This document shows, piece after piece, positions 1 to 64,000 of a stretch of 64,000 nt of DNA (its first letter is position 1; each line of letters opens with the position of its first letter). The position numbers were made by a program, and so were the translations under genes. A model generated the notes under the pieces. The model saw only the letters and a list, made by a program, of their open reading frames with translations. It did no database searches and was not told the DNA's origin. Origin of the DNA: Denitrovibrio sp. GTDB lineage: Bacteria > Chrysiogenota > Deferribacteres > Deferribacterales > Geovibrionaceae. The DNA lies in NCBI GenBank assembly GCA_002869145.1, contig PKTM01000011.1:1-64000 (forward strand), in the 5' to 3' direction.

Positions 1-12
1 CAAACTCTCCAT
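1..12 (-). rRNA. rrs: 5' end of a 16S rRNA gene, cut by the window edge
   Basis: Read on the minus strand, the first bases of the window end in TGGAGAGTTTG, the nearly universal start of bacterial 16S rRNA (it continues ATCCTGGCTCAG in most species). Only about a dozen bases are inside the window, so the exact mature end cannot be fixed. The call is supported by the two strong minus-strand promoters and the boxA-like leader that precede it, and by the absence of any credible protein gene in 1-393. Confidence 0.75.
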
Positions 13-93
13 CCAAACTCTTTATTGTTACTAACCACCGAAGCAGTTAGCCCAAAAACATCACTGTTTCCTTATAACATATCGACCTTATTC

Positions 94-107
94 AAATGTC
101 AAACAGC
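94..107 (-). promoter_or_regulatory. boxA-like antitermination element in the rRNA leader
   Basis: The minus strand reads GCTGTTTGACATTT here, resembling the boxA consensus (TGCTCTTTAACA / CTTTGACA). It lies between the downstream promoter and the 16S start, where Nus-factor antitermination signals of rRNA operons sit. The match is by eye and imperfect. Confidence 0.45.
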
Positions 108-177
108 TGAAATCAGGATTAATATCTTTCGTCCTGAAGTTTTTTTCGCCGCTCAGTTATTTGAGCAACGAGGGATA

Positions 178-206
178 GTTATACAGAAGTTGTTTACCTG
201 TGTCAA
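178..206 (-). promoter_or_regulatory. rRNA operon promoter, downstream copy
   Basis: On the minus strand TTGACA (201-206) is followed by a 17-base spacer and TATAAC (178-183). T-rich DNA at 211-255 precedes it. It reads toward the 16S start, giving a leader of roughly 160 bases. Confidence 0.8.
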
Positions 207-302
207 CAGGTTATTTAAAGTTTTTTTTAACTCCCTTCTGACAACTTTTTTTGCCTTTTAAAAGGCTTTTCAAACAACCCGTTCATTACTGAGCGGAAGG
301 AA

Positions 303-331
303 GTTATACCTAATCCGAACACTTGAGTCAA
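303..331 (-). promoter_or_regulatory. rRNA operon promoter, upstream copy
   Basis: On the minus strand TTGACT (326-331) is followed after exactly 17 bases by TATAAC (303-308). A pure A/T tract lies just upstream (341-362), in the place of an UP element. The same -10 hexamer and 17-base spacing recur in the second promoter 125 bases downstream. Tandem near-consensus sigma-70 promoters are typical of rrn operons. Confidence 0.75.
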
Positions 332-393
332 CCACTTTCTTTGCTTTTTTTAAAAAAATATTTTTATGCGATTTATCATGCGTTTACAATAAA

Positions 394-421
394 CGAAAGC
401 CCCTTTAAAAAGGGGCTTTCG
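394..421. terminator. Hairpin terminator downstream of fba
   Basis: A perfect 13-bp stem (394-406 with 409-421, core AAAGCCCC/GGGGCTTT) with a two-base loop. It lies 70 bases past the fba stop and separates fba from the rRNA promoters. The minus-strand side is followed by TTTATTG, a modest T-tract. Confidence 0.75.
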
Positions 422-491
422 CTATAGTGTCATTATATATTGTGCAGTAGATATGCAGAAGCTTCTAAGGTGCATCAAGCACCTTAATATA

Positions 492-1460
492 TCAGGCTCT
501 GTTAGCTGAGCCCACAACGTTCATATTCTTAGCCTTATACATCTCTACCAGTTCTGCTCTTGCAGGTTTCAGGTATTGGCGAGGGTCAAAGTGGCCAGGG
601 TTTTTCGCAAGATACTCACGAATCTTTGCAGTGAACACCAGTCGACCGTCTGAATCTATATTTATCTTGCACACCGCAGATGCAGCCGCCTTTCTAAGCT
701 GCTCCTCAGGAACACCAAGCGCTCCTTCAAGATTTCCGCCATACTGGTTGATCATCTCTACATAGTCCTGAAGGACACTGGATGCCCCGTGAAGGACAAT
801 AGGGAAACCCGGTATACGTTTCTCGCACTCTTCGAGTATGTCGAACCTAAGGGGCGGCACAGGCTGTCCAGCCTTGAACTTGAAAGCACCGTGTGATGTA
901 CCTATAGATATAGCAAGAGAATCAACTCCTGTTTTCTCTACAAACTCTACCACCTGATCAGGGTCTGTGTAGCTGGATTTCTCTGCGACAACGTCATCTT
1001 CTATCCCTGCAAGTATTCCAAGCTCCCCCTCAACTGTTACATCGTGGGCATGAGCATATTCCACAACCTTTTTGGTTACAGCAATATTTTCTTCAAATGA
1101 ATGATGTGAGCCGTCGATCATTACGCTTGAAAATCCGAAATCAACACAGCTTTTACATGTTTCAAATGAATCGCCGTGATCAAGGTGAAGGGCTATAGGC
1201 AGAGGGTATCCAAGCTCTTTTGCGTATTCAACTGCACCCATTGCCATGTAACGGAGCATTGTTTGGTTCGCATACTCTCTGGCTCCCTTCGAAACCTGCA
1301 GGATAACTGGTGACTTTGTGGCAACACAGGCAGAAATTATTGCCTGAAGCTGCTCAAGATTATTAAAATTGTATGCAGGGATAGCGTATTTCCCCTCCAT
1401 AGCTTTCGCAAACATTTCTCTGGTGTTTACCAGACCGAGTTCTTTATAGCTGACTCCCAT
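492..1460 (-). CDS. fba: Class II fructose-bisphosphate aldolase
   Basis: Cleaves fructose 1,6-bisphosphate to DHAP and glyceraldehyde 3-phosphate, or makes it in gluconeogenesis, in the cytoplasm with Zn2+. The 322-residue protein carries the class II signatures: HLDHGD at 92-97 with catalytic Asp94 and zinc ligand His95, GELG around Glu145, GTSHGAFK with His190, and VLHGASS with His224. The length matches the roughly 320-residue form. The ATG is preceded by GGAGGT about 8 bases upstream. It is a single gene, followed by its own terminator and transcribed toward the rRNA promoter region. I see nothing unusual in it. Confidence 0.95.
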   Translation of the reverse strand: MGVSYKELGLVNTREMFAKAMEGKYAIPAYNFNNLEQLQAIISACVATKSPVILQVSKGAREYANQTMLRYMAMGAVEYAKELGYPLPIALHLDHGDSFETCKSCVDFGFSSVMIDGSHHSFEENIAVTKKVVEYAHAHDVTVEGELGILAGIEDDVVAEKSSYTDPDQVVEFVEKTGVDSLAISIGTSHGAFKFKAGQPVPPLRFDILEECEKRIPGFPIVLHGASSVLQDYVEMINQYGGNLEGALGVPEEQLRKAAASAVCKINIDSDGRLVFTAKIREYLAKNPGHFDPRQYLKPARAELVEMYKAKNMNVVGSANRA

Positions 1461-1493
1461 TTAAAAATACCTCCGTTGAATTGGTTATACTTA

Positions 1494-2036
1494 TTATGTA
1501 AACATGTTCAGTGACATGGATATCTCGTCTATCTTCATCTTCGCCGCTTCCGGTTCACGGCCCTTGCAGTTTGGTATGGTCATGCCAAAGAATTTCATTT
1601 TAAATATCCCTGCAAAGTGCTTCATCCAATCCTGAGTTGACTGCCCGTGGCTTCTGTTTGGAGAGCCTTGCGTAAGGATAAAAAAGAACTTCTTATTCTC
1701 TTTGTTCGGGAACGTAGGCATACCGCTGAAATTTTGGAAAACACAAAACCTGTCTAAAAACATTTTGGCCATGCCAGAAATAAAGCTGAAGTAGTTCGGG
1801 GCTATGAAAATAATGAGATCCGCAACATTAACCGCAGACATTGCATCTCTGAGGCTCTCTTCTACTAGTTCAGGCTTAAAACCGCTGTCATCCTTCCTTA
1901 CGGGGTGAGAAACATCGAACTTCAGACTGCAAAGATCAAATCTATTGCAGCCTTCATATTTTTCTGCCAGCTTATCTGCGATAAAACCGGAGTTCACATC
2001 AGAACTGGCAGCAGCATTTATAAGCACCACTTCCAT
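1494..2036 (-). CDS. NADPH-dependent FMN reductase / flavodoxin-fold protein
   Basis: A flavodoxin-fold protein of about 180 residues. Seen: an N-terminal beta strand with a flavin-phosphate loop (VVLINAAASSDVNSG), a middle IIFIAPNYFSFISGMAKMFLDR segment matching the Y-x-x-S-ISG-MAKxFLDR signature of the family, and a late strand FFFILTQGSP. I prefer the ATG at 2034-2036 because GGAGG lies 8 bases upstream; the longer reading from 2087 adds residues unlike the family. It probably reduces FMN or quinone-like substrates with NAD(P)H. The substrate is not predictable. It lies 33 bases upstream of fba on the same strand and may be co-transcribed with it. Confidence 0.8.
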   Translation of the reverse strand: MEVVLINAAASSDVNSGFIADKLAEKYEGCNRFDLCSLKFDVSHPVRKDDSGFKPELVEESLRDAMSAVNVADLIIFIAPNYFSFISGMAKMFLDRFCVFQNFSGMPTFPNKENKKFFFILTQGSPNRSHGQSTQDWMKHFAGIFKMKFFGMTIPNCKGREPEAAKMKIDEISMSLNMFT

Positions 2037-2155
2037 ACAGACCTCCAATGTGGTTATTTTAGCTTCACAACTGGTCACTTTCAACAAGTATTTATGAGTA
2101 TAATACTATAGATAATATATTGACATATTAACATGAATGCAGTGATAATCTGCAC

Positions 2156-3883
2156 ATGAATGAGTTGATGAATAATATTGAAAAGTCAGGCGCAAAAATC
2201 AGTACGGAGATTCTCTGCAAAACTGTAACAATCTATCCTCATTTCAGAGGAAACTACGGATTTTTTCATTTAGAAGACGCTGAATGGCAGGTAGTATTTG
2301 TCAAAGGTGTGTACAAAGACAACATCAGGCATTTACATGGCAAAACGCTTTTAGACGACAAAAAACTGAACGAGCTTGCACAGACATGCGCCGAAACGGA
2401 ACGTACACTAAGGAAACCAGTAGTCCTTACTATAACTCTGAATGAGAGTAATGAACATTATATATACGATGCGCAAGCCTGTGAGACAACACCCGCAAAA
2501 TCAGACAGACGTGATTCGCAGATAGAATCACCGCTTACTAAAGTGGAGAAATCACTGGGTAAAGGCGATTTTATAGAAGCCAAGCACCTATTCAACCGCA
2601 ATCCATTCAGTGAAATATTTCCTGACACACTCTCCCCCTTGATGATGTCGTTGGTCTCCGGTGTGCCTGATATAATGAATCCGCTTTTCTCAAGCTGCAG
2701 CATTAAAACTCACTCACCGTCCATTAAGCTTCTTTTCGGGCGAATATATATGAACACTTCGAATGTGGAAACAATCATACCGGCTTTCAGACAGCCGTCA
2801 GACTTTTTTTTGCTAAACTTCGCGCCGTCAATATTTAAAAAGGTAAAAAAGCCTTTCTTTGGAATTCCTGACGATTCTGACCTTAAAATCAAAGATTCTG
2901 AAATCACAGAAACGCTGGATGATATAAAACAGTCAGTAAAAAAACTGGATTCTCAAGATATTCACACAGACGAGTTTGTAGAACTTACGGCACTTTGTGT
3001 CATGGCGTGGGAAATGGTCTATATAAGACTATGGACTGCTTTTACATCTTTCCATAAATTAACAGGCAAAAAATTAAACGACACCCTGACACAAATCTAT
3101 CAAACACGCTCAGACAGCATATTAAACAAAGATATTCAAGCCGTTCACTCCTGCTTTGACCCTGCTGTTGCTCCTTGTGATATAAAGTCACTCGGTTTAG
3201 AACATCTCACCCCAGATGAGATGTTTAAAACGCTCCCTAGCTCTAAAAGGCTGACTCTGAGTAAATCTAAATACATTGAAAAACTCAACAAATGTCACGA
3301 GTATCTAAGGATGAGGGATGAGCTTTTCCTTTTGTGCTCATCGCTCACTGGAAAGCTTCGCAGCATACTCATTGAAACTGGTGAAAGCTTCGTGAAGGAT
3401 CAAATGATCACCAATACCAATGACATTTTCTTTTTTGAACTGAGTGAAATAAACAAGATACTTCAGGATGATTTTTTCGGAAACATCCCGTTCACCTTAA
3501 ACTTTCGAAAGTGGCAGAATGAAAGATTTTCGGCTCTGTGCTTGCCTAACATGCTTTATGAAAAAGACATTGTAAACGCAGAAGAGTTTGCATCGGCACA
3601 GATAAACAAATCAATAACAGAGAAGCATCTCCCCTGTCTGGACTTTAACCACAAAGAGCTTGCAACGGAAAACTATGCAGCATCTTTGGCGTTCAGGCTT
3701 TCTGATCTGCAAAACATCTCAGACAAGGATGTCCTCATAAGTGAATCTGCCAGTCTCCTCTCTTTTACAGCGGAATATGCTTTCGCCTCAGAAACACCTC
3801 TTTACACAGGAGCAAAATTTGCAGGGCTGATTCTGAAAGATAAAAAGATATCCACAAAAGACAATGGCATATGCTATGAATGA
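2156..3883 (+). CDS. Degenerate PEP-synthase-like protein lacking the ATP-grasp core
   Basis: Residues 62-108 resemble the last part of a pyruvate phosphate dikinase / PEP synthase ATP-grasp domain (a LLDDKKLNELA helix, then a strand ending YIYDAQ where active enzymes have LQARP). Residues 149-200 match the linker and central segment of rifampicin-phosphotransferase-type proteins (NPFSEIFPDTLSPLM, then GRIYMN). The ATP-binding core is absent, and near the C-terminus I see no GGxxxHxAI phosphohistidine loop. It is therefore probably not an active phosphotransferase: either a regulator or paralogue, or an enzyme relic. The ATG at 2156 is taken from the open frame and has no strong ribosome-binding site. 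Function unknown. Confidence 0.6.
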   Translation: MNELMNNIEKSGAKISTEILCKTVTIYPHFRGNYGFFHLEDAEWQVVFVKGVYKDNIRHLHGKTLLDDKKLNELAQTCAETERTLRKPVVLTITLNESNEHYIYDAQACETTPAKSDRRDSQIESPLTKVEKSLGKGDFIEAKHLFNRNPFSEIFPDTLSPLMMSLVSGVPDIMNPLFSSCSIKTHSPSIKLLFGRIYMNTSNVETIIPAFRQPSDFFLLNFAPSIFKKVKKPFFGIPDDSDLKIKDSEITETLDDIKQSVKKLDSQDIHTDEFVELTALCVMAWEMVYIRLWTAFTSFHKLTGKKLNDTLTQIYQTRSDSILNKDIQAVHSCFDPAVAPCDIKSLGLEHLTPDEMFKTLPSSKRLTLSKSKYIEKLNKCHEYLRMRDELFLLCSSLTGKLRSILIETGESFVKDQMITNTNDIFFFELSEINKILQDDFFGNIPFTLNFRKWQNERFSALCLPNMLYEKDIVNAEEFASAQINKSITEKHLPCLDFNHKELATENYAASLAFRLSDLQNISDKDVLISESASLLSFTAEYAFASETPLYTGAKFAGLILKDKKISTKDNGICYE

Positions 3884-4046
3884 AAATGCTGAGAAAGTCG
3901 CCGACTGCATTTGCAGCCCAAAGACAAGAAAGATTCTGGAAGATATGAAAGAAGAGGCAACATTAAACAATCAAAATACGAAAACTAAATTAACACCAAC
4001 AAAAAAGGCCGGAGAAACCCCGGCCTCAGTTGATCTATCAAAATAA
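3864..4046 (+). CDS. Possible small hypothetical protein
   Basis: A 60-codon frame overlapping the end of the preceding gene, with ATG at 3864 or 3876. The hydrophilic product starts MAYAMNENAEKVADCIC and has no recognisable domain. The 3' third runs through the terminator of the convergent FecR gene, so that part at least is probably not selected as protein. It is kept because the start overlaps the upstream stop in the way coupled genes do, but it may be spurious. Confidence 0.3.
   Translation: MAYAMNENAEKVADCICSPKTRKILEDMKEEATLNNQNTKTKLTPTKKAGETPASVDLSK
4001..4025 (-). terminator. Rho-independent terminator of the FecR-domain operon
   Basis: Stem GGCCGG/CCGGCC (4007-4012 with 4020-4025) with a 7-base loop, followed on the minus strand by six T (4001-4006). 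It lies 30 bases past the stop of the minus-strand FecR-domain gene. Confidence 0.85.
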
Positions 4047-4054
4047 TATCTGTT

Positions 4055-5410
4055 TTATTTAAACTTGATGTTTATATTCACAATACCTGTTGCATAATCT
4101 ATCTGCTCCTCAGTATCTGGTTTTACATCTGGGTCAGTATAGAAATCTTCTGCATCGCTTACAGTATCAGCCAAATCGTCTGACACATCTCCAACATCCG
4201 GTGTATCATCAGCTTGTGCACCTGGTACATCTGGCACACCTCCAGAGGCAGGGTCATTGTTTCCAGACGGAATACCCATATCTGCAAGAGCACCACCCAA
4301 ATCGCCACCAGTGTCTGCACCTTCACCAGCACCACCTGTATCTCCTAGACCTCCACCGCCAAAAAGGTCAAGCCCTTCGTCTCCGCCGCCAGCATTTGAC
4401 TCTTCCACAAGGCCGATGCTAGCAAATGCAGCATTATCTGCATCACCACCGCCATCACCTACGCCGCCTGCACCGTCATCGCCTGAACTGTCTGCGCCAC
4501 CTGCAGCGACATTACCTGCTGCGCCTTCGTCTGCTGCGCCATCGTCTGCTCCGCCATCATCAGCTGTGCCCTCGTCTGCTGTGCCCTCGTCTGCGGTACC
4601 TTCGTCTGCTGTACCATCATCTGCTGTGCTGTCGTCGTCACCGCTATCATCAGTTTTGCCGTCGTCGCCGTCTTCGCCGCCTTCATCAGCGCTTTCACCT
4701 TCAGATTTATCCTCACCGGTAGCAACTTCACCCTCGAAAATAAGTGACTTGCTGTCGCCATCATTGCTAAACTCGTAAACCTGTACATCACCGCTGGAAG
4801 AGAGAACCATCCCCTGACCGGAGCTTAGGTTTGCCACTACTGTGCCCTTGTTAGCCACTGCATCGCCACCTTTGCCTGTGCCTTCAATAGCACCTACATC
4901 AACTTTGCCTGCTTCGAAATCTCCCCTGCTAACAGTAGCAATGACTTCAACGTTACCATTGTAAACTTCAACAATAGTAACTAGACCGCCGGAAACAACA
5001 CCAAAAGTTGTACCTTTAACACCGATGATAGAGTTTGTTGTCTTAACACGAAAATCGCCTGCGACATCTTCCATCTTTTCAACATTAAAAAGTACCTTTC
5101 CTTTCTGTATCTCAGCGTTATAACCGTCAGTCAAACGCTCGAGACCATTTATTGTAAGTCTTGATTTTTCAAAGACTTTTACATTTGTCCCATCGATAAA
5201 GCCAACTTCAGCGTATCCCCTTCTTTTTGTACGGAGTATATCCTTAAAAATCAGCTCAGAGCCCTTTTCAGCTCTCTTACCCATAACAGCGTCACCGTGG
5301 ACTATCTCCACTCTCCCTTTGGAAGCAGTCACTTCTGCTGCTTTCTCCAAAGCGAGTGCTGGTATTGCAACCGCTGTTGCCAGAATTATTATAATAAGTC
5401 TTTTAAACAT
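4055..5410 (-). CDS. Exported FecR-domain protein with a long acidic repeat tail
   Basis: A 451-residue protein with a Sec signal peptide (MFKRLIIIILATAVAIPALA). Residues about 30-150 form a FecR domain: a VTASKGRVEIVHG start, FKDILRTKRRGYAEVGFIDGTNVKV, and SIIGVKGTTFGV. Such domains bind envelope polymers or partners; here there is no sigma-factor context. Residues about 235-420 are extremely acidic and Gly/Ala-rich, with tandem TADEG/TADDG pentapeptides near 266-300 and Asp-Gly runs that suggest calcium binding or an extended spacer. The end returns to ordered sequence (IDYATGIVNINIKFK). It is transcribed 11 bases after the TPR-barrel gene and is very likely its partner at the cell surface. 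The long plus-strand frames across the acidic region are compositional shadows. Confidence 0.8.
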   Translation of the reverse strand: MFKRLIIIILATAVAIPALALEKAAEVTASKGRVEIVHGDAVMGKRAEKGSELIFKDILRTKRRGYAEVGFIDGTNVKVFEKSRLTINGLERLTDGYNAEIQKGKVLFNVEKMEDVAGDFRVKTTNSIIGVKGTTFGVVSGGLVTIVEVYNGNVEVIATVSRGDFEAGKVDVGAIEGTGKGGDAVANKGTVVANLSSGQGMVLSSSGDVQVYEFSNDGDSKSLIFEGEVATGEDKSEGESADEGGEDGDDGKTDDSGDDDSTADDGTADEGTADEGTADEGTADDGGADDGAADEGAAGNVAAGGADSSGDDGAGGVGDGGGDADNAAFASIGLVEESNAGGGDEGLDLFGGGGLGDTGGAGEGADTGGDLGGALADMGIPSGNNDPASGGVPDVPGAQADDTPDVGDVSDDLADTVSDAEDFYTDPDVKPDTEEQIDYATGIVNINIKFK

Positions 5411-5421
5411 AACCTTTCTCC

Positions 5422-7035
5422 TTAGAATGAGTAACTTATAGACATTTCCGTAACAGTTTTGGAATAGTCGTAAGTGTTTTCATTAGAGTCTGTTGTTGTA
5501 TAAGTAACACCACCGCCAATAAAAATGTTTGGTGTTACGATATACATCCCTTTCAGAGAATAGCTGTAAAACTCATCCTCTCTATCTATGTCGTCATAGT
5601 CATAGTTTGCATAGTTAAAAGCTAGGGTCGGTGTAAACTTTTTAGTCAATCTTGCGCTGAGTGAAGCTTTAAAAGTTGTATCTCTCTTTTGTTTAAGATA
5701 ACCAGCTACATCGTCAATAGCATAGCCACCGGAAATACTTGCAGTATATTTCTGAGCAAATGTCTTAGCGATATTAAGCGAGGCTTGATATTTGTAGCCG
5801 TCTTTGCTTATCTCTTCTAAACCCTCATCACCTTCATATTCGCTTTTAGTTACAACAACAGGAACTGTGAACCTCCATGTATCGGTCTTAAAGGTAAAAG
5901 ATCCTTCTGCAGATAATGATGTAGAGAACTTCTCACCATTGAAATAGGTTATCCCTGCAGATATCTTAGGCAGTGTCACTTCGAAATTATCATAACCATG
6001 TTTCATCAGAAAGTATAATTTGTGCATATTCATATCATAAGAGTGCAGCTCATGGTTCCATGTTTTATAGTGCATTGTCCCGATGGAAACAGTGTCTGCG
6101 AAAGATGGGTAAAAATTAAGTTTTATATCAGCTACAGCATAATTTCTCACACTGCTGACCTCACTGGCACCTGGAATCTCATTTGCATCAATTGAGGTAA
6201 CGTTTGTATCATACTGCTCGCCAATACTAAGGAAACCGGTAAACAGCTTCTGAGACTCTTTCAGTTTCTCTATCTTATTCAGCCCTGTGTCATAATATTC
6301 TTCAGTGGCTGCCGCAGCAGCATATTCTCTTTCTGCACAGATATATCTTTTAGAACTTGCACATATTTCACCAATAAGCATTTTAGCACTTGGAAATACT
6401 TTTTCGTCCTGAGTTGTTATCATGCGGAGGTTGTTCAGTGCTGTTACAGTCTTTCCTGTGCGAAGAGCGATGCGGCCTTTTCTATAATAATAGCGTCCGT
6501 TTTTATCAGGAGCTTTCTCCAGTGTTGCAGAGGCTCGGTCAAAAGATTTGAGTGAAACATAAATATCTACAAGACTAAAAAGAACATCTTCATCCATGTA
6601 TTGAGAGAGGTAAAGCTCAAGGTCAGTCATTGCATTATCAAAAGCGCCAATATTAAAATACGCTAACCCTCTGTATTTGATAAATCTAGGATCACTGTCT
6701 GCTTCGTTCATTTTTGACTCAGAAATATACAGAACCTCGTCGTATTCCTGATTAACCAGCATACCGTCAAGAACTTTGAATCCTTTGTCACTTTGACTGG
6801 TCTCAAAATAACAGATTGCCAAATAAATATTAGAAGAGACTCCTTCGGCCTCATTGAGAGCTTTCAGCTCGTCTTTCATGTTATCACATCTGCCCTCTTT
6901 TATTGCGCTAAAAACCTTTGCATAATTAGCATTATATTCGCCAACCACAGGGTATTCATAAGCGTATGAAAAAGAAGTGCAGGATAGCATAAAAATTATA
7001 AGTAGTGTTTTAACAAAATCCTTTGAAAGGCGCAT
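5422..7035 (-). CDS. Outer-membrane TPR beta-barrel protein
   Basis: A 537-residue protein with a signal peptide (about residues 1-25). Residues about 35-250 are TPR-like helical repeats (for example YRGLAYFNIGAFDNAMTDLE and YYYRKGRIALRTGKTVTAL). Residues 260-537 have alternating beta-strand character typical of an outer-membrane barrel (surface-lipoprotein-assembly-modifier-like architecture). It ends SISYSF, with the terminal Phe expected for BAM-dependent insertion. It forms a two-gene operon with the FecR-domain protein downstream. A plausible role is display, export or anchoring of the acidic FecR protein. This is inferred from architecture only. Confidence 0.7.
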   Translation of the reverse strand: MRLSKDFVKTLLIIFMLSCTSFSYAYEYPVVGEYNANYAKVFSAIKEGRCDNMKDELKALNEAEGVSSNIYLAICYFETSQSDKGFKVLDGMLVNQEYDEVLYISESKMNEADSDPRFIKYRGLAYFNIGAFDNAMTDLELYLSQYMDEDVLFSLVDIYVSLKSFDRASATLEKAPDKNGRYYYRKGRIALRTGKTVTALNNLRMITTQDEKVFPSAKMLIGEICASSKRYICAEREYAAAAATEEYYDTGLNKIEKLKESQKLFTGFLSIGEQYDTNVTSIDANEIPGASEVSSVRNYAVADIKLNFYPSFADTVSIGTMHYKTWNHELHSYDMNMHKLYFLMKHGYDNFEVTLPKISAGITYFNGEKFSTSLSAEGSFTFKTDTWRFTVPVVVTKSEYEGDEGLEEISKDGYKYQASLNIAKTFAQKYTASISGGYAIDDVAGYLKQKRDTTFKASLSARLTKKFTPTLAFNYANYDYDDIDREDEFYSYSLKGMYIVTPNIFIGGGVTYTTTDSNENTYDYSKTVTEMSISYSF

Positions 7036-7269
7036 CCGTCCCCTCCTAAATGTATATTAAAAAATCTTAGCATTTTTTATGTGTCTTCAAAGTATAAAAG
7101 TATATTAGTTTAACATAAAAATAATCATTTTTCATTTTATTTATTATAGAACCTTTTTATATTTCTCAATACAGTAGTTTATTAAAAGTATCAAAGCTGC
7201 ACGTTTCTTCTATACATAAGTTAACTGTTGACCAGCTTCTATTCATCCAATGATAAAAACGTCTGAAAG

Positions 7270-8211
7270 TTAATGTGATTTTTTTCGCCATGCTGCAAAA
7301 AGAAAGCCCGCGCCAACAAATATCATGATAATGCTAATGAGGTGTGGCGCTCTGAACGGACCTGCCATAAGATCATCAGCACGAAAAAAAGTGACAAAGC
7401 TTCTGATAAAAGCGTAAAAGATAAGGTAGAGTCCGACCAGTTTACCTGTCCCTATGTTTCTGTCTTTTCTCCAAAGGATATATAGCGGTATGAAAAATAT
7501 AAAATTGAGCAGCATTTCATATATAAATGTAGGATGCACAGGAAGTCGTCCGAATTCCTGAAATGCCGGAGTGTTATATTTGCCAGAAAAACTGATGCCC
7601 CATGGGAAATATTCCTTTAACGTAAGCACTTGACCTTTAAAATTCACGTCTAACGGTATTCTGCTCGTCAGCTTAGTTATTGACTGTGGCGCATCTATAA
7701 GGCCTTCCTGATTCAGAACTGTCTTCCAGAATTCCTGAAAGCCGTTTTTCATCTGAAAAATTACTGACGGCGGGGTGATGGTTGGCACGCCGTGAGCTTC
7801 GCCATTAGCAAGGTTTCCTATACGACCTAAACCCTGTGCAAAAAGAAGCCAGGGAACAATAGAGTCACCAAGTTTTATAGGGTTTATATTTTTTATCCTG
7901 CAGTAAACAAGTATGGTAAGTATGCCTGCAATAATACCGCCGTGGATAGCAAGACCGCCATGCCAAACAGCTATCATCTCAAAAAAGTTTCCGTCGTAAT
8001 AGTCCCATCGGAAAAGGACATAGTACATCCTTGCCCCTAATATGGACATGAGGAACGTAACTATCACTGCGTTTTCCACGCTCTCCTTTTTAGTATCTAA
8101 AAGTTCAGCTTTTCTGCGTACCATATATATACATAAAAGCAGTCCGATGATGTACATAAGACTGTAGACCCGCAGCTCAAAAAAGCCTATCTTGAAAAGA
8201 TAAGGAAACAT
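7270..8211 (-). CDS. lgt: Prolipoprotein diacylglyceryl transferase
   Basis: Transfers diacylglycerol from phosphatidylglycerol to the lipobox Cys of prolipoproteins in the inner membrane. Seen: a hydrophobic multi-span protein with the Lgt hallmarks HGGLAIHGG and GRIGNLANGEAHG (Arg, Asn and Glu of the signature), then HPTFIYEM near the C-terminus. A lumenal insertion of about 60 residues after the signature is longer than in E. coli Lgt. I place the start at the ATG at 8209-8211 because GAGG lies just upstream, while the ATG at 8256 has no ribosome-binding site. It fits the lipoproteins at 30706 and 62815. Confidence 0.92.
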   Translation of the reverse strand: MFPYLFKIGFFELRVYSLMYIIGLLLCIYMVRRKAELLDTKKESVENAVIVTFLMSILGARMYYVLFRWDYYDGNFFEMIAVWHGGLAIHGGIIAGILTILVYCRIKNINPIKLGDSIVPWLLFAQGLGRIGNLANGEAHGVPTITPPSVIFQMKNGFQEFWKTVLNQEGLIDAPQSITKLTSRIPLDVNFKGQVLTLKEYFPWGISFSGKYNTPAFQEFGRLPVHPTFIYEMLLNFIFFIPLYILWRKDRNIGTGKLVGLYLIFYAFIRSFVTFFRADDLMAGPFRAPHLISIIMIFVGAGFLFAAWRKKSH

Positions 8212-8293
8212 CACATACCTCTGACATTTATCTGAAATAACAAAACTCAATGACATAATACACGCAATAAGTTTTTTTTGTATCAGAAATTTC

Positions 8294-8322
8294 TTGATTT
8301 TTTACCTTGCCATTGCTATAAG
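8294..8322 (+). promoter_or_regulatory. Promoter of the rpsB-tsf operon
   Basis: TTGATT (8294-8299), a 17-base spacer, and TATAAG (8317-8322). It reads into a leader of about 130 bases ahead of rpsB. Good sigma-70 match by eye. Confidence 0.65.
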
Positions 8323-8353
8323 TATAGCCCCATTACACACGCCCTAATTGCGT

Positions 8354-8397
8354 GCAATTCCGACAAGTGCCTGAAACTCTTTCGGGTGGCGGAATGC
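8354..8397 (+). promoter_or_regulatory. Structured rpsB leader, candidate S2 autoregulation site
   Basis: Two stacked stems: an outer one pairing 8354-8362 with CGGAATGC at 8390-8397 (one bulged A), and an inner perfect CCTGAAA/TTTCGGG stem (8370-8376 with 8380-8386) closing a 3-base loop. A second small hairpin (GATATCT/AGATATC, about 8424-8442) sits just before the GGAGG of rpsB. In many bacteria S2 represses rpsB-tsf by binding its own leader, so this is the natural candidate. The match to that known RNA was not tested. Confidence 0.6.
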
Positions 8398-8458
8398 AGG
8401 GGCGGAGGAATAACAAAATAAATGATATCTTTGGGAGATATCGTAAATTGGAGGAGCA

Positions 8459-9280
8459 ATGTCTTACATTTCCATTAAAAACCTGCTTGAGGCGGGTGTA
8501 CACTTCGGTCACCAGACAAAACGCTGGAACCCGAAAATGTCCAAATATGTTTTCGGCGCTAGAAACGGGATATACATCCTTGACCTGCAGAAAACTGTTC
8601 AGTGTTTCAACACTGCTTATGAGTTTACAAGAGATGCATCACGCAAAGGGAGCAACTTTCTTTTCGTAGGTACAAAAAAGCAAGCTCAGGAAGCTATCAG
8701 AGATGCTGATAAAAAGTGCGAAGCATTCTATATGAATGAGCGCTGGCTAGGCGGTACACTTACAAACTTTCAGACAATAAAAACTCGTATACAGAGACTG
8801 AAAGAGCTCGAAGAGATGTTCGAGTCCGGGTACATAAACAAATATACTAAAAAGGAAGCTTCCAAACTCAAAAGAGAGATGGACAAACTTTCTAAAAACC
8901 TCGGCGGCATCAAAGACATGCCAGGCATCCCTGATGTTATATTCATCATAGATATTAAGATGGAGCAAAACGCAGTGGCTGAGGCTAAAAAACTTGATAT
9001 ACCAATAATCGCTATCGTAGACACAAACTGCGATCCAGATCTTGTTGACCTTCCTATCCCAGGTAACGACGATGCTATCCGTGCGTGCCAGCTTATCTCT
9101 GGCCGTATTGCTGATGCCATCATCGAAGGCCGTCAGATGAGAGAAGAAGATATGGCCGGCGAACAGGAACAAGCTGCTGCTGCAGAAGCTGAAGATGTTC
9201 CTGTTGAAGAGATCGTAGAAGAAGAGGCTGCAGCAGAAGCTGCTGAAGCCAAAGAAGAAGTAAAAGAAGAGGAGAAGTAA
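8459..9280 (+). CDS. rpsB: 30S ribosomal protein S2
   Basis: A 273-residue S2. The N-terminal [20 protein letters not shown] and [13 protein letters not shown] are family hallmarks, followed by a coiled segment and [13 protein letters not shown]. The last 40 or so residues are an Ala/Glu-rich tail longer than that of E. coli S2. The ATG has a strong GGAGG 5 bases upstream. First gene of the operon with tsf, 3 bases apart, the standard bacterial order. Confidence 0.98.
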
Positions 9281-9283
9281 TCA

Positions 9284-10159
9284 ATGGCACAGATTACAGC
9301 CGCAATGGTTAAAGAGCTTCGTGAGAAAACCGGAGCTGGTATGATGGATTGTAAAAAGGCTCTTGGCGAAGTTGACGGAGATATGGAGGGAGCAATAGAT
9401 TTCCTGCGTACAAAAGGTCTCGCAGCGGCAGCTAAGAAATCTGGCAGAATAGCAGCAGAAGGTGCTGTTGTAGCCAGCCTTAAAGATAATAAATCAGGAG
9501 TTATCATAGAAGTTAACTCCGAAACTGACTTTGTTGCTAAAAACGAAGATTTCAAAAACTTCGCTCAGGAGATCGCTGATCTCGTACTTGAGAAATCTCC
9601 TGCTGATGTTGACGCTCTTATGGCTGAAACAACAAAAGGCGGTCAGACTGTAGAAGAGTACCTTAACAGCAAGGTAGCTACAATCGGAGAGAAACTCAGC
9701 CTTAGAAGATTTGCTAAAGTTGACGGCGAAAACGTATCTACATACATCCACATGGGTGGAAAAATCGGTGTTATCGTTAATCTTGAAGGCGGCGACGAAG
9801 AACTCTCCAAAGACCTCTGCCTGCACATAGCTGCAAGCAACCCAAAATATCTCGACGAGAGCTTTGTAGACGCGGACTATATAGAAAAAGAGAAAGAGAT
9901 CTTCGCTGCAAAACTCGCTGAGCAGGGCAAGCCTGAAAAGATGATACCAAACATCATCAAAGGTCAGGTTGCAAAACTTCTCAAAGAGGTGTGCCTTGTG
10001 AGCCAGCCTTTCGTAAAAAACCCCGATGTGACAATAGCGCAGCTTCTTAAAGAAAAAGACGCTAAAATAATCTCATATACAAGATATGAACTGGGGGAAG
10101 GACTCGAAAAAAAGTCCGAGAATTTTGCGGAGGAAGTAGCGAAGCAGCTTCAGAAATAA
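9284..10159 (+). CDS. tsf: Translation elongation factor Ts
   Basis: Guanine-nucleotide exchange factor for EF-Tu. The 291-residue protein starts MAQITAAMVKELREKTGAGMMDCKKAL, the diagnostic TDVRTGAG-type N-terminal module. It then has an EVNSETDFVAKN segment that contacts EF-Tu and a second VNLEGGDEELSKDLCLHIAA repeat in the core. The length matches the family. It follows rpsB by 3 bases and is closed by a terminator. Confidence 0.98.
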   Translation: MAQITAAMVKELREKTGAGMMDCKKALGEVDGDMEGAIDFLRTKGLAAAAKKSGRIAAEGAVVASLKDNKSGVIIEVNSETDFVAKNEDFKNFAQEIADLVLEKSPADVDALMAETTKGGQTVEEYLNSKVATIGEKLSLRRFAKVDGENVSTYIHMGGKIGVIVNLEGGDEELSKDLCLHIAASNPKYLDESFVDADYIEKEKEIFAAKLAEQGKPEKMIPNIIKGQVAKLLKEVCLVSQPFVKNPDVTIAQLLKEKDAKIISYTRYELGEGLEKKSENFAEEVAKQLQK

Positions 10160-10222
10160 ATGCATGCTGCTCTGTCTCAGTAGCCTTTAAGGCACTCAGC
10201 AGAATAAAACAAAACTAATCAT

Positions 10223-10249
10223 AAAGCCCTGTCTTAACGGCAGGGCTTT
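10223..10249 (+). terminator. Terminator of rpsB-tsf
   Basis: AAAGCCCTG (10223-10231) pairs with CAGGGCTTT (10241-10249) around a 9-base loop and runs into TTTTTTA, a classic rho-independent terminator 63 bases after tsf. Confidence 0.9.
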
Positions 10250-10320
10250 TTTATGTAGCATAATTCATACAAACTTCACGAAGATTAAATAGTTTTGATT
10301 AATTTCTAAATTCAGTAACC

Positions 10321-11388
10321 CTACTTCACCTTTTTGCTTCTAACCTCAGGCTTAAATTTGTGCCTGAAATAATACTTGTTTATTAATTTTTTGTTTTCGG
10401 TTTGCAGTAATTCGCCATGAACATTGTTTATAAGGTCAAAAGGTTTTGAATACCTGAAGAAGTCTGCAAAAACTAGCTTTGCCCCTGCCTCATCACGTTT
10501 TAAATCAGGACAGCTGTTTATCATATTGTTCATAACCGTAAACAGTATATACTCAAATCCAAGCATGTTATGTATAAATGATAAGCTGCTTAACAATACT
10601 TTATAAAATTCGAAACTTGAATTACCGCTTATATCAGAGAAGTTTTTACGTTCTTTAAGCTCTTCGACAAAACTCGCTGTATCAGCTTCTGGGATAGATT
10701 GCGCAAATGCAATCAATAGAGGGAGAAAATATCTACCTGCGCTTTTACTTAGCCTATAGATTGTAAGAAATGTGATAAATATCTCTTCTATATTGTATTT
10801 TTCATATTCGCTCACATCAAGTCGTAAATCTCTGTAGTCATAAAACAATTTTTGCCCGACTTTATCTTGATAAATATTATATAAATGCTCACTGTTTTCA
10901 GCATCACCATCAAGGACATTCTTAAAACATATCCCTATTCCCTTAAAACTATAGTGATTTTTGATCATTAGCGATTCGACACCCTCAAGGCTTGCACCAA
11001 TATGAATTATGTTACCATCTTTTGTCTGACTACTTTGCAGGATGCTGTTGATATCTTGAAGATCTCTTGTCTCTTCTTTCATCACAGTAGCTCTAATAAA
11101 GACTGATTCCCGAAGAGTCTTCTTTCTAACCTCTTTTGCAAAATCAACAACTGCTTCGATTGACTTACTTATTACAAATGCTGAATCCAAACCTATAAAC
11201 AGAAACGAATCTGTTAAATATTTTGATTAATTTGTAAGTGTACTCTTAAAAACATTTAGAGACGTTTCCATATAACCGTCATCTATCATCGCCATCTCTT
11301 TGTGGCCAATTATATCCATAGTTAAACAGTAAAGAGGTATCACTTTTGTACCGTTCTCAATAGTTTCATTTTTCTCTTTTGCAGACAT
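10321..11388 (-). CDS. Unrecognised protein with in-frame TAA; weak nucleotide-cyclase-like look
   Basis: The gene should begin at the ATG at 11386-11388, which has AAGGAG 7 bases upstream. The frame runs 53 codons, meets TAA at 11227-11229, and continues open for another 302 codons in the same frame. The N-terminal part has a strand-like IPLYCLTMDIIGHKEM; after the stop comes FLFIGLDSAFVISKSIEAVVDFAKEV and VFIRATVM. This order loosely resembles the D-x-x-G, second-Asp and helix layout of class III nucleotide cyclases. The similarity is by eye only and the metal-binding residues are not convincing. The rest is helical and unfamiliar. It is the third gene of the 12906-10321 cassette. Downstream of the stop, the only start is a TTG at 11188-11190 without a clear ribosome-binding site. 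Confidence 0.55.
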
Positions 11389-11401
11389 TTGAATCTCCTT
11401 T

Positions 11402-12358
11402 TTATTTTAGTATAAAAGGATAAATTGTAATCAGACCCCTAACGCCTCTCCATTTATACAGATTATCGTATGAGTCTATGTACCAGTTTTTATTTCCAAA
11501 ATTTCTTTTAAGCACTTCCACATTGTTTAGAGGTTTTTTTGCAGTTAAATACATAAAAACATAACTCCCAGGGTCTGCAACATTCAACCAACCCTTAACA
11601 TCTGATACTGGGGGTTGGGGGCCTTTATAGTCGCGAAAAACAACAGAATAATCTCTAGAGGATGATTTTGTAAAAACTGGCACTTTCGCACCACTCAAAA
11701 TAAGCGACCAAGCATTAACATAGCCTTCAGCGTCAAAAGTCTCATTTTTCCAAAATGCACTGGCGATAGGTATGTATATACTATCAGCATGCAGAGGCAA
11801 TTTTACCCCTATTCCAACAAGAAATTGTCTTTTGTTATTGAAAATACGCATGTTTTCAGCGTCAGAGATATTATCTGGTATTTCAAAAAATGACTTCGTG
11901 GTCATTACGTCTAGCATAGTATCATGAATAGCCCTGATTATGTCCTTTACGTCATTTCCCACATATTGAAGACAACCGGCTATATTATCATAATCAGTAT
12001 TATCTCCATTCTGCATGCATACCTTAGTAAGAACTTTTGTAGGATCATTGAAAGCCCAAGGGGATAAATGATCTGAATTTGATAAATTTCTTGCATCTAC
12101 AATTACCCGGACTTTATTTTTGAAAACTGAATTATTAGCAAGAATCTGCTGTGAATCGTTATTAGGGTTTGCAGTATTAACCATACATGACGTTCTTGGC
12201 TCAATAATTCCCATTATCTCAACAATTTGCTTTTTAGTTTTATTGATTAGCCTGTTTACCTCTCGATCTACTTCGACCTCGTTGAAAAGCTCATCATGTA
12301 CTAGAATGAAGTTCCTGCAAAATGAATTACCAATACTTTTTTTAAATCCTTCTGTCAT
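11402..12358 (-). CDS. Hypothetical protein of the three-gene cassette
   Basis: A 318-residue soluble protein that I do not recognise. It has a charged helical stretch near residues 25-50 (VEVDREVNRLINKTKKQIVEI) and no signal peptide. Mixed alpha/beta sequence follows with no obvious catalytic motif; a WRGVRGLITIYPFILK segment ends the protein. It starts 5 bases after the membrane pentapeptide protein ends and is followed by the AAGGAG of the next gene, so the three are translated from one message. A sensor, scaffold or effector role is possible. Nothing in the sequence decides. Confidence 0.6.
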   Translation of the reverse strand: MTEGFKKSIGNSFCRNFILVHDELFNEVEVDREVNRLINKTKKQIVEIMGIIEPRTSCMVNTANPNNDSQQILANNSVFKNKVRVIVDARNLSNSDHLSPWAFNDPTKVLTKVCMQNGDNTDYDNIAGCLQYVGNDVKDIIRAIHDTMLDVMTTKSFFEIPDNISDAENMRIFNNKRQFLVGIGVKLPLHADSIYIPIASAFWKNETFDAEGYVNAWSLILSGAKVPVFTKSSSRDYSVVFRDYKGPQPPVSDVKGWLNVADPGSYVFMYLTAKKPLNNVEVLKRNFGNKNWYIDSYDNLYKWRGVRGLITIYPFILK

Positions 12359-12363
12359 AGTGT

Positions 12364-12906
12364 TTACCTCGTAAAAATTCTTGGATTTTTATTTGAAATC
12401 TTTATACGTAAATCAGACTTCAACGTCGCTCCTCTCAGAGACCTCGCCTGAGATAATATATCTACCAAAAAGTCTCCTGTAATGTCTTCAAGATTACACT
12501 CTGAAAGGTCAGCGCCTACAAAGCATGTTCGGGCATCAAATGATGCAGATCTCAGCGATCCACCTGAAACATTTAGTTCAGAAAAGTCACATCCTCTAAA
12601 GTCACCCCCCGCAAGATCAAGTGCAGTAAAACCTAAAGAGTTCAGATCTATCAATGTCTCCTTAAAAACAAGAGGGTCTCTTGCCGCCAGATTTTTTTTC
12701 ATTGCTTGCACTCTTCTTTTTAAGAAGGATTTTCTATCTTTCGACATAAAATAATAGACAACCATGAAAGCCATTATTAAGTCTAAAACAAAACCGTTTG
12801 CTTCAACCAGCAAGTCATTAAACTTGGAGCTGTATATTCCCAAGCTTAGCGAAAGCAGTACTATTACAAGGACTATAATTAGGATAACCAACCGAATATT
12901 ATTCAT
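12364..12906 (-). CDS. Membrane protein with pentapeptide repeats
   Basis: 180 residues. Two predicted membrane helices (about 5-26 and 38-56) form a hairpin, followed by a basic juxtamembrane region (SKDRKSFLKRRVQAMKK). About nine pentapeptide repeats (residues 93-145, for example LAGGDFRGCDFSELNVSGGSL) should form a short right-handed beta-helix in the cytoplasm. Such small membrane-anchored pentapeptide proteins occur with signalling and defence genes, but no family is recognised here. First gene of the cassette; the next starts 5 bases later. Confidence 0.65.
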   Translation of the reverse strand: MNNIRLVILIIVLVIVLLSLSLGIYSSKFNDLLVEANGFVLDLIMAFMVVYYFMSKDRKSFLKRRVQAMKKNLAARDPLVFKETLIDLNSLGFTALDLAGGDFRGCDFSELNVSGGSLRSASFDARTCFVGADLSECNLEDITGDFLVDILSQARSLRGATLKSDLRIKISNKNPRIFTR

Positions 12907-13064
12907 TCACAAACCCCATGAGATTACCTAAAGACGTCACATTTAGGCAACAATATGCATTATTATACACGCAAAGATTAGTTTTACAATAAAGAAATTA
13001 ATACACGAAGCGAAACAAGTAGATACTATAGGATTAAGCATAAAGAAGTCAGTATGATATGGGA

Positions 13065-13856
13065 TTAACGGGTTCTTGTTATCTTATTTGCATTTAACCT
13101 GATGAAGCTTAAGTAGTGTTTTTTTATCCCGAAAAAGGCATAGTGAACAAAATAGTAAAGGCTTCTAACAAAAGAATAACCAAGATGATCTCTGTATACA
13201 CGCCACTGCTTAGCAGCAGCTTTTAGCTTGTTAGAAGATACTGATCTGCCTCTTACTCTGTATTTCGCAAGGGGCTCCAGAATGCCATATACGACTTTTA
13301 GTTCCTTAACTATACTCAGCCAAAGGAGATAATCCTCTCTCATATGAACGAGTTCGAACGGTCTCTTCCCTATCTTTTCAGCATCATACACAACAGTAAG
13401 CATACCGATGCTGCACGTCTTTAAAATGTCTTTGTAAGTGAGACTTCGCTTAGTGATAAACTTACCAATATCATCCCCTAAAGAATCTATCAGAAAATAT
13501 GAACTATAGTTGAATGGAAGATTATTCTCTTTCATAAAATCTATCTGTCTTTCTAGTTTTTCCGGAAGCCAAAGATCATCCGAGTCAAGAAATGCAATAT
13601 ATTTCCCTCCGGCTTCCTCAATTGCTTTGTTTCTGGCTTCACTAAGTCCTTTGTTTTTGTCAAAGCTGAAAACCCTTATCCTGCTGTCATTACTAGCAAA
13701 GTCTTCAATGATCTCTAATGAGTTTTCCGTGGAGGCATCATCAATGATGATCATTTCCCAGTTTTCATATGTCTGCGACAACACTGAACTGACTGCTTCT
13801 TTAATAAATTTTTCATCATTATACATAGGCAGTATAATAGAAACCAGTTCATCCAT
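13065..13856 (-). CDS. Family 2 glycosyltransferase
   Basis: A 263-residue GT-A fold enzyme. The N-terminal VSIILPMYNDEKFIKEAVSS, MIIIDDASTENS and AFLDSDDLWLPEKL give the nucleotide-sugar and metal-binding (DxD-like DSDD) signature of GT2. REDYLLWL around residue 168 is in the position of the acceptor/catalytic ED motif. There are no clear membrane spans. It is encoded 15 bases after the STT3/PglB-like gene, so it probably adds a sugar to the lipid-linked oligosaccharide that enzyme transfers. The sugar specificity cannot be read from sequence. Confidence 0.85.
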   Translation of the reverse strand: MDELVSIILPMYNDEKFIKEAVSSVLSQTYENWEMIIIDDASTENSLEIIEDFASNDSRIRVFSFDKNKGLSEARNKAIEEAGGKYIAFLDSDDLWLPEKLERQIDFMKENNLPFNYSSYFLIDSLGDDIGKFITKRSLTYKDILKTCSIGMLTVVYDAEKIGKRPFELVHMREDYLLWLSIVKELKVVYGILEPLAKYRVRGRSVSSNKLKAAAKQWRVYRDHLGYSFVRSLYYFVHYAFFGIKKHYLSFIRLNANKITRTR

Positions 13857-13871
13857 CTTTGTTCTCCTGCC

Positions 13872-15866
13872 TCAGTACATAACTTTAAAAACTCTTACAT
13901 AGGGTGCTTCATTGTACACTTGCCTGAACTTCCCGAAGTCAAATCTGCCAAGAACAAACATCTGGTTGAAATTAGACTGAAATATCTCTTTGTTCATAAT
14001 CAGAGCACCAGCGAATCTTTTATCCTGAAACATAATCTCCAGATAGATGCCTTCTTCATTTTGAAACGTGCGGTCTTTTGTGACATGACCGTTTTCGATA
14101 AACAGAAATCTTTTTATAGGGACACTCTCGTTCTGGTAGCCTTTATTTAAATCAAACGCACCTGCATCGCAATGAAGCTTGCCAAACTCAAGCTTATAAC
14201 AATTAGTAAAAGTGAAGCCCTTCAGCTCTCCCGACTGTTTCTCAAAATCCCAGTTTCCAAGCATGTTAAACGCCGGATATTTGGCTATCATGTCATTAGA
14301 AAACAACAGATATGCTTTGCTCTTTTGTCTACTTTCATAATTTACCACATCGTCTATAATTTCTTGCGGAGGCTCTCCGGCCTCTGTCATCTTTTTTATC
14401 TCTGCGTACCCTTTCTCTTCCAGATATTTAATTGTTGCATGCAGTTCTTCCTGACTGTTTGAAACAAAACTTCTAGCGATAAAGTAAGTCTTTGCTGTCT
14501 GTTGAATACCGCCATCGTGAAAAGTAGCCCTGTCTGCTATGTTTGCTATTTTGTACCCATCATCCCACCATGTATATACAGGCGAATCTTCAGGTATTTT
14601 TGATTTAAGTTCTTCGTAAGCTTTTGCTAATTTTGACTTCGAAGAACTTGGAAGCCTCATCTTGTCATAAGCTGTCATAGGCAGTACACTTAAGAAGAAA
14701 ACAGCGGCTAAACCAACCGCAAGATATTGATGATAAACTTCGCTGACCCTCCCCTTTAAGAAACGGCTGACCAGAAAATGGATACTCATGCCATAACCAA
14801 TTCCTATGAAAGCAGCCAGATAGTATGAAAATCGTATCGAACTCACAAAAGCCATCATCCCTAATAATATAATCGGAGCTAGCGGTATCATCCGTCTCCA
14901 ATGCCTTACAAAGAAAATAATAAACAGCAGTAAACCAGCCAGTGCAACAGCCTGCGATGACAACAACCCCCCCAGAACTTTTTTAATACCAAGACTCTGA
15001 AACTCAGATATTGTCTGTAAAGCGTTAGGAAAATATGTCCCTACAGCACTGCTCCCTGTAAGATATTTTATCAGTAAATCTTTCAGGTTAATAAGCCCAC
15101 CTAACAGATTGAAAGGGTTTGAGCAGACCACAAAAGCCACAACACCATATAATACAAGCTTCGGTTCATCCCTTTTTGCAATGAGCATGGCAAGTATATA
15201 AACTGCTAAAAAAACAACGGTTATCCCCGGTTTAAAATACCACCAGTAAAAGAAGAACTGGGTGAGCCCGGCTAAAGCTGAAAAGAGTATGACTTTTTTT
15301 CTGTCAGCATCTTCGGTTGCCATAAGAATAAATAGAGAAGTTGTATAAAGGAAAAAAAGGTTCAGAATATCTGTATCAACATACCCAAAAGAGGTTCTTA
15401 TGTAATAATAAAATGAAAAAGTCCCCAATAGCCCGCCTAAAACACCTGCTGCAGGCATACCCAAAAAATAAAAATAACAAAACAGCGGGATAATAAACAG
15501 GCCTGCCAATACCGGTGACATATATATGCCTGCCCACTCAACACTTACGTTTAAAAGTGATGCGCCTTTCGCAAGCATCACACTCAGAAGAGGAACAGGA
15601 CGCAGACTCCCCTCACCATCAGGGAAAAATCTCATATGGTCAGCACCCGGTTCGTCATCAATACCTTTTATATATTCTTTAGCTAATCTGTTCCAGTAGT
15701 GTGCATCATCAGTCATTGCAGAGAGATAGGCTATTCGTTCATTTTCGTGAGGGAGCTTCTTCCAAGCTTCATACTGAGCAACTCTGAAATGTGTAGACAC
15801 AGCAAAGACCACAGAGATACAGACCATAATAAATATAATACTTTTCATTTGCGGGGAAATATTCAT
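13872..15866 (-). CDS. STT3/PglB-type oligosaccharyltransferase
   Basis: Transfers a lipid-linked oligosaccharide to Asn in periplasmic proteins. The 664-residue protein has about 12 membrane segments (to residue 400) and then a periplasmic domain. Seen: DDAHYW near 53 (first catalytic Asp), FGYVDTD at 160-166 (the DxD of external loop 1), TISE at 285-288 matching the TIxE motif of bacterial enzymes, and VRFSYYLA-like IRFSYYLA near 345. The sequon-binding motif reads WWDDG (433-437) instead of WWDYG. It starts with GT2 downstream, suggesting a small N-glycosylation locus. The start is uncertain: ATG at 15866 lies only 6 bases after a TATAAT box, so the mRNA may be leaderless. Confidence 0.88.
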   Translation of the reverse strand: MNISPQMKSIIFIMVCISVVFAVSTHFRVAQYEAWKKLPHENERIAYLSAMTDDAHYWNRLAKEYIKGIDDEPGADHMRFFPDGEGSLRPVPLLSVMLAKGASLLNVSVEWAGIYMSPVLAGLFIIPLFCYFYFLGMPAAGVLGGLLGTFSFYYYIRTSFGYVDTDILNLFFLYTTSLFILMATEDADRKKVILFSALAGLTQFFFYWWYFKPGITVVFLAVYILAMLIAKRDEPKLVLYGVVAFVVCSNPFNLLGGLINLKDLLIKYLTGSSAVGTYFPNALQTISEFQSLGIKKVLGGLLSSQAVALAGLLLFIIFFVRHWRRMIPLAPIILLGMMAFVSSIRFSYYLAAFIGIGYGMSIHFLVSRFLKGRVSEVYHQYLAVGLAAVFFLSVLPMTAYDKMRLPSSSKSKLAKAYEELKSKIPEDSPVYTWWDDGYKIANIADRATFHDGGIQQTAKTYFIARSFVSNSQEELHATIKYLEEKGYAEIKKMTEAGEPPQEIIDDVVNYESRQKSKAYLLFSNDMIAKYPAFNMLGNWDFEKQSGELKGFTFTNCYKLEFGKLHCDAGAFDLNKGYQNESVPIKRFLFIENGHVTKDRTFQNEEGIYLEIMFQDKRFAGALIMNKEIFQSNFNQMFVLGRFDFGKFRQVYNEAPYVRVFKVMY

Positions 15867-15928
15867 GTATAATTATAACACAGCCGTAGCGGGTTGTACG
15901 CTTAAGGACTTAGCTGCATTTTATGTTA

Positions 15929-15956
15929 TTGACATAAATTCTGAAAAAGCTATTAT
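15929..15956 (+). promoter_or_regulatory. Promoter of the thiG-thiH-ogt-mtnA operon
   Basis: TTGACA (15929-15934), a 16-base spacer, and TATTAT (15951-15956), 55 bases ahead of thiG. I see no TPP riboswitch (no CUGAGA motif) in this short leader. Confidence 0.65.
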
Positions 15957-16010
15957 AGCCCTACCTACCCCTAGTTTAAATCTTTACAATTATATAGTCG
16001 GAGTACGTCA

Positions 16011-16787
16011 ATGTTTAGCAATGAGCTCGTTATAGACGGAAGAAAATTTCGCAGCAGACTTATGGTAGGGACAGGAAAATTCGCAAACTCAGACCTTATG
16101 GCCAGCGCAGCAGAGGCCTCCGGCGCAGAGATAGTCACTGTTGCCATGAGACGTGTTGACATAAACAACCAGTCAGATGATATTTTAAAACACATCACAC
16201 CAGACAAATATCTGCTTTTACCAAACACATCCGGTGCAAGAGATGCAGAAGAGGCAGTAAGGCTTGCCCGCATAGCACGTGCCGCAGGGTGCGAGCCGTG
16301 GATAAAACTGGAGGTCACACCAGACCCATACTATCTGCTTCCTGACCCCATAGAGACCTTTAAGGCGGCTCAGATCCTTGTAAAAGAAGGATTTAAGGTG
16401 CTCCCGTATATAAACGCAGACCCTATCCTGTGTAAAAGGTTAGAAGAGATCGGCACCGTAACTGTTATGCCCCTAGGCTCTCCAATCGGCAGCAATAAAG
16501 GGATTTCGACAATAGAAAATCTGCGGATAATCATAGAACAGGCAAACGTGCCTGTTGTTGTAGATGCAGGGATAGGTGCTCCTTCCCACGCCGCATTGGC
16601 CATAGAGATGGGCGCTGATTCTGTACTGGTGAACACTGCTATAGCCACAGCGAAAGACCCTGTGAAAATGGCCACAGCATTCAAACTCGCCGTGGAAGCA
16701 GCAGTAACAGCAAGAGATGCCGGAATGCCCTGTCAAAAAGAGAAGGCATCCGCATCAAGCCCGCTTACAGGGTTTTTGAGGAATTAA
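16011..16787 (+). CDS. thiG: Thiazole synthase
   Basis: Builds the thiazole phosphate of thiamin from deoxyxylulose 5-phosphate, dehydroglycine and ThiS thiocarboxylate. The 258-residue TIM barrel shows [10 protein letters not shown] at the start, PWIKLEV carrying the Schiff-base Lys, [13 protein letters not shown] and [14 protein letters not shown] phosphate-binding segments, and the SSPLTGF C-terminus. It is directly abutted by thiH, the dehydroglycine source of anaerobes. No thiS or thiF is in the window. Confidence 0.97.
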
Positions 16788-17900
16788 ATGTTTCAAAACC
16801 TATTAGACACTTACAAGTTAAAAGAAGTACAGGATTTCATACATTCCAGAAGCGAAAAGGACGTGGAGTTGGCTCTTGGCGCATCAAAGATGACCGAAGA
16901 GGATTTCGCTGCCCTGCTTTCGCCTGCTGCGGAGAAATTTGTCGAACCCATGGCAGAAGAGGCTCATCGAATAACCAAGCAGAGATTCGGGAATACTATC
17001 AAAATATACGCACCGCTCTACCTTTCAAACGAATGCACAAACTCATGTGTTTACTGCGGATTTAACACTCATAATCAGATACCCAGGGTAACGCTGACCA
17101 AGGAAGAGATTATTCAGGAGGCGCAGCACATAGCAGGACTGGGCATCAAGCATCTGCTGCTTGTGACAGGCGAATCGCCGAAACAGGTGGGAATAGATTA
17201 TATGGTCGAAGCTCTTGAACTGATTAACAAACATTTCTCTTCTATGGCTATAGAGGTATTCCCTATGTCTACAGAAGAATACAAGATAATGTATGACAAT
17301 GGAGTGGACGGGCTGACTCTTTATCAGGAGACGTACTGCCGTGAAAAATATGCAGAGGTACACCCTGCCGGCAAAAAACGTGACTTCGACTGGAGACTGC
17401 ATGGGCCTGAAAGGGGTGCTGAGGCTGGATTCCGTTTTGTTGGTGTGGGCTCTTTGATGGGGCTGAAAGACTTTCGTACTGAGCAGTTTTTCACAGGTCT
17501 CCACGCAAGCTATCTTATTAAAAACTACTGGAAAACACATATAACAATCTCTTTCCCCCGCATACGTAAAGCCGAAGGAAATTTTAAACCATATGAAATA
17601 ATTTCAGACACAAACCTTGTCCAGTCGATGCTGGCGCACAGAATGTTCCAGTCGGATGTGGGACTCGTTATCTCCACCAGAGAACCTGCACAGATGCGTG
17701 AAAACCTTCTCCCTCTTGGCGTAACCCAGATGAGCGCAGGGTCAAAAACCGAACCCGGCGGCTACTCAAAGGAGCACGATGGTAAGCAGTTTGAGGTAGA
17801 AGACAAAAGGAGTGTCGAAGAATTTTGTAATATGATACGCTCTAAGGGTTATGATCCTGTTATGAAGGACTGGGACAGATCGTTTCTTTTAGGAGCATAA
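16788..17900 (+). CDS. thiH: 2-iminoacetate synthase (radical SAM)
   Basis: Cleaves tyrosine to p-cresol and dehydroglycine for ThiG. 370 residues with the radical-SAM CxxxCxxC cluster at Cys83, Cys87 and Cys90, an upstream helical cap typical of ThiH, and the C-terminal SAGSKTEPGGYS segment of the family. The ATG starts on the base after the thiG stop, so translation is coupled. Use of ThiH rather than the O2-dependent glycine oxidase ThiO fits an anaerobic lifestyle. Confidence 0.96.
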   Translation: MFQNLLDTYKLKEVQDFIHSRSEKDVELALGASKMTEEDFAALLSPAAEKFVEPMAEEAHRITKQRFGNTIKIYAPLYLSNECTNSCVYCGFNTHNQIPRVTLTKEEIIQEAQHIAGLGIKHLLLVTGESPKQVGIDYMVEALELINKHFSSMAIEVFPMSTEEYKIMYDNGVDGLTLYQETYCREKYAEVHPAGKKRDFDWRLHGPERGAEAGFRFVGVGSLMGLKDFRTEQFFTGLHASYLIKNYWKTHITISFPRIRKAEGNFKPYEIISDTNLVQSMLAHRMFQSDVGLVISTREPAQMRENLLPLGVTQMSAGSKTEPGGYSKEHDGKQFEVEDKRSVEEFCNMIRSKGYDPVMKDWDRSFLLGA

Positions 17901-17901
17901 A

Positions 17902-18378
17902 ATGAAAAGGTGGACTTGTGTAAAAAACATTGCAGGTCTTGATATCTATCTGATCTGCGACGACAACATAGTTTATGAGCTTACCACAACACAGCCGCAA
18001 ATGCTTGAACCTGGAGAACTTCCTGAGAAATTACAATACATTGCCGACTTCTTAAGCGATCATACAAAAAAAGCCACCATTGCAGAAGCCCTGAAAGATT
18101 TTGATCTTTCGTGGGCAACAAGTTTTCAAAAAAACATATATAAGGCTCTGGCAGAAATCCCATGCGGCAGAACCATTAGCTACGGAAAACTGGCGGAACT
18201 TGCCGGGCATCCGAAGGCATACAGAGCAGTAGGTTCTGCAATGAATAAAAATAGGTTTATGATAGCACTCCCCTGCCACAGAGTTATTGCAGCAGGCGGA
18301 AAGATCGGCGGTTTCGCCAGCGGTACTGAAAACAAAAAACTTCTTCTTAAAACAGAGGGGATATATGATCTTCGATAA
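17902..18378 (+). CDS. ogt: Methylated-DNA-[protein]-cysteine S-methyltransferase
   Basis: Suicide repair protein for O6-methylguanine. 158 residues: a short N-terminal domain, then the active domain with IPCGRTISYGKLA, the helix-turn-helix region AYRAVGSAMNKN, and PCHRV with acceptor Cys125, followed by GGFASG. The length and motifs are normal for Ogt/MGMT. It starts 1 base after thiH and overlaps mtnA by 14 bases, so it rides in the thiamin operon rather than in a DNA-damage unit. Confidence 0.95.
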   Translation: MKRWTCVKNIAGLDIYLICDDNIVYELTTTQPQMLEPGELPEKLQYIADFLSDHTKKATIAEALKDFDLSWATSFQKNIYKALAEIPCGRTISYGKLAELAGHPKAYRAVGSAMNKNRFMIALPCHRVIAAGGKIGGFASGTENKKLLLKTEGIYDLR

Positions 18379-19417
18379 ACTTCCGGATACTGTCAGATGG
18401 GAAGATGATACTTTTTACATCATTGACCAGACAAAACTCCCAAACGAATTCACCGAAATAGAACTTAACAGCAGAAAAGATGTTTATGAAGCTATAAAAA
18501 TGCTAAAAGTACTAGGTGCTCCAGCCATTGGGATAGCAGGTGCTTACGGACTTTGCATATGTGCAAAGGCTCATCTTGACCTTTAGCACAGCTCTTTTGT
18601 TTCCGAGCTGAAAGATGACGCTAACTACCTGAACAGCTCAAGACCAACCGCTGTTAATCTGAGCTGGGCCATTAAACGTGTGATGAAAAAGGTATATGCC
18701 TCTGGTGAGACAAGCCCAAAAAATATATACGAAAAGATGGTGGCTGAAGCCATTAATATACACAAACAAGACATAGCCATCTGTGAAGGGATAGGCAGTC
18801 ACGGCAAAGAGCTTATTAAAAAAGACTTCGGAGTGCTTACTCATTGCAATGCGGGTTCACTGGCAACTTCCAGACTTGGAACAGCTACAGCTCCTATGTA
18901 TATGGCAGCGGCTGACGGAGTGAAGTTTCAGGTATATGCAGACGAGACAAGACCGCTTTGTCAGGGCTCACGGCTAACCGCGTGGGAACTGCAAAAAGCA
19001 GGGCTGAATGTCACCCTGATCTGCGATAATATGGCAGCAAGCATGATGGCACAAGGCAAGATAGATCTTGTTATAGTAGGCACAGACAGGGTTGCTGCAA
19101 ATGGCGATGTTGCAAACAAAATAGGCACACTTGGCGTTGCTATTTTGGCAAAGCATTTCGGTATACCATTTTATGTGGCATGTCCATCTTCTACTTTTGA
19201 CCCGGGAACAGAAACCGGCAAAGATATAGTGATAGAACAAAGAGGTGCAGACGAGGTCTGCCATTTCGGAGACAAACGCACCGCCCCAGTTGGCATAAAG
19301 GTTGAAAACCCGGCTTTTGATGTAACCCCAAACAATCTTGTGACAGGGTTTATCACCGAAAAAGGGATCATAACCGCTCCATATGATAAAAATCTGAAAA
19401 AACTTGGTGTTAAATGA
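18365..19417 (+). pseudogene. mtnA: S-methyl-5-thioribose-1-phosphate isomerase with in-frame TAG
   Basis: Isomerises methylthioribose 1-phosphate in methionine salvage. The ATG is at 18365-18367, overlapping ogt. The frame gives KMLKVLGAPAIGIAGAYG, then TAG at 18584-18586 (codon 74). It then continues as SSRPTAVNLSWAIKR, THCNAG (catalytic Cys), YADETRP, ICDNMAA and GTDRVAANGD (catalytic Asp), ending TEKGIITAP. Apart from the stop it is a complete mtnA of 350 codons with no frameshift. The stop falls in a variable loop before the RPTAVNL motif; CAG (Gln) is one transition away. A restart at 18680 would lack the N-terminal domain. It may be a fresh nonsense mutation, a sequence error or a suppressed codon. 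Confidence 0.85.
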
Positions 19418-20106
19418 AAACGATTGGCCTAATAGGCGGTATGAGCTGGGTTTCCACTGTAGAATACTACAGAATGATAAACCAGGAAGTGAACAGAAGA
19501 CTAGGGAGGCATAACTCCGCTAAAATCATTCTTAATTCTGTTAATTTTGATGAAATTGAAAGAAATATGTCTAAGGAGAGATGGGACAAGACAGCGGCTA
19601 TACTGAATTCTGCGGCGGCGAGGCTTATGAGCTCCGGCGCTGACTGCATTCTGCTGTGCACTAATACTCTTCACATGAATGCTAAGGACGTTAAGCGTTC
19701 AGTATCAATCCCTTTTCTTCACATCGCTGATGCTGTATCTGCTGAAGTGAAAGACGCTGGTTACAAAAAAGCTCTTCTGCTGGGCACTAAGTTCACCATG
19801 GAGGAAAACTTCATGAAGGATGTATATATTCACAACGGAATAGAGATAACTATCCCTGGTAAAGATGAGCGAGAATTCATCCAAAGAGTCATTTTTGATG
19901 AACTGGTAAAAGGCATTGTACGTGAAGAATCCAGAGACATGATGCTTCAGATGCTGGACACCCAGAGCGAAGAAGGTGCACAGTGTGCCATTTTAGGATG
20001 TACTGAGCTCGGGCTTATACTGAAAGACGATGATTCCCCTATTACCCTTTTTGACACTACTGCCTGCCACTGTAAAGCGGCTGTCGATTTTGCTCTGAGC
20101 AAATAA
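19414..20106 (+). CDS. Aspartate/glutamate racemase family protein
   Basis: A 230-residue PLP-independent racemase with the two catalytic cysteines in their usual frames: CTNTLH at Cys82 and LGCTELGL at Cys196. The N-terminus IGLIGGMSWVSTVEYYR is typical of the YgeA/RacX-like branch, which is broader in substrate than MurI. The ATG overlaps the mtnA stop by 4 bases (ATGA), so translation is coupled to mtnA and would suffer if the mtnA nonsense codon were real and not bypassed. The substrate could be Asp, Glu, homoserine or another amino acid. Confidence 0.9.
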   Translation: MKTIGLIGGMSWVSTVEYYRMINQEVNRRLGRHNSAKIILNSVNFDEIERNMSKERWDKTAAILNSAAARLMSSGADCILLCTNTLHMNAKDVKRSVSIPFLHIADAVSAEVKDAGYKKALLLGTKFTMEENFMKDVYIHNGIEITIPGKDEREFIQRVIFDELVKGIVREESRDMMLQMLDTQSEEGAQCAILGCTELGLILKDDDSPITLFDTTACHCKAAVDFALSK

Positions 20107-20160
20107 TATTTGGACATAAATGAAATGTGATTTGTAAGAACAAGAGTTTTACATTATCAT

Positions 20161-22176
20161 TTGTTTAACATGAGCAACTACAAAGACGTCTTGCTATATG
20201 CTGACGAAAATTTATGCGGACAAATCACAGATACCGTAAGTATCTCCGGTGTGAGGATAAACACCGTGAGCAATAGTGCTGACTTCTCTCTTATGCTTAC
20301 AAAAGATCCAGATGGAGTTATCATATCTTCAGATACAGCAGATGAGTATACGCTTGCTTCACTGTCCGCGTCCGGGGTGAATGCACTGGTAGCTGCTGTT
20401 GTGGACCCTGATGATGCTGTTAAAGTCTCTGAAATGATGAAGTATGGGATAACCCGTTTTATCCCAAAAACAAACCTTGAAATACACCTTTGCAAATTTG
20501 TAGAAGATGTACTTCTTTTCGACAAAAAGAATGTTGTGCTGATAAACGCTCTAAAAAGGCTGAGAAACCTAGCGGGAAACGTGAGCGAAGGGATAATCAT
20601 TCTGGATGACGATGCCAAGATAAACTATACCAACAAAGCGGCAGAAGATCTGCTTGAGATGGACAAAAAAGAGATCCTGCGCCAAACTCTGGACGATATT
20701 TTCACTTTTCACCCATACCCTATAGAAGAATTCACTGAGCAGCCTGTTTACATAGATAATTATGACATTGAGACCTTTAAAGGGAAGCGTATATCAATAA
20801 ACTCCACCTGCTCGGCAAACATAGAAAACGGCGTATTTGCAGGTGCAGTCATAATTTTCAGTGAGGTCTCGTCTTATTATATGGATAAGCAGAAAGAGCT
20901 GGAGCTTCTGAAATATCAACAGAGATACCACTCCTCTCAACAAAGCATGGCGTTTAAAAAACAAATGCTTGTGATAAAAGACGAGGTGTCAAACATTGTT
21001 GCCGGAGACTTCAACATAGAGACATATTTCAAACCGCTGGATGTTCTCAGCGGAGACATATACGGAAGCATAAACATAAAAGACGGCAGATATCTTTTCT
21101 ATATCATCGATGCTATGGGTAAAGGGCTCTCCGCTTCTGTCACAGCACTTCAGTCTACATCTTTCATAAACCACTCACTCGAGCTTTCCATAATAAAGTT
21201 TGACTTTGACCTGAACAGAACTATAGCATCATTTTTACACTACATAAGAGACAGGCTGATGGAGGAGGAGGCGCTTTGTGTTGTTTTTGCCCTTCTGGAC
21301 ACTAACGGCAATAAGCTCACTGTTTCAAACTACGGCATGCCTCCAATTCTGCTGGCGGACAAGAATGGTGACATTAAGTCCATAAGACCAAACAATCTGC
21401 CCATAATGAGATGCATTGCCAGCAAAAACATAGAAATAGTAGACCTTACCGATGTGGAAAAGATAATGATAATGTCCGACGGACTTATAGAGACCACAAC
21501 AAAAGACGATAACCTCTACATGGATTACCTGAAAGAGGATTTTACGGCTTCATACTCAAAGAAACATCTGCTTTCGAAAATGGTACCTCGTATCAACCAG
21601 AACGAGGACGATATGACATTCTTTTTTATAAGAAAGTCCAACCTGAACCACGATTTTGACGAAGAATATATTATAAATTCTGATCTTGAAGAGATAATGC
21701 ATCTTTCACAAAAGCTTACAGAAAAGATGATCAGTGACGGGGTTAACCAGCAGGATCTGAACACGGTTGAGTACGCTGTTTCTGAGATATTGATGAACGC
21801 CGTTGAGCATGGCAGTTTGGGGCTGGGCTACGATGCAAAGCAAAACCTTATAGCTGACGGCATATATGATGAGTACATGATTAAAAACGCTGATAAGGAT
21901 ATTCTGGCTAATGATAAAATTATCTCTTTGCGGTATAAATACACTAAAGATGAAACCAGTGATAAAAGTGTAATTATGATCAGTATCAAAGATCAGGGGA
22001 AGGGTTTTGCACCTGCTAATATTTTCAAATATCACAGTTTTGATGGAAATCTTTGCCACATAGACAAAAAAGACTACAACGGCAGAGGGATATTTATAGC
22101 TGACAATCTGGTGGATGGATTATATTATAATGAAAATGGAAACTGCGCATATCTTATTAAGCTGGTAGAAAACTAG
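20161..22176 (+). CDS. PAS-PP2C (SpoIIE-type) phosphatase with C-terminal HATPase
   Basis: A multidomain regulator of about 670 residues: a degenerate receiver-like N-terminus (about 1-120, no clear phospho-Asp), a PAS domain (about 130-240, ILDDDAKINYTNKAAEDLL), and a SpoIIE/PP2C phosphatase (about 290-485, LSGDIYG, DAMGKGLSASV, MSDGLIETT). A GHKL ATPase of the anti-sigma RsbW kind follows (about 525-668, EYAVSEILMNAVEHG, IKDQGKGF, GRGIFIADNLVDGL). This is the layout of a partner-switching regulator acting on an STAS anti-sigma antagonist. No STAS gene is nearby. The start is either TTG 20161 or ATG 20170, neither with a good ribosome-binding site. Its stop overlaps the convergent receiver gene by 4 bases. 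Confidence 0.85.
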   Translation: MFNMSNYKDVLLYADENLCGQITDTVSISGVRINTVSNSADFSLMLTKDPDGVIISSDTADEYTLASLSASGVNALVAAVVDPDDAVKVSEMMKYGITRFIPKTNLEIHLCKFVEDVLLFDKKNVVLINALKRLRNLAGNVSEGIIILDDDAKINYTNKAAEDLLEMDKKEILRQTLDDIFTFHPYPIEEFTEQPVYIDNYDIETFKGKRISINSTCSANIENGVFAGAVIIFSEVSSYYMDKQKELELLKYQQRYHSSQQSMAFKKQMLVIKDEVSNIVAGDFNIETYFKPLDVLSGDIYGSINIKDGRYLFYIIDAMGKGLSASVTALQSTSFINHSLELSIIKFDFDLNRTIASFLHYIRDRLMEEEALCVVFALLDTNGNKLTVSNYGMPPILLADKNGDIKSIRPNNLPIMRCIASKNIEIVDLTDVEKIMIMSDGLIETTTKDDNLYMDYLKEDFTASYSKKHLLSKMVPRINQNEDDMTFFFIRKSNLNHDFDEEYIINSDLEEIMHLSQKLTEKMISDGVNQQDLNTVEYAVSEILMNAVEHGSLGLGYDAKQNLIADGIYDEYMIKNADKDILANDKIISLRYKYTKDETSDKSVIMISIKDQGKGFAPANIFKYHSFDGNLCHIDKKDYNGRGIFIADNLVDGLYYNENGNCAYLIKLVEN

Positions 22177-22541
22177 GCAATCAGTTCCACTTCAAGCAAA
22201 CGGCAGATTTCGCCCAAAAGCTCACTTCTATCCACAGGTTTGTATAAGACTGTGTATCCTTCAATACCCATAGCCTCTTCACGATATGCGGTAACAATGA
22301 TAACAGGAGTATCTTTGAGGTTTTTCTGAAGCTCTTTCAGCATTCGGAAACCGTCCAAAACAGGCATGGCAAGGTCAGCTATGATAAGGTCAGGCTTGAA
22401 CTGCTTTGAAAGCTCCAGGCCTACCTGCCCGTTATCAGCCGTGATTATCTCTTTGAAATACTTACGCAGAGTAAGATCTAAAACATCTCTTGCGATATTA
22501 TCGTCTTCAACTATGAGAATTTTCTTATCAACCTTTTCCAT
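22173..22541 (-). CDS. Single-domain response regulator
   Basis: A CheY-like receiver of 122 residues with no output domain. Acidic pocket Asp13/Asp14, phosphoacceptor Asp56 (IIADLAMP), switch Thr84 and Lys101 are all present. No cognate kinase is adjacent; the convergent PP2C/HATPase protein or the sensor kinase at 42846 are possible partners. It likely acts by protein-protein contact. Confidence 0.92.
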   Translation of the reverse strand: MEKVDKKILIVEDDNIARDVLDLTLRKYFKEIITADNGQVGLELSKQFKPDLIIADLAMPVLDGFRMLKELQKNLKDTPVIIVTAYREEAMGIEGYTVLYKPVDRSELLGEICRLLEVELIA

Positions 22542-22860
22542 TAAACCACCAGAATAAAAATATTAATCACTGCACTAAGCCGCTCAGACAAAATCAATAA
22601 TATGATAAATACTCAATCAAAGCTTAATATATCACATTTTTTTAGTTTTTTCCTAGGTTTTATTCTTTAACAATTATTACAGCATCAATCCCTACACTTC
22701 TCACCTTTGGTCAGCCTTCCTCGTCCTTCTGTAGTGGCAATAAATCTATTGCATTACAAAACACATCAAAATAATGATTCGACTATTAAAGCTTTGGAAT
22801 TTGTCTTCACAAATGAATGTTTTATGCTAAACTAATAATTATTATTATCCGTGGTGGGCT
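22542..22860. other. Intergenic region with divergent promoters
   Basis: About 320 AT-rich bases between the receiver gene (minus) and the HD-GYP gene (plus), with no open frame of note. TTGTCT, 16 bases, then TATGCT about 30 bases before the HD-GYP ATG is a plausible plus-strand promoter. I see nothing else that I can name. Confidence 0.5.
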
Positions 22861-24834
22861 ATGTATATCTTCAATCTTTTTAAGAGTTCAAGATACTTCT
22901 TTACTCTTATGGCGTGCATGTTTGCAGTTTTTATCATTATTATCCTTCTGGTCGGGCGCAGTATTTACGACAATCAGAGAGAAAAACTCTACTCTTCAAA
23001 AACAAATGAGCTCTCCATAACAAAAACAAATTTTGAGCATAGACTCGAGGATATTGAGCTGGAAATGCGCCGGCTTGTTAATGTTATGAAACAGATGAAC
23101 CTTTTCGAAAATCCCAACGAAGTTGACATAGAATCTTTTGCAAGTGATTTTCTTTTTGACCATAACTACTTGAGTGTAATCATCGATAACAAAGACGTAC
23201 CTGACTTAAAAATGGACAGCCAGACTTTTCAGCCGCAATTTAAAGACTTCATTCAAGCAAAACCAGAGAATATACTGAAGAGCATAGATGCTAAAAATGC
23301 TGTCATGAACAAGATAACCATCAACAGTGAACTCAACGTGGTATTCTTGGTTAAAAGCATACACAGCGCCACAGGTATAAAAGACAAAAATATTATTTTC
23401 TTCTTTTCACCGGAGCTTTTGCTGAAATATCTACCGAAAAACTACGCTTTTCTTATGAGTGACGGGAACGTTAAATGGGCTCCTGACGGCAGCGATTTCC
23501 CGCAGAACCTGCCAACTGAAACATACAATCAGGACTCTGGGCAAACTAGATTAAACGATACTCACACTGTCTTTTACACTTCACTAAGCGGCAAAGGCAA
23601 CCCTTCATATTTAGCTTCTATAGTAGACACTTCCGAGATTAAACAAGCGCTGCTTTACTATACTTTAGTTACAGTAGTCTTATTCTCTCTGTTTTTTGCA
23701 CTGATCATCTTTATTATTTACATTCGAAATCAGCAGATAACTCAGCTAATTAACACTCAAAAGGCGACAGTAGTCTGCCTGGCTAATCTGGCCGAGTTCA
23801 AAGACAACGAAACCGCTGACCATTTGGAACGCACCAGACACTATGGCAATCTGCTTTCTAATTACCTCCGCAAAGACCCTAAATATAAACAAAAGATCAA
23901 CAAGGAATATATAGACAACATAGGCTTTGCCTCTGTTTTGCACGACATAGGAAAGGTCGGAGTGCCTGATTCCATACTTAAAAAACCCGGTAAACTTACA
24001 GCAGAGGAATTTGATATAATAAAACAACACACTGTTTTCGCTAAAAAGATATTAAGCGAGCTTGTGGATAAACATAAAATAAATGATATCTTCTTCACTC
24101 TCAGCTACAACATAGCCACATATCACCACGAAAAATGGGATGGTACAGGCTATCCGGAAGGTCTGAAAGGTGAAGAAATACCTTTGGAGGCTAGAATATT
24201 CGGTCTTTGTGATGTTTATGATGCACTACGCTCAGAAAGAGTATATAAAGCTCCTTTTTCCCATGAAAAATCAGTAGCCATCATAAATAGCGGTGCAGGA
24301 ACGCATTTTGACTCCGACATAGTAGACGCTTTTAACGCCTGTGCAGAGCAGTTCCGACACATCCACGACACCTATATTTTATTTTATAATGGAATATCCT
24401 ACTCGTCATTTGGCAACAACAGACGCGAACTGAAGGTTGAATGGAACAGCAGCCTATCCGTGGGTATTGATTCCATAGACGAACAGCACAAAATTCTTCT
24501 TGGAAAAATTAATTTTCTTATCAAATCCATACTCGATGGAAAAGGCGATGAAAACGTACTTTCAATACTTAACTTTCTCAGAGACTATTCAGAAAACCAC
24601 TTTAGAGCAGAAGAAAAGATAATGCTTGAACTTAATGATCCTTATCTGAAAGAACACGTTCAGGAACACGATATTTTCAGACAGAATTTCAAAAAAATAA
24701 TAGATCAGGTCACCCAGGAAGGTGTTCAGGAAGGAACCTTATTTGTAATAGAGAGAGACCTCATATCTTGGCTGCTTGATCACATAGCAAATATGGACAC
24801 TCAAATAAGTAAAAGTTCGGCTCAGTACTCGTAA
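22861..24834 (+). CDS. Membrane HD-GYP phosphodiesterase fused to bacteriohemerythrin
   Basis: 657 residues, probably a cyclic-di-GMP phosphodiesterase. Order: TM1 (about 13-33), a periplasmic sensor region (about 35-260), TM2 (about 265-288), HD-GYP (about 300-495, with HDIGKVGVPD at 361 and HHEKWDGTGYP at 422), and a C-terminal hemerythrin (about 525-648). The hemerythrin has all seven diiron ligand positions (His543, His580, Glu584, His599, His603, His641, Asp646). Hemerythrin domains bind O2 or NO, so the enzyme likely couples oxygen to c-di-GMP breakdown and motility. It is convergent with the chemotaxis operon and shares its terminator. Confidence 0.9.
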   Translation: MYIFNLFKSSRYFFTLMACMFAVFIIIILLVGRSIYDNQREKLYSSKTNELSITKTNFEHRLEDIELEMRRLVNVMKQMNLFENPNEVDIESFASDFLFDHNYLSVIIDNKDVPDLKMDSQTFQPQFKDFIQAKPENILKSIDAKNAVMNKITINSELNVVFLVKSIHSATGIKDKNIIFFFSPELLLKYLPKNYAFLMSDGNVKWAPDGSDFPQNLPTETYNQDSGQTRLNDTHTVFYTSLSGKGNPSYLASIVDTSEIKQALLYYTLVTVVLFSLFFALIIFIIYIRNQQITQLINTQKATVVCLANLAEFKDNETADHLERTRHYGNLLSNYLRKDPKYKQKINKEYIDNIGFASVLHDIGKVGVPDSILKKPGKLTAEEFDIIKQHTVFAKKILSELVDKHKINDIFFTLSYNIATYHHEKWDGTGYPEGLKGEEIPLEARIFGLCDVYDALRSERVYKAPFSHEKSVAIINSGAGTHFDSDIVDAFNACAEQFRHIHDTYILFYNGISYSSFGNNRRELKVEWNSSLSVGIDSIDEQHKILLGKINFLIKSILDGKGDENVLSILNFLRDYSENHFRAEEKIMLELNDPYLKEHVQEHDIFRQNFKKIIDQVTQEGVQEGTLFVIERDLISWLLDHIANMDTQISKSSAQYS

Positions 24835-24845
24835 ATACTGAGCCG
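24818..24845. terminator. Bidirectional terminator between the HD-GYP gene and cheW
   Basis: A perfect 10-bp stem CGGCTCAGTA/TACTGAGCCG (24818-24827 with 24836-24845) spanning the HD-GYP stop codon and followed by CTCATTTTT on the plus strand. It ends 8 bases before the convergent cheW stop, so it can serve both transcripts. Confidence 0.75.
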
Positions 24846-24852
24846 CTCATTT

Positions 24853-25368
24853 TTATTCCGCTTTTCCAGCAGGTGCAATGGCTGCCACAGCCTCCATCTC
24901 TTTTTGACTGAAAACTGCTTCCAGTTTAAGGATTATCACAAATCCCTCATCGGTCTTAGCCATACCATGTATAAACTCTGTGTTGAGCTGTGTGCCTATT
25001 CTGGGAGCTGCTTCTATATCTGCAGCACTGAAAGTCACTACCTCTCTCACAGAATCAACAAGTGCGCCTATACTGGCTCTATCTCCGTCAAGCTCAGTGT
25101 CTATTACCACCACACAGGTGTTTACAGTTCTCTCGCCCTTTTTCAGCCCAAACTTTACCCGCATATCAACCACAGGAAGCACATGCCCCCTTATGTTTAT
25201 AACACCTGACATAAAATCAGGCATCTTCGGGATCTTTGTCTGACCGTCATACTCCAGAACTTCCTTAACAGAGTTTATATCTACACCGTAAACCTCTCCG
25301 GCAAGTTCAAAAGTAAGTACCTGAAGGCTAGCCGAAGGAACACTGCTTTTTTCAATGTTATCACTCAT
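24853..25368 (-). CDS. cheW: CheW coupling protein of the carbonic-anhydrase chemoreceptor operon
   Basis: A CheW-domain protein of 171 residues that links chemoreceptors to CheA. Seen: VLTFELAGEVYGVDINSVKEVLEY, the signature MSGVINIRGHVLPVVDMR, a VVVIDTELDGDRASIGALVDSVREVV strand pair, and a GMAKTDEGFVIILK core end. I chose the ATG at 25366-25368 over the GTG at 25374 because AGGTG lies 6-8 bases upstream. It starts 11 bases after the carbonic anhydrase-MCP fusion ends, so it is co-expressed with that receptor and is presumably its dedicated coupler. No CheA is in the window. Confidence 0.93.
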   Translation of the reverse strand: MSDNIEKSSVPSASLQVLTFELAGEVYGVDINSVKEVLEYDGQTKIPKMPDFMSGVINIRGHVLPVVDMRVKFGLKKGERTVNTCVVVIDTELDGDRASIGALVDSVREVVTFSAADIEAAPRIGTQLNTEFIHGMAKTDEGFVIILKLEAVFSQKEMEAVAAIAPAGKAE

Positions 25369-25379
25369 ATTCACACCTA

Positions 25380-28016
25380 TTACCCTAACCTGAAAAATGA
25401 TATTGTGCTCTGGAGCAGATTAGACTGCCCAGAAAGCTCTTCTGCTGTTGCAGCCATCTCTTCAGACGCGCCTGCATTCTTCTGTATAACCTGATCAAGC
25501 TGCTGTATCGCAGTATTAATCTGATCTGCGCCTGTTCTCATTTCACTGTTCGATGCCGACATCTCCTGAACCAGCTCTGCTGTTTTTTGGATTTCCGGCA
25601 ATATCTGATCGAGCAGTCCGCCGGCTTTTTCAGCTATCTCTACACTGTTCGAGGAGAGTTCGCTGATCTCTGCTGCTGCTTCCTGTGAGCGCTCTGCAAG
25701 CTTGCGCACTTCAGATGCCACCACGGCAAATCCTTTTCCATGCTCACCGGCTCTGGCTGCCTCAATAGCAGCGTTAAGTGCTAACAGGTTAGTCTGTCTG
25801 GCGATCTCTTCTATAATGGATATCTTTTCTGCAATATCCTTCATAGCACCCACTGTCTGACCAACTGCTTCACCGCTGGATTTTGCATCAGCTGATACTT
25901 TAATAGCTATTTTTTCTGTCTGGAGGGCGTTGTCTGCATTCTGGTTTATGTTAGAGGTCATCTCTTCCATAGAGGAAGACGCCTCTTCTGCGCTGGCTGC
26001 CTGCTCTGTTGCTCCGGCTGACATGTCCTGTGCTGCACTGCTTAGTTCATTAGACCCCATAGACACATTATCAGATGCTTGTGTTACGTCTGATATTACC
26101 TGAGTAATCTTCTCGGTCATGTTTGCCATAGCCATAACAACACTGTCGCTTGCAGCACCTTTTTTGTTAATGTTGAACCCAAGATTGCCTTCGGAAAGCT
26201 CTGTTGCTATCTGAGCAATATATATCGGCTCTCCGCCCAGCCTCTTTATTATAGATGCTATAACCATACCACTGAAAAAGAGACCAATAAAAGTGGCAAC
26301 AAGCATAAATATGCTCAGCAGTTTGAATGCGTTCTTTTCGTCATGTTCCGCATTGATAAGTGACTGCTGAGTAAATTCCTCTATCTCTTCCATCAAACCA
26401 ACTAGCTTTTCATCAAGCTCACTAATTGCTTCTTCAAGCTCTTCTGTCTTCTCAACAGCTTCCCGTGACTCTCCTGCTGCGGCTAGATGAAAAATCTCTG
26501 TGACGTGTTCAGTAATCTCTGTCTGCTCCTCGCCTATATTCTCAAGATTTCTTTCTATCTTTTCAAACTCTTCTATAATCTCTGGGTTTTCTGAGCTTTC
26601 TATAGCTTTTTTTGTAAAGATTATTGCCTGTTTAAGTATCATGTCAAAGTTTTTATCAAGCTCGTAAAAGTGTATCTCGCTCTCTACAAAATCATCCATA
26701 TGCCCCATAGATGACTGGAGTATAGCAGTTATAAAAGCTATCTCCGTTTCAGACATATGCACAGCTAGCTCTGAGGCTGCCTTGGATAGAGGCATATCCT
26801 TCTCAGCTACATTTACAAGTTCTGTTCCTATATTCCCCATCTTTACTATGCCTACTGCTGAACTTGCCACTACAAATATTATAAGCACACCGGTAAGCAG
26901 GTACACTTTAGCCTTTAAACTCATATTATGAATGAATCCAGGTGTCAGCTGTTTATTGACCATAAACACACCTATTAAAGCACCAATGACAAATACTGCT
27001 GCAAGTGATATCCATAATAATATTTTCGACTTCGCTTTCTCTGGTACAGCACTTAGAGATTCAAGTAATTTTTTATCACTAGCACTCAGATTTGCTTTTA
27101 TGGTATCAGGATTAATTTTCTTAACATTTGCCGAAGCAGAGTGCCCTGAGCTTTTTTCGCCATGAGATGGCTGTGCGCCGTGCCCACTCGCTTCTTGTTT
27201 AATAGTGGCTACAGCAGCACCTTTTGAAAGTGATGCGCCGGCTCCATCAGTACTCACATCCACCTTCAGCACCATGCGTGCATTAACAGGATTAATAGGC
27301 CGTTCGTTATGCGAAATTATTTTAGAAGTAAATTTGTCTACTGCAGCTTTCGACACACTCACAGCGTTCTGCATAACAAACCAGTTCACACCCTCGGTGC
27401 AGGGTGGAGTAGTGAGTGAACCATTATAGTTGTAAAATGATCTGTTAGCAGGCAAAACATCTGCGCCGTTGTAAACGATATTCTTGTGCACTTCCATAGT
27501 GCCAGTTTTTGCAGGAAGGTTGTTAAATATCTTTTCCAGAACAGGGTTTGCAGCACCAGCATTTATCATAACACCTACAACAGCCAGTTCGCCATCGCTG
27601 CTCTTATGAACAAAGTGTGCTTCCATATCGGAATATTTGCCGTTTATAGTGTGCTCACTTGGACTGTGCAGGTGAAACTGCAAAAGGTTAAACCGCTTGC
27701 CTTTCGCAACTATATAACTCCCTTCTCCATAGTTCATCTGGAGGGCATGACCGTTATTAACGATTCCAAGCTCTGTAAGACCATAATAAAATTGAATTTT
27801 TTCAAGACTGCCTTTTACAGCCTTTGACGTTTCTATGTTTATTGGTGACTGAGACTGACCTGTGGAGCAGACTTGATAATCATCTGAAAGTGTTCCCCAG
27901 TTTGCTGGCCCAGTTCTTCCGTCATAAGTCCACTGTACGCCAGAAGAGGCATAAGCATAAGCACTGCTCAGCATAAAAACTGATATCAATAGTACCTTAA
28001 GTAAATTTTTCATCAT
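25380..28016 (-). CDS. Alpha-carbonic anhydrase fused to a methyl-accepting chemotaxis receptor
   Basis: 878 residues. A signal peptide (about 1-23) is followed by a complete alpha-carbonic anhydrase (about 25-250): proton-shuttle His90 (NNGH), zinc ligands His115, His117 and His134, gatekeepers Glu121 and Thr202, and the disulfide pair Cys50/Cys206. A His/Ala/Ser-rich linker (251-325) leads to TM1 (about 331-353), a short cytoplasmic loop, TM2 (about 370-391), an acidic four-helix-bundle-like periplasmic region (392-562), TM3 (about 565-588) and HAMP. The MCP signalling hairpin follows, with its tip at 735-777 ([20 protein letters not shown]). The helix count places both the anhydrase and the bundle in the periplasm, as a working receptor needs. 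I infer a CO2/bicarbonate or pH chemoreceptor. Two ATGs follow GGAG; the first is used. It sits between a free anhydrase and cheW. Confidence 0.93.
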
Positions 28017-28023
28017 TTGCTCC

Positions 28024-28773
28024 TTAAAGCGGATTGCTTAAAACATTTCTAGCATTAACTGGCTGTGTTGGTCGTTCGTTATGCTTTATTATGTTGGTTG
28101 TAAAAGCCTCGACTTGCTTTTTTGAAACACTCACAGGATTTTGTAAAACAAACCAGTGAACACCCTCTGAACATGGAGGTGTAGTTAGCGAACCGTCAAA
28201 ATGGTAATAAGATTGATTTGTTGGCAAAAAGTCCATCACACTGAACTTGATGTTAAGTACTCTAGTGACGCCTGACTTGTCAGGCATAGCTGACCAGAAC
28301 TGCTTAAGAAACTGATTCTCAGCCCTCCCTTTCAAAAGCACTGATACCACTGCAAGCTCACCTTTTGCACTTTTATGCACCAGATGCGCCTCCATATCGA
28401 AATAATTTGAATTTACAGTGTTCTCGCTTGGAGAGTGAAAATGGAACTGCAAAAGTTCAAACTTTTGGCCTTTTATAGTAATGTAGCTCCCTCTGTCATA
28501 ATTAGCCTGAAGTGTATGCCCGTTATTAACGAGTGTTACGCCCGAAGTTTTGTAGCTGAAAGAGATTGGCTCCATAGACACCTTGATAACATCTCCGGTA
28601 TCAATATTAATAGGGGATTGGGAAACACCTGATTTGCATACATGAAAATCCTCTGACAAATCGCCCCAGTTAGCAGGCCCTTCATGTCCTTCGTAACCCC
28701 AGTGAACATTCTCTGATGCGAAACAAGCTGAATAAATCATCACCAGAATAAAAATTAATAATACATTTTTCAT
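28024..28773 (-). CDS. Secreted alpha-carbonic anhydrase
   Basis: Hydrates CO2 to bicarbonate in the periplasm. 249 residues with a signal peptide (about 1-19). Shuttle His86 (NNGH), zinc ligands His111, His113 and His130, Glu117 and Thr197 (SLTTPP), and disulfide cysteines 46 and 201 are all present, so it should be active. The residue after Glu117 is Asn where most alpha enzymes, and the neighbouring fusion, have His. It is clearly paralogous to the receptor head encoded 7 bases downstream, pointing to duplication followed by fusion. The ATG follows CGGAG. First gene of the operon with the MCP fusion and cheW. Confidence 0.95.
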
Positions 28774-29233
28774 GATATCTCCGTTTAGAAAAAGTCTGGA
28801 TTACACTTTTCTGTTTCATTTGTATATTTTAACAATGTTTTAAAACTAATCATATATAAAGCAATAGCTGTGCCATTCTTCTAAAACTAAAATCAATCAC
28901 TTTCCAGTATTTTCTTATTGTGTCTCTTAAAACCACTCATTAAGGCTAAAGCCCATAAGTAACTGTCAGAATTGTTTTTAAACATTATTAGTAACACTAT
29001 AAGCTATTGACATGTCGTGATTAATTTAAAATATGATATCATTTTTATTTTGATTAAATTTATTGTCGTCAGAGGCATGGAGGTTAACTTTTATTGACAC
29101 AAGTAAATCACTTCTCTTATAAACATATATTGTTTAATGAATAAACTAATTGCGTCAACAATAATTGACATTGACAAAAAACAGCTATGTAATTTTACAA
29201 CAACTACACTTTATGGCACTATAAACCAAAAAA
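28774..29233. other. Long upstream region of the carbonic anhydrase chemotaxis operon
   Basis: 460 very AT-rich bases without an open frame. TTGACA occurs several times (about 28997, 29095, 29164 and 29170). On the minus strand a TAAAAT box about 60 bases before the anhydrase ATG could be a -10, without a good -35. The length suggests regulation, but no operator palindrome is evident. Confidence 0.4.
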
Positions 29234-29253
29234 AAGCCCTCTAGAGAGGGCTT
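29234..29253 (-). terminator. Terminator of the enoyl-CoA hydratase gene
   Basis: A 9-bp stem AAGCCCTCT/AGAGGGCTT with a 2-base loop. On the minus strand it is followed by a run of T, 7 bases beyond the echA stop. Confidence 0.85.
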
Positions 29254-29260
29254 AAAGTGT

Positions 29261-30037
29261 TTATTTAAGTTTCCATTCCGGCTTCCGCTTTTCCACAAAA
29301 GCACGAACGCCCTCTTTAGCATCGTCACTGGCACAAAGCTCGGCGAAGCGCTCAGAGCCGAAATCTATAGATTCACTATAGCTTGAATCTGCGGCTGCAG
29401 CCAAACCTACTTTCCCGGCAGCAACAGCGAGCGGGCTCTTTTTAGCAAGCTTTTCAGCTATCTCGTCAGTTTTTGCAGCAAGCTGATCATCGGGCACAAC
29501 CCAGTTCACAAGCCCGAGCTCCAGTGCCTGCTGAGCTGTTATCATCTCGCCCAGAAGAACCATCTCCATAGCTTTTTTCCTTCCGACATTAGCCAGCAGA
29601 GGTATCCCAGGTCCAGTGCATATAAGACCCACATTAACAGCTGTTGTTCCGAATTTCGAACTTTCAGCGGCAACAGTCATGTCCGCAGCGAAGCTAAGTC
29701 CGGCTCCGTTTGCCAAACAATACCCCTGCACTGAGGATATGACAGGTTTTTTCATTTTTGCTATTGTGTGGTTATGCCTATCCATCAGACAGATAAAACC
29801 TTTATAAGCTTCCAGCCCTCTATCATCAAACTCTTTCAGATCAATCCCTGTTGAGAAATTCTTTCCATTTGCATTAATAACAACCACACGGATATCTTCA
29901 TCAGCATCAAAATCCAAAAGAGCATCATTAAGAAGCTCTGCATACTCTGATGTAAATGTATTGTAGTGTTCCGGCCTGTTAAGTGTAATATAACCAACAC
30001 GCCCATTTACGCTTTTCAGTATTACAGATTCTGCCAT
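29261..30037 (-). CDS. Enoyl-CoA hydratase/isomerase family protein
   Basis: A 258-residue crotonase-fold protein: GRVGYITLNRPEHYNTF at the start, the NFSTGIDLKEFDD oxyanion loop, QGYCLANGAGLSFAADMTVAA (second oxyanion segment), and a C-terminal helix region ending FVEKRKPEW. The catalytic Glu pair of classic hydratases is not obvious (the segment reads VNVGLICTGPG), so it may be an isomerase, a hydrolase or a different CoA enzyme. Single gene with its own terminator; a GGAGGTA lies 6-12 bases before the ATG. Confidence 0.85.
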   Translation of the reverse strand: MAESVILKSVNGRVGYITLNRPEHYNTFTSEYAELLNDALLDFDADEDIRVVVINANGKNFSTGIDLKEFDDRGLEAYKGFICLMDRHNHTIAKMKKPVISSVQGYCLANGAGLSFAADMTVAAESSKFGTTAVNVGLICTGPGIPLLANVGRKKAMEMVLLGEMITAQQALELGLVNWVVPDDQLAAKTDEIAEKLAKKSPLAVAAGKVGLAAAADSSYSESIDFGSERFAELCASDDAKEGVRAFVEKRKPEWKLK

Positions 30038-30188
30038 TACTACCTCCAGATATAGAACTATATTTTATAATAACATCATACACTATATAGCCTCAATTAT
30101 CTAATGATAATTATGAAATTTTAACTCTAATTTTGCTGATTATTAATAGACGTTTATGATTAAGACACAGCTCTTCACTGCAATAAAA

Positions 30189-30213
30189 AGCCGTCCTCTA
30201 TGTGAGAACGGCT
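30189..30213 (-). terminator. Terminator of the 57-residue gene
   Basis: AGCCGTCCTC pairs with GAGAACGGCT (30189-30198 with 30204-30213, one G-U pair) around a 5-base loop. It runs into TTTTTA on the minus strand, 70 bases past the small gene. Confidence 0.75.
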
Positions 30214-30282
30214 CTTACTTTTTCAAAATAAAATACAGTAGAAATAACTTTTTAAAAAGCGATCTCCGCTACTTTTAATCCT

Positions 30283-30456
30283 TTAGTGAGTGTGGTTGTA
30301 ATTATCAAGCATCTCTTGATGACATGCTCTAACATACTTAGTCTTAAGAGTTTTATATGCAGCATCTTTTGCTGAATACTTCTCATTTAACACTACACTT
30401 GGAAATATCTCACCCTGATCTTGTGAACAGTATACTATATCATTTTTCTTGCTCAT
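30283..30456 (-). CDS. Small hypothetical protein, 57 residues
   Basis: ATG at 30454-30456 with AGGAG 7 bases upstream, a 57-codon frame to TAA at 30283, and its own terminator: all the marks of a real small gene. The product starts MSKKNDIVYCSQDQGEIFPS and ends EMLDNYNHTH. It is hydrophilic, has two Cys (10 and 45), no signal peptide and no membrane segment. The motif around YCSQDQGEIFP looks like a short beta segment. I do not recognise a family. Confidence 0.7.
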   Translation of the reverse strand: MSKKNDIVYCSQDQGEIFPSVVLNEKYSAKDAAYKTLKTKYVRACHQEMLDNYNHTH

Positions 30457-30705
30457 AGTTAACTCCTGATCAATATTATTAACATTAATATGAACTTTAA
30501 CTAAAATTTGTCAACAGTAAATACACTCGTTTTAAAACAAAACTGAAATCTGTTTAAATCAAGCTTTTTTTACCTATTTGACCCGGAATTGCATAAAAAG
30601 CCATATCGAAGTGATGCCTTATTATGTTTTTTATAAAATTTATTGGAAAGAGATCCTGTCTTATTGTAAACTTTAATAATTAAATCTAATTATGTGTGGT
30701 GTACT

Positions 30706-33700
30706 ATGAAAAAATTTGCTTATTTTCTTTTGATACTTCTTTTAACCTTCCTTTATTCGTGCGGAAGCTCAAGCAGTGATAAAACATTATCCAGTGATCA
30801 GTCAACATCAGAAGATGTGCAGACAGATACTGTCGTTATACAAGGCGTTGCAGCGTCAGGTCTTCCTGTTATCGGTAAAGCCTACATTAAAGATGGTGAA
30901 GGCAATGAGTATTCAGCTGATACAGACAGATTTGGCAAATACTATTTCGACCCTATACATTTCAGACCTCCATATATTGTAAAAGCGGAAGGCTTGACAG
31001 GGGATAGATTTGTAACTCTCTACTCTGTCAGTGATGGTAAAGATAAGATAGTAAACACCAACCCTTATACCAACCTTGCAGCGTCTCTGGTTGTTGGTGG
31101 AGAGAATTTGGACGATGTATATAAATCACCCGAAAACCATAAAGATAAAGTATCAAAAGAAAAAATAGATGAGTCTGTGAACAAAGTTAAAGAGATGCTG
31201 AAGCCTGTTCTTGATGAAATGAAAATAGGAGATTTCGATCCTTTTAATAAAGAGTATGCCGCAGATGGGAAAGACATTGACGGAATTCTGGACAATATAG
31301 ATATAAAAGTAGACGGTTCAAATTTCCGAGTAGTAGACAGCAGCACAGGTACAATGCTTATAGATTCGGATATTGGTGATATTGACTCACAAAAAATAGA
31401 TGATGAAAAAGCTAAAGATATTGCAGAATATGTTGAAAAAGGCTCTGATCAGCTTAGTGAGATAAATACCTTTCTGAAGGATTTATATTTCGACAGAAGC
31501 CGCGAGGATTTTTCATCTTATATAAGCGACAATTTTCAATGGTACAATGGTGTCAGCCGCACAGATATTCTCTCAACAGGTTTCTCATATTTCGCAGGCG
31601 TAACCACTATTAACAATATCTTTGTTACCAAAAGAATCAGCCTTGAAAGCGTAGTGGTCTCTCTTGCCGAAAAAATGAAAGACGGCAACATACATCAGCA
31701 ATACTATAAACTTACCAAAATTGACGGCAAGTGGTTTCTGGATGGAAACGGCAAAAAATTTGCAAGCACAATCAACCCTGTAACTATGCTTACAGATGCT
31801 GATGGCGAGGAGACCTATACCTACGGTCTTGATTTAAGTTTCGCCGATCCTGCTGATTTAGGTGTAAGCATGGTTGTGGTGGAAGGAGCAGGACTTCCCG
31901 ACGGTGGACTGAAATTCTTTAAAAACAGCTCTGGCAAATACATCGCTCTTTTGCCTGATTCTGTTAATACTTTCGGCGGAAACTCCATCTATATGGAGGA
32001 TTTTGACGCAGAAATGTTAGATGCAGATATCTTTATGGAAGATTATGACGGAGAAATGCGTGATACAGAAAATTATATGGAAGACTATGACTGGGAGATG
32101 CTTGACACCTCAAAAACTCTGTTAAGTGCTGATTCGACACAGATAGACATTGAAACAGTCTTTGAAGACTTTGACGCTGAGCTTAATGTTCCAGACATAT
32201 ACCTGCTGGATTACGACGCCGAACTTTACGGATTTGATATATTTATGCTCGACTACGAAGAAGAGCTGCAGAACAAGCAATATTTTCTCGATTATGATGC
32301 TGAACTTCTCGGTTCTGATGTAAGCAGATTCGGAGATGGAACCATTGTAATGGAAGACTTCGATGCAGAATTACTCGGAGCAGATATCAGTAAATACGGA
32401 TTTTCAGAATATACTGTCACAGGCTATAACGGCTTTGACAGTGAGACACTGCTCCCTACAGGAGCTCCCGTACAGGAACAGACCATCATGCTGAAGACGG
32501 GCTTTCAGAGCACTGCTGAACTTTCTAAAAATAAATCAGAGTTGTTCCTTGCTGAAGCAAATACTCCTGACTATGCTTTATCAGCAGGCAGCCTTACAGC
32601 TAGTATTGACTTTTCAAACTTCGAGGCTCCCTATGCAGCAATTGCAGAATTTGTTTGCTCAGATGCAGATCACTCCACATCACAGGCGCAGGAAATCACG
32701 ACAACTTCCCCTGTATTCGAGTTTGATATTGATAAAACATTCGATACTGCAAGCCTAAGAAACTGCTATATAGATTTCAGATATCAGCTCAGTTCAGGAA
32801 TGATATACACCACACAGAGGGCTTTCTCTCATAACAGCGACAATGCACGCACTCTCGCCAGAGCGGGACTAGAAAATATAATACAGCAGCTCGCAGAAAA
32901 CGGCATAGTTAACGGCACAGAGATACTGTCTAGTTCTATAGACCTTCCGGAACTACAGCCTGCTGACGAAAGAATTACTATTAGATATAACAGCAGTAAT
33001 TCAGATTATCTTCTCCCAGAAGGAACTGTTCACAGACCAGACTATTTTGAAGAAGATGAGCATGCATTACTTCATGTAATATCAGCGGTCGATTATGGCG
33101 GAGCATTTCCGGCAAGAGCTTCCAGCAGTGTTTCCCTTATAATAATGGCGCTAGGGGCTACTGAATATGAAAGATCTTACTATGATGATACAAATTTAGA
33201 TTTTGATGCAATTAGAACAAGCAAAAACACATCCGAAGATGAAATACGATACGATCTTAATCTCTATACTGAGGGCGAACTAGGCACAGATATAAGCTGG
33301 GAAAGCAGTAACGCAGATGTCATATCAACAGACGGTACTGTAAACCGCCCTGCACATAAAACAGATGATGAAGCTGTTACGCTCACTGCATCTATCCAAT
33401 ATCCAGGCTTCAGAATTCATACACTCTTCGAGCTCACTGTAAAGGCTGAAAGCGGAGATACTGACGGAGACGGCCAGCCTGATGACGAAGATCTTGACGA
33501 TGACGGAGACGGCTATAATGACGCTATAGACGCATTCCCTCTTATCGCAGGCGAATGGGACGATACTGACGAGGACGGATTAGGCAACAATACAGATTTG
33601 GACGACGATGACGACGGTATTTTAGATATATATGATGCTGCTCCTTTGACAGCTTCCAGATTTAATAGACAGCCCCTTAAAACTGGACAGGCTGCAATAT

Positions 33701-36700
33701 TCACAGCAAAAGATGACGGTTATTATAAACTTGGTGCTGATTCTGCATTCAGCAGAGACAGCGCAACGGGTTTGGTTACTGATAGTTCAACCGAACTTAT
33801 ATGGCAGGATACTGCTGCTGTTGCAGCTGATACTTATGGCTGGGAAGAAGCAGTGACTTACTGCGAAGAGCTTGAAATTGAAGGCTTAACAGCATGGAGA
33901 CTGCCGACTATAGAAGAACTGAAAACAATTCTGCAACCTGGTTTTTACAGAGGTAAAGACGAGACAATCTTTACACAAGGATCTCTTAAAAGATTTTGGT
34001 CACAAGATGAGTTTGTTTCTGACAGCTCAAGTGCATGGTTCTCAGGTACATCTGGGTACATAAATCATACAGATAAAACAGAAGCTATTAATGTAAGGTG
34101 TGTTACCGGAGCTGATTTTGTAGAAGAACGTGAGTTTTATCGTAATGACGATACTTCAATAGTTATGGACAACTCCTCCGGTCTCATGTGGCAGGACAAT
34201 GCAGCTGTCACTGAAAGCCTTTACTCATGGGAGGAAGCTGTCGAACATTGTGAAAACCTTGAGTTTGGAGGATATAAAGATTGGCATCTGCCCAATTATA
34301 ATCAACTGAACACTTTGGTGAATTATTCTGCTGTGTCACCTGCTATATTCAATGTATTCCAAAATATGATTACTGCAGCATTCTGGAATTCTACAACATC
34401 TCCTACCGACCCTAATGCTATTATGACTACACAATTCAGCAGCGGGGCTAACTGGATATTCGGCAAAGATCTGCATACATATGCAAGGTGTGTCAGAACA
34501 ATTTTTGTGGAAGAGGAGCAGCCGGCTTTTATCAAACAAACTGGTCAAACAGCAATTTACAAGGATAAAGATGACGGTTACTACCAGTCTGGAACACCGA
34601 ACAGCTATACCAGAGACGATGAGAAAGAAATAGTCACAGACAATGTTACCGGACTGGAGTGGCAGGACAATGATATCGACTCTCCAGGTGCAGTTACATG
34701 GACCGGTGCTTTAGTAAGATGCGAAAATCTGGAGCTTGGCGGTTACAGCGACTGGAGACTTCCATCCAGAGAAGAAGTTATTTCCATTTTTGACTATGGT
34801 ATACACGGCTATGCAGACTCAGCTTTCCAGAACGGGTCAGGTTCAAGTAATTTGTGGACTTCCAGTACCTTTGTAAGCAACTCAGATTTCGCATGGTATA
34901 CAAGAATATACCTTGGCTTGCTTGACTATGACGATAAGTCTGAGCAGCATGATGTGAGATGTGTCAGAGGAGGCAGTCTGCCTGTCCGCAATTTTGTGCG
35001 CGAAGAGTATGTAGAAGCAGTGACAGACAGTTCTGCAAAAACTATGTGGCAGGACGATCAATCAGTTATAGCAAACACATATACCTGGCCTGATGCTATT
35101 AATCACTGCGAAAACCTTACAGAAGGCGGATATAACGACTGGAGACTACCAAATATTCTTGAGCTTTTAACTATAGCTGATCCATGGGCAGAAAATCCTT
35201 CGTTAGTACCGGAATTTGAAAATTTTAACTCAGATTATTTCTGGTCATCTTCCACTTCTGTATCAGGCGCGAGTTCAGCTTATGCAATTCACAACTTTTA
35301 CAGCACAGTCATCTACAGAGATGTGAGTGAATCGTACTATGTAAGGTGTATCAGAGACGTCAGTTACGATGCTATCCCAGAGGTTGCTATTAAACAGACA
35401 GGGCAGAATGCATCCTATGCTGTGCTTGATGACGGGTACTACCTGAATGGGGAAGAGCCTGATTACACCCGCAGCGATAACGCTATTGTTACAGACAGCG
35501 TAACAGGACTTGACTGGCAGGACACAATAGATGTTCAGGAAGATACTTACACATGGAGCGAAGCTCTCAATAATTGTGAAGATATGACTCTGGGAGGATA
35601 TCAGGACTGGAGACTGCCTTCATATCATGAGCTTATGTCTATCGTCAAATACGGAAACACCAGAAATATAGATGACACTTTCGAATATCTTTTTAGTTCA
35701 GGATATTGGACTGCTACATCAACTACAGATACTCCTTACAGCTCTGCCAGATATGTTGGTTTCTCAAACGGTTATAGTGATATTTATGACAAAGACCTGA
35801 CAATGTCTGCCAGATGTGTACGTGGAGAGAAACTGCCTGAGCATGAATTCTTCCGTGATGATTATTAAGAGATTGTAACTGACAATACCACAATGCTTAT
35901 GTGGCAGGATAACATTGCTATTGATAGCCAGTACACATGGGAAGATGCTATTACAGTTTGCGAGTCTCTTACACACGGCGGATATGATGACTGGCGCATG
36001 CCGAACATTAATGAACTGAGAACCATAGTAGACATAGGCAGCACATATAACTACATAGACAGTGCTTTCTACTATTTTCCTTATAGCAGCTCCACATGGA
36101 GCTCAACCAGCTTTACCAGTGCCGACGGTGACAGAGCTTATGTAATATCCAGTCTTAGCAGAGATGTAAGATTTACTGATAAATCCTTTTTAAACTCTGT
36201 CAGATGTGTAAGAGATATGGGCGGTTATGTGGATGAAGTAGAAGAACTGCCAGTAAAGATGACTATACAGTTCGACTCATACGCAGATTATGATGATGGG
36301 TATTATCGAACAGGTGAAATAACACACTATGAACGTAATATTGCCCAGGAAATTGTCATAGACAGAGTTACCGGACTTACCTGGCAGGATAGTGAAGTAC
36401 CTGTAGGCGGCACATGGATGGAAGCAATCAACACATGTGAAGATTTGTCTATGGCTGGTTATGATGACTGGCGCTTGCCTACTTACAGAGAACTCATGAC
36501 AATACTGGAATATCAAACTAGGGATAACGGTCTATATATATCCGATATTTTTGAAAGTTCAGCATCCAGGATGTGGAGCTCAAACTCACATGGCAGCAAC
36601 AGCGAGCTTGCATGGACTGTTAGTGGCCAATCCGCAAGCTCATTTTATATCGACAAGACTACAAACTATTCAATCAGGTGTGTCAGAGGCGAAAGGCTTC

Positions 36701-37089
36701 CTGAACCTGATCTTGTAAGATATGATGCTGATGAAAAAGTAGTGGATGACGCTACAGGACTTGTTTGGCAGGATAACAACGATGCCGCATCGCTAACGCT
36801 AACATGGGCAGAAGCACTGCAGTACTGCGAAAACCTTGAAGTAAGCGGAAGCACCCAGTGGCGTCTGCCAAATATTAATGAGCTTCAAACCATTATAGAC
36901 ATAAGCAGAAACAGTAATAAGTTTATGGCGGAATTTGCTAATACTGACAGCGGAGACTACTGGAGTTCGACTACTTACCTGGCAGATACAGATAGCGCAA
37001 AAACTATATGGTTCTATGCCGGAATGCTTAGGGATAAAAACAAGGCTGAAGCGCACAACGTCAGATGTGTTCATAATAAGAGCGATTAG
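30706..37089 (+). CDS. Giant modular lipoprotein with Lcl_C (DUF1566) repeats and in-frame TAA
   Basis: About 2,127 codons. The lipobox LLTFLYSC puts the protein on an envelope surface through Lgt. Order: a carboxypeptidase-regulatory-like beta domain (residues about 35-110), a helical region, eight DYDAEL-type repeats (DNA 31990-32390), cadherin/Ig-like beta segments, a thrombospondin-type-3-like calcium-binding stretch (33460-33650, DTDGDGQPDDEDLD type), then eight Lcl_C/DUF1566 domains (33660-37080). Each Lcl_C copy has TGLxWQD, W-x-x-A-x-x-x-CENL, GYxDWRLPxxxEL and RCVR. Odd copies open with DDGYY and even copies with LPExxFxR, so the unit is a doublet repeated four times. TAA at 35866-35868 interrupts copy six, after which the frame continues to 37089. 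ATG 30706 is preferred over GTG 30694. Probably an adhesin or ligand-binding surface protein. Confidence 0.8.
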
Positions 37090-37105
37090 AAACCTAATAC
37101 AAATA

Positions 37106-37134
37106 AAAAAGGCCTTCGCTATGAAGGCCTTTTT
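37106..37134. terminator. Bidirectional terminator between the lipoprotein gene and tRNA-Asn
   Basis: A 12-bp stem AAAAAGGCCTTC/GAAGGCCTTTTT (37106-37117 with 37123-37134), loop GCTAT, with A and T tracts on both flanks. It ends the lipoprotein message and can end the convergent tRNA transcript. Confidence 0.88.
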
Positions 37135-37137
37135 AAA

Positions 37138-37210
37138 CTCCCCGAGTAGGACTTGAACCTACAACCTATTGATTAACAGTCAACCGCTCTGCCGATTGAG
37201 CTATCGGGGA
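37138..37210 (-). tRNA. tRNA-Asn (GUU)
   Basis: 73 bases on the minus strand with a complete cloverleaf: acceptor TCCCCGA/TCGGGGA with discriminator G, D-arm AGCTCAATCGGCAGAGC, anticodon loop CTGTTAA giving anticodon GTT, and T-arm GTAGGTTCAAGTCCTAC. No CCA is encoded. The anticodon is ordinary, so this is not a suppressor for the in-frame stops seen elsewhere. Confidence 0.96.
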
Positions 37211-37283
37211 CTATGTAACAGGGAGAGAATATATCAATTACTCCCCCCCTTGTCAACAATTTATCATGAAAATTTCATTGAAA

Positions 37284-37793
37284 TTATTTCTCCAGTGAAA
37301 ACTCCATAGCATCGAACCAAAAACCATCTTTCTGCATATAGCTAAGTTCTGCAGAAAGTATGTCGTAATGTTTCTGCTCAACACCAGCCAGCTTTTCAAA
37401 AAATTCCTTCACAACATTATCAGTTGTTTTGGCTGCTTCTGCCAGATAAAACTCTTTCGCCTTCAATTCCTGCTCCATCCCTACTTTAAGTGCTTTTTCG
37501 TCACTTACAGAGCCTTTTTCTATGGGCTGACGTGAAGCATCGTCCAGATCAGGCATTATTTTAGAAAGTCTTCCAGCAGGAACCTCTACAGGTGTAAATG
37601 TCTCACCTTTGAGTGTTTTTTCCATGAAACTCTGAATCATCTCCATGTGGTCTACTTCGTCAAGGGCAAGCTGAACAAACATATCCTTACCGCCTGCAAC
37701 ATTAGTTTCCTTTGCAAAATGCAGATATGCTCTCATCCCTTCTTTCTCAGCCTCGTATGCTGTTTTCAGTGCAGCAATCAGTTCAAAATTCAT
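37284..37793 (-). CDS. Ferritin-like diiron protein (rubrerythrin group)
   Basis: A 169-residue four-helix bundle with two ExxH-type pairs: EAEKEGMRAYLHFA and DEVDHMEM in the first half, EQELKAKEFYLAEAA and VEQKHYDIL in the second, the diiron pattern of the rubrerythrin group. The C-terminal rubredoxin (CxxC) domain of full rubrerythrins is missing; it ends DGFWFDAMEFSLEK. A role in peroxide reduction or iron handling in an anaerobe is likely. GAGGTA precedes the ATG. Single gene. Confidence 0.88.
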   Translation of the reverse strand: MNFELIAALKTAYEAEKEGMRAYLHFAKETNVAGGKDMFVQLALDEVDHMEMIQSFMEKTLKGETFTPVEVPAGRLSKIMPDLDDASRQPIEKGSVSDEKALKVGMEQELKAKEFYLAEAAKTTDNVVKEFFEKLAGVEQKHYDILSAELSYMQKDGFWFDAMEFSLEK

Positions 37794-37993
37794 ATATACC
37801 TCCTCATTTTAGTCACTATAATAGTATTAGCACGAGTTAATAATATTTACCTTTTAAATTTTAATTCAACACTATAAAACTTTAATAAGCCATTTAACGA
37901 GAAGGCAGGGGTAAGCTCGCAGATTTCTATGGACAAGCCAAATGCATTGTTCTATTAATAGGGGTACTTTTGCCTTTTATATGGAGGTGCATA

Positions 37994-39301
37994 GTGAATG
38001 CATTAGCGAAAGAGCTAAATGAGATTATTGCAAAAGAAAACCCAGTGGTTCTGGACATGCTTTCAGACCTTGGTAAAAACCTGTTTATGCCTAAGGGCAT
38101 CGTGACACAATCAGCAGAAGCTAAGGAAAAAGCTCATAAATATAATGTGACGATCGGTATCGCTACGGACAAGGACGGCCCTATGTTCCTAGACAGCGTT
38201 TATCAGTGTTTCACAGATATGAAACCGGCAGATATATTCCCTTACGCTCCTTCCTCCGGCAAACCGGAGCTGAGAAAAAGATGGAAAGAGAAGATTGCAG
38301 ACGATACGCCTTCTCTTAATGCAGGCTTCAGTCTCCCTGTTGTCACCAACGCACTTACTCATGGGCTTAAAATTGTCTCTGACATGTTTATGAACAAAGG
38401 GGACACACTTGTCCTTCCTAACATGTTTTGGGGCAACTACAGGCTGACTTTTTCCGTTATAGGCGGAGCAGAGATTGCAACTTACAACACCTTCAACGAG
38501 CAGGGCGGCTTCGATGTTGACGCGCTTCTTGACAAGTGCCGTGAGTCCGCACAGATAAACGGTAAGATAACAGTCATTCTGAACTTCCCAAACAACCCAT
38601 CAGGCTACTCTCCTACAAACTCATAAGCTAAAGCCATAGCAGAAGGGCTTATAAGCATAGCAAACAATGGTACAAAAGTTATAGCAATAACAGACGATGC
38701 ATATTTCGGTCTTTTTTATGAAGACGACATCTACCCTGAATCACTTTTCGGGCTGCTCGCAGGTAAAAGCGACAACCTGTTAGCAGTGAAACTGGATGGC
38801 TCCACAAAAGAGCATTTCGTATGGGGTCTGCGTGTGGGTTTTATCACTTTCGGAGCTACAAACTCAGGTGACCAGTCAGCTATGATGGGTGCACTGGAAA
38901 AAAAGGTGACAGGACTCATCAGAGGAACCATCTCTAACTGTCATCACTCATCCCAGTCTATAATGCTGAAAGCTCTGAACAACACAGAGTTCGATGCTGA
39001 GCGTGCAGGAAAAGTACAGATAATGAAAGGTAGAGCTGTAAGCTTCAAAAAAGCTCTCACCCAAAACAACTTCACAGACCAGTTCGAGTTTTACCCATTC
39101 AACTCAGGGTACTTTATGTGCCTTAAGCTGAAAAAGGTTGACGCAGAAGAGCTCCGCATTTATCTGCTTGAAAAGTATGGAGTGGGCGGCATCTCTATTA
39201 ACAAAACAGATTTCCGTCTCGCTTTCTCATGTTTGGATGAAAATGACACAGAAGACCTCTTCAAGATCATCTATCAGGCGTGCGGCGAACTTAGCAAATA
39301 A
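37994..39301 (+). pseudogene. PLP-dependent class I/II aminotransferase with in-frame TAA
   Basis: The start is GTG 37994 with GGAGGTG 4 bases upstream. The frame gives an aminotransferase fold (YAPSSGKPELRKRWKEK, then LPNMFWGNYRLTF, then LNFPNNPSGYSPTNS), meets TAA at 38624-38626, and continues without shift as AKAIAEGL, AITDDAYFGLF, KLDGSTKEHFVWGLRVGF (PLP Lys and Arg region) and on to residue 435. The stop follows the NPSG(Y)SPT motif, where homologues have a charged or polar residue (often Glu/Gln), so CAA to TAA is the simplest reading. Either half alone would be inactive: the PLP lysine is in the second half and the N-terminal dimer arm in the first. The substrate is unknown (aspartate-aminotransferase-like). 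Confidence 0.85.
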
Positions 39302-39365
39302 AAATTTCAGACGATAAGTTAAGGGCGTACTAAGTGCGCCATTTTTTTATATGCAAGGAGAACAG

Positions 39366-40394
39366 ATGAAGCGTCCATTGACATCATACGCAAAAGCAGC
39401 CGGCTGAGCCGCTAAAATGGGTCCGGCGGACCTAGCTGCAACACTTAAAGGGCTTTCTATGTTTCGCCCTGATGAGCTCCTTGTGGGCTTTGAAACGGGT
39501 GACGATGGAAGTGTGTACGACATTGGCGGTGGTGTTTATCTTGTTCAGACGGTGGACTTCATTACTCCTGTGGTAAACGACCCGCACACCTTTGGCCGTA
39601 TCTCTGCGCTTAATTCCATGAGTGATGTATATGCCATGGGCGGCACACCAGTAACGGCTCTCAGTGTGCTCCTTTATAACTGCGCTGTCGGCAGCGATGC
39701 TGTAAGGGCTATGATGCAGGGCGCAGCAGATGAGTTTGCAGAGGCGAATTGTGCACTTTCCGGCGGACATACCGTAGAAGACCCTGAGGTCAAAATGGGC
39801 TTTTCTGTCACTGGAACCATAACAGACGGACGTGTATATAAGAATGTTGGACTCAGAGAAGGCGATCTACTTGTATACACCAAAAAGTTAGGCATCGGAC
39901 TTATGACCACAGCTATAAAAGCTGGAGAATCCTCCGAAGAAGATGCTTCTGAGGTAACTAAGATGATGCTCCAGTCTAACGGCAAAGCTGCACTGACCAT
40001 GAAAAGCTTTGATGTTTCAGCATGTACAGATATTACAGGCTTTGGGCTAGCTGGACATGCTTTTGAGATGGCGTCCGGTTCCGGTGTGACAGTTCAGATA
40101 GATTCAGAAAAAGTCCCTGTCATGACGGGTGCTTACGATTATGCAAAAGACTTCATAATCCCTGCTGGCGCATATTCAAATTTGGATTTTCTAGGCGATA
40201 AATGCTCATATCAAAATGGCGAAAACAATTCTCATATGGTCTTTTTCGACCCGCAGACATCCGGCGGTTTGCTCATTGGCGTTTCTGAGAAAGATTCCCA
40301 GTCACTGTTGGCGGCTCTCGCTGACGAAGGGGTTGAATCAGCTGTAATAGGTCAGGCCCTGCAAAAATCAGACAAAGATATTATTATCAGATAA
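39366..40394 (+). CDS. selD: Selenide, water dikinase with selenocysteine at residue 14
   Basis: Makes selenophosphate for selenocysteine and selenouridine. ATG 39366 has GGAG upstream. Codon 14 is TGA (39405-39407) in the context AKAAG-U-AAKMGPADL, precisely where SelD has its catalytic Cys or Sec (AAGCGAKxGP). A hairpin follows directly. The rest is a normal SelD of 342 residues: TVDFITPVVNDPHTFGRI, SDVYAMGG, SGGHTVEDPEVKMG and DPQTSGGLLIGV. An annotation that stops at the TGA would truncate it. A Sec-containing SelD implies the full selA/selB/selC machinery elsewhere in the genome. Its end overlaps the convergent ubiD gene by 8 bases. Confidence 0.95.
39419..39433 (+). promoter_or_regulatory. 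SECIS-like hairpin of selD
   Basis: GGTCC/GGACC stem (39420-39424 with 39428-39432, extendable by a G-U pair) with loop GGC, starting about 12 bases after the TGA. Bacterial SECIS elements sit just 3' of the UGA, with a G-rich small apical loop read by SelB. The position fits well. Confidence 0.7.
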
Positions 40395-42222
40395 GTCCTT
40401 CTAATATTCCGCCCTTTGCACCCATCTCCATAACACGCTTTTCTACAGCTTTATCCATCTCAAGTGCAGGTGCGTGGTGCTTTTTTACACGGGCATCTAT
40501 AACTAGTGAGCACTCACAGCCAAAGTGCTTACATTTAATATATGAGCTTATACCGTAAATATCTGTTGCAGGGTTAGAGCGTGTAAAACTCACCCATAAG
40601 AAGTTGTCAATGTTCGCTGATGCAAATTCCGAATCGTCCACCAAAACTATTAATGGAAATTTGTTAATAGGATTTTTACTATCGAATGATTTACAGAAGT
40701 CTTCTATTAGCGAATCAGACTCACCACGTTCAGAATCAGACCTCGGCGCACTTATAGCGAGAACTCCGTCCATAACCACCATCGGCTTATCAAATCCCGC
40801 AGGCAGTTCTAAGCTTTCCGGTATCTTTGATGTCAGCTCTCTTATTTTATCCCCTGCTGCGGCTATAACTACCTTAGAGCCTTTGTTAAGTCCGTGGCCG
40901 GTATAGTCCAGAGTGTCTATGGTGACAGATGTCTGAAAGTGAAGATCACGCCTCCAGTCCACACGCTCCAACATATGCTTCATAAAAACTTCCGGCTTAT
41001 GTATATCGAGTGATTTATCATCAAAGTTGTTCGCTATAAAGAGATATTTTGCTAACGAAAGCTGTCCCTGCCCTAGCACAGCGTTAGCCTGAGTTAAAAT
41101 CTCTTTCGGCTCTGCCTGTTTCTCATAAGGGGTGTACCTCTCTGAGCCTATCGCAAACAGAAGCGGATGAACACCCGCCGCATCAACAGCGTGCACAGCC
41201 TTGATGCCCGGCAGAACATCCGGAATAAGCTCCCCTGTAAGCTCATGTATGAACTCACCAAAACTTGTATCCTCCTGTGGAGGTCTGCCAACAGACGTAA
41301 AGGGGAAAATAGCATCTTTCCTGTGGTAAACATTATCAACCTTCATCACAGGAAAATCGTGTTTCAGACTGTAGTAACCCACATGGTCGCCAAAAGGTCC
41401 TTCCGGCTTTACAGCGTTCGGTTCTATAGTGCCTGATATGACAAAGTCAGACTCTGCGGCCATCGGAAGCATGCCTGAACGCTTCACTAAAGGGATTCTG
41501 TGACCTGCCAGCACACCGGCGAAAGACACCTCCGGCATCCCCTCCGGCAGCGGCATAACAGCTGCAAGTGTCATGGAAGGCGCACCGCCTATAAAAACAT
41601 TAACACGCAGTTTTTCACCCTGTTGCTCTGCCTGTCTGTGGTGGACGCCTATCCCTCTATGTATCTGATAATGCACTCCGCATTCATCGCTTTCATAATC
41701 GTTTCCGGATATCTGAACTCTATACATGCCAAGATTGCTGTTTTTGTACCCACCTTCAAGAGACTCCGTATATACCTGTGGCAAAGTGATAAAAGCACCG
41801 CCGTCTAAAGGCCAGCTTATCAGCTGCGGCAGGTCTGAAAGTGAACAGGTGCAGTCCATCACTGGACCTGTGGATACAGATTTTGGAAGAAGATTGTATG
41901 CACCTTTTGGCAGTTTAAGCAGTGAAGATGGTTTTTTGAAAAGCTCAGCCGGACTCAGCTTAGCCTTAACAAGGGTCTCGATAACGGGGAGAGCATCACG
42001 AAATATAAAACGAGTGCGTTCAATAGTTCCAAATATATTTCCGGCCATAGGAAATTTGCTCCCTTTCACGTTGGTGAAAAGGAGTGCCGGTCCACCATTA
42101 CGATAGACAAGCCGCTGGATAAGACCCATTTCAAGAAACGGATCAATCTGAGCATCTATTCTTTTTAACTGTCCGTGTTTTTCAAGATCATCCAGACATG
42201 TCCGCAGATTTCTATATCCCAT
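40387..42222 (-). CDS. UbiD family decarboxylase (menaquinone type)
   Basis: 611 residues, the length of the long UbiD branch linked to menaquinone synthesis, using prenylated FMN. Seen: the N-terminal MGYRNLRTCLDDLEKHGQLKRI, GGPALLFTNVKG, a central YRVQISGNDYESDECGVHYQIHRGIG, and the signature EPNAVKPEGPFGDHVGYYS carrying active-site Glu/Arg neighbours. It probably removes the aromatic carboxylate in a quinone pathway; other aromatic acids are possible. No prenyl-FMN synthase (ubiX) is in the window. Followed 32 bases upstream by mntP on the same strand. Confidence 0.88.
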   Translation of the reverse strand: MGYRNLRTCLDDLEKHGQLKRIDAQIDPFLEMGLIQRLVYRNGGPALLFTNVKGSKFPMAGNIFGTIERTRFIFRDALPVIETLVKAKLSPAELFKKPSSLLKLPKGAYNLLPKSVSTGPVMDCTCSLSDLPQLISWPLDGGAFITLPQVYTESLEGGYKNSNLGMYRVQISGNDYESDECGVHYQIHRGIGVHHRQAEQQGEKLRVNVFIGGAPSMTLAAVMPLPEGMPEVSFAGVLAGHRIPLVKRSGMLPMAAESDFVISGTIEPNAVKPEGPFGDHVGYYSLKHDFPVMKVDNVYHRKDAIFPFTSVGRPPQEDTSFGEFIHELTGELIPDVLPGIKAVHAVDAAGVHPLLFAIGSERYTPYEKQAEPKEILTQANAVLGQGQLSLAKYLFIANNFDDKSLDIHKPEVFMKHMLERVDWRRDLHFQTSVTIDTLDYTGHGLNKGSKVVIAAAGDKIRELTSKIPESLELPAGFDKPMVVMDGVLAISAPRSDSERGESDSLIEDFCKSFDSKNPINKFPLIVLVDDSEFASANIDNFLWVSFTRSNPATDIYGISSYIKCKHFGCECSLVIDARVKKHHAPALEMDKAVEKRVMEMGAKGGILEGLI

Positions 42223-42254
42223 TTGCTCACCTCTTTTGAGTAATTAAAAGGATA

Positions 42255-42797
42255 TCAGAAAATGAATTTAATTCCTATAACAGCAAGTACAAAAGAACCG
42301 AAATATTCAGCGTAGTGACCAATATATTTTTCGCTGCTTCGTCCAAAATGTACACCTGCGAAGGAGAAAAACATGCAGACAACGCCTATTACGGCGGAGG
42401 CAAAAACGATCCCTCCATCCCAAAGCGCAAGAGATATCCCCGCACCCAGAGCATCCATGCTTGTTGCAAGCGATAACAAGAGAAGCGGAACACCTACAGT
42501 AGGGTCATTAAAATACACATTACACTCTTTGTTTTTAATCCCTTCCCTCACCATATTAAAGGCTACAAAAAAGAGGATGAATGCTGCCAGATATTTTAAG
42601 TTGTCAGTGTAGGAAAGCATGACCCGCCCGGCAAAAGCCCCAAGCACAGGCATGAGAAACTGGAAAAAACCGAACGACGCGCCAAGTCTCAGATAGTGTT
42701 TTGGTTGATGGTATTTCACCCCAATACATACAGAAACGCAGAAAGCATCTATGCTCATAGCCACTGCAATAGCCAGAATATCTAAAAAACTTATCAT
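42255..42797 (-). CDS. mntP: Manganese efflux pump MntP
   Basis: 180 residues, six membrane helices. The paired acidic motifs in TM1 and TM4 (SIDAFCVSVCIG and TSMDALGAGISL) mark the MntP family that exports Mn2+. The cytoplasmic loop has no long insertion. No yybP-ykoY Mn riboswitch fits in the 48 bases before the gene, so control is not visible here. It lies upstream of ubiD on the same strand. Confidence 0.9.
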   Translation of the reverse strand: MISFLDILAIAVAMSIDAFCVSVCIGVKYHQPKHYLRLGASFGFFQFLMPVLGAFAGRVMLSYTDNLKYLAAFILFFVAFNMVREGIKNKECNVYFNDPTVGVPLLLLSLATSMDALGAGISLALWDGGIVFASAVIGVVCMFFSFAGVHFGRSSEKYIGHYAEYFGSFVLAVIGIKFIF

Positions 42798-42845
42798 TAC
42801 GATCCTCTCATTTGAGAGGTATAATACTCATTCACTTTCGAAAAA

Positions 42846-44594
42846 TCAAGATTCTTTGGAGTCTTTGAATTTTATAGTTACCATGGCTCCGTCTTTATAA
42901 TTTTTAATGCTTAAAGTCCCGTTCATATACTCTTCTAATATATTTCTGGAAATATAAAGTCCAAGCCCCATACCTATAGAAACACTTTTAGTGGTAAAAT
43001 ACTGATCAAAGACCTTGTCCAGCACTTCTTCTTTAATACCGCCGCCGTTGTCAATGATAACTATACTGAACTCAGCATCAGCCCGCAGTATCCCCAGCCT
43101 GATTTCGCCTTTACTTATTTCTCCACTGCGGAGCCGCTTCTGAACAGCCTCTCTGGAGTTTTGCAGACAGCTTAGAATAATCTGCTTTAAAACATCAGGG
43201 TATACCTTGGCATCAAAAAAAACACTTTTTCTAATTTGGAGTGTGCCGTCTTCATCGAACTTCAGATTAATATTAAGTGATTCAAACTGCTCTTGCAAAA
43301 GAGAAACTATTTGCTTTGTAAAAGAATAAAGGTTGAGTTCCGTAAGCTGCTCATTAGGAGTATAAAATGTACTGAAGTTGTCTATGGTTCTGGAGAGTAG
43401 CTCTAAGCTTTTCATTGTTTTATCAACTGTTTCAGCAATATACTTTTCTGTTATCTCATTGTGTCTATAAGTATCTTCAATATCCTGCACGCACAAGCCA
43501 ATAATATTCAACGGCTGTCTCCACTGGTGAGCAATGGTATTGAGTGTTTCGCCCATACTGTAAAAACGTGCCTGTTGGAGCATTACCTTTTCCTGCTGCT
43601 GCCTCTTGTCCATTTCAAAAGCCACTCTTTTTTCAAGCTCTTTGTTTAATTTTTGCAGATTAAAGTCTTTTATTATGGTGTATCCGAAAAATATCAGCAC
43701 AGCGAAAAGCACAACAGTAGCAAAAATCATCTTCTTATAAAAACTCTGATACTCGCTATATATCTCGCTTTCCGGTGTTGCCACTGCTATAGACCATAGG
43801 TTGTCAAAAACGTTGACTGGATAATATGCTGCGTGTTTTGTGATGGTTTCAGTTATTTTTGATCTGATCTTATTATACTGGTATGTCGTTGTGCCCGAGT
43901 GCCCCTTTTGCATCTCTTCAGCCATTGCAAGGGCTGATGGAAACTGAGCAGAAGTTTCTGATATATTAGCACCTGTGTGTCCGGGCACAGGACAATACAG
44001 CTCTGTACCGTCTCTGCTGATAACCCAGGCGTAGCCGTCATCACCGACCTGAATACTTTCTATGTAGGTCTTTGCTATATGTTTAAAATCTATAAGAAAT
44101 GCTACAACACCAACAAATTCGCCATCCTCAAACATAGGTTCAGATAAAGCTACAGCCTGAAAGCCCTGAATAGCGTTGAAAACATCACTAACATTTGCCT
44201 TATGCTCTCTGAGTATCTTTTTAACATGGGCTTGTGACGATATGTCTTTCCCTATGACTTTCTCTGGATTTGGATATGAATATTTAATAATGCCTTTTTT
44301 ATCATATATTGTGACGGCTTTGACGAATTCTCTGTGGTCATTAATCTCTTCTTGAATGACATCTTTCCCTACTTTTGAGAGCTCAAGAAAAGCTGGCGAA
44401 TGTGCAAAGTGGCGAAGAAGGTTGCGCTGCTCTTTGAAAAAACTTTCAATACCAAATGATGCCTGTTTTGCAAGAAGCATTTGCCTTTGATTAAGTGATT
44501 CTGTTGCAGCAGTTTTTACCTCCCTGTAGGGCAGGTGAAACATTAATATAGACACAACTGCAATGGCAAAAAACGATACAGCCCTCAACCCCAT
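42846..44594 (-). CDS. Membrane sensor histidine kinase with dCache domain
   Basis: 582 residues: TM1 (about 5-22), a periplasmic double-Cache region (about 30-285, with YDKKGIIKYSYPNPEKVIGKD, GDDGYAWVISRDGTE and FDNLWSIAVATPESE), TM2 (about 292-312), a coiled coil, then a kinase core. The H-box is NTIAHQWRQPLN, and the ATP-binding part has NSREAV, DNGGGI, FDQYFTT and GMGLGLYISRNI. The HQWRQPLN H-box is typical of a large Cache-kinase group. No response regulator is adjacent; the orphan receiver at 22173 is one candidate. The ligand may be a small organic acid, which cannot be read from sequence. Confidence 0.92.
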   Translation of the reverse strand: MGLRAVSFFAIAVVSILMFHLPYREVKTAATESLNQRQMLLAKQASFGIESFFKEQRNLLRHFAHSPAFLELSKVGKDVIQEEINDHREFVKAVTIYDKKGIIKYSYPNPEKVIGKDISSQAHVKKILREHKANVSDVFNAIQGFQAVALSEPMFEDGEFVGVVAFLIDFKHIAKTYIESIQVGDDGYAWVISRDGTELYCPVPGHTGANISETSAQFPSALAMAEEMQKGHSGTTTYQYNKIRSKITETITKHAAYYPVNVFDNLWSIAVATPESEIYSEYQSFYKKMIFATVVLFAVLIFFGYTIIKDFNLQKLNKELEKRVAFEMDKRQQQEKVMLQQARFYSMGETLNTIAHQWRQPLNIIGLCVQDIEDTYRHNEITEKYIAETVDKTMKSLELLSRTIDNFSTFYTPNEQLTELNLYSFTKQIVSLLQEQFESLNINLKFDEDGTLQIRKSVFFDAKVYPDVLKQIILSCLQNSREAVQKRLRSGEISKGEIRLGILRADAEFSIVIIDNGGGIKEEVLDKVFDQYFTTKSVSIGMGLGLYISRNILEEYMNGTLSIKNYKDGAMVTIKFKDSKES

Positions 44595-45013
44595 TCTAAT
44601 AATAATACCTTTTCTATCTTGTTTAAATAAATGTAAGTATGCTCTCGTATTTAATTATAACAATTGTAAAATAGTTTTACATGTAGACTTACAAAAATTT
44701 ACAAATGCTCTTTATCGTTTTTTACATAATTTTTGTGGTTCTTACTAAATAACTAAAAAAGTTACTACATAAAAGACTTAATATAGAACTAATTAGCCTT
44801 CTTATGTCTATTTTTAATATAAAAATTAACATCTTATAAGTTACTGAATAAAAAAGTCTTTTTATAAAAATATTTGCACTTTACTATTGACATTAACCCT
44901 ATAAAAACGTATTAATCTCTGGTTTTACTATAATATGCTCAAAAATTTCAGCATTAGAAATAGCGGTTATATTATGATATAATCCCAATGACAAAATAAC
45001 GGAGTACTGCATT
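44595..45013. other. AT-rich intergenic region with the speA promoter
   Basis: Divergent gap between the sensor kinase and speA, over 75% A+T by eye, without an open frame of interest. It contains the promoter at 44887-44915 listed separately. I see no riboswitch or operator that I can name. Confidence 0.5.
44887..44915 (+). promoter_or_regulatory. Promoter of speA
   Basis: TTGACA (44887-44892), a 17-base spacer and TATTAA (44910-44915), about 100 bases before the ATG. A second TATAAT lies at 44930-44935. Strong sigma-70 match. Confidence 0.7.
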
Positions 45014-46939
45014 ATGTGGAGAGACCCTGAAAAGATAAAAAACTGGACTTCTGCGGATGCCAGCGAGCTATACGGCATAAATAAATGGGGAGCCGACTAT
45101 TTCTCTGTAAACCAGAAAGGTGACGTTGTAGTGACACCCCTTGGCAAAGACAAAGGGCCGCAGATAAGCCTACACGAAATAGCGAAGGAAGTAGAGGATA
45201 GAGGACTGTCTATGCCTGTCATCCTTCGTATTGAGAATATACTGGGATCTCAGATAAAGCTTCTGAATGAGACCTTTCGCAATGTTATAAAAGAAACCGG
45301 TTATCAGGGTGAGTACAAAGGGGTTTTCCCTATTAAGGTAAACCAGCAGGAACAGGTTATAGAAACCATCACAAAATACGGCAAAAAATATAATCATGGC
45401 CTTGAGGCTGGCAGCAAGCCTGAGCTGATAGCTGCCATCTCTATGCTGGACAACCGTGAAGCATACATTATCTGCAATGGATACAAAGACGAGGAGTTCA
45501 TAGACCTCGGACTGAACGCTGTGAAGATGGGCTTCAAATGCTACTTTGTTGTTGAGGTTCCTGGCGAAATAGACGTAATACTTGATCGTGCTAAAAAACT
45601 GAGAGTTAAACCGATGCTTGGGCTCAGGACAAAACTAACCACACAGGCGGAAGGGCAATGGTCAGAATCTGGCGGTGATAACAGCGTTTTCGGACTTACC
45701 ATCAGCCAGATGATAGACGTCATAGATAAGTTAAAAGAGGAGAAGATGCTTGATTGCCTGCACATGCTCCACTATCACATAGGCTCTCAGATAGCAAACA
45801 TCAGAGACATCAGAGCTGGCGCTATGGAGGCTTGCCGTGTTTATGAGGAGCTTGTCAAAGAGGGCGCAGACATGCAGATTATGGATTTCGGTGGTGGTCT
45901 GGCTGTGGATTATGACGGATCAAACACCAACTACCACTCCAGCCGTAACTACTCCACAGAAGAATACTGCTATGACATAGTTGAATCTATAATCACCGTG
46001 CTGGATAAAAATAATATCCCTCACCCGACAATCATAACTGAATCTGGACGTGCTATTGTAGCATACTACTCAGTGCTTCTTTTTAATGTACTTGATATCT
46101 CTTCTTTTGTCCCCCACCCTATACCTGAAGTATTACCGGAAACAACTAATGATCTTATAGAAAACCTTATTGCTACATACAATATGGTCGCTCCGAAAAC
46201 TATACAGGAGTGCTGTAACGACGTCCTTTTTTACCGTAACCAGTCCCGCCAGCTTTTCAAGCACGGGCAGATATCTCTGCGGGAAAAAGCTCTGGCTGAA
46301 AACATTGTCAGACACATCCTGATAAAAATATCAAAACTTGCTGTGACACTGAAACATGTTCCAAGGGATGTTCACTACATAGACATGCTTCTGCATAATA
46401 TCTATTACGGAAACTTCAGTCTGTTTCAGTCGCTGCCTGACGTTTGGGCTATTGATCAGATATTCCCTGTAATGCCTATTCACAGGCTTGCCGAGCCTCC
46501 CCTTAATCCTGCAATAATATCAGACATCACATGTGACTGTGACGGCAAAATAGACAACTTCCCAGACTATGACCATGACAAAAAACTGCTTATGCTTCAC
46601 GACCTGAAAGAGAACGAAGAGTATTATCTGGGCGTTTTCCTTGTAGGCGCATATCAGGAAACTCTGGGGGACTTGCACAATCTTTTTGGTGACACAAACG
46701 TAGTGTCTGTTTATGTTAACGATGACGGCACTTATGAAGTAGCTCAGGAGCTGGAGGGTGATTATGTGGCCGATGTTCTGGAATATGTTGAATACGACGT
46801 GAAAGCTATGAAAAACAGGCTGAAAGCTCTGGCAGAAGATTCTATTAAAAAAGAGTTCATAACTCCGAAGGAGCGCAAGCAGATCCTCGACAGCTTCAAT
46901 GAAGGGCTTCGGGGTTACACATACTACGAAAAGGAGTAG
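45014..46939 (+). CDS. speA: Biosynthetic arginine decarboxylase
   Basis: Converts arginine to agmatine, the first step of polyamine synthesis. 641 residues, PLP alanine-racemase fold: VFPIKVNQQEQVIE carries the PLP lysine, then EAGSKPELIAAISM, MLHYHIGSQI, MDFGGGLAVDYDGS and ITESGRAIVAYYS; the C-terminal DCDGKID and YLGVFLVGAYQETLGDLHNLFG complete the active site. The length is typical. The ATG follows CGGAG. It heads the run speA - carboxyspermidine dehydrogenase - nspC - speB. Confidence 0.97.
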   Translation: MWRDPEKIKNWTSADASELYGINKWGADYFSVNQKGDVVVTPLGKDKGPQISLHEIAKEVEDRGLSMPVILRIENILGSQIKLLNETFRNVIKETGYQGEYKGVFPIKVNQQEQVIETITKYGKKYNHGLEAGSKPELIAAISMLDNREAYIICNGYKDEEFIDLGLNAVKMGFKCYFVVEVPGEIDVILDRAKKLRVKPMLGLRTKLTTQAEGQWSESGGDNSVFGLTISQMIDVIDKLKEEKMLDCLHMLHYHIGSQIANIRDIRAGAMEACRVYEELVKEGADMQIMDFGGGLAVDYDGSNTNYHSSRNYSTEEYCYDIVESIITVLDKNNIPHPTIITESGRAIVAYYSVLLFNVLDISSFVPHPIPEVLPETTNDLIENLIATYNMVAPKTIQECCNDVLFYRNQSRQLFKHGQISLREKALAENIVRHILIKISKLAVTLKHVPRDVHYIDMLLHNIYYGNFSLFQSLPDVWAIDQIFPVMPIHRLAEPPLNPAIISDITCDCDGKIDNFPDYDHDKKLLMLHDLKENEEYYLGVFLVGAYQETLGDLHNLFGDTNVVSVYVNDDGTYEVAQELEGDYVADVLEYVEYDVKAMKNRLKALAEDSIKKEFITPKERKQILDSFNEGLRGYTYYEKE

Positions 46940-47030
46940 GAGGGTCTACAGCCTTATCCTGAGAGAAAGATTAACTAACGAACCTGTTGTCAGGGCAGCT
47001 TTGTGTTTAAACAAATATATACTGTTTCAT

Positions 47031-47062
47031 CCCAGCTTTCTCCCTTTTTAAGGAGGGCTGGG
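47031..47062. repeat. Intergenic palindrome (REP-like)
   Basis: CCCAGC at 47031-47036 pairs with GCTGGG at 47057-47062, and an inner CTCC/GGAG pairing forms a long imperfect hairpin with a T-rich loop. It lies between speA and the next gene and overlaps the run-up to that gene's ribosome-binding site. Palindromes of this composition recur between genes in many bacteria. Copies elsewhere in this genome cannot be checked here. Confidence 0.4.
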
Positions 47063-47088
47063 GTGGGTTCAAAAAGGAGATAGATGAT

Positions 47089-48306
47089 ATGAGCAAGGTT
47101 TTAATTATTGGAGCAGGCGGAGTTGGAAATGTTGTGGCGAAGAAATGCGCACAGAATCCAGACGTTTTCACACACATAGAACTCGCAAGCCGCACTAAGA
47201 GCAAATGCGACGACATCGCTAAGCAGGTAAAAGATTTATATAACATAGAGATAAAGACCCATGCTGTAGACGCAGACAATGTTCCGGAGCTTGTCGAGCT
47301 CCTTAACGAAATAAAGCCTTTTATGGTTATCAATGTGGCGCTTCCATATCAGGATCTAACCATTATGGACGCATGTCTTGAGGCTAATGTGCACTACATG
47401 GACACAGCTAACTACGAGCCTAAAGACGATGCCCATTTCGAATACAGCTGGCAGTGGGCTTATCAGGACAAATTCAAAGAGAAGGGGCTAATGGCTCTTC
47501 TCGGCTGCGGGTTCGACCCGGGCGTTACAAACATATTCTGCGCCTACGCACAAAAACACATGTACGACACCATCAAAACCATCGACATACTCGACTGCAA
47601 CGCAGGGGATCACGGACACCCTTTCGCCACTAATTTTAACCCGGAGATAAACATTCGTGAGGTAACACAGGTGGTGCGTCACTGGAAAAACGGTGAATGG
47701 ATTGAGACACCCCCTGTAATGGATGACAACTGTGTGCATTTCACATTTGACTATCCTGAGGCGGGTCCTCGTGAGAGCTACATGCTTTATCACGAAGAGA
47801 TGGAATCTCTGGTCAAAAACATTAAAGGGCTTGAACGTATCAGATTCTGGATGACTTTCGGTCAGCCATACATAACTCACCTGAAAGTGCTCGAAAATGT
47901 AGGGATGACACGTATTGACGAAGTTGATTTTAACGGATGCAAAATCGTACCACTGCAATTTCTGAAGGCACTTCTGCCTGACCCCGGCTCTCTTGGGCAT
48001 AACTACACAGGAAAAGCAGTTATTGGCTGTGTCTTTGACGGCGAAAAAGGGGGCGAACAGCAGAAAAAATATATATACAACGTTTGCGACCATGCAGAGT
48101 GTTTTAAAGAAGTTCAGGCACAGGCTGTGTCCTACACCACAGGTGTACCGGCTATGATAGGCGCTATGATGATGGTGAAGGGTATATGGAGCGGCGCTGG
48201 AGTCTGGAACGTAGAGCAGCTCGACCCTGATGCTTTCATGGATGAGCTTAACAGATGCGGCCTCCCCTGGCAGGTGGTAGATTTCGATGGAGAGCTTCCA
48301 GCGTGA
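47089..48306 (+). CDS. Carboxy(nor)spermidine dehydrogenase, saccharopine-dehydrogenase family
   Basis: Condenses putrescine with aspartate semialdehyde and reduces the imine with NADPH to carboxyspermidine. 405 residues: Rossmann start VLIIGAGGVGNVVAKKCAQN, ASRTKSKCD, INVALPYQDLTIMDACLEANVHYMDTANYE, and GCGFDPGVTNIFCAYA, the hallmark of the CASDH/LYS1-like group. The C-terminal half has GHNYTGKAVIGC. It overlaps nspC by 4 bases (GTGA), which fixes its role in polyamine rather than lysine metabolism. GGAGA lies 6 bases before the ATG. Confidence 0.93.
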   Translation: MSKVLIIGAGGVGNVVAKKCAQNPDVFTHIELASRTKSKCDDIAKQVKDLYNIEIKTHAVDADNVPELVELLNEIKPFMVINVALPYQDLTIMDACLEANVHYMDTANYEPKDDAHFEYSWQWAYQDKFKEKGLMALLGCGFDPGVTNIFCAYAQKHMYDTIKTIDILDCNAGDHGHPFATNFNPEINIREVTQVVRHWKNGEWIETPPVMDDNCVHFTFDYPEAGPRESYMLYHEEMESLVKNIKGLERIRFWMTFGQPYITHLKVLENVGMTRIDEVDFNGCKIVPLQFLKALLPDPGSLGHNYTGKAVIGCVFDGEKGGEQQKKYIYNVCDHAECFKEVQAQAVSYTTGVPAMIGAMMMVKGIWSGAGVWNVEQLDPDAFMDELNRCGLPWQVVDFDGELPA

Positions 48307-49463
48307 CCGATAAACAGCATCTAGCAGATTTTCCGAAAAAGATAACAGACAGGGTCAAAACGCCCTGTTACCTGATAAGTGAGGCGGTTATAAGACGCAA
48401 CTGCGAGCTTTTAGACTCAGTTCAAAAACGCACAGGTGCAAAAATCTTACTCGCTTTGAAAGCGTTTGCAATGCCTGCGGTGTTCCCCATTATAAAAAAA
48501 TACCTGCACGGTGTTTGTGCCAGCGGCCCCATAGAGGCACAGTTAGGCAGAGAAGAATTCGGACGTGAGGTACACACTTACAGCCCGGCTTTCACTGATG
48601 AGCAGTTCGAAAGAACATTACAGTTTTCTGACCACATTATCTTTAACTCCGTGTCCTAATGGCAGTACCATAAACAAAAAATACCAAAAGACAAAGAGGT
48701 GGGACTAAGGGTTAATCCCGGTTATGCAGAAGTGGAAGTTGCTCTTTATAACCCATGCATACCCGGTTCACGTTTTGGTGTAAACACATCAGATCTGGAC
48801 GGAGTTGACCTTACCGGCATTGATGGACTGCATTTCCACGCTATGTGCGAGCAAAACTCAGATGTTCTGGTGCGGATTATAGAATCGTTTGAAAAAAGAT
48901 TCGGACACCTTATTGACCAAATGAAATGGATAAATTTCGGCGGAGGACATCACATCACACAAGAAGACTATGATGTGGAGCTTCTGGTTAAAACCATTAA
49001 GGACTTCAGGAAGCGACATAATAACATTAATGTATATCTGGAACCAGGAGAAGCTGTTGTTCTCAATGCGGGAGTGTTTGTAACATCTGTGCTGGACACA
49101 ATTAGAAATGGCACAGACATAGCAATAACAGACTGCTCAGCAGAAACTCACATGCCTGATGTGCTCGCTATGCCATACAGGCCTCATCTTATAGGCTCTG
49201 AAGTAGCTGAGGCTCGTGAATTTACCTATAAACTTGGCGGGATATCATGCCTTGCCGGCGATTTCATTGATTTCTACTCTTTCAAAAATCCCCTGAAACG
49301 AGGTGACAAGCTGGTCTTTACAGATATGGCGCTATATTCCTTTGTTAAAAACACCACTTTTAACGGAGTGGAGCTGCCTGACTTAGCTCTGCTCAAAGAA
49401 GACGGTTCCGTTGAAGTTGTCCGAACATTTGGGTATGATGACTACATAGGCAGGTTGTCATGA
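48303..49463 (+). pseudogene. nspC: Carboxynorspermidine decarboxylase with in-frame TAA
   Basis: Decarboxylates carboxyspermidine to spermidine with PLP. The start is GTG 48303, overlapping the previous stop. The frame gives TPCYLISEAVIRRN, AKILLALKAF (PLP Lys) and ASGPIEAQLGREEFG, then IIFNSVS followed by TAA at 48657-48659. It continues unshifted as WQYHKQK, VGLRVNPGYAEV, GLHFHAMCEQN, INFGGGHHIT, YLEPGEAVV and ISCLAGDF. Homologues such as Vibrio NspC read IIFNSQSQL here, so the stop sits exactly on a conserved Gln, one C-to-T change from CAA. Both halves contribute to the active site, so the gene is dead unless the codon is suppressed or an error. It overlaps speB by 4 bases. Confidence 0.88.
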
Positions 49464-50323
49464 GCGAAATTATATACTTTCACGGCGATGATGTTAGACC
49501 TTCTGCACCTGAAGATGCTTTTTTTCATGTTATACCTGTGCCTTATGAACGCACAGTCTCTTACGGAGGCGGAACTTCCAGCGGACCAAAAGCTATACTA
49601 GAGGCATCCTGCCAGCTTGAGCTTTTTGATACCAAGTCTATCCCTGCTGATCTTGGCATATACACAGCCTTGCCTGTGGACTGCTCAGGAACCATAAAAG
49701 AGACACTGCAAAACGTCCGTAATGAGGTAAGTGATACTCTTGATATGGAAAAAATCCCCGTTATAATTGGCGGCGAACACACTGTTACATATGGCGCTAT
49801 TGAGGCTCTTTACGACAAGTACGGCAAGGATTTCTGTGTTGTGCAGTTTGATGCTCACGCAGATCTCCGCGATGAATATGATGGAACAAAATTCAGTCAT
49901 GCATGTGTAATGAAACGCATATTTGATCTGGATATCCCATTTTTTCAGCTAGGTACAAGAAGCTACAGCATGGAGGAGCATAATCTCCGCATTCGTCACA
50001 ACATCCAGTTTCTCGACGGGGAAGAGATCTGTCGAAACGGCGTAGACGGGTTCGAACTCCCCCCTTATTTCCCTGAAAATGTCTTTATAACCTTCGACAT
50101 AGATGGTCTGGATTCTGCCATTATGCCAGCCACAGGGACACCCGTTCCTGGCGGTCTTTTGTGGTTTGATGCCCTTGATCTGGTTGCAAAATCAATAGCA
50201 GGGCGCAACTGCATCGGCTTTGACGTTGTGGAGTATTCCCCTATCAAAGGCTTTCACGGATACGACTTCACCGCAGCCCAGCTTGTGTATAACATAATGG
50301 GAATTATTCAGCGCAATTCATAA
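49460..50323 (+). CDS. speB: Agmatinase
   Basis: Hydrolyses agmatine to putrescine and urea with a binuclear manganese site. 287 residues of the ureohydrolase family with all metal motifs: GGEHTVTYG (first His), VVQFDAHADLRD (DxHxD), FSHACVMKR, and FITFDIDGLDSAIMPATGTPVPGG (DxD), then FDVVEYSP. It may also be a related guanidino hydrolase, but the upstream speA makes agmatine the obvious substrate. ATGA overlap with nspC. Confidence 0.95.
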   Translation: MSEIIYFHGDDVRPSAPEDAFFHVIPVPYERTVSYGGGTSSGPKAILEASCQLELFDTKSIPADLGIYTALPVDCSGTIKETLQNVRNEVSDTLDMEKIPVIIGGEHTVTYGAIEALYDKYGKDFCVVQFDAHADLRDEYDGTKFSHACVMKRIFDLDIPFFQLGTRSYSMEEHNLRIRHNIQFLDGEEICRNGVDGFELPPYFPENVFITFDIDGLDSAIMPATGTPVPGGLLWFDALDLVAKSIAGRNCIGFDVVEYSPIKGFHGYDFTAAQLVYNIMGIIQRNS

Positions 50324-50383
50324 AGTTTTGAAAATTCAGATAAAATAATTTATTATTAAGCATAAACCTAAGCGAGGTGCTCT

Positions 50384-50722
50384 ATGACTATTGGCTGGAT
50401 GTATTTCAGAGGCGGCTGAACTTCGTGCAAGAAAGCTCAGGAGGTTCTTGAGCGTAAAAATGCAGAATCTGCAAAGACTGTAGATGCTAGAAAGATAAAA
50501 ATTGAATCTGACGAGGCGTGGGATCTTTTATCATCAGGGAAAAAGATACTGGTGGCAAAAGGGAGCAAACTCATTGAGTTCAGCACAGACGATGCTAACA
50601 GATTTGAAGTGTTGAAGATCGCTATTGGAAGAAGCGGCACACTTCGGGCGCCCACCATAAAAGTCGGAGACACATGGTTGGTAGGCTTCAACAAAGATGC
50701 TTACGAAAACATACTGAAATAA
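50384..50722 (+). CDS. ArsC/glutaredoxin-like selenoprotein (UxxC)
   Basis: 112 residues. ATG 50384 with GCGAGGTG upstream. Codon 12 is TGA (50417-50419) in the motif YFRGG-U-TSC-KKAQ, where thioredoxin-fold proteins have CxxC, giving a selenenylsulfide pair. The rest looks like the ArsC/Spx branch: a helix after the motif, a long helix EAWDLLSSG, then GRSGTLRAPTIKVGDTWLVGFNKDAYENIL. This has an APTIKVGD cis-Pro-like turn and the LVGFN ending of ArsC-like proteins. A SECIS-like hairpin follows the TGA and the gene has its own terminator. Probably a thiol oxidoreductase or reductase; the substrate is unknown. Without Sec recoding only an 11-residue peptide would form. Confidence 0.88.
50435..50453 (+). 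promoter_or_regulatory. SECIS-like hairpin of the UxxC selenoprotein gene
   Basis: GCTCAG (50435-50440) pairs with CTTGAGC (50447-50453, one bulge) around loop GAGGTT, starting 15 bases after the TGA. The GG-U in the apical loop is the feature SelB reads in E. coli fdhF SECIS. The distance from the UGA is within the usual range. Confidence 0.75.
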
Positions 50723-50726
50723 ATTA

Positions 50727-50756
50727 ATGCTCCTCTTTTCGAGGGGCATTTTTTTT
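50727..50756 (+). terminator. Terminator after the selenoprotein gene
   Basis: ATGCTCCTC/GAGGGGCAT stem (50727-50735 with 50741-50749) and eight T. A clear rho-independent terminator that separates the selenoprotein gene from the AGCS symporter. Confidence 0.9.
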
Positions 50757-50901
50757 CATTTTAAAACAACAAGCCAACTTATTCTTAAAAATAAATATTT
50801 ATTCAACTAAACTAAACACTTGCTCATAATACTCATTATTATCAGCATTATCATGTCTTCTTGTTTGATAATATCAAAACTTAGTGCTAAAATTCAAAGT
50901 T

Positions 50902-50940
50902 GTTTGCCAAAAATAATTAAACTCTAGGCAAACATTTTTT
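50902..50940 (+). promoter_or_regulatory. Terminator-like hairpin in the leader of the AGCS symporter gene
   Basis: GTTTGCC (50902-50908) pairs perfectly with GGCAAAC (50927-50933) around an 18-base AT-rich loop, followed by ATTTTTT. It lies about 30 bases before the symporter's ribosome-binding site, where an attenuator would be. The 7-bp stem is short, so it may be a weak or protein-dependent signal. Confidence 0.45.
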
Positions 50941-50971
50941 CATTCATACTAATTTTTGGGAGGTTTTTATT

Positions 50972-52309
50972 ATGGAAAAGTTCTAACAGATTCTTGGAGC
51001 CATGAGCGGCTTCGTATGGGGCGTTCCACTTCTGGTGCTTCTTGTGGGTACAGGCATCTGGCTTACAATTTCACTAAAAGGCATTCAATTTACTAAGCTT
51101 TTCTACGCTTTATGGCTTGCACTTGTTAAGAGAAAAGAAGATTCCGATGAACCTGGAGATATCACACACTTTCAGGCACTCATGACAGCCATGTCTGCCA
51201 CTGTAGGTACAGGTAACATAGCGGGTGTGGCAACAGCTATCGCTATCGGCGGCCCGGGTGCTATGTTCTGGATGTGGGTTACTGGTCTTGTCGGCATGGC
51301 CACCAAATATGCTGAGGCGGTGCTTGCTGTTAAGTATCGTGTGAAAGAGGAAGACGGCACAATGAGCGGCGGACCTATGTATTACATATCTAAAGGACTC
51401 GGCTGGCCTAAATTAGGCGCACTTTTTGCCATTTTTGCTGCTGTTGCTGCTTTTGGTATAGGAAACATGGTTCAGTCAAACTCAGTGGCTGATGCCCTTA
51501 ATGCCACATTTAACGTTCCTACTTATGCCACAGGTATAGCTCTTATGGTGCTCTCTGCACTTGTTATCCTGGGCGGTATCAAGAGCATAGGTAAAGTCAC
51601 AAGCGTGCTTGTGCCTATAATGATAGTTTTTTACATCATTTCCGCACTTGTTATCCTCGCGATAAATGCCGCAGCCATCCCTGCTGCTTTTGGTCTTATT
51701 TTCAAATATGCTTTTAACCCTGCTGCTGCCACTGGCGGTTTTACTGGTGCGGCTATTATGCTTGCTATCCGTATGGGTGTAGCCAGAGGTGTATTCTCTA
51801 ACGAATCCGGTCTAGGCTCCGCACCTATTGCAGCTGCTGCTGCACAAACAAAGCACCCTGTAACACAGGCTCTTGTATCTATGACACAGACATTCATAGA
51901 CACACTTATTGTTTGTACAATGACTGGTCTTGTGCTTATTACAACTGGAGCATGGAACAGCGGAAAGAACGGCGCAGAACTTACATCCTACGCTTTTGAT
52001 TTAGGTTTTTCCGGCGGTTCTGTTGTGGTTGCCGTTGGTCTGGCACTTTTTGCATATTCAACCATCCTTGGATGGAGCTACTACGGTGAAAAATCTATAG
52101 AGTATCTCTTCGGTATAAAAGCTGTAAAACCTTACAGATATGTTTTTATCCTTTTCATTGGCGTAGGAGCAATATCTAAGCTGAGCATAGTCTGGACTGT
52201 CTCAGATATTTTCAACGGTCTGATGGCATTCCCGAACCTTATCGGTCTGCTTGCTCTGACACCTGTTATTGTGTCTGAAACAAAAGAATATTTCGCGAAC
52301 CTGAAATAA
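50972..52309 (+). CDS. Sodium:alanine/glycine symporter (AGCS family), early in-frame TAA
   Basis: Imports small neutral amino acids with Na+. About 11 membrane helices; family motifs seen are [86 protein letters not shown], and [12 protein letters not shown] near the end. The natural start seems to be ATG 50972, with GGGAGG upstream. Codon 5 of that frame is TAA (50984-50986), and the residues after it ([12 protein letters not shown]) are homologous to AGCS N-termini. An internal ATG at 51002 has GGAG 6 bases upstream and would lose only 10 residues, so the protein may still be made. Reading through gives 445 residues, the internal start 435. Confidence 0.88.
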
Positions 52310-52315
52310 CACTAT

Positions 52316-52338
52316 GCGGAGGGGTCACCCCCCTCCGC
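52316..52338 (+). terminator. GC-rich hairpin after the AGCS gene
   Basis: GCGGAGGGG/CCCCTCCGC (52316-52324 with 52330-52338) with a 5-base loop, followed by TTCTTC. A strong stem but a poor T-tract; a probable transcription end 7 bases after the symporter stop. Confidence 0.6.
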
Positions 52339-52402
52339 TTCTTCAATATCCTTTGCAACGGCTGTAAATATCAGATAGACTAATCATTAATAGGGTAAAG
52401 TC

Positions 52403-53410
52403 ATGAAAAAACATATTTACATCATCGCCGAAGCGGGTGTTAACCACAACGGCTCCATAGATACAGCCAAAAAGCTAATAGAGAAAGCATCTGAAGCGGG
52501 TGCCGATGCCGTAAAATTTCAGGCTTTCAAAGCTGAACATCTACTAACAGAATCAGCTAATAAAGCGGAATATCAAAAAAAGACCAAAAGCGACATCGAG
52601 ACACAGTTTCAGATGATAAAAAAACTGGAACTAAGCACAGACGACCACGTAAAGCTCATAGAGCACGCTGCTAAACTGGGAATAGACTTCTTATCATCAC
52701 CTTTTGACCTTCAAAGTATAGATGAACTTCATAAGCTTGGTCTAACAACTTTTAAAATTCCGTCAGGAGAGATAACAAACCTGCCGTATCTCCGCAAGCT
52801 TGCCTCACTGAACTGTCAATACATTATATCCACCGGAATGTGCAGTATGTCAGAGATAGTAGAGTGCGTTCATGTATTTACAGAGGCAGGGTGTCTGCTC
52901 ACAAACATCTGTCTGCTTCATGTAAACAGCCAATACCCAACACCATACGAAGATGTGAACCTGAACGCTATGCTGACCATAGGCAAAACCGTTGGCGTCA
53001 GATACGGATACTCCGACCACACCATCGGTATTGAAGTACCAGTCGCGGCCGTAGCACTGGGAGCTAGCATCATAGAGAAGCACTTCACTCTGGATAAAAA
53101 TATGCAAGGGCCAGACCACTCATCTTCGCTGGATCCAAAAGAACTAAAAAACATGATCAGTGCAATAAGAAACATAGAAAAAGCAATGGGTGACGGGATA
53201 AAACGCCCAAGCCCAAGCGAAATGCTGAATATTGACGTGGTTCGCAAATCTATTGTGGCTTCCAGACCTATAAAAGCCGGAGAGATATTCACAAATGACA
53301 ACATCACGGCCAAAAGACCCGGTACTGGCATTTCACCAATGAGCTGGGATGAAATTATCGGTAAAACCGCTGTTAAAGACTATAAAAAAGACGAATTTAT
53401 AGAGTTTTAA
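52403..53410 (+). CDS. neuB: N-acetylneuraminate synthase family protein
   Basis: Condenses PEP with an N-acetylated hexose to a nonulosonic acid. 335 residues: TIM barrel starting YIIAEAGVNHNGSIDTAKKLI and DAVKFQAFKAE, then KIPSGEITNLPYLRKLA, a CVSQYPTP-like VNSQYPTPYEDVNL, GYSDHTIGIEVPVAAVALGA and EKHFTLDKNMQGPDHSSSL. A C-terminal SAF antifreeze-like domain (about 280-335, SIVASRPIKAGEIF) is present. The substrate could be sialic, legionaminic or pseudaminic acid; no neighbouring gene decides. NRDE starts on the next base. The sugar may feed flagellin or surface glycans. Confidence 0.9.
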   Translation: MKKHIYIIAEAGVNHNGSIDTAKKLIEKASEAGADAVKFQAFKAEHLLTESANKAEYQKKTKSDIETQFQMIKKLELSTDDHVKLIEHAAKLGIDFLSSPFDLQSIDELHKLGLTTFKIPSGEITNLPYLRKLASLNCQYIISTGMCSMSEIVECVHVFTEAGCLLTNICLLHVNSQYPTPYEDVNLNAMLTIGKTVGVRYGYSDHTIGIEVPVAAVALGASIIEKHFTLDKNMQGPDHSSSLDPKELKNMISAIRNIEKAMGDGIKRPSPSEMLNIDVVRKSIVASRPIKAGEIFTNDNITAKRPGTGISPMSWDEIIGKTAVKDYKKDEFIEF

Positions 53411-54169
53411 ATGTGCCTCATACTCTTTTCTTACAAATCACACCCAAAATATAAACTCATAATAGCGGCCAACAGAGACGAGTTCTACAGCCGGCCAACC
53501 AAAGAAGCTCACTGGCGAGGTGTCTCTCCAGACATCCTTGCGGGTAAAGATATGCACGCGGGCGGAACATGGATGGGCATTGCTGAAAATGGGCGCATTG
53601 CGGCTCTGACAAACTACCGCAGCCCTGAAGACATGCAAAACCACTGCAAATCAAGAGGTAAACTGGTTTTTTCATATCTGAAAGGCGAAATGTCACCTGA
53701 AGTATGCTCTGAGGCACTGTCAGAAACCGCAGGAAGATATAACGGATATAACCTGCTCTTTGGCGATGTGAACAATCTTTACTGGTATTCCAACAAAACA
53801 GACAGCCTGCAAAGACTTGATGCTGGTGTACATGGGCTTAGTAACCATCTGCTTAACACCCCCTGGCCAAAAGTAGAGAGGGGTAAAAAGCTGTTCAGAG
53901 AAACCATCAAAAAAGACTTCAGCAGTGAAGACCTTCTAAAAATATTAAAAGATGACATAAGATCAAAAGATGCCGAGCTCCCCGAAACAGGCGTCGGCGT
54001 TGAGCTGGAGCGTATACTTTCACCTATGTTTATAGTCAGCCCTGAATACGGCACAAGATCATCTACGATAATCACTGTTAGCAACGACAACAAAGTAACA
54101 TTTGTGGAACGAACTTATAACAGTGAGCCAAAAAACACAGATGTCAAATTTGAGTTTAAGATATTATGA
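53411..54169 (+). CDS. NRDE family protein (TANGO2-like)
   Basis: 252 residues. The N-terminal MCLILF with Cys2, IIAANRDEFYSRPT (the NRDE signature), GGTWMGIAENGRIAALTNYR and GLSNHLLNTPWPKVERG define this family, which has an Ntn-hydrolase-like look with the N-terminal Cys as a possible nucleophile. The biochemical role in bacteria is unsettled. It follows neuB with no gap and overlaps the IMPACT-family gene by 4 bases (ATGA), so the three are one transcript, but the functional link is not evident. Confidence 0.88.
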   Translation: MCLILFSYKSHPKYKLIIAANRDEFYSRPTKEAHWRGVSPDILAGKDMHAGGTWMGIAENGRIAALTNYRSPEDMQNHCKSRGKLVFSYLKGEMSPEVCSEALSETAGRYNGYNLLFGDVNNLYWYSNKTDSLQRLDAGVHGLSNHLLNTPWPKVERGKKLFRETIKKDFSSEDLLKILKDDIRSKDAELPETGVGVELERILSPMFIVSPEYGTRSSTIITVSNDNKVTFVERTYNSEPKNTDVKFEFKIL

Positions 54170-54723
54170 TGACAATAGACAAACCCTCCGTTGCGAAGGT
54201 TGAGATAAAAAAATCACAGTTCATAGCACATCTTATCCCGATTAAAATATTCGACCAGTACATGCAGCAGTTAAAGGAACAAAATCCAAAAGCCAGACAT
54301 TTTGTTTGGGCAACAAGAACCTTAAACGAGCACAAGCAGATCGAAGAGTACTGCTCCGACGACGGCGAGCCGAAGAACACTTCGGGGAAACCAACTCTGA
54401 AAGTTTTGCAGGGGGGCGACCTTATAGAGACTGCGCTGATTACTGTACGTTATTTTGGCGGGGTAAAGCTTGGAACCGGAGGCCTTGTGCGTGCCTATAA
54501 CCAAGCTGGACAAGAAGCAGTTTCAGCCGCCAGCCTGATAGACACAGACAGCCTGAACACCCGAACAATAAACATCCCGTACAATCAGACACGGCAGATA
54601 GATTATCATATAGAAAAACTGGAGCTGTCTGTTTTGTCAAAAGACTTTGACGCTGAAACTGTAACCATAAAAATACAGGGTGAAAGCGCTAGACTTGAAG
54701 AACTTCATGAAAAGTTAAAATGA
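54166..54723 (+). CDS. IMPACT/YigZ family protein
   Basis: 185 residues. KSQFIAHLIPI, HFVWATRTLNE, SDDGEPKNTSGKPTLKVLQGGDL and VTRYFGGVKLGTGGLVRAYNQA-like VRYFGGVKLGTGGLVRAYNQAG are diagnostic of YigZ/UPF0029, and a short DUF1949-like C-terminal domain follows (SVLSKDFDAETVTIKIQG). Relatives of eukaryotic IMPACT act around translation control; the bacterial function is not settled. Last gene of the neuB-NRDE-yigZ run. Confidence 0.9.
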   Translation: MMTIDKPSVAKVEIKKSQFIAHLIPIKIFDQYMQQLKEQNPKARHFVWATRTLNEHKQIEEYCSDDGEPKNTSGKPTLKVLQGGDLIETALITVRYFGGVKLGTGGLVRAYNQAGQEAVSAASLIDTDSLNTRTINIPYNQTRQIDYHIEKLELSVLSKDFDAETVTIKIQGESARLEELHEKLK

Positions 54724-54943
54724 AAAAAATCCTCTTTTAAAGACAAACTATTACATGGCTTTTTCATTTTTCACTCCAGACTACAAAAAAATATAAAATT
54801 GACATTGAATACCTTATAAAAAAGGGCACAAGGTTATTATAAGAAAACTGGATCTTCCCCATTTGGAAAAATTTACTAAATGGCAACATAAGCTGTTGTA
54901 AAGATTCTTATATTACCTATCTTATAAGATAAGGAGTAAATTA

Positions 54944-55348
54944 ATGATTTATTTTACAAGCAAACTGAAACCGTTAAGCATAATTATGATACTAATCATG
55001 ATTATGACTGCTGCTCCATACCAGGCAGCGTATGCAAGCATGATCTCAACAGGAACAGCTGTTGACACTCACAGAGCTCTTGAAGCCAGAGATTTTATGA
55101 ATGACTACATGGCAAGAGCTGATGTAAGGCAGGAACTGGTAAACATGGGCGTATCGCCCCAAGAGGCTGAGATGAGAGTAGCCGCTCTCAGCGATGCAGA
55201 GATTATCTCGCTTTCCGACACCATAAAAGATTCTCCAGCAGGAGCAGGAGCAATTGGTGCTGTTGTCGGAGCCGCATTGATCATTTTTCTGGTTCTGCTG
55301 ATAACTGACATAACCGGACACACAAACGTTTACAACTTTACACGCTAA
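54944..55348 (+). CDS. PA2779-like small membrane protein
   Basis: 134 residues with an N-terminal hydrophobic segment (about 12-28), a helical middle (DTHRALEARDFMNDYMARADVRQELVNMGVSPQEAEMRVAALSDAEI) and a C-terminal membrane helix preceded by small residues (AGAGAIGAVVGAALIIFLVLLITDITG). The arrangement and the partner encoded 3 bases downstream match the PA2779/PA2778 pair known from Pseudomonas and other Gram-negatives, whose joint function is not established. It has a good AAGGAG before the ATG. Confidence 0.8.
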   Translation: MIYFTSKLKPLSIIMILIMIMTAAPYQAAYASMISTGTAVDTHRALEARDFMNDYMARADVRQELVNMGVSPQEAEMRVAALSDAEIISLSDTIKDSPAGAGAIGAVVGAALIIFLVLLITDITGHTNVYNFTR

Positions 55349-55351
55349 AAA

Positions 55352-56314
55352 TTGAAAAAGATTAAAATCACAATGACCTTGCTCACCCTGCTTATTCTGG
55401 CAGGGTGCGCTCGTGTCAGCTCAGAATGGACAAAGCTTCAGGAAAATATCCCCTCACAAATAAGGTTGGATGTACCTTTTTATCCTCAGGAAAAATATCA
55501 ATGCGGACCTGCTGTAATGTCGATGCTTCTGGAACACACAGGTAAGCATGTCTCACCTGAAACCCTGCGCCCGATAATATACACCCCTTCAAAAAAAGGA
55601 TCACTTCAGTCTGCGATGGTAGCAGGCGCCAGAAGGTATGACAGAATACCTTATGTTTTTTACGGCCCTGAAACACTCCTTAAAGAGCTTGAAAACGGCA
55701 GACCAGCAGGTGTTCTTTTAAATCTTGGACTGAAATCAGCACCATACTGGCATTATGCCGTTGTAACTGGGGCTGATTTTAATAATGATAAAATGATACT
55801 CCACTCCGGAACTGTGAAAAACAGTACAATGCGCATGGCCACTTTCGAACATACATGGCGAAGGGCGGACTACTGGGGGCTCTTTGTGCTGAGTCCGAAT
55901 GATATCCCTGAAACTGCTGATCCTATAAAATATGTTCAGACTGTTTCTGCATTTGAAAAGATGGGAAGATTTGACATTACAAAAACTGCCTATTCAAAAG
56001 CTTATGAAAGATGGAAGGACAACCTTTTTGTTATACTTGGTCTTGCCAATGCATATTATGCCGAAAAAGATCTGGATGCTGCCAAAGAGCTTCTCGCAAA
56101 AGCGACACGGCTGCACCCGAAAAGCGCTGAAGCTCAAAACAACTACGCTTACCTGCTTTTTGTAACCGGTGAAGCGGAAAAAGCACTCCTTCATGCTGAA
56201 AAAGCTGTTAAAATAGGCGGCTCAAATACTGAGCTTTACAAAGAGACACTGGATGAAATAAAGAGTGCCCTAAGCCTTACGAATCAAGAAACACTACAGC
56301 GTTCCGGCCACTAG
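55352..56314 (+). CDS. PA2778-like lipoprotein: C39-type cysteine peptidase with TPRs
   Basis: 320 residues. A TTG start at 55352 gives a lipoprotein signal (KKIKITMTLLTLLILAGC); the next ATG would lose the basic n-region. Residues about 40-180 are a papain-like/C39 domain: QEKYQCGPAVMSMLL (catalytic Cys in QCGPA), HYAVVTGADF (His), and a following Asn/Asp. Residues about 195-310 are TPR repeats (NLFVILGLANAYYAEKDLDAAKEL and AEAQNNYAYLLFVTGEAEKAL). Paired with the membrane protein just upstream, it may process or hold a partner at the envelope. Its 3' end overlaps the convergent diguanylate cyclase by 38 bases. Confidence 0.85.
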   Translation: MKKIKITMTLLTLLILAGCARVSSEWTKLQENIPSQIRLDVPFYPQEKYQCGPAVMSMLLEHTGKHVSPETLRPIIYTPSKKGSLQSAMVAGARRYDRIPYVFYGPETLLKELENGRPAGVLLNLGLKSAPYWHYAVVTGADFNNDKMILHSGTVKNSTMRMATFEHTWRRADYWGLFVLSPNDIPETADPIKYVQTVSAFEKMGRFDITKTAYSKAYERWKDNLFVILGLANAYYAEKDLDAAKELLAKATRLHPKSAEAQNNYAYLLFVTGEAEKALLHAEKAVKIGGSNTELYKETLDEIKSALSLTNQETLQRSGH

Positions 56315-58061
56315 CTTTAGCTTTATAAAGAGCCTTGTCTGCACGTGCAGTCATATTTTCTTCTGCATCTGTAACCATATAAGACGAAACCCCAAAACTT
56401 GCAGTAATCTTGCCAGTAAGCCCAAAAGAGTGAGATTCAATTTTTTTTCTAAGCTTCTCTGCAAGCAGCATAGCCTCCTCAGAAGTTGTTTTCGGACAAA
56501 GTATGAGAAATTCTTCGCCACCCCAGCGCCCCACAGTATCTGTTGAGCGAATATTATCCAACAATATCTCTGCGAAAATCTTTAGGGTAAGGTCACCCGA
56601 CTGATGGCCATAAGTGTCGTTGACCGCTTTAAAGTGATCAATATCCAGCATTACCACAGAAAATGGCATACTGTAGCGTTCTGCCTGCCTTATCTCATAG
56701 CTAAAAACCTCATCAAGCTTCAGCCTGTTATAAAGCCCTGTGAGCTTATCTTTTATTGAAAGTTCTTCTACACGCTTTTTATCAGTAACATCTGCCCGGA
56801 TGCTTCGGTAGCCCACCTTTTCACCATCTTTATTGAAAATAGGGTTCATAATAGCATCCACCCAGAAAAAGCCGCCATCTTTTGTTACGTTCTTTAACTC
56901 TCCACGCCATGTTTTGTTTTTTGTAATTGTAGCCCACATTTCATCATACAAAGAAAGCGGGGTGTCTTCATGCCGTATTTTTCTGTGGTTTTGACCTATG
57001 AGCTCTTCTTTCTCATAGCCCGCAGCTTCGCAAAACGCCTGAGAGGTATAAATTATTGTTCCGTCTAGATCTGTCTCTGAAAATATAATATATTCGTCTA
57101 TCATAGCTTGCTGGTTTGTGAGCTTTTCATTCACATCCATCAAAGCGCTGTTTCTATCGTCTATTGTGTCTCCCATAGAGTTATATTCATGCACCATATC
57201 GCCTAGCTCGTCTTCGTAACAAGCCTCCAGATGCTTCACATTCAGCCTGTCGGATTTATTCTTTTTAATATCATCTGTCAGCTTAACAATGACCCTGATA
57301 ACCCTTTTGTGTAAAATATAGATGGTAAATATATTTATAGTAATAAACAAAACCAGAAACACCAGAAAGAAATATTGGCTTTGCTTGGATGCTTTTTCAA
57401 ATTGTTGAATCATTCCATATGTTCGCTCATTAAGCATAAGAGTAAATTCGTCTATCGGCTGCATTATATTCTGTTTTGCCAGCAAATATTCTTCTGAATG
57501 CATCATATCGATGGCCAGCTGCTGGTCTGGTTCGCCCTGCACACTGAAGACACCTTCCGGACCTCTATACCTGCCTTGCATGGCGGCAAAAGCTTCAACC
57601 TCGATATTAACCAGTTCATCAGAATTTTCATGTGCAGCAGACAGCTTATCCAGTTCGCTCTGAGTGAATGGGAGTGCCCTCATAATCTCCTGTAGAGATA
57701 TAGGCTCCTCGTCTGGATGAAGCTGTGTACGTCGCGGTTCAAAATAGTCCCAGTAAACACTTTGATAGTTTTTGGGTCTTGGCGCGACTCCATTTCGGAT
57801 ATCCAGCACTCTAAAATAGTTATCTTTATAAACATGGTTGGAGGTTACGACATAAAGACGTGCAAAGCGTGTAAGATCGTCTGAACTCTGCCTGAGTTCG
57901 TCTGCTGTCTGGTTCATGGAAAAACGCTGCTTTTGAGCATCAGTGAGTTTGTCTTTCTGGGCTATGCTTGCTTGAAGAAAATAAACACAAAAAACCATCA
58001 CTGCAATTTCGAGAATAACAATAAGAAGAAATAACTCTTTCAGCCTCATCTTTGCAAGCAT
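56277..58061 (-). CDS. Membrane diguanylate cyclase with PAS domain
   Basis: Makes cyclic di-GMP. 594 residues: TM1 (about 10-30), a large periplasmic sensor region (about 32-228, TMs flanking), TM2 (about 229-251), HAMP-like linker, a PAS domain (about 310-420, SQAFCEAAGYEKEELIGQNHRKIRHEDTP) with PAC, then GGDEF (about 430-594). The A-site reads GGEEF and an RxxD product-inhibition site (RSTD) lies 5 residues before it, so the enzyme should be active and feedback-controlled. It opposes the HD-GYP protein at 22861. The gene tail overlaps the convergent PA2778-like gene. Confidence 0.92.
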   Translation of the reverse strand: MLAKMRLKELFLLIVILEIAVMVFCVYFLQASIAQKDKLTDAQKQRFSMNQTADELRQSSDDLTRFARLYVVTSNHVYKDNYFRVLDIRNGVAPRPKNYQSVYWDYFEPRRTQLHPDEEPISLQEIMRALPFTQSELDKLSAAHENSDELVNIEVEAFAAMQGRYRGPEGVFSVQGEPDQQLAIDMMHSEEYLLAKQNIMQPIDEFTLMLNERTYGMIQQFEKASKQSQYFFLVFLVLFITINIFTIYILHKRVIRVIVKLTDDIKKNKSDRLNVKHLEACYEDELGDMVHEYNSMGDTIDDRNSALMDVNEKLTNQQAMIDEYIIFSETDLDGTIIYTSQAFCEAAGYEKEELIGQNHRKIRHEDTPLSLYDEMWATITKNKTWRGELKNVTKDGGFFWVDAIMNPIFNKDGEKVGYRSIRADVTDKKRVEELSIKDKLTGLYNRLKLDEVFSYEIRQAERYSMPFSVVMLDIDHFKAVNDTYGHQSGDLTLKIFAEILLDNIRSTDTVGRWGGEEFLILCPKTTSEEAMLLAEKLRKKIESHSFGLTGKITASFGVSSYMVTDAEENMTARADKALYKAKASGRNAVVFLDS

Positions 58062-58160
58062 ATTAAATTCCTAGTCATATTGGGTATATAAAGCTCAAAA
58101 GCCATACACAAAACTACCATATATAAAGGAAAACTCAAAGCCGGATCAAATTTACCGAAA

Positions 58161-58451
58161 TCACTCTGGTTTGACCGCCTTATGAGTGTGTATAACTCTG
58201 AGGATCCTCTCTATGTCCATGTGTGACGTCCCTATCTTTTCACAGCACGTCTCGGCATAGGTATTGTAATCCAAAACCATAAATATAAGCTTTTCTAAAA
58301 GATTCGGCACAGAGCTGTAAAGTTCTATGTTATCAGCTATCTCTATTACCTGAACAGCCAGATAATCAGGAAATTCCTCTTCCCGCTGAGATGTCTCAAC
58401 TGCTATTTTAAGTCTGTCTGTTGTTTCTTTCATACATTTATAATATCTCAT
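58161..58451 (-). CDS. Small hypothetical helical protein
   Basis: 96 codons from ATG 58451 (or 90 from ATG 58433). The product is all-helical and mildly acidic, with no Cys pair motif, signal or membrane segment: MKETTDRLKIAVETSQREE, then EIADNIELYSSVPNLLEKLIFMVLDYNTYAETCCEK and a basic end RILRVIHTHKAVK. No ribosome-binding site is convincing at either start. It lies upstream of the diguanylate cyclase on the same strand, 100 bases away. No family recognised. Confidence 0.55.
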   Translation of the reverse strand: MRYYKCMKETTDRLKIAVETSQREEEFPDYLAVQVIEIADNIELYSSVPNLLEKLIFMVLDYNTYAETCCEKIGTSHMDIERILRVIHTHKAVKPE

Positions 58452-58523
58452 CGAAAAAAGTTGTCAAATATTCTGGAGCAGAATGTTAACAAAGCTAATA
58501 TAGTTCACAAAAAATACCGAATT

Positions 58524-58545
58524 GTTGACAGTAGTGTCTATCAAC
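58524..58545. promoter_or_regulatory. Inverted repeat over the aldo/keto reductase promoter
   Basis: GTTGACAG, 6 bases, CTATCAAC: near-perfect dyad (one mismatch) whose left arm includes TTGACA, a consensus -35. A -10-like TATCTT follows. This is the form of a repressor site that blocks RNA polymerase. It is 44 bases before the reductase ATG. Confidence 0.5.
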
Positions 58546-58588
58546 TTATCTTATGTAGCAAACAATGCTTTTAACGGAGGCAGAACTT

Positions 58589-59584
58589 ATGAATGAACAT
58601 GTAGAAGTAACCACGCTTGGAAGAGGAACCATCGAAGTAAGCAGAGTCTGCTTGGGCACATGGGCAATAGGCGGATGGATGTGGGGCGGTACTGATGTAA
58701 ATCAAGCCGTAAAAACAATAAGAACTGCCATAGACAAAGGTATTACTTTTATAGACACAGCACCTGTGTACGGTTTCGGGAAATCAGAAAAGGTTGTCGG
58801 AGAAGCCCTGAAAGGATACGTAAACAGATCAGATATTGTACTTGCCACAAAGGTAGGGCTTGACTGGAAAGATGGCAAAGTATTTAGAAATTCCACTCCG
58901 GAAAGAATACACAACGAGATAGATGATTCACTAAGAAGACTCCAGACAGACTATATTGATTTGTATCAGGTGCACTGGCCTGACCCAAATGTTCGTTTTG
59001 AAGAAACAGCAGAAGCACTGGCTGAGCTGGTGCAAAAAGGGAAGGTACGCACAGTAGGCGTGAGCAACTATTCAACATCTCAGATGGACAGCTTTATGAA
59101 TAAGGCGATTATAACGAGTGTTCAGCCGCCATATAACATTTTTGAAAGAGATATAGAGACAGACATTCTGCCTTATGCGAAAGAAAATAGTATGTCTGTG
59201 TTGGCATATGGTTCCATATCCAGATGACTTCTGTCAGGCAAAATGGATAAAGAAACTAAGTTCGAGGGGGACGACCTGAGACAACACGACCCAAAATTCA
59301 AAGAGCCGAGATTCTCCCAGTATCTCAAAGCTGTCTCACAGCTTGATAAGCTGGCTAAAGAAAATTACGGAAAAACAGTTCTTGAGCTTGCTGTGCGCTG
59401 GGTTATGGATAGCGGTGCAATACCCTTATGGGGAGCAAGACATCCCGATCAGCTTGCAGATATTGAAAATGTTTTCGGCTGGAACATATCAGATGAAGAT
59501 ATGCTGAAAATTGACGAAATTGTAATTGAATGCATAAAAGAACCGGTAGGGCCAGAGTTTATGGCGCCGCCTGCACGTAAGTAG
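58589..59584 (+). pseudogene. Aldo/keto reductase with in-frame TGA
   Basis: ATG 58589 with CGGAGG upstream is better supported than ATG 58565. The 331-codon frame is a complete (beta/alpha)8 aldo/keto reductase: TAPVYGFGKSEKVVGEAL (catalytic Asp-Tyr region), VLATKVGLDWK (Lys), LYQVHWPDPN (His), KVRTVGVSNYS and LAVRWVMDSGAIPLWGARHPDQL. TGA at 59225-59227 interrupts YGSISR-stop-LLSGKM, where relatives have a conserved Gly (CRGLLSGK). GGA to TGA is one transversion. I see no SECIS hairpin after it and Cys is not expected there, so it is not a selenoprotein. The part after the stop includes the cofactor-binding C-terminus, so a truncated product should be inactive. Confidence 0.85.
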
Positions 59585-59665
59585 TACATAATCCGTAAAT
59601 ACTGCTGACAAAAAGCACAGATATCTTTGAAGCCTGTTTGTTGCTTATAGGGTACAATATACAGC

Positions 59666-60427
59666 ATGAAAAAATATAATATAAACCAGAAAGAGAAATG
59701 GAATAAAAGAGCACATTCATATCCGTCGTTTTCAGAGGAGACCTCTGGGGTAGAGGAGCGGGTAATATCTCTTGCCGAATCAGCAGGAGTAGCTATTAGA
59801 GACAAAACCCTGCTTGACATAGGCTGCGGGACAGGGCGATTCACCATCAGAATATCCAAAAAAGCATCACAGGTAACAGCAGTGGATATCTCTGAAAATA
59901 TGCTGAACATCCTAGAAGAAGATGCACGTGCTGAAGGGCTGACAAACATAAAAACTCTATGTGCAGACTGGAAGGATACCAGCCCGGCCAAATGTGAAAT
60001 AGTAATGGCAACCCTTACTCCAGCTCTCCGCACAGAGCATGATTTCCAGAGAATGCTGGACACAGCAGAAGAACATGTTATCTATCTCGGCTGGGTGCAA
60101 CGCAAAGAATGCCCAATGATAAGAGATATCTATAAAACACACAATGTCGATCCCACTGGATTTGATTTTCCCGGCAAATTTTCTGATCTTCTGGAAAAGC
60201 GCACATACGATGTACAGTTTTTTCCGGTCAAAGACGAGTGGGAGCGCACAGGGAGTATAACTGAGATGACAGAGAGACTTGCACAGAGCATTAAAGAATA
60301 CGGCGGCGAACCTGACCTGAACTCCATCAGGCAAAAACTGCTGGAAAACTCAACAGACGGCATAAACATCACCTATATCACTGATGTTGAACTTAAACTT
60401 GCAATAATATCCAAAACGGTTCACTGA
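59666..60427 (+). CDS. SAM-dependent methyltransferase, class I
   Basis: 253 residues. Motif I LLDIGCGTGRFTIRI (about 48-62), motif II QVTAVDISENMLNIL and an LCADWKDT post-II segment show the Rossmann SAM-binding fold. The C-terminal half (FFPVKDEWERTGSITEMTERL) resembles small-molecule methyltransferases but gives no substrate. It is followed 4 bases later by a VOC protein, so they likely act together. No RBS is strong at the ATG. Confidence 0.85.
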   Translation: MKKYNINQKEKWNKRAHSYPSFSEETSGVEERVISLAESAGVAIRDKTLLDIGCGTGRFTIRISKKASQVTAVDISENMLNILEEDARAEGLTNIKTLCADWKDTSPAKCEIVMATLTPALRTEHDFQRMLDTAEEHVIYLGWVQRKECPMIRDIYKTHNVDPTGFDFPGKFSDLLEKRTYDVQFFPVKDEWERTGSITEMTERLAQSIKEYGGEPDLNSIRQKLLENSTDGINITYITDVELKLAIISKTVH

Positions 60428-60431
60428 AAAG

Positions 60432-61076
60432 ATGGAAACCCACATAGACCATCTGGTTATAGCAGCAAAGACACTGGAACAGGGCGTTGAGTATATAAAA
60501 GACACTCTGGGCGTCAATATACCTTTCGGCGGAGTCCATCCTAAAATGGGCACACACAATCATCTGATGCAGCTAGGTTCTGATATATTTCTGGAGATAA
60601 TCAGTATCAATCCCGAGGCCCCGGCTCCAGAAAGACCGAGATGGTTCGGGCTAGACAGTCCACACATAAAAACGCAGCTCGCAGACAGCCCGAGACTCCT
60701 CACTTGGGTTGTAAACACTACGGATATCAACAGCCTTGTAAAAAACGCATCATTCGATGCAGGCACACCGGAGATTATCACAAGGGGCGCTCTGAGCTGG
60801 TATTTTGCCCTGCCGGAAAACGGCAGTCTGCTTTTCGGCGGCGCAGTCCCATACGCAATACAGTGGCTAACAGAGGAACACACCTCAAAAAAGATGGCAG
60901 ATATGAACTGCCGATTAGAATCGCTTGAAATTTTTCATCCCCAGCCTGATAATCTGAGAACACAGCTAGGTTCGGTAGGCGCAGACAAACTTGTTAAAAT
61001 AAAAGCATCTAATGAAAATTCAGAGCCTCACCTTAAAGCTCATATAAAAACACCAAAAGGTATAAAACAGCTCTAG
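60432..61076 (+). CDS. VOC-superfamily glyoxalase-like protein
   Basis: 214 residues. IDHLVIAAKTLEQGVEYIKDTLGVNIPFGGVHPKMGTHNHLMQLG is the metal-binding N-terminal module of the glyoxalase-like (PF13468-type) group, with FLEIISINPEAP contributing the Glu. The second half (LESLEIFHPQPDNLRTQLG) is the paired module. Substrate unknown. It is co-transcribed with the methyltransferase and overlaps the convergent msrQ stop by 4 bases. Confidence 0.85.
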   Translation: METHIDHLVIAAKTLEQGVEYIKDTLGVNIPFGGVHPKMGTHNHLMQLGSDIFLEIISINPEAPAPERPRWFGLDSPHIKTQLADSPRLLTWVVNTTDINSLVKNASFDAGTPEIITRGALSWYFALPENGSLLFGGAVPYAIQWLTEEHTSKKMADMNCRLESLEIFHPQPDNLRTQLGSVGADKLVKIKASNENSEPHLKAHIKTPKGIKQL

Positions 61077-61657
61077 ACCTGTTTCTTTGACGAATAATGC
61101 CTGTACAATCTGAAACCTAAAAGCACCAGAACAAAAACAGAAGCCACAAGCGGCAGACGTATATCTTTTTTAACGACAGTAAGGTAATGCAAAGCAGCGA
61201 AAATTGATGCTGGATATATCATGGAGTGCACCCTTCTCCACTTCACATGCCCCAGCTTCTTTATCATATAGTGTCCGGTGGTCGCCATCATCGGTATCAG
61301 CATAAGCAGAGCTATTAGGCCAAATATTATAGGTTTTGATTTTTTGATAGAGAGTATAATGTCTGATGGATTAAAAGTGTTTGCCAGTGCAATGAAAACA
61401 ACAGCATGGCAAAACACATATAAGAAAAAGATACGCCCGAATATAGCCCTGTATGGAAATAGCCACTGTTTCCGCGTTATCTTACGCAAAGGGGTAATAC
61501 TAAGTGTCAGCAACATAAAAACAATTGCCCAGACCCCTGTCTGCTTGGTGAGGAATTTGACCGGATCAGCAATCTCATAATTATAAAAAACCTGATAGAC
61601 CGCATCCCCCAGCGGAACAAAACATAAAAGCGTAACAACCCACCTTATAATACCCAT
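61073..61657 (-). CDS. msrQ: Heme-binding membrane subunit MsrQ
   Basis: 194 residues, about six membrane helices of the ferric-reductase-like fold. His-bearing helices FLYVCHAVVFIAL and GHYMIKKLGHVKW / IFAALHYLTVV provide the heme ligands expected for MsrQ (YedZ), which carries electrons from the quinone pool to MsrP. The ATG overlaps the msrP stop (ATGA), the usual order. The sequence is complete. Confidence 0.93.
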   Translation of the reverse strand: MGIIRWVVTLLCFVPLGDAVYQVFYNYEIADPVKFLTKQTGVWAIVFMLLTLSITPLRKITRKQWLFPYRAIFGRIFFLYVFCHAVVFIALANTFNPSDIILSIKKSKPIIFGLIALLMLIPMMATTGHYMIKKLGHVKWRRVHSMIYPASIFAALHYLTVVKKDIRLPLVASVFVLVLLGFRLYRHYSSKKQV

Positions 61658-62595
61658 CAGAAGAACCTGCTTAAGTCCATACCTTTGTAAAGGTGCGCTA
61701 CCTGATCTGCATAACCGTTGAACGGCTTAGTGTCTATCTTGCCGAAACTGCCTATGCGCCTCTCTCTGGCCTGTGACCATCTGGGGTGGTCTACCTGCGG
61801 ATTAACGTTGGCATAAAAACCGTATTCGTCGGGAGCCGCTATGTTCCAAGATGTTGACGGCTGTTTATCTGTAAAGACTATTCGGACGATGGATTTTATG
61901 CTTTTAAAGCCGTATTTCCATGGGACAATAACCCTTACAGGCGCGCCGTTCTGGTTGGGCAGTTCTCCGCCGTACATACCGAAAACAAGCATTGCAAGAG
62001 GGTTCATAGCCTCATCCATCCGAAGACCTTCCATGTATGGCCATTCAAGAACATTAGAGCGTGCGCCAGGCATGTGTTCCTTATCAAGCTTGGTTACAAA
62101 CTGAATGTATTTGGCACTGCTGAGAGGTTCGCACTTTTTGACTAGTTCGCTCAGCGAAAAACCGTTCCAGGGTATAACCATGCTCCACCCTTCCACACAG
62201 CGAAGCCGATATATACGCTCTTGTGTCCCTGCGAATCTCTTTACTTCATCCACAGAAAATTTAAGAGGTTTTTTCACTAATCCTGTGACCTCTATCTCCC
62301 ACGGGTCTGTAGGAAAATCAGCCGCCAAGTCTTTCACGTCACCCTTGCTGGTAGTGAACTCATAGAAATTATTATAGGATTTTGCGGCTATCTCTTTGGT
62401 TATTTTTTCGCCGCCGGTGGTGTCTGTCTTTTTTACTATATCGAACCCGCCATGAGCATTCGGCACAAAAACGAACCCTGCAGACAAAGCCGCCGCCGTA
62501 AGGGTTGTTTTCTTTATAAAATCTCTTCTGGAGAGATACAGACTTTTCTCAGTTACTTCGTTTTCACTTATATCGGACTTATCTTTGATAATCAT
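61657..62595 (-). CDS. msrP: Periplasmic methionine sulfoxide reductase MsrP
   Basis: Molybdopterin enzyme that repairs oxidised methionine in envelope proteins. A Tat signal SRRDFIKKTTLTAAALSAGF begins near residue 22. The sulfite-oxidase fold follows: WEIEVTGLVKKPLKFSVDEV, RLRCVEGWSMVIPWNGFSL (the Cys ligates molybdenum), EWPYMEGLRMDEAMNPLAMLVFGMYG, and NQNGAPVRVIVPWKYGFKSIKSIVRI. I chose ATG 62593-62595 because GGAGGTG is 6 bases upstream; that site lies inside the longer reading from 62610. Works with msrQ downstream. Confidence 0.94.
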   Translation of the reverse strand: MIIKDKSDISENEVTEKSLYLSRRDFIKKTTLTAAALSAGFVFVPNAHGGFDIVKKTDTTGGEKITKEIAAKSYNNFYEFTTSKGDVKDLAADFPTDPWEIEVTGLVKKPLKFSVDEVKRFAGTQERIYRLRCVEGWSMVIPWNGFSLSELVKKCEPLSSAKYIQFVTKLDKEHMPGARSNVLEWPYMEGLRMDEAMNPLAMLVFGMYGGELPNQNGAPVRVIVPWKYGFKSIKSIVRIVFTDKQPSTSWNIAAPDEYGFYANVNPQVDHPRWSQARERRIGSFGKIDTKPFNGYADQVAHLYKGMDLSRFF

Positions 62596-62814
62596 CGGAG
62601 TCACCTCCATTTATAGTTAAGCAGCTATACCTTAAACATAAGACTTATAAATATATATGCAACCGAAATGGTCTTCTTAATGAATAGACAAAAAATGATG
62701 GCAGTAATCTGCTTTGTCATTACTACATTTTGGGTTTATGAATAATAAACATTTTGTTGATGACAGATCGTTGTTTTGGTAAAATGTAGTCATGTTTTTT
62801 GCCCGGAGGCATAC

Positions 62815-64000
62815 ATGCAAAATCGTGCTTTTACAAAAATAAAATATAAGCTTTTTGCTCTTTTTATTATTTCTTCTTTTCTTGTTTCCTGTAACTTTAT
62901 ATTAGTGGAAGACAGCAATGACAGCACAGTTGTCTGGGGCTCCGTGGCTATGGATAGCCCTGCAGATGAGGCTAATATCACCATTGAGCAGAGGGGCTCT
63001 ATCGTATGGCAAGGCACCTGCACAAAAGGCCATTTTCAGGGGTACACAAGCCAACTTTCAGGCGGAGAACTTCGGGCTATCGCAGATAATATCACAATAA
63101 ACAGCGTACCTTATAGCGTTGAAATAAGCGCATATGTTTCTGATTATGATACAGGCTACCATATTGACATCAACCTTTTTACTACTCTTGTGGATAGATA
63201 TATCCGCTATTACTACTCATCTTATGACGAAGCTGTGAGCGCTGTTGAGCGCAACCTGCACCTTCAGGCGGGACTGGACTATTCAGCACCAATAATGTCT
63301 GAAGCGTTGAAGGCGTATTTTGACCCAAAAATTTTGATGGCAGAAGCGGCAGAATACGGTGGGCTAGATGCATATCTCGATCATCTTGTGATAGATGTGA
63401 TGAGCATAGAAACCCCAACTCTGAAGCTGAATGCACTTTATAGCCCGGCAGAGGATAGTCTGATGAAAGACCTGCCTATTTCAGCAGCAGAGGCAGCAGC
63501 GGTGGCTCTGGGCAAAGAGACAGCAGGAGAGCTGCTTAAAAACTATGGGGTTGTTGTGTCTGACCCTGCCAACCAGACCTTTCTGGATACTCTGAATGCT
63601 CAGAATGCAAAGCTGACTCAGATAGAAAATCAGATATCCGCTCTCAACGAGGATGTCGTTAATCTGGAAAATGAGTTAGGGAGTGCCATTGTCGATATGC
63701 TTTTTGACAACAGTGACCAAAATATACTAGATGCGGTAAATAATCTTCAGAATCTGGCAACAAGGCTTAAAACAAACTATACATCTGCGGCGGCGCAGGG
63801 AGCGACACCTCTCAATCAGCATGATTTTGCAATCAGCATGATAGGTAACAACGCTTTAGCGGAAAACAATGTACCTGGTATGATCTCGACTATACATATT
63901 AATGTTGTTCCTGACGGAGCTTCCGATAGCAAAGGTTCGCTGGGGGACTATGCCCTCTCCGTTCAGTCGAAGGGCGGACATGGTAATCTGTTGCAGAAAT
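62815..64000 (+). CDS. Lipoprotein, partial (runs off the window)
   Basis: The frame opens at ATG 62815 with CGGAGG 5 bases upstream and stays open for 395 codons to the window end. The signal KLFALFIISSFLVSC gives a lipobox Cys near residue 26. Then come a beta-rich carboxypeptidase-regulatory-like segment (about 35-130, SVAMDSPADEANITIEQRG), a helical region (about 130-240), and a coiled coil around residues 262-290 (AKLTQIENQISALNEDVVNLENEL). Composition and architecture resemble the N-terminal part of the giant lipoprotein at 30706, but no Lcl_C repeat is seen before the edge. Function unknown. Confidence 0.8.
   Translation, partial: MQNRAFTKIKYKLFALFIISSFLVSCNFILVEDSNDSTVVWGSVAMDSPADEANITIEQRGSIVWQGTCTKGHFQGYTSQLSGGELRAIADNITINSVPYSVEISAYVSDYDTGYHIDINLFTTLVDRYIRYYYSSYDEAVSAVERNLHLQAGLDYSAPIMSEALKAYFDPKILMAEAAEYGGLDAYLDHLVIDVMSIETPTLKLNALYSPAEDSLMKDLPISAAEAAAVALGKETAGELLKNYGVVVSDPANQTFLDTLNAQNAKLTQIENQISALNEDVVNLENELGSAIVDMLFDNSDQNILDAVNNLQNLATRLKTNYTSAAAQGATPLNQHDFAISMIGNNALAENNVPGMISTIHINVVPDGASDSKGSLGDYALSVQSKGGHGNLLQK

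What the first reader, a model, noticed from the sequence alone, without database searches (positions are those of the whole stretch)
24853..28773. Carbonic anhydrase / carbonic anhydrase-chemoreceptor fusion / CheW operon: a predicted CO2-bicarbonate chemosensory system
Three minus-strand genes with gaps of 7 and 11 bases encode a secreted alpha-carbonic anhydrase, an 878-residue MCP whose N-terminus is a second alpha-carbonic anhydrase, and a CheW. Seen in the sequence: both anhydrases keep the shuttle His, the three zinc His, the Glu/Thr gate and the disulfide Cys pair; the fusion has signal peptide, anhydrase, linker, TM, TM, helical bundle, TM, HAMP and MCP hairpin in that order. The TM count places anhydrase and bundle on the periplasmic side. 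Known: MCPs sense with periplasmic domains and couple through CheW. Inferred: the receptor senses CO2, bicarbonate or the local pH produced by catalysis, and the free enzyme sets the signal. I know of no described chemoreceptor of this kind; novelty was not checked against databases.
Basis: partly seen in the sequence, partly recalled or inferred. Interest (0 to 1): 0.95.

Follow-up and report, generated by a model that had tools for sequence, protein, structure and literature searches.

The report
Chemoreceptor with built-in carbonic anhydrase
A bacterium carries a chemotaxis receptor whose outer end is an apparently intact carbonic anhydrase, the enzyme that interconverts CO2 and bicarbonate; unrelated bacteria have built the same kind of receptor, once with an unrelated carbonic anhydrase, which suggests a purpose-built way for bacteria to sense CO2, bicarbonate or pH.

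Summary
Three minus-strand genes encode a secreted alpha-carbonic anhydrase (CA), an 878-aa CA-chemoreceptor fusion and a CheW. All catalytic residues are intact in both CAs. The operon's CAs are absent from 50 other genomes of the phylum, and two congeners carry the empty site. The architecture is not unique. Four Desulfobulbales and one Verrucomicrobiota genome carry alpha-CA-MCP fusions; in three Desulfobulbales the fusion heads a che operon. In Gammaproteobacteria, CA genes (two with two CA domains) sit 16-68 bp upstream of separate MCPs with the homologous sensory bundle. One Desulfobulbales protein fuses an unrelated beta-CA to the same bundle and an MCP. What recurs is therefore CA chemistry, not one fold. 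Most likely mechanism (inferred): periplasmic CA equilibrates CO2 with HCO3-/H+ next to the four-helix bundle, which reads the product and signals through CheW/CheA; the long disordered linker and extra TM argue against direct conformational signalling from the head. Ligand, catalysis and output are untested. The same bundle also occurs in MCPs without CA. Pfam does not detect a HAMP domain. No description of such a receptor was found in the open-access library. New variant of a known kind; high interest.

The parts
28024..28773 (-). Free secreted alpha-carbonic anhydrase, 249 aa (signal peptide with a weak lipobox-like YSAC, so possibly a lipoprotein)
   Evidence: Pfam PF00194 1.1e-46; 55% identical to the fused head; all catalytic residues kept
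25380..28016 (-). Alpha-carbonic anhydrase-MCP fusion chemoreceptor, 878 aa
   Evidence: PF00194 5.8e-43 + PF00015 5.6e-33 in one ORF
27945..28016 (-). Signal peptide (residues 1-24)
   Evidence: hydropathy, sequence
27264..27935 (-). Alpha-CA head (residues 28-251); zinc His115/117/134, shuttle His90, Glu121-Thr202 gate, Cys50/Cys206
   Evidence: Alignment; Foldseek to T. ammonificans alpha-CA 4coq, E 3.4e-22, TM 0.93; pLDDT mostly 85-98
27036..27260 (-). Disordered linker (residues 253-327), with a short Gly/Ser/His stretch
   Evidence: pLDDT 26-45; 4.0% His here, 6.1-11.3% in the five related fusions
26961..27023 (-). TM1 (residues about 332-352), belonging to the CA-linker half
   Evidence: hydropathy, helix 326-352
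26241..26918 (-). TM2 + periplasmic four-helix bundle + TM3 (residues 367-592), the likely sensing module
   Evidence: AlphaFold helices 367-436, 440-474, 478-513, 517-592; homologous to bundles of other CA-linked MCPs; Foldseek top hits include PcaY_PP, Tar and Vc1313 LBDs, E 0.005-0.03
26097..26255 (-). HAMP-like segment (residues 588-640), unconfirmed
   Evidence: No Pfam hit at E<=1; low pLDDT
25386..26153 (-). MCP signalling hairpin (residues 622-877)
   Evidence: PF00015; about 75% identical to three other MCPs of this genome
24853..25374 (-). CheW coupling protein (GTG start 25374 or ATG 25368)
   Evidence: PF01584 3e-35; about 50% identical to CheWs that follow MCPs at C28 and C22
24818..24845 (-). 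Terminator-like hairpin after CheW
   Evidence: 12-bp stem; consensus match only

Best explanation
An enzyme-coupled chemoreceptor for the CO2/bicarbonate/proton system. Shown in sequence: signal peptide, intact alpha-CA head, long disordered linker, TM1, TM2, periplasmic four-helix bundle, TM3, MCP hairpin, with a second free alpha-CA and a CheW in the same operon. Inferred: the head and the free enzyme equilibrate CO2 with HCO3- and H+ in the periplasm beside the bundle. The bundle reads the product (HCO3- or local pH) and transmits through TM3 to the hairpin, CheW and the CheA of the same chemosensory class (che operon on contigs C19/C6). The enzyme is needed because uncatalysed CO2 hydration takes tens of seconds (textbook rate about 0.03-0.04 per second), whereas chemotactic sampling takes about a second. 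The enzyme therefore lets a bicarbonate- or pH-reading bundle follow CO2 in real time.
For: Both CA domains keep every catalytic residue, as do all 14 MCP-linked CA domains examined. Alpha-CA-MCP fusions occur in four Desulfobulbales genomes, each with that CA as its only alpha-CA, and in a Verrucomicrobiota MAG. In three of the Desulfobulbales the fusion heads a che operon with CheA, CheW, CheR and CheB or CheB-like genes (Pfam-verified for one). A Gammaproteobacterium has a double-CA gene 68 bp upstream of an MCP with the homologous bundle, followed by CheY-like, STAS and CheA genes; two others have CA genes 28 and 16 bp upstream of such MCPs. A Nitrospirota MAG has an MCP with signal peptide and linker but no CA head, with a CA gene 74 bp downstream. 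A beta-CA (PF00484 4.9e-35) is fused through a His-containing linker to the same bundle plus MCPsignal (5.1e-30) in G207. The linker is disordered and a TM separates head from bundle, so direct mechanical coupling is unlikely. The genome has a CheA/CheR/CheD/CheB operon of the kind that adjoins the Desulfobulbales fusion (CheB 63%, CheA 45% identical), and its MCP is 76% identical to this one in the signalling domain.
Against: No ligand, activity or behaviour was measured. The same bundle family occurs in MCPs with no CA head or annotated CA neighbour (Vibrio and Roseibium plasmids; eight Desulfobulbales genomes besides the four alpha-fusions, one of them with a beta-CA head), so the bundle is not CA-specific by sequence. 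The output (flagellar or other) is unknown. In L027 and L076 the receptor body is of another type, HBM-like in L076.
Confidence: 0.62

Rival explanations
1. The CA head is itself the ligand sensor: zinc-site occupancy by bicarbonate or an inhibitory anion (HS-, nitrite, etc.) changes the head and is passed on mechanically.
For: The active site is fully conserved; alpha-CA active sites bind anions (established knowledge).
Against: A 75-residue disordered linker and an additional TM lie between head and bundle; CA is a separate gene in several systems; an unrelated beta-CA fold substitutes.
Confidence: 0.12
2. The CA is a tethered housekeeping enzyme (periplasmic CO2/pH balance) and the receptor senses something unrelated; fusion and operon linkage only co-localise or co-express them.
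For: The same bundle occurs without CA in other MCPs; MCP bundles bind many ligands; free alpha-CAs without MCPs are far more common (57 of 61 alpha-CA genomes lack a fusion).
Against: Recurrent CA-MCP union with varied gene borders and two CA folds; in four genomes the only alpha-CA is the receptor head; che-operon context.
Confidence: 0.18
3. The pathway does not steer flagella but controls another output (pili, c-di-GMP, development) in response to CO2/HCO3-. This is compatible with the best explanation up to CheA and differs only in the output.
For: The associated che operons carry STAS and MCP-like genes of unknown role; flagellar genes were not searched.
Against: CheR/CheD/CheB adaptation genes are present, as in motility systems; not decisive.
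Confidence: 0.25
4. Assembly artefact or chance read-through.
For: Draft genome in 29 contigs.
Against: Open 878-codon ORF with correct signal peptide and TM order; the same architecture in five other assemblies; clean empty sites in two congeners.
Confidence: 0.01

Closest known systems
Helicobacter pylori TlpA (bicarbonate/arginine chemoreceptor; PMC8406319)
   Same: An MCP with reported bicarbonate chemotaxis activity; periplasmic sensing domain.
   Different: TlpA senses with a dCache_1 domain and has no enzyme domain; here a four-helix bundle is joined to a carbonic anhydrase.
4HB chemoreceptors (E. coli Tar, P. putida PcaY_PP, Vc1313)
   Same: Periplasmic four-helix bundle between two TMs, MCP hairpin; Tar, PcaY_PP and Vc1313 structures are among the best Foldseek matches, though at weak E-values.
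   Different: Here an enzyme head, disordered linker and an extra TM precede the bundle; ligand unknown.
Bacterial secreted alpha-carbonic anhydrases (Thermovibrio ammonificans 4c3t/4coq, hydrothermal-vent 6eki, Persephonella 6im0)
   Same: 43-46% identity, same fold (TM 0.91-0.93) and catalytic residues.
   Different: Those are free enzymes; here the domain is the N-terminus of a transmembrane receptor.
Animal carbonic anhydrase-coupled CO2 sensing (carbonation taste, GC-D neurons; own knowledge)
   Same: Works alike: a CA converts CO2 into a product that a separate sensor reads.
   Different: No homology of the sensor; here enzyme and sensor are one polypeptide in a bacterium.

Membership tests
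Alpha-carbonic anhydrase (PF00194) | Pfam match above cut-off and fold | tested here: met
   147.8 and 160 bits vs cut-off 27; Foldseek E 3.4e-22 to 4coq
Alpha-carbonic anhydrase (PF00194) | Three zinc His, Glu-Thr gate, proton-shuttle His | tested here: met
   H115/H117/H134, E121, T202, H90 in the fused head; same in the free enzyme
Alpha-carbonic anhydrase (PF00194) | CO2 hydration activity | not testable with these tools
   needs an enzyme assay
Methyl-accepting chemotaxis protein | MCPsignal hairpin with conserved tip | tested here: met
   PF00015 114.6 bits; tip [31 protein letters not shown] in the sequence
Methyl-accepting chemotaxis protein | TM-flanked periplasmic ligand-binding domain | tested here: met
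   TM2-bundle-TM3 by hydropathy and model
Methyl-accepting chemotaxis protein | HAMP domain between TM and hairpin (usual, not universal) | tested here: inconclusive
   No Pfam hit at E<=1; four Desulfobulbales fusions also lack a Pfam HAMP
4HB_MCP / TarH ligand-binding domain | Four-helix bundle, Pfam 4HB_MCP_1 or TarH match | tested here: inconclusive
   Four-helix model; TarH only 0.0035, below cut-off, in the window protein; homologues L029, L131 and L132 pass a cut-off
CO2/bicarbonate chemoreceptor | Taxis or kinase response to CO2, HCO3- or pH | not testable with these tools
   needs FRET or taxis assays

The most novel reading that the evidence does not exclude
A distinct class of catalytic chemoreceptors, in which an intact carbonic anhydrase (alpha or beta) joined in cis or trans to an MCP converts an otherwise slowly readable gas into a fast readable ion signal, assembled repeatedly in several phyla: dedicated bacterial CO2 taxis receptors.
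Probability: 0.45. Interest if true: 0.93.

Novelty: new variant of a known kind. Interest (0 to 1): 0.86.

Why it matters
How swimming bacteria sense CO2 and bicarbonate is poorly understood; few receptors are known (H. pylori TlpA is reported to mediate bicarbonate taxis). A receptor carrying its own carbonic anhydrase gives a concrete mechanism and a clean genetic test (zinc-ligand mutants, acetazolamide, CA in trans). The use of both alpha- and beta-CA on one receptor type points to selection for the reaction itself. It also supplies an example of a metabolic enzyme used as the input end of a chemoreceptor, and a possible CO2 biosensor part.

Tried and rejected
Single-genome curiosity or assembly artefact: rejected. 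Degenerate, non-catalytic CA head: rejected. Bundle exclusive to CA-linked receptors: rejected, as it also occurs in MCPs without CA. Two independent alpha-CA fusions, window versus Desulfobulbales: suggested by the CA trees but not established. In the first tree the search missed a better tree uniting the fused heads, and AU tests on the careful tree do not reject one origin (p 0.43 and 0.21). Genome-level co-occurrence of bundle and alpha-CA in Desulfobulbales: not enriched (4 of 12 bundle genomes); only the fusion itself is informative. Plasmid searches with the whole receptor and with the beta-CA receptor found no fusion. Literature: searches for CA-MCP receptors and CO2/bicarbonate chemotaxis found no description of such a receptor; only open-access papers are held.

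Full report
OBSERVATION. Pfam puts Carb_anhydrase (5.8e-43) and MCPsignal (5.6e-33) in one 878-aa ORF. Both CA domains keep the zinc ligands, gate, shuttle His and Cys pair. Topology by hydropathy is signal peptide plus three TMs, so head and bundle are predicted periplasmic. AlphaFold gives a CA head mostly at pLDDT 85-98, a disordered linker 257-327, a four-helix bundle mostly above 90 and a long MCP hairpin at about 66-80. Foldseek matches the head to Thermovibrio ammonificans alpha-CA (E 3.4e-22, TM 0.93). The bundle alone gives only weak hits (best E 0.003); among them are chemoreceptor LBDs of PcaY_PP, Tar and Vc1313. The HAMP claim is not confirmed.

ORIGIN. PF00194 occurs in 1 of 51 genomes of the phylum, this one only, and twice, both copies in this operon. 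In two congeners the genes that flank the operon here (HD-GYP/hemerythrin gene and enoyl-CoA hydratase gene) are direct neighbours, 18 and 32 bp apart, with no CA, MCP or CheW between them. The 4.4-kb stretch is therefore an accessory cassette, gained here or lost in both. One congener is a single contig of 3,222,077 bp, which from memory is the size of Denitrovibrio acetiphilus; the genus is therefore an inference. The fused and free CA are each other's closest relatives (55% identity; branch support 98/96), consistent with tandem duplication.

RELATED SYSTEMS. A scan of 84,980 species genomes with CA patterns kept the best 80 loci. Three are CA-MCP fusions: two Desulfobulbaceae and one Verrucomicrobiota MAG. 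Of the 71 of these loci in which my gene caller recovered a CA, four more have an MCP as immediate same-strand neighbour (4 of 136 neighbouring genes), four MCPs lie at distance two (4 of 118), and none at distance 3-6 (0 of 290). A search of 258 Desulfobulbales genomes found alpha-CA in 61 and fusions of about 900 aa in four; in each of those four the fused CA is the only alpha-CA. In three of the four the fusion precedes CheA, CheW, CheR and CheB or CheB-like genes (Pfam-checked for L132, including CheD). In the order of the gammaproteobacterium L018, two genomes have a double-CA gene 68 or 28 bp upstream of an MCP, and a third has a single CA 16 bp upstream; L018 continues with CheY-like, STAS and CheA genes. 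A Nitrospirota MAG has an MCP with signal peptide, His-containing linker and TM but no head, with a CA gene 74 bp downstream.

BETA-CA FUSION. A profile of the bundles (A3) searched in Desulfobulbales hit G207, whose 933-aa protein begins with a beta-carbonic anhydrase (Pro_CA 4.9e-35), then a His-containing linker, TMs, bundle, HAMP (8.6e-14) and MCPsignal (5.1e-30). Alpha- and beta-CA are unrelated folds with the same reaction (established knowledge). The same reaction, not the same domain, has been placed on this receptor type.

THE RECEPTOR BODY. The window's TM2-bundle-TM3 is homologous (E 1e-10 to 2e-27) to the bundles of the four Desulfobulbales fusions and of the three gammaproteobacterial CA-adjacent MCPs, but shows no significant similarity to the eight other MCPs of its own genome included in that comparison. 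The bundle family is wider than CA-linked receptors: it is found in Vibrio and Roseibium MCPs with no annotated CA next to them and in Desulfobulbales MCPs without CA. The Verrucomicrobiota and Nitrospirota members have a different, longer body (weak HBM match in L076), so CA has been combined with at least two body types. Signalling domain: about 75% identical to MCPs at contigs C28, C19 and C22, each followed by a CheW; the C19 one follows a CheA whose operon appears to continue on C6 with CheR, CheD and a CheB 63% identical to the Desulfobulbales one. That CheA is the likely partner (inference).

MECHANISM. Shown: architecture, conservation, linkage, empty sites. Inferred: catalysis feeds the sensor. 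Against a mechanical CA sensor: a 75-residue disordered linker, a separate TM, split-gene versions and fold substitution. For a catalytic role: full catalytic conservation in every linked CA examined, and the time-scale argument (uncatalysed hydration takes tens of seconds, chemotactic sampling about one second; textbook values). Whether the bundle reads HCO3- or H+ is open. The linkers of the six alpha-fusions contain 8.1% His on average, against 2.0-2.9% in the rest of those proteins; zinc supply or proton buffering near the enzyme are possible roles, untested, and the effect is smallest in the window protein (4.0%).

NOVELTY. Nine text searches found no description of a carbonic anhydrase chemoreceptor. 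H. pylori TlpA is a reported arginine/bicarbonate receptor with a dCache_1 sensing domain (PMC8406319). I rate the finding a new variant of a known kind (enzyme-headed MCP), with the novel case of a separate class of catalytic CO2 receptors.

LIMITS. Tree tests do not decide between one and several alpha-CA fusion events. Sequence searches outside this phylum were partial. The literature library is open access only.

Noticed in passing
L213:460-3261 (genome G207): Beta-carbonic anhydrase (PF00484) fused to linker, bundle, HAMP and MCP in one 933-aa protein.
   Followed up: yes
L150:7175-9772, L151:3685-5613, L152:3575-5674: Gammaproteobacterial surface-type proteins with repeated domains that look PKD-like by eye, N-terminal to an alpha-CA.
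   Followed up: no
L057:4726-6864: Chloroflexota alpha-CA joined to an N-terminal domain that looks NHL/beta-propeller-like by eye, with a C-terminal TM anchor.
   Followed up: no
L006, L007 and hits H23-H38: Alpha-CA genes on many plasmids of Enterobacteriaceae and Aeromonas.
   Followed up: no
L193:304-3114 (genome contig C28): Another MCP of this genome with an in-frame stop splitting its sensory part; possible pseudogene.
   Followed up: no
L196:1-1779 (genome contig C22): MCP reading frame broken in two; frameshift or assembly error.
   Followed up: no
L217 end and L218 end (contigs C19 and C6): A CheW gene appears split between two contig ends, so the che operon CheA-MCP-CheW-CheR-CheD-CheB is interrupted by the assembly.
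   Followed up: partly
window 30694-37089: Two long ORFs with many repeats of the type GLxWQDN...WRLPxxxEL, separated by a stop and 24 bp; perhaps one broken surface protein.
   Followed up: no
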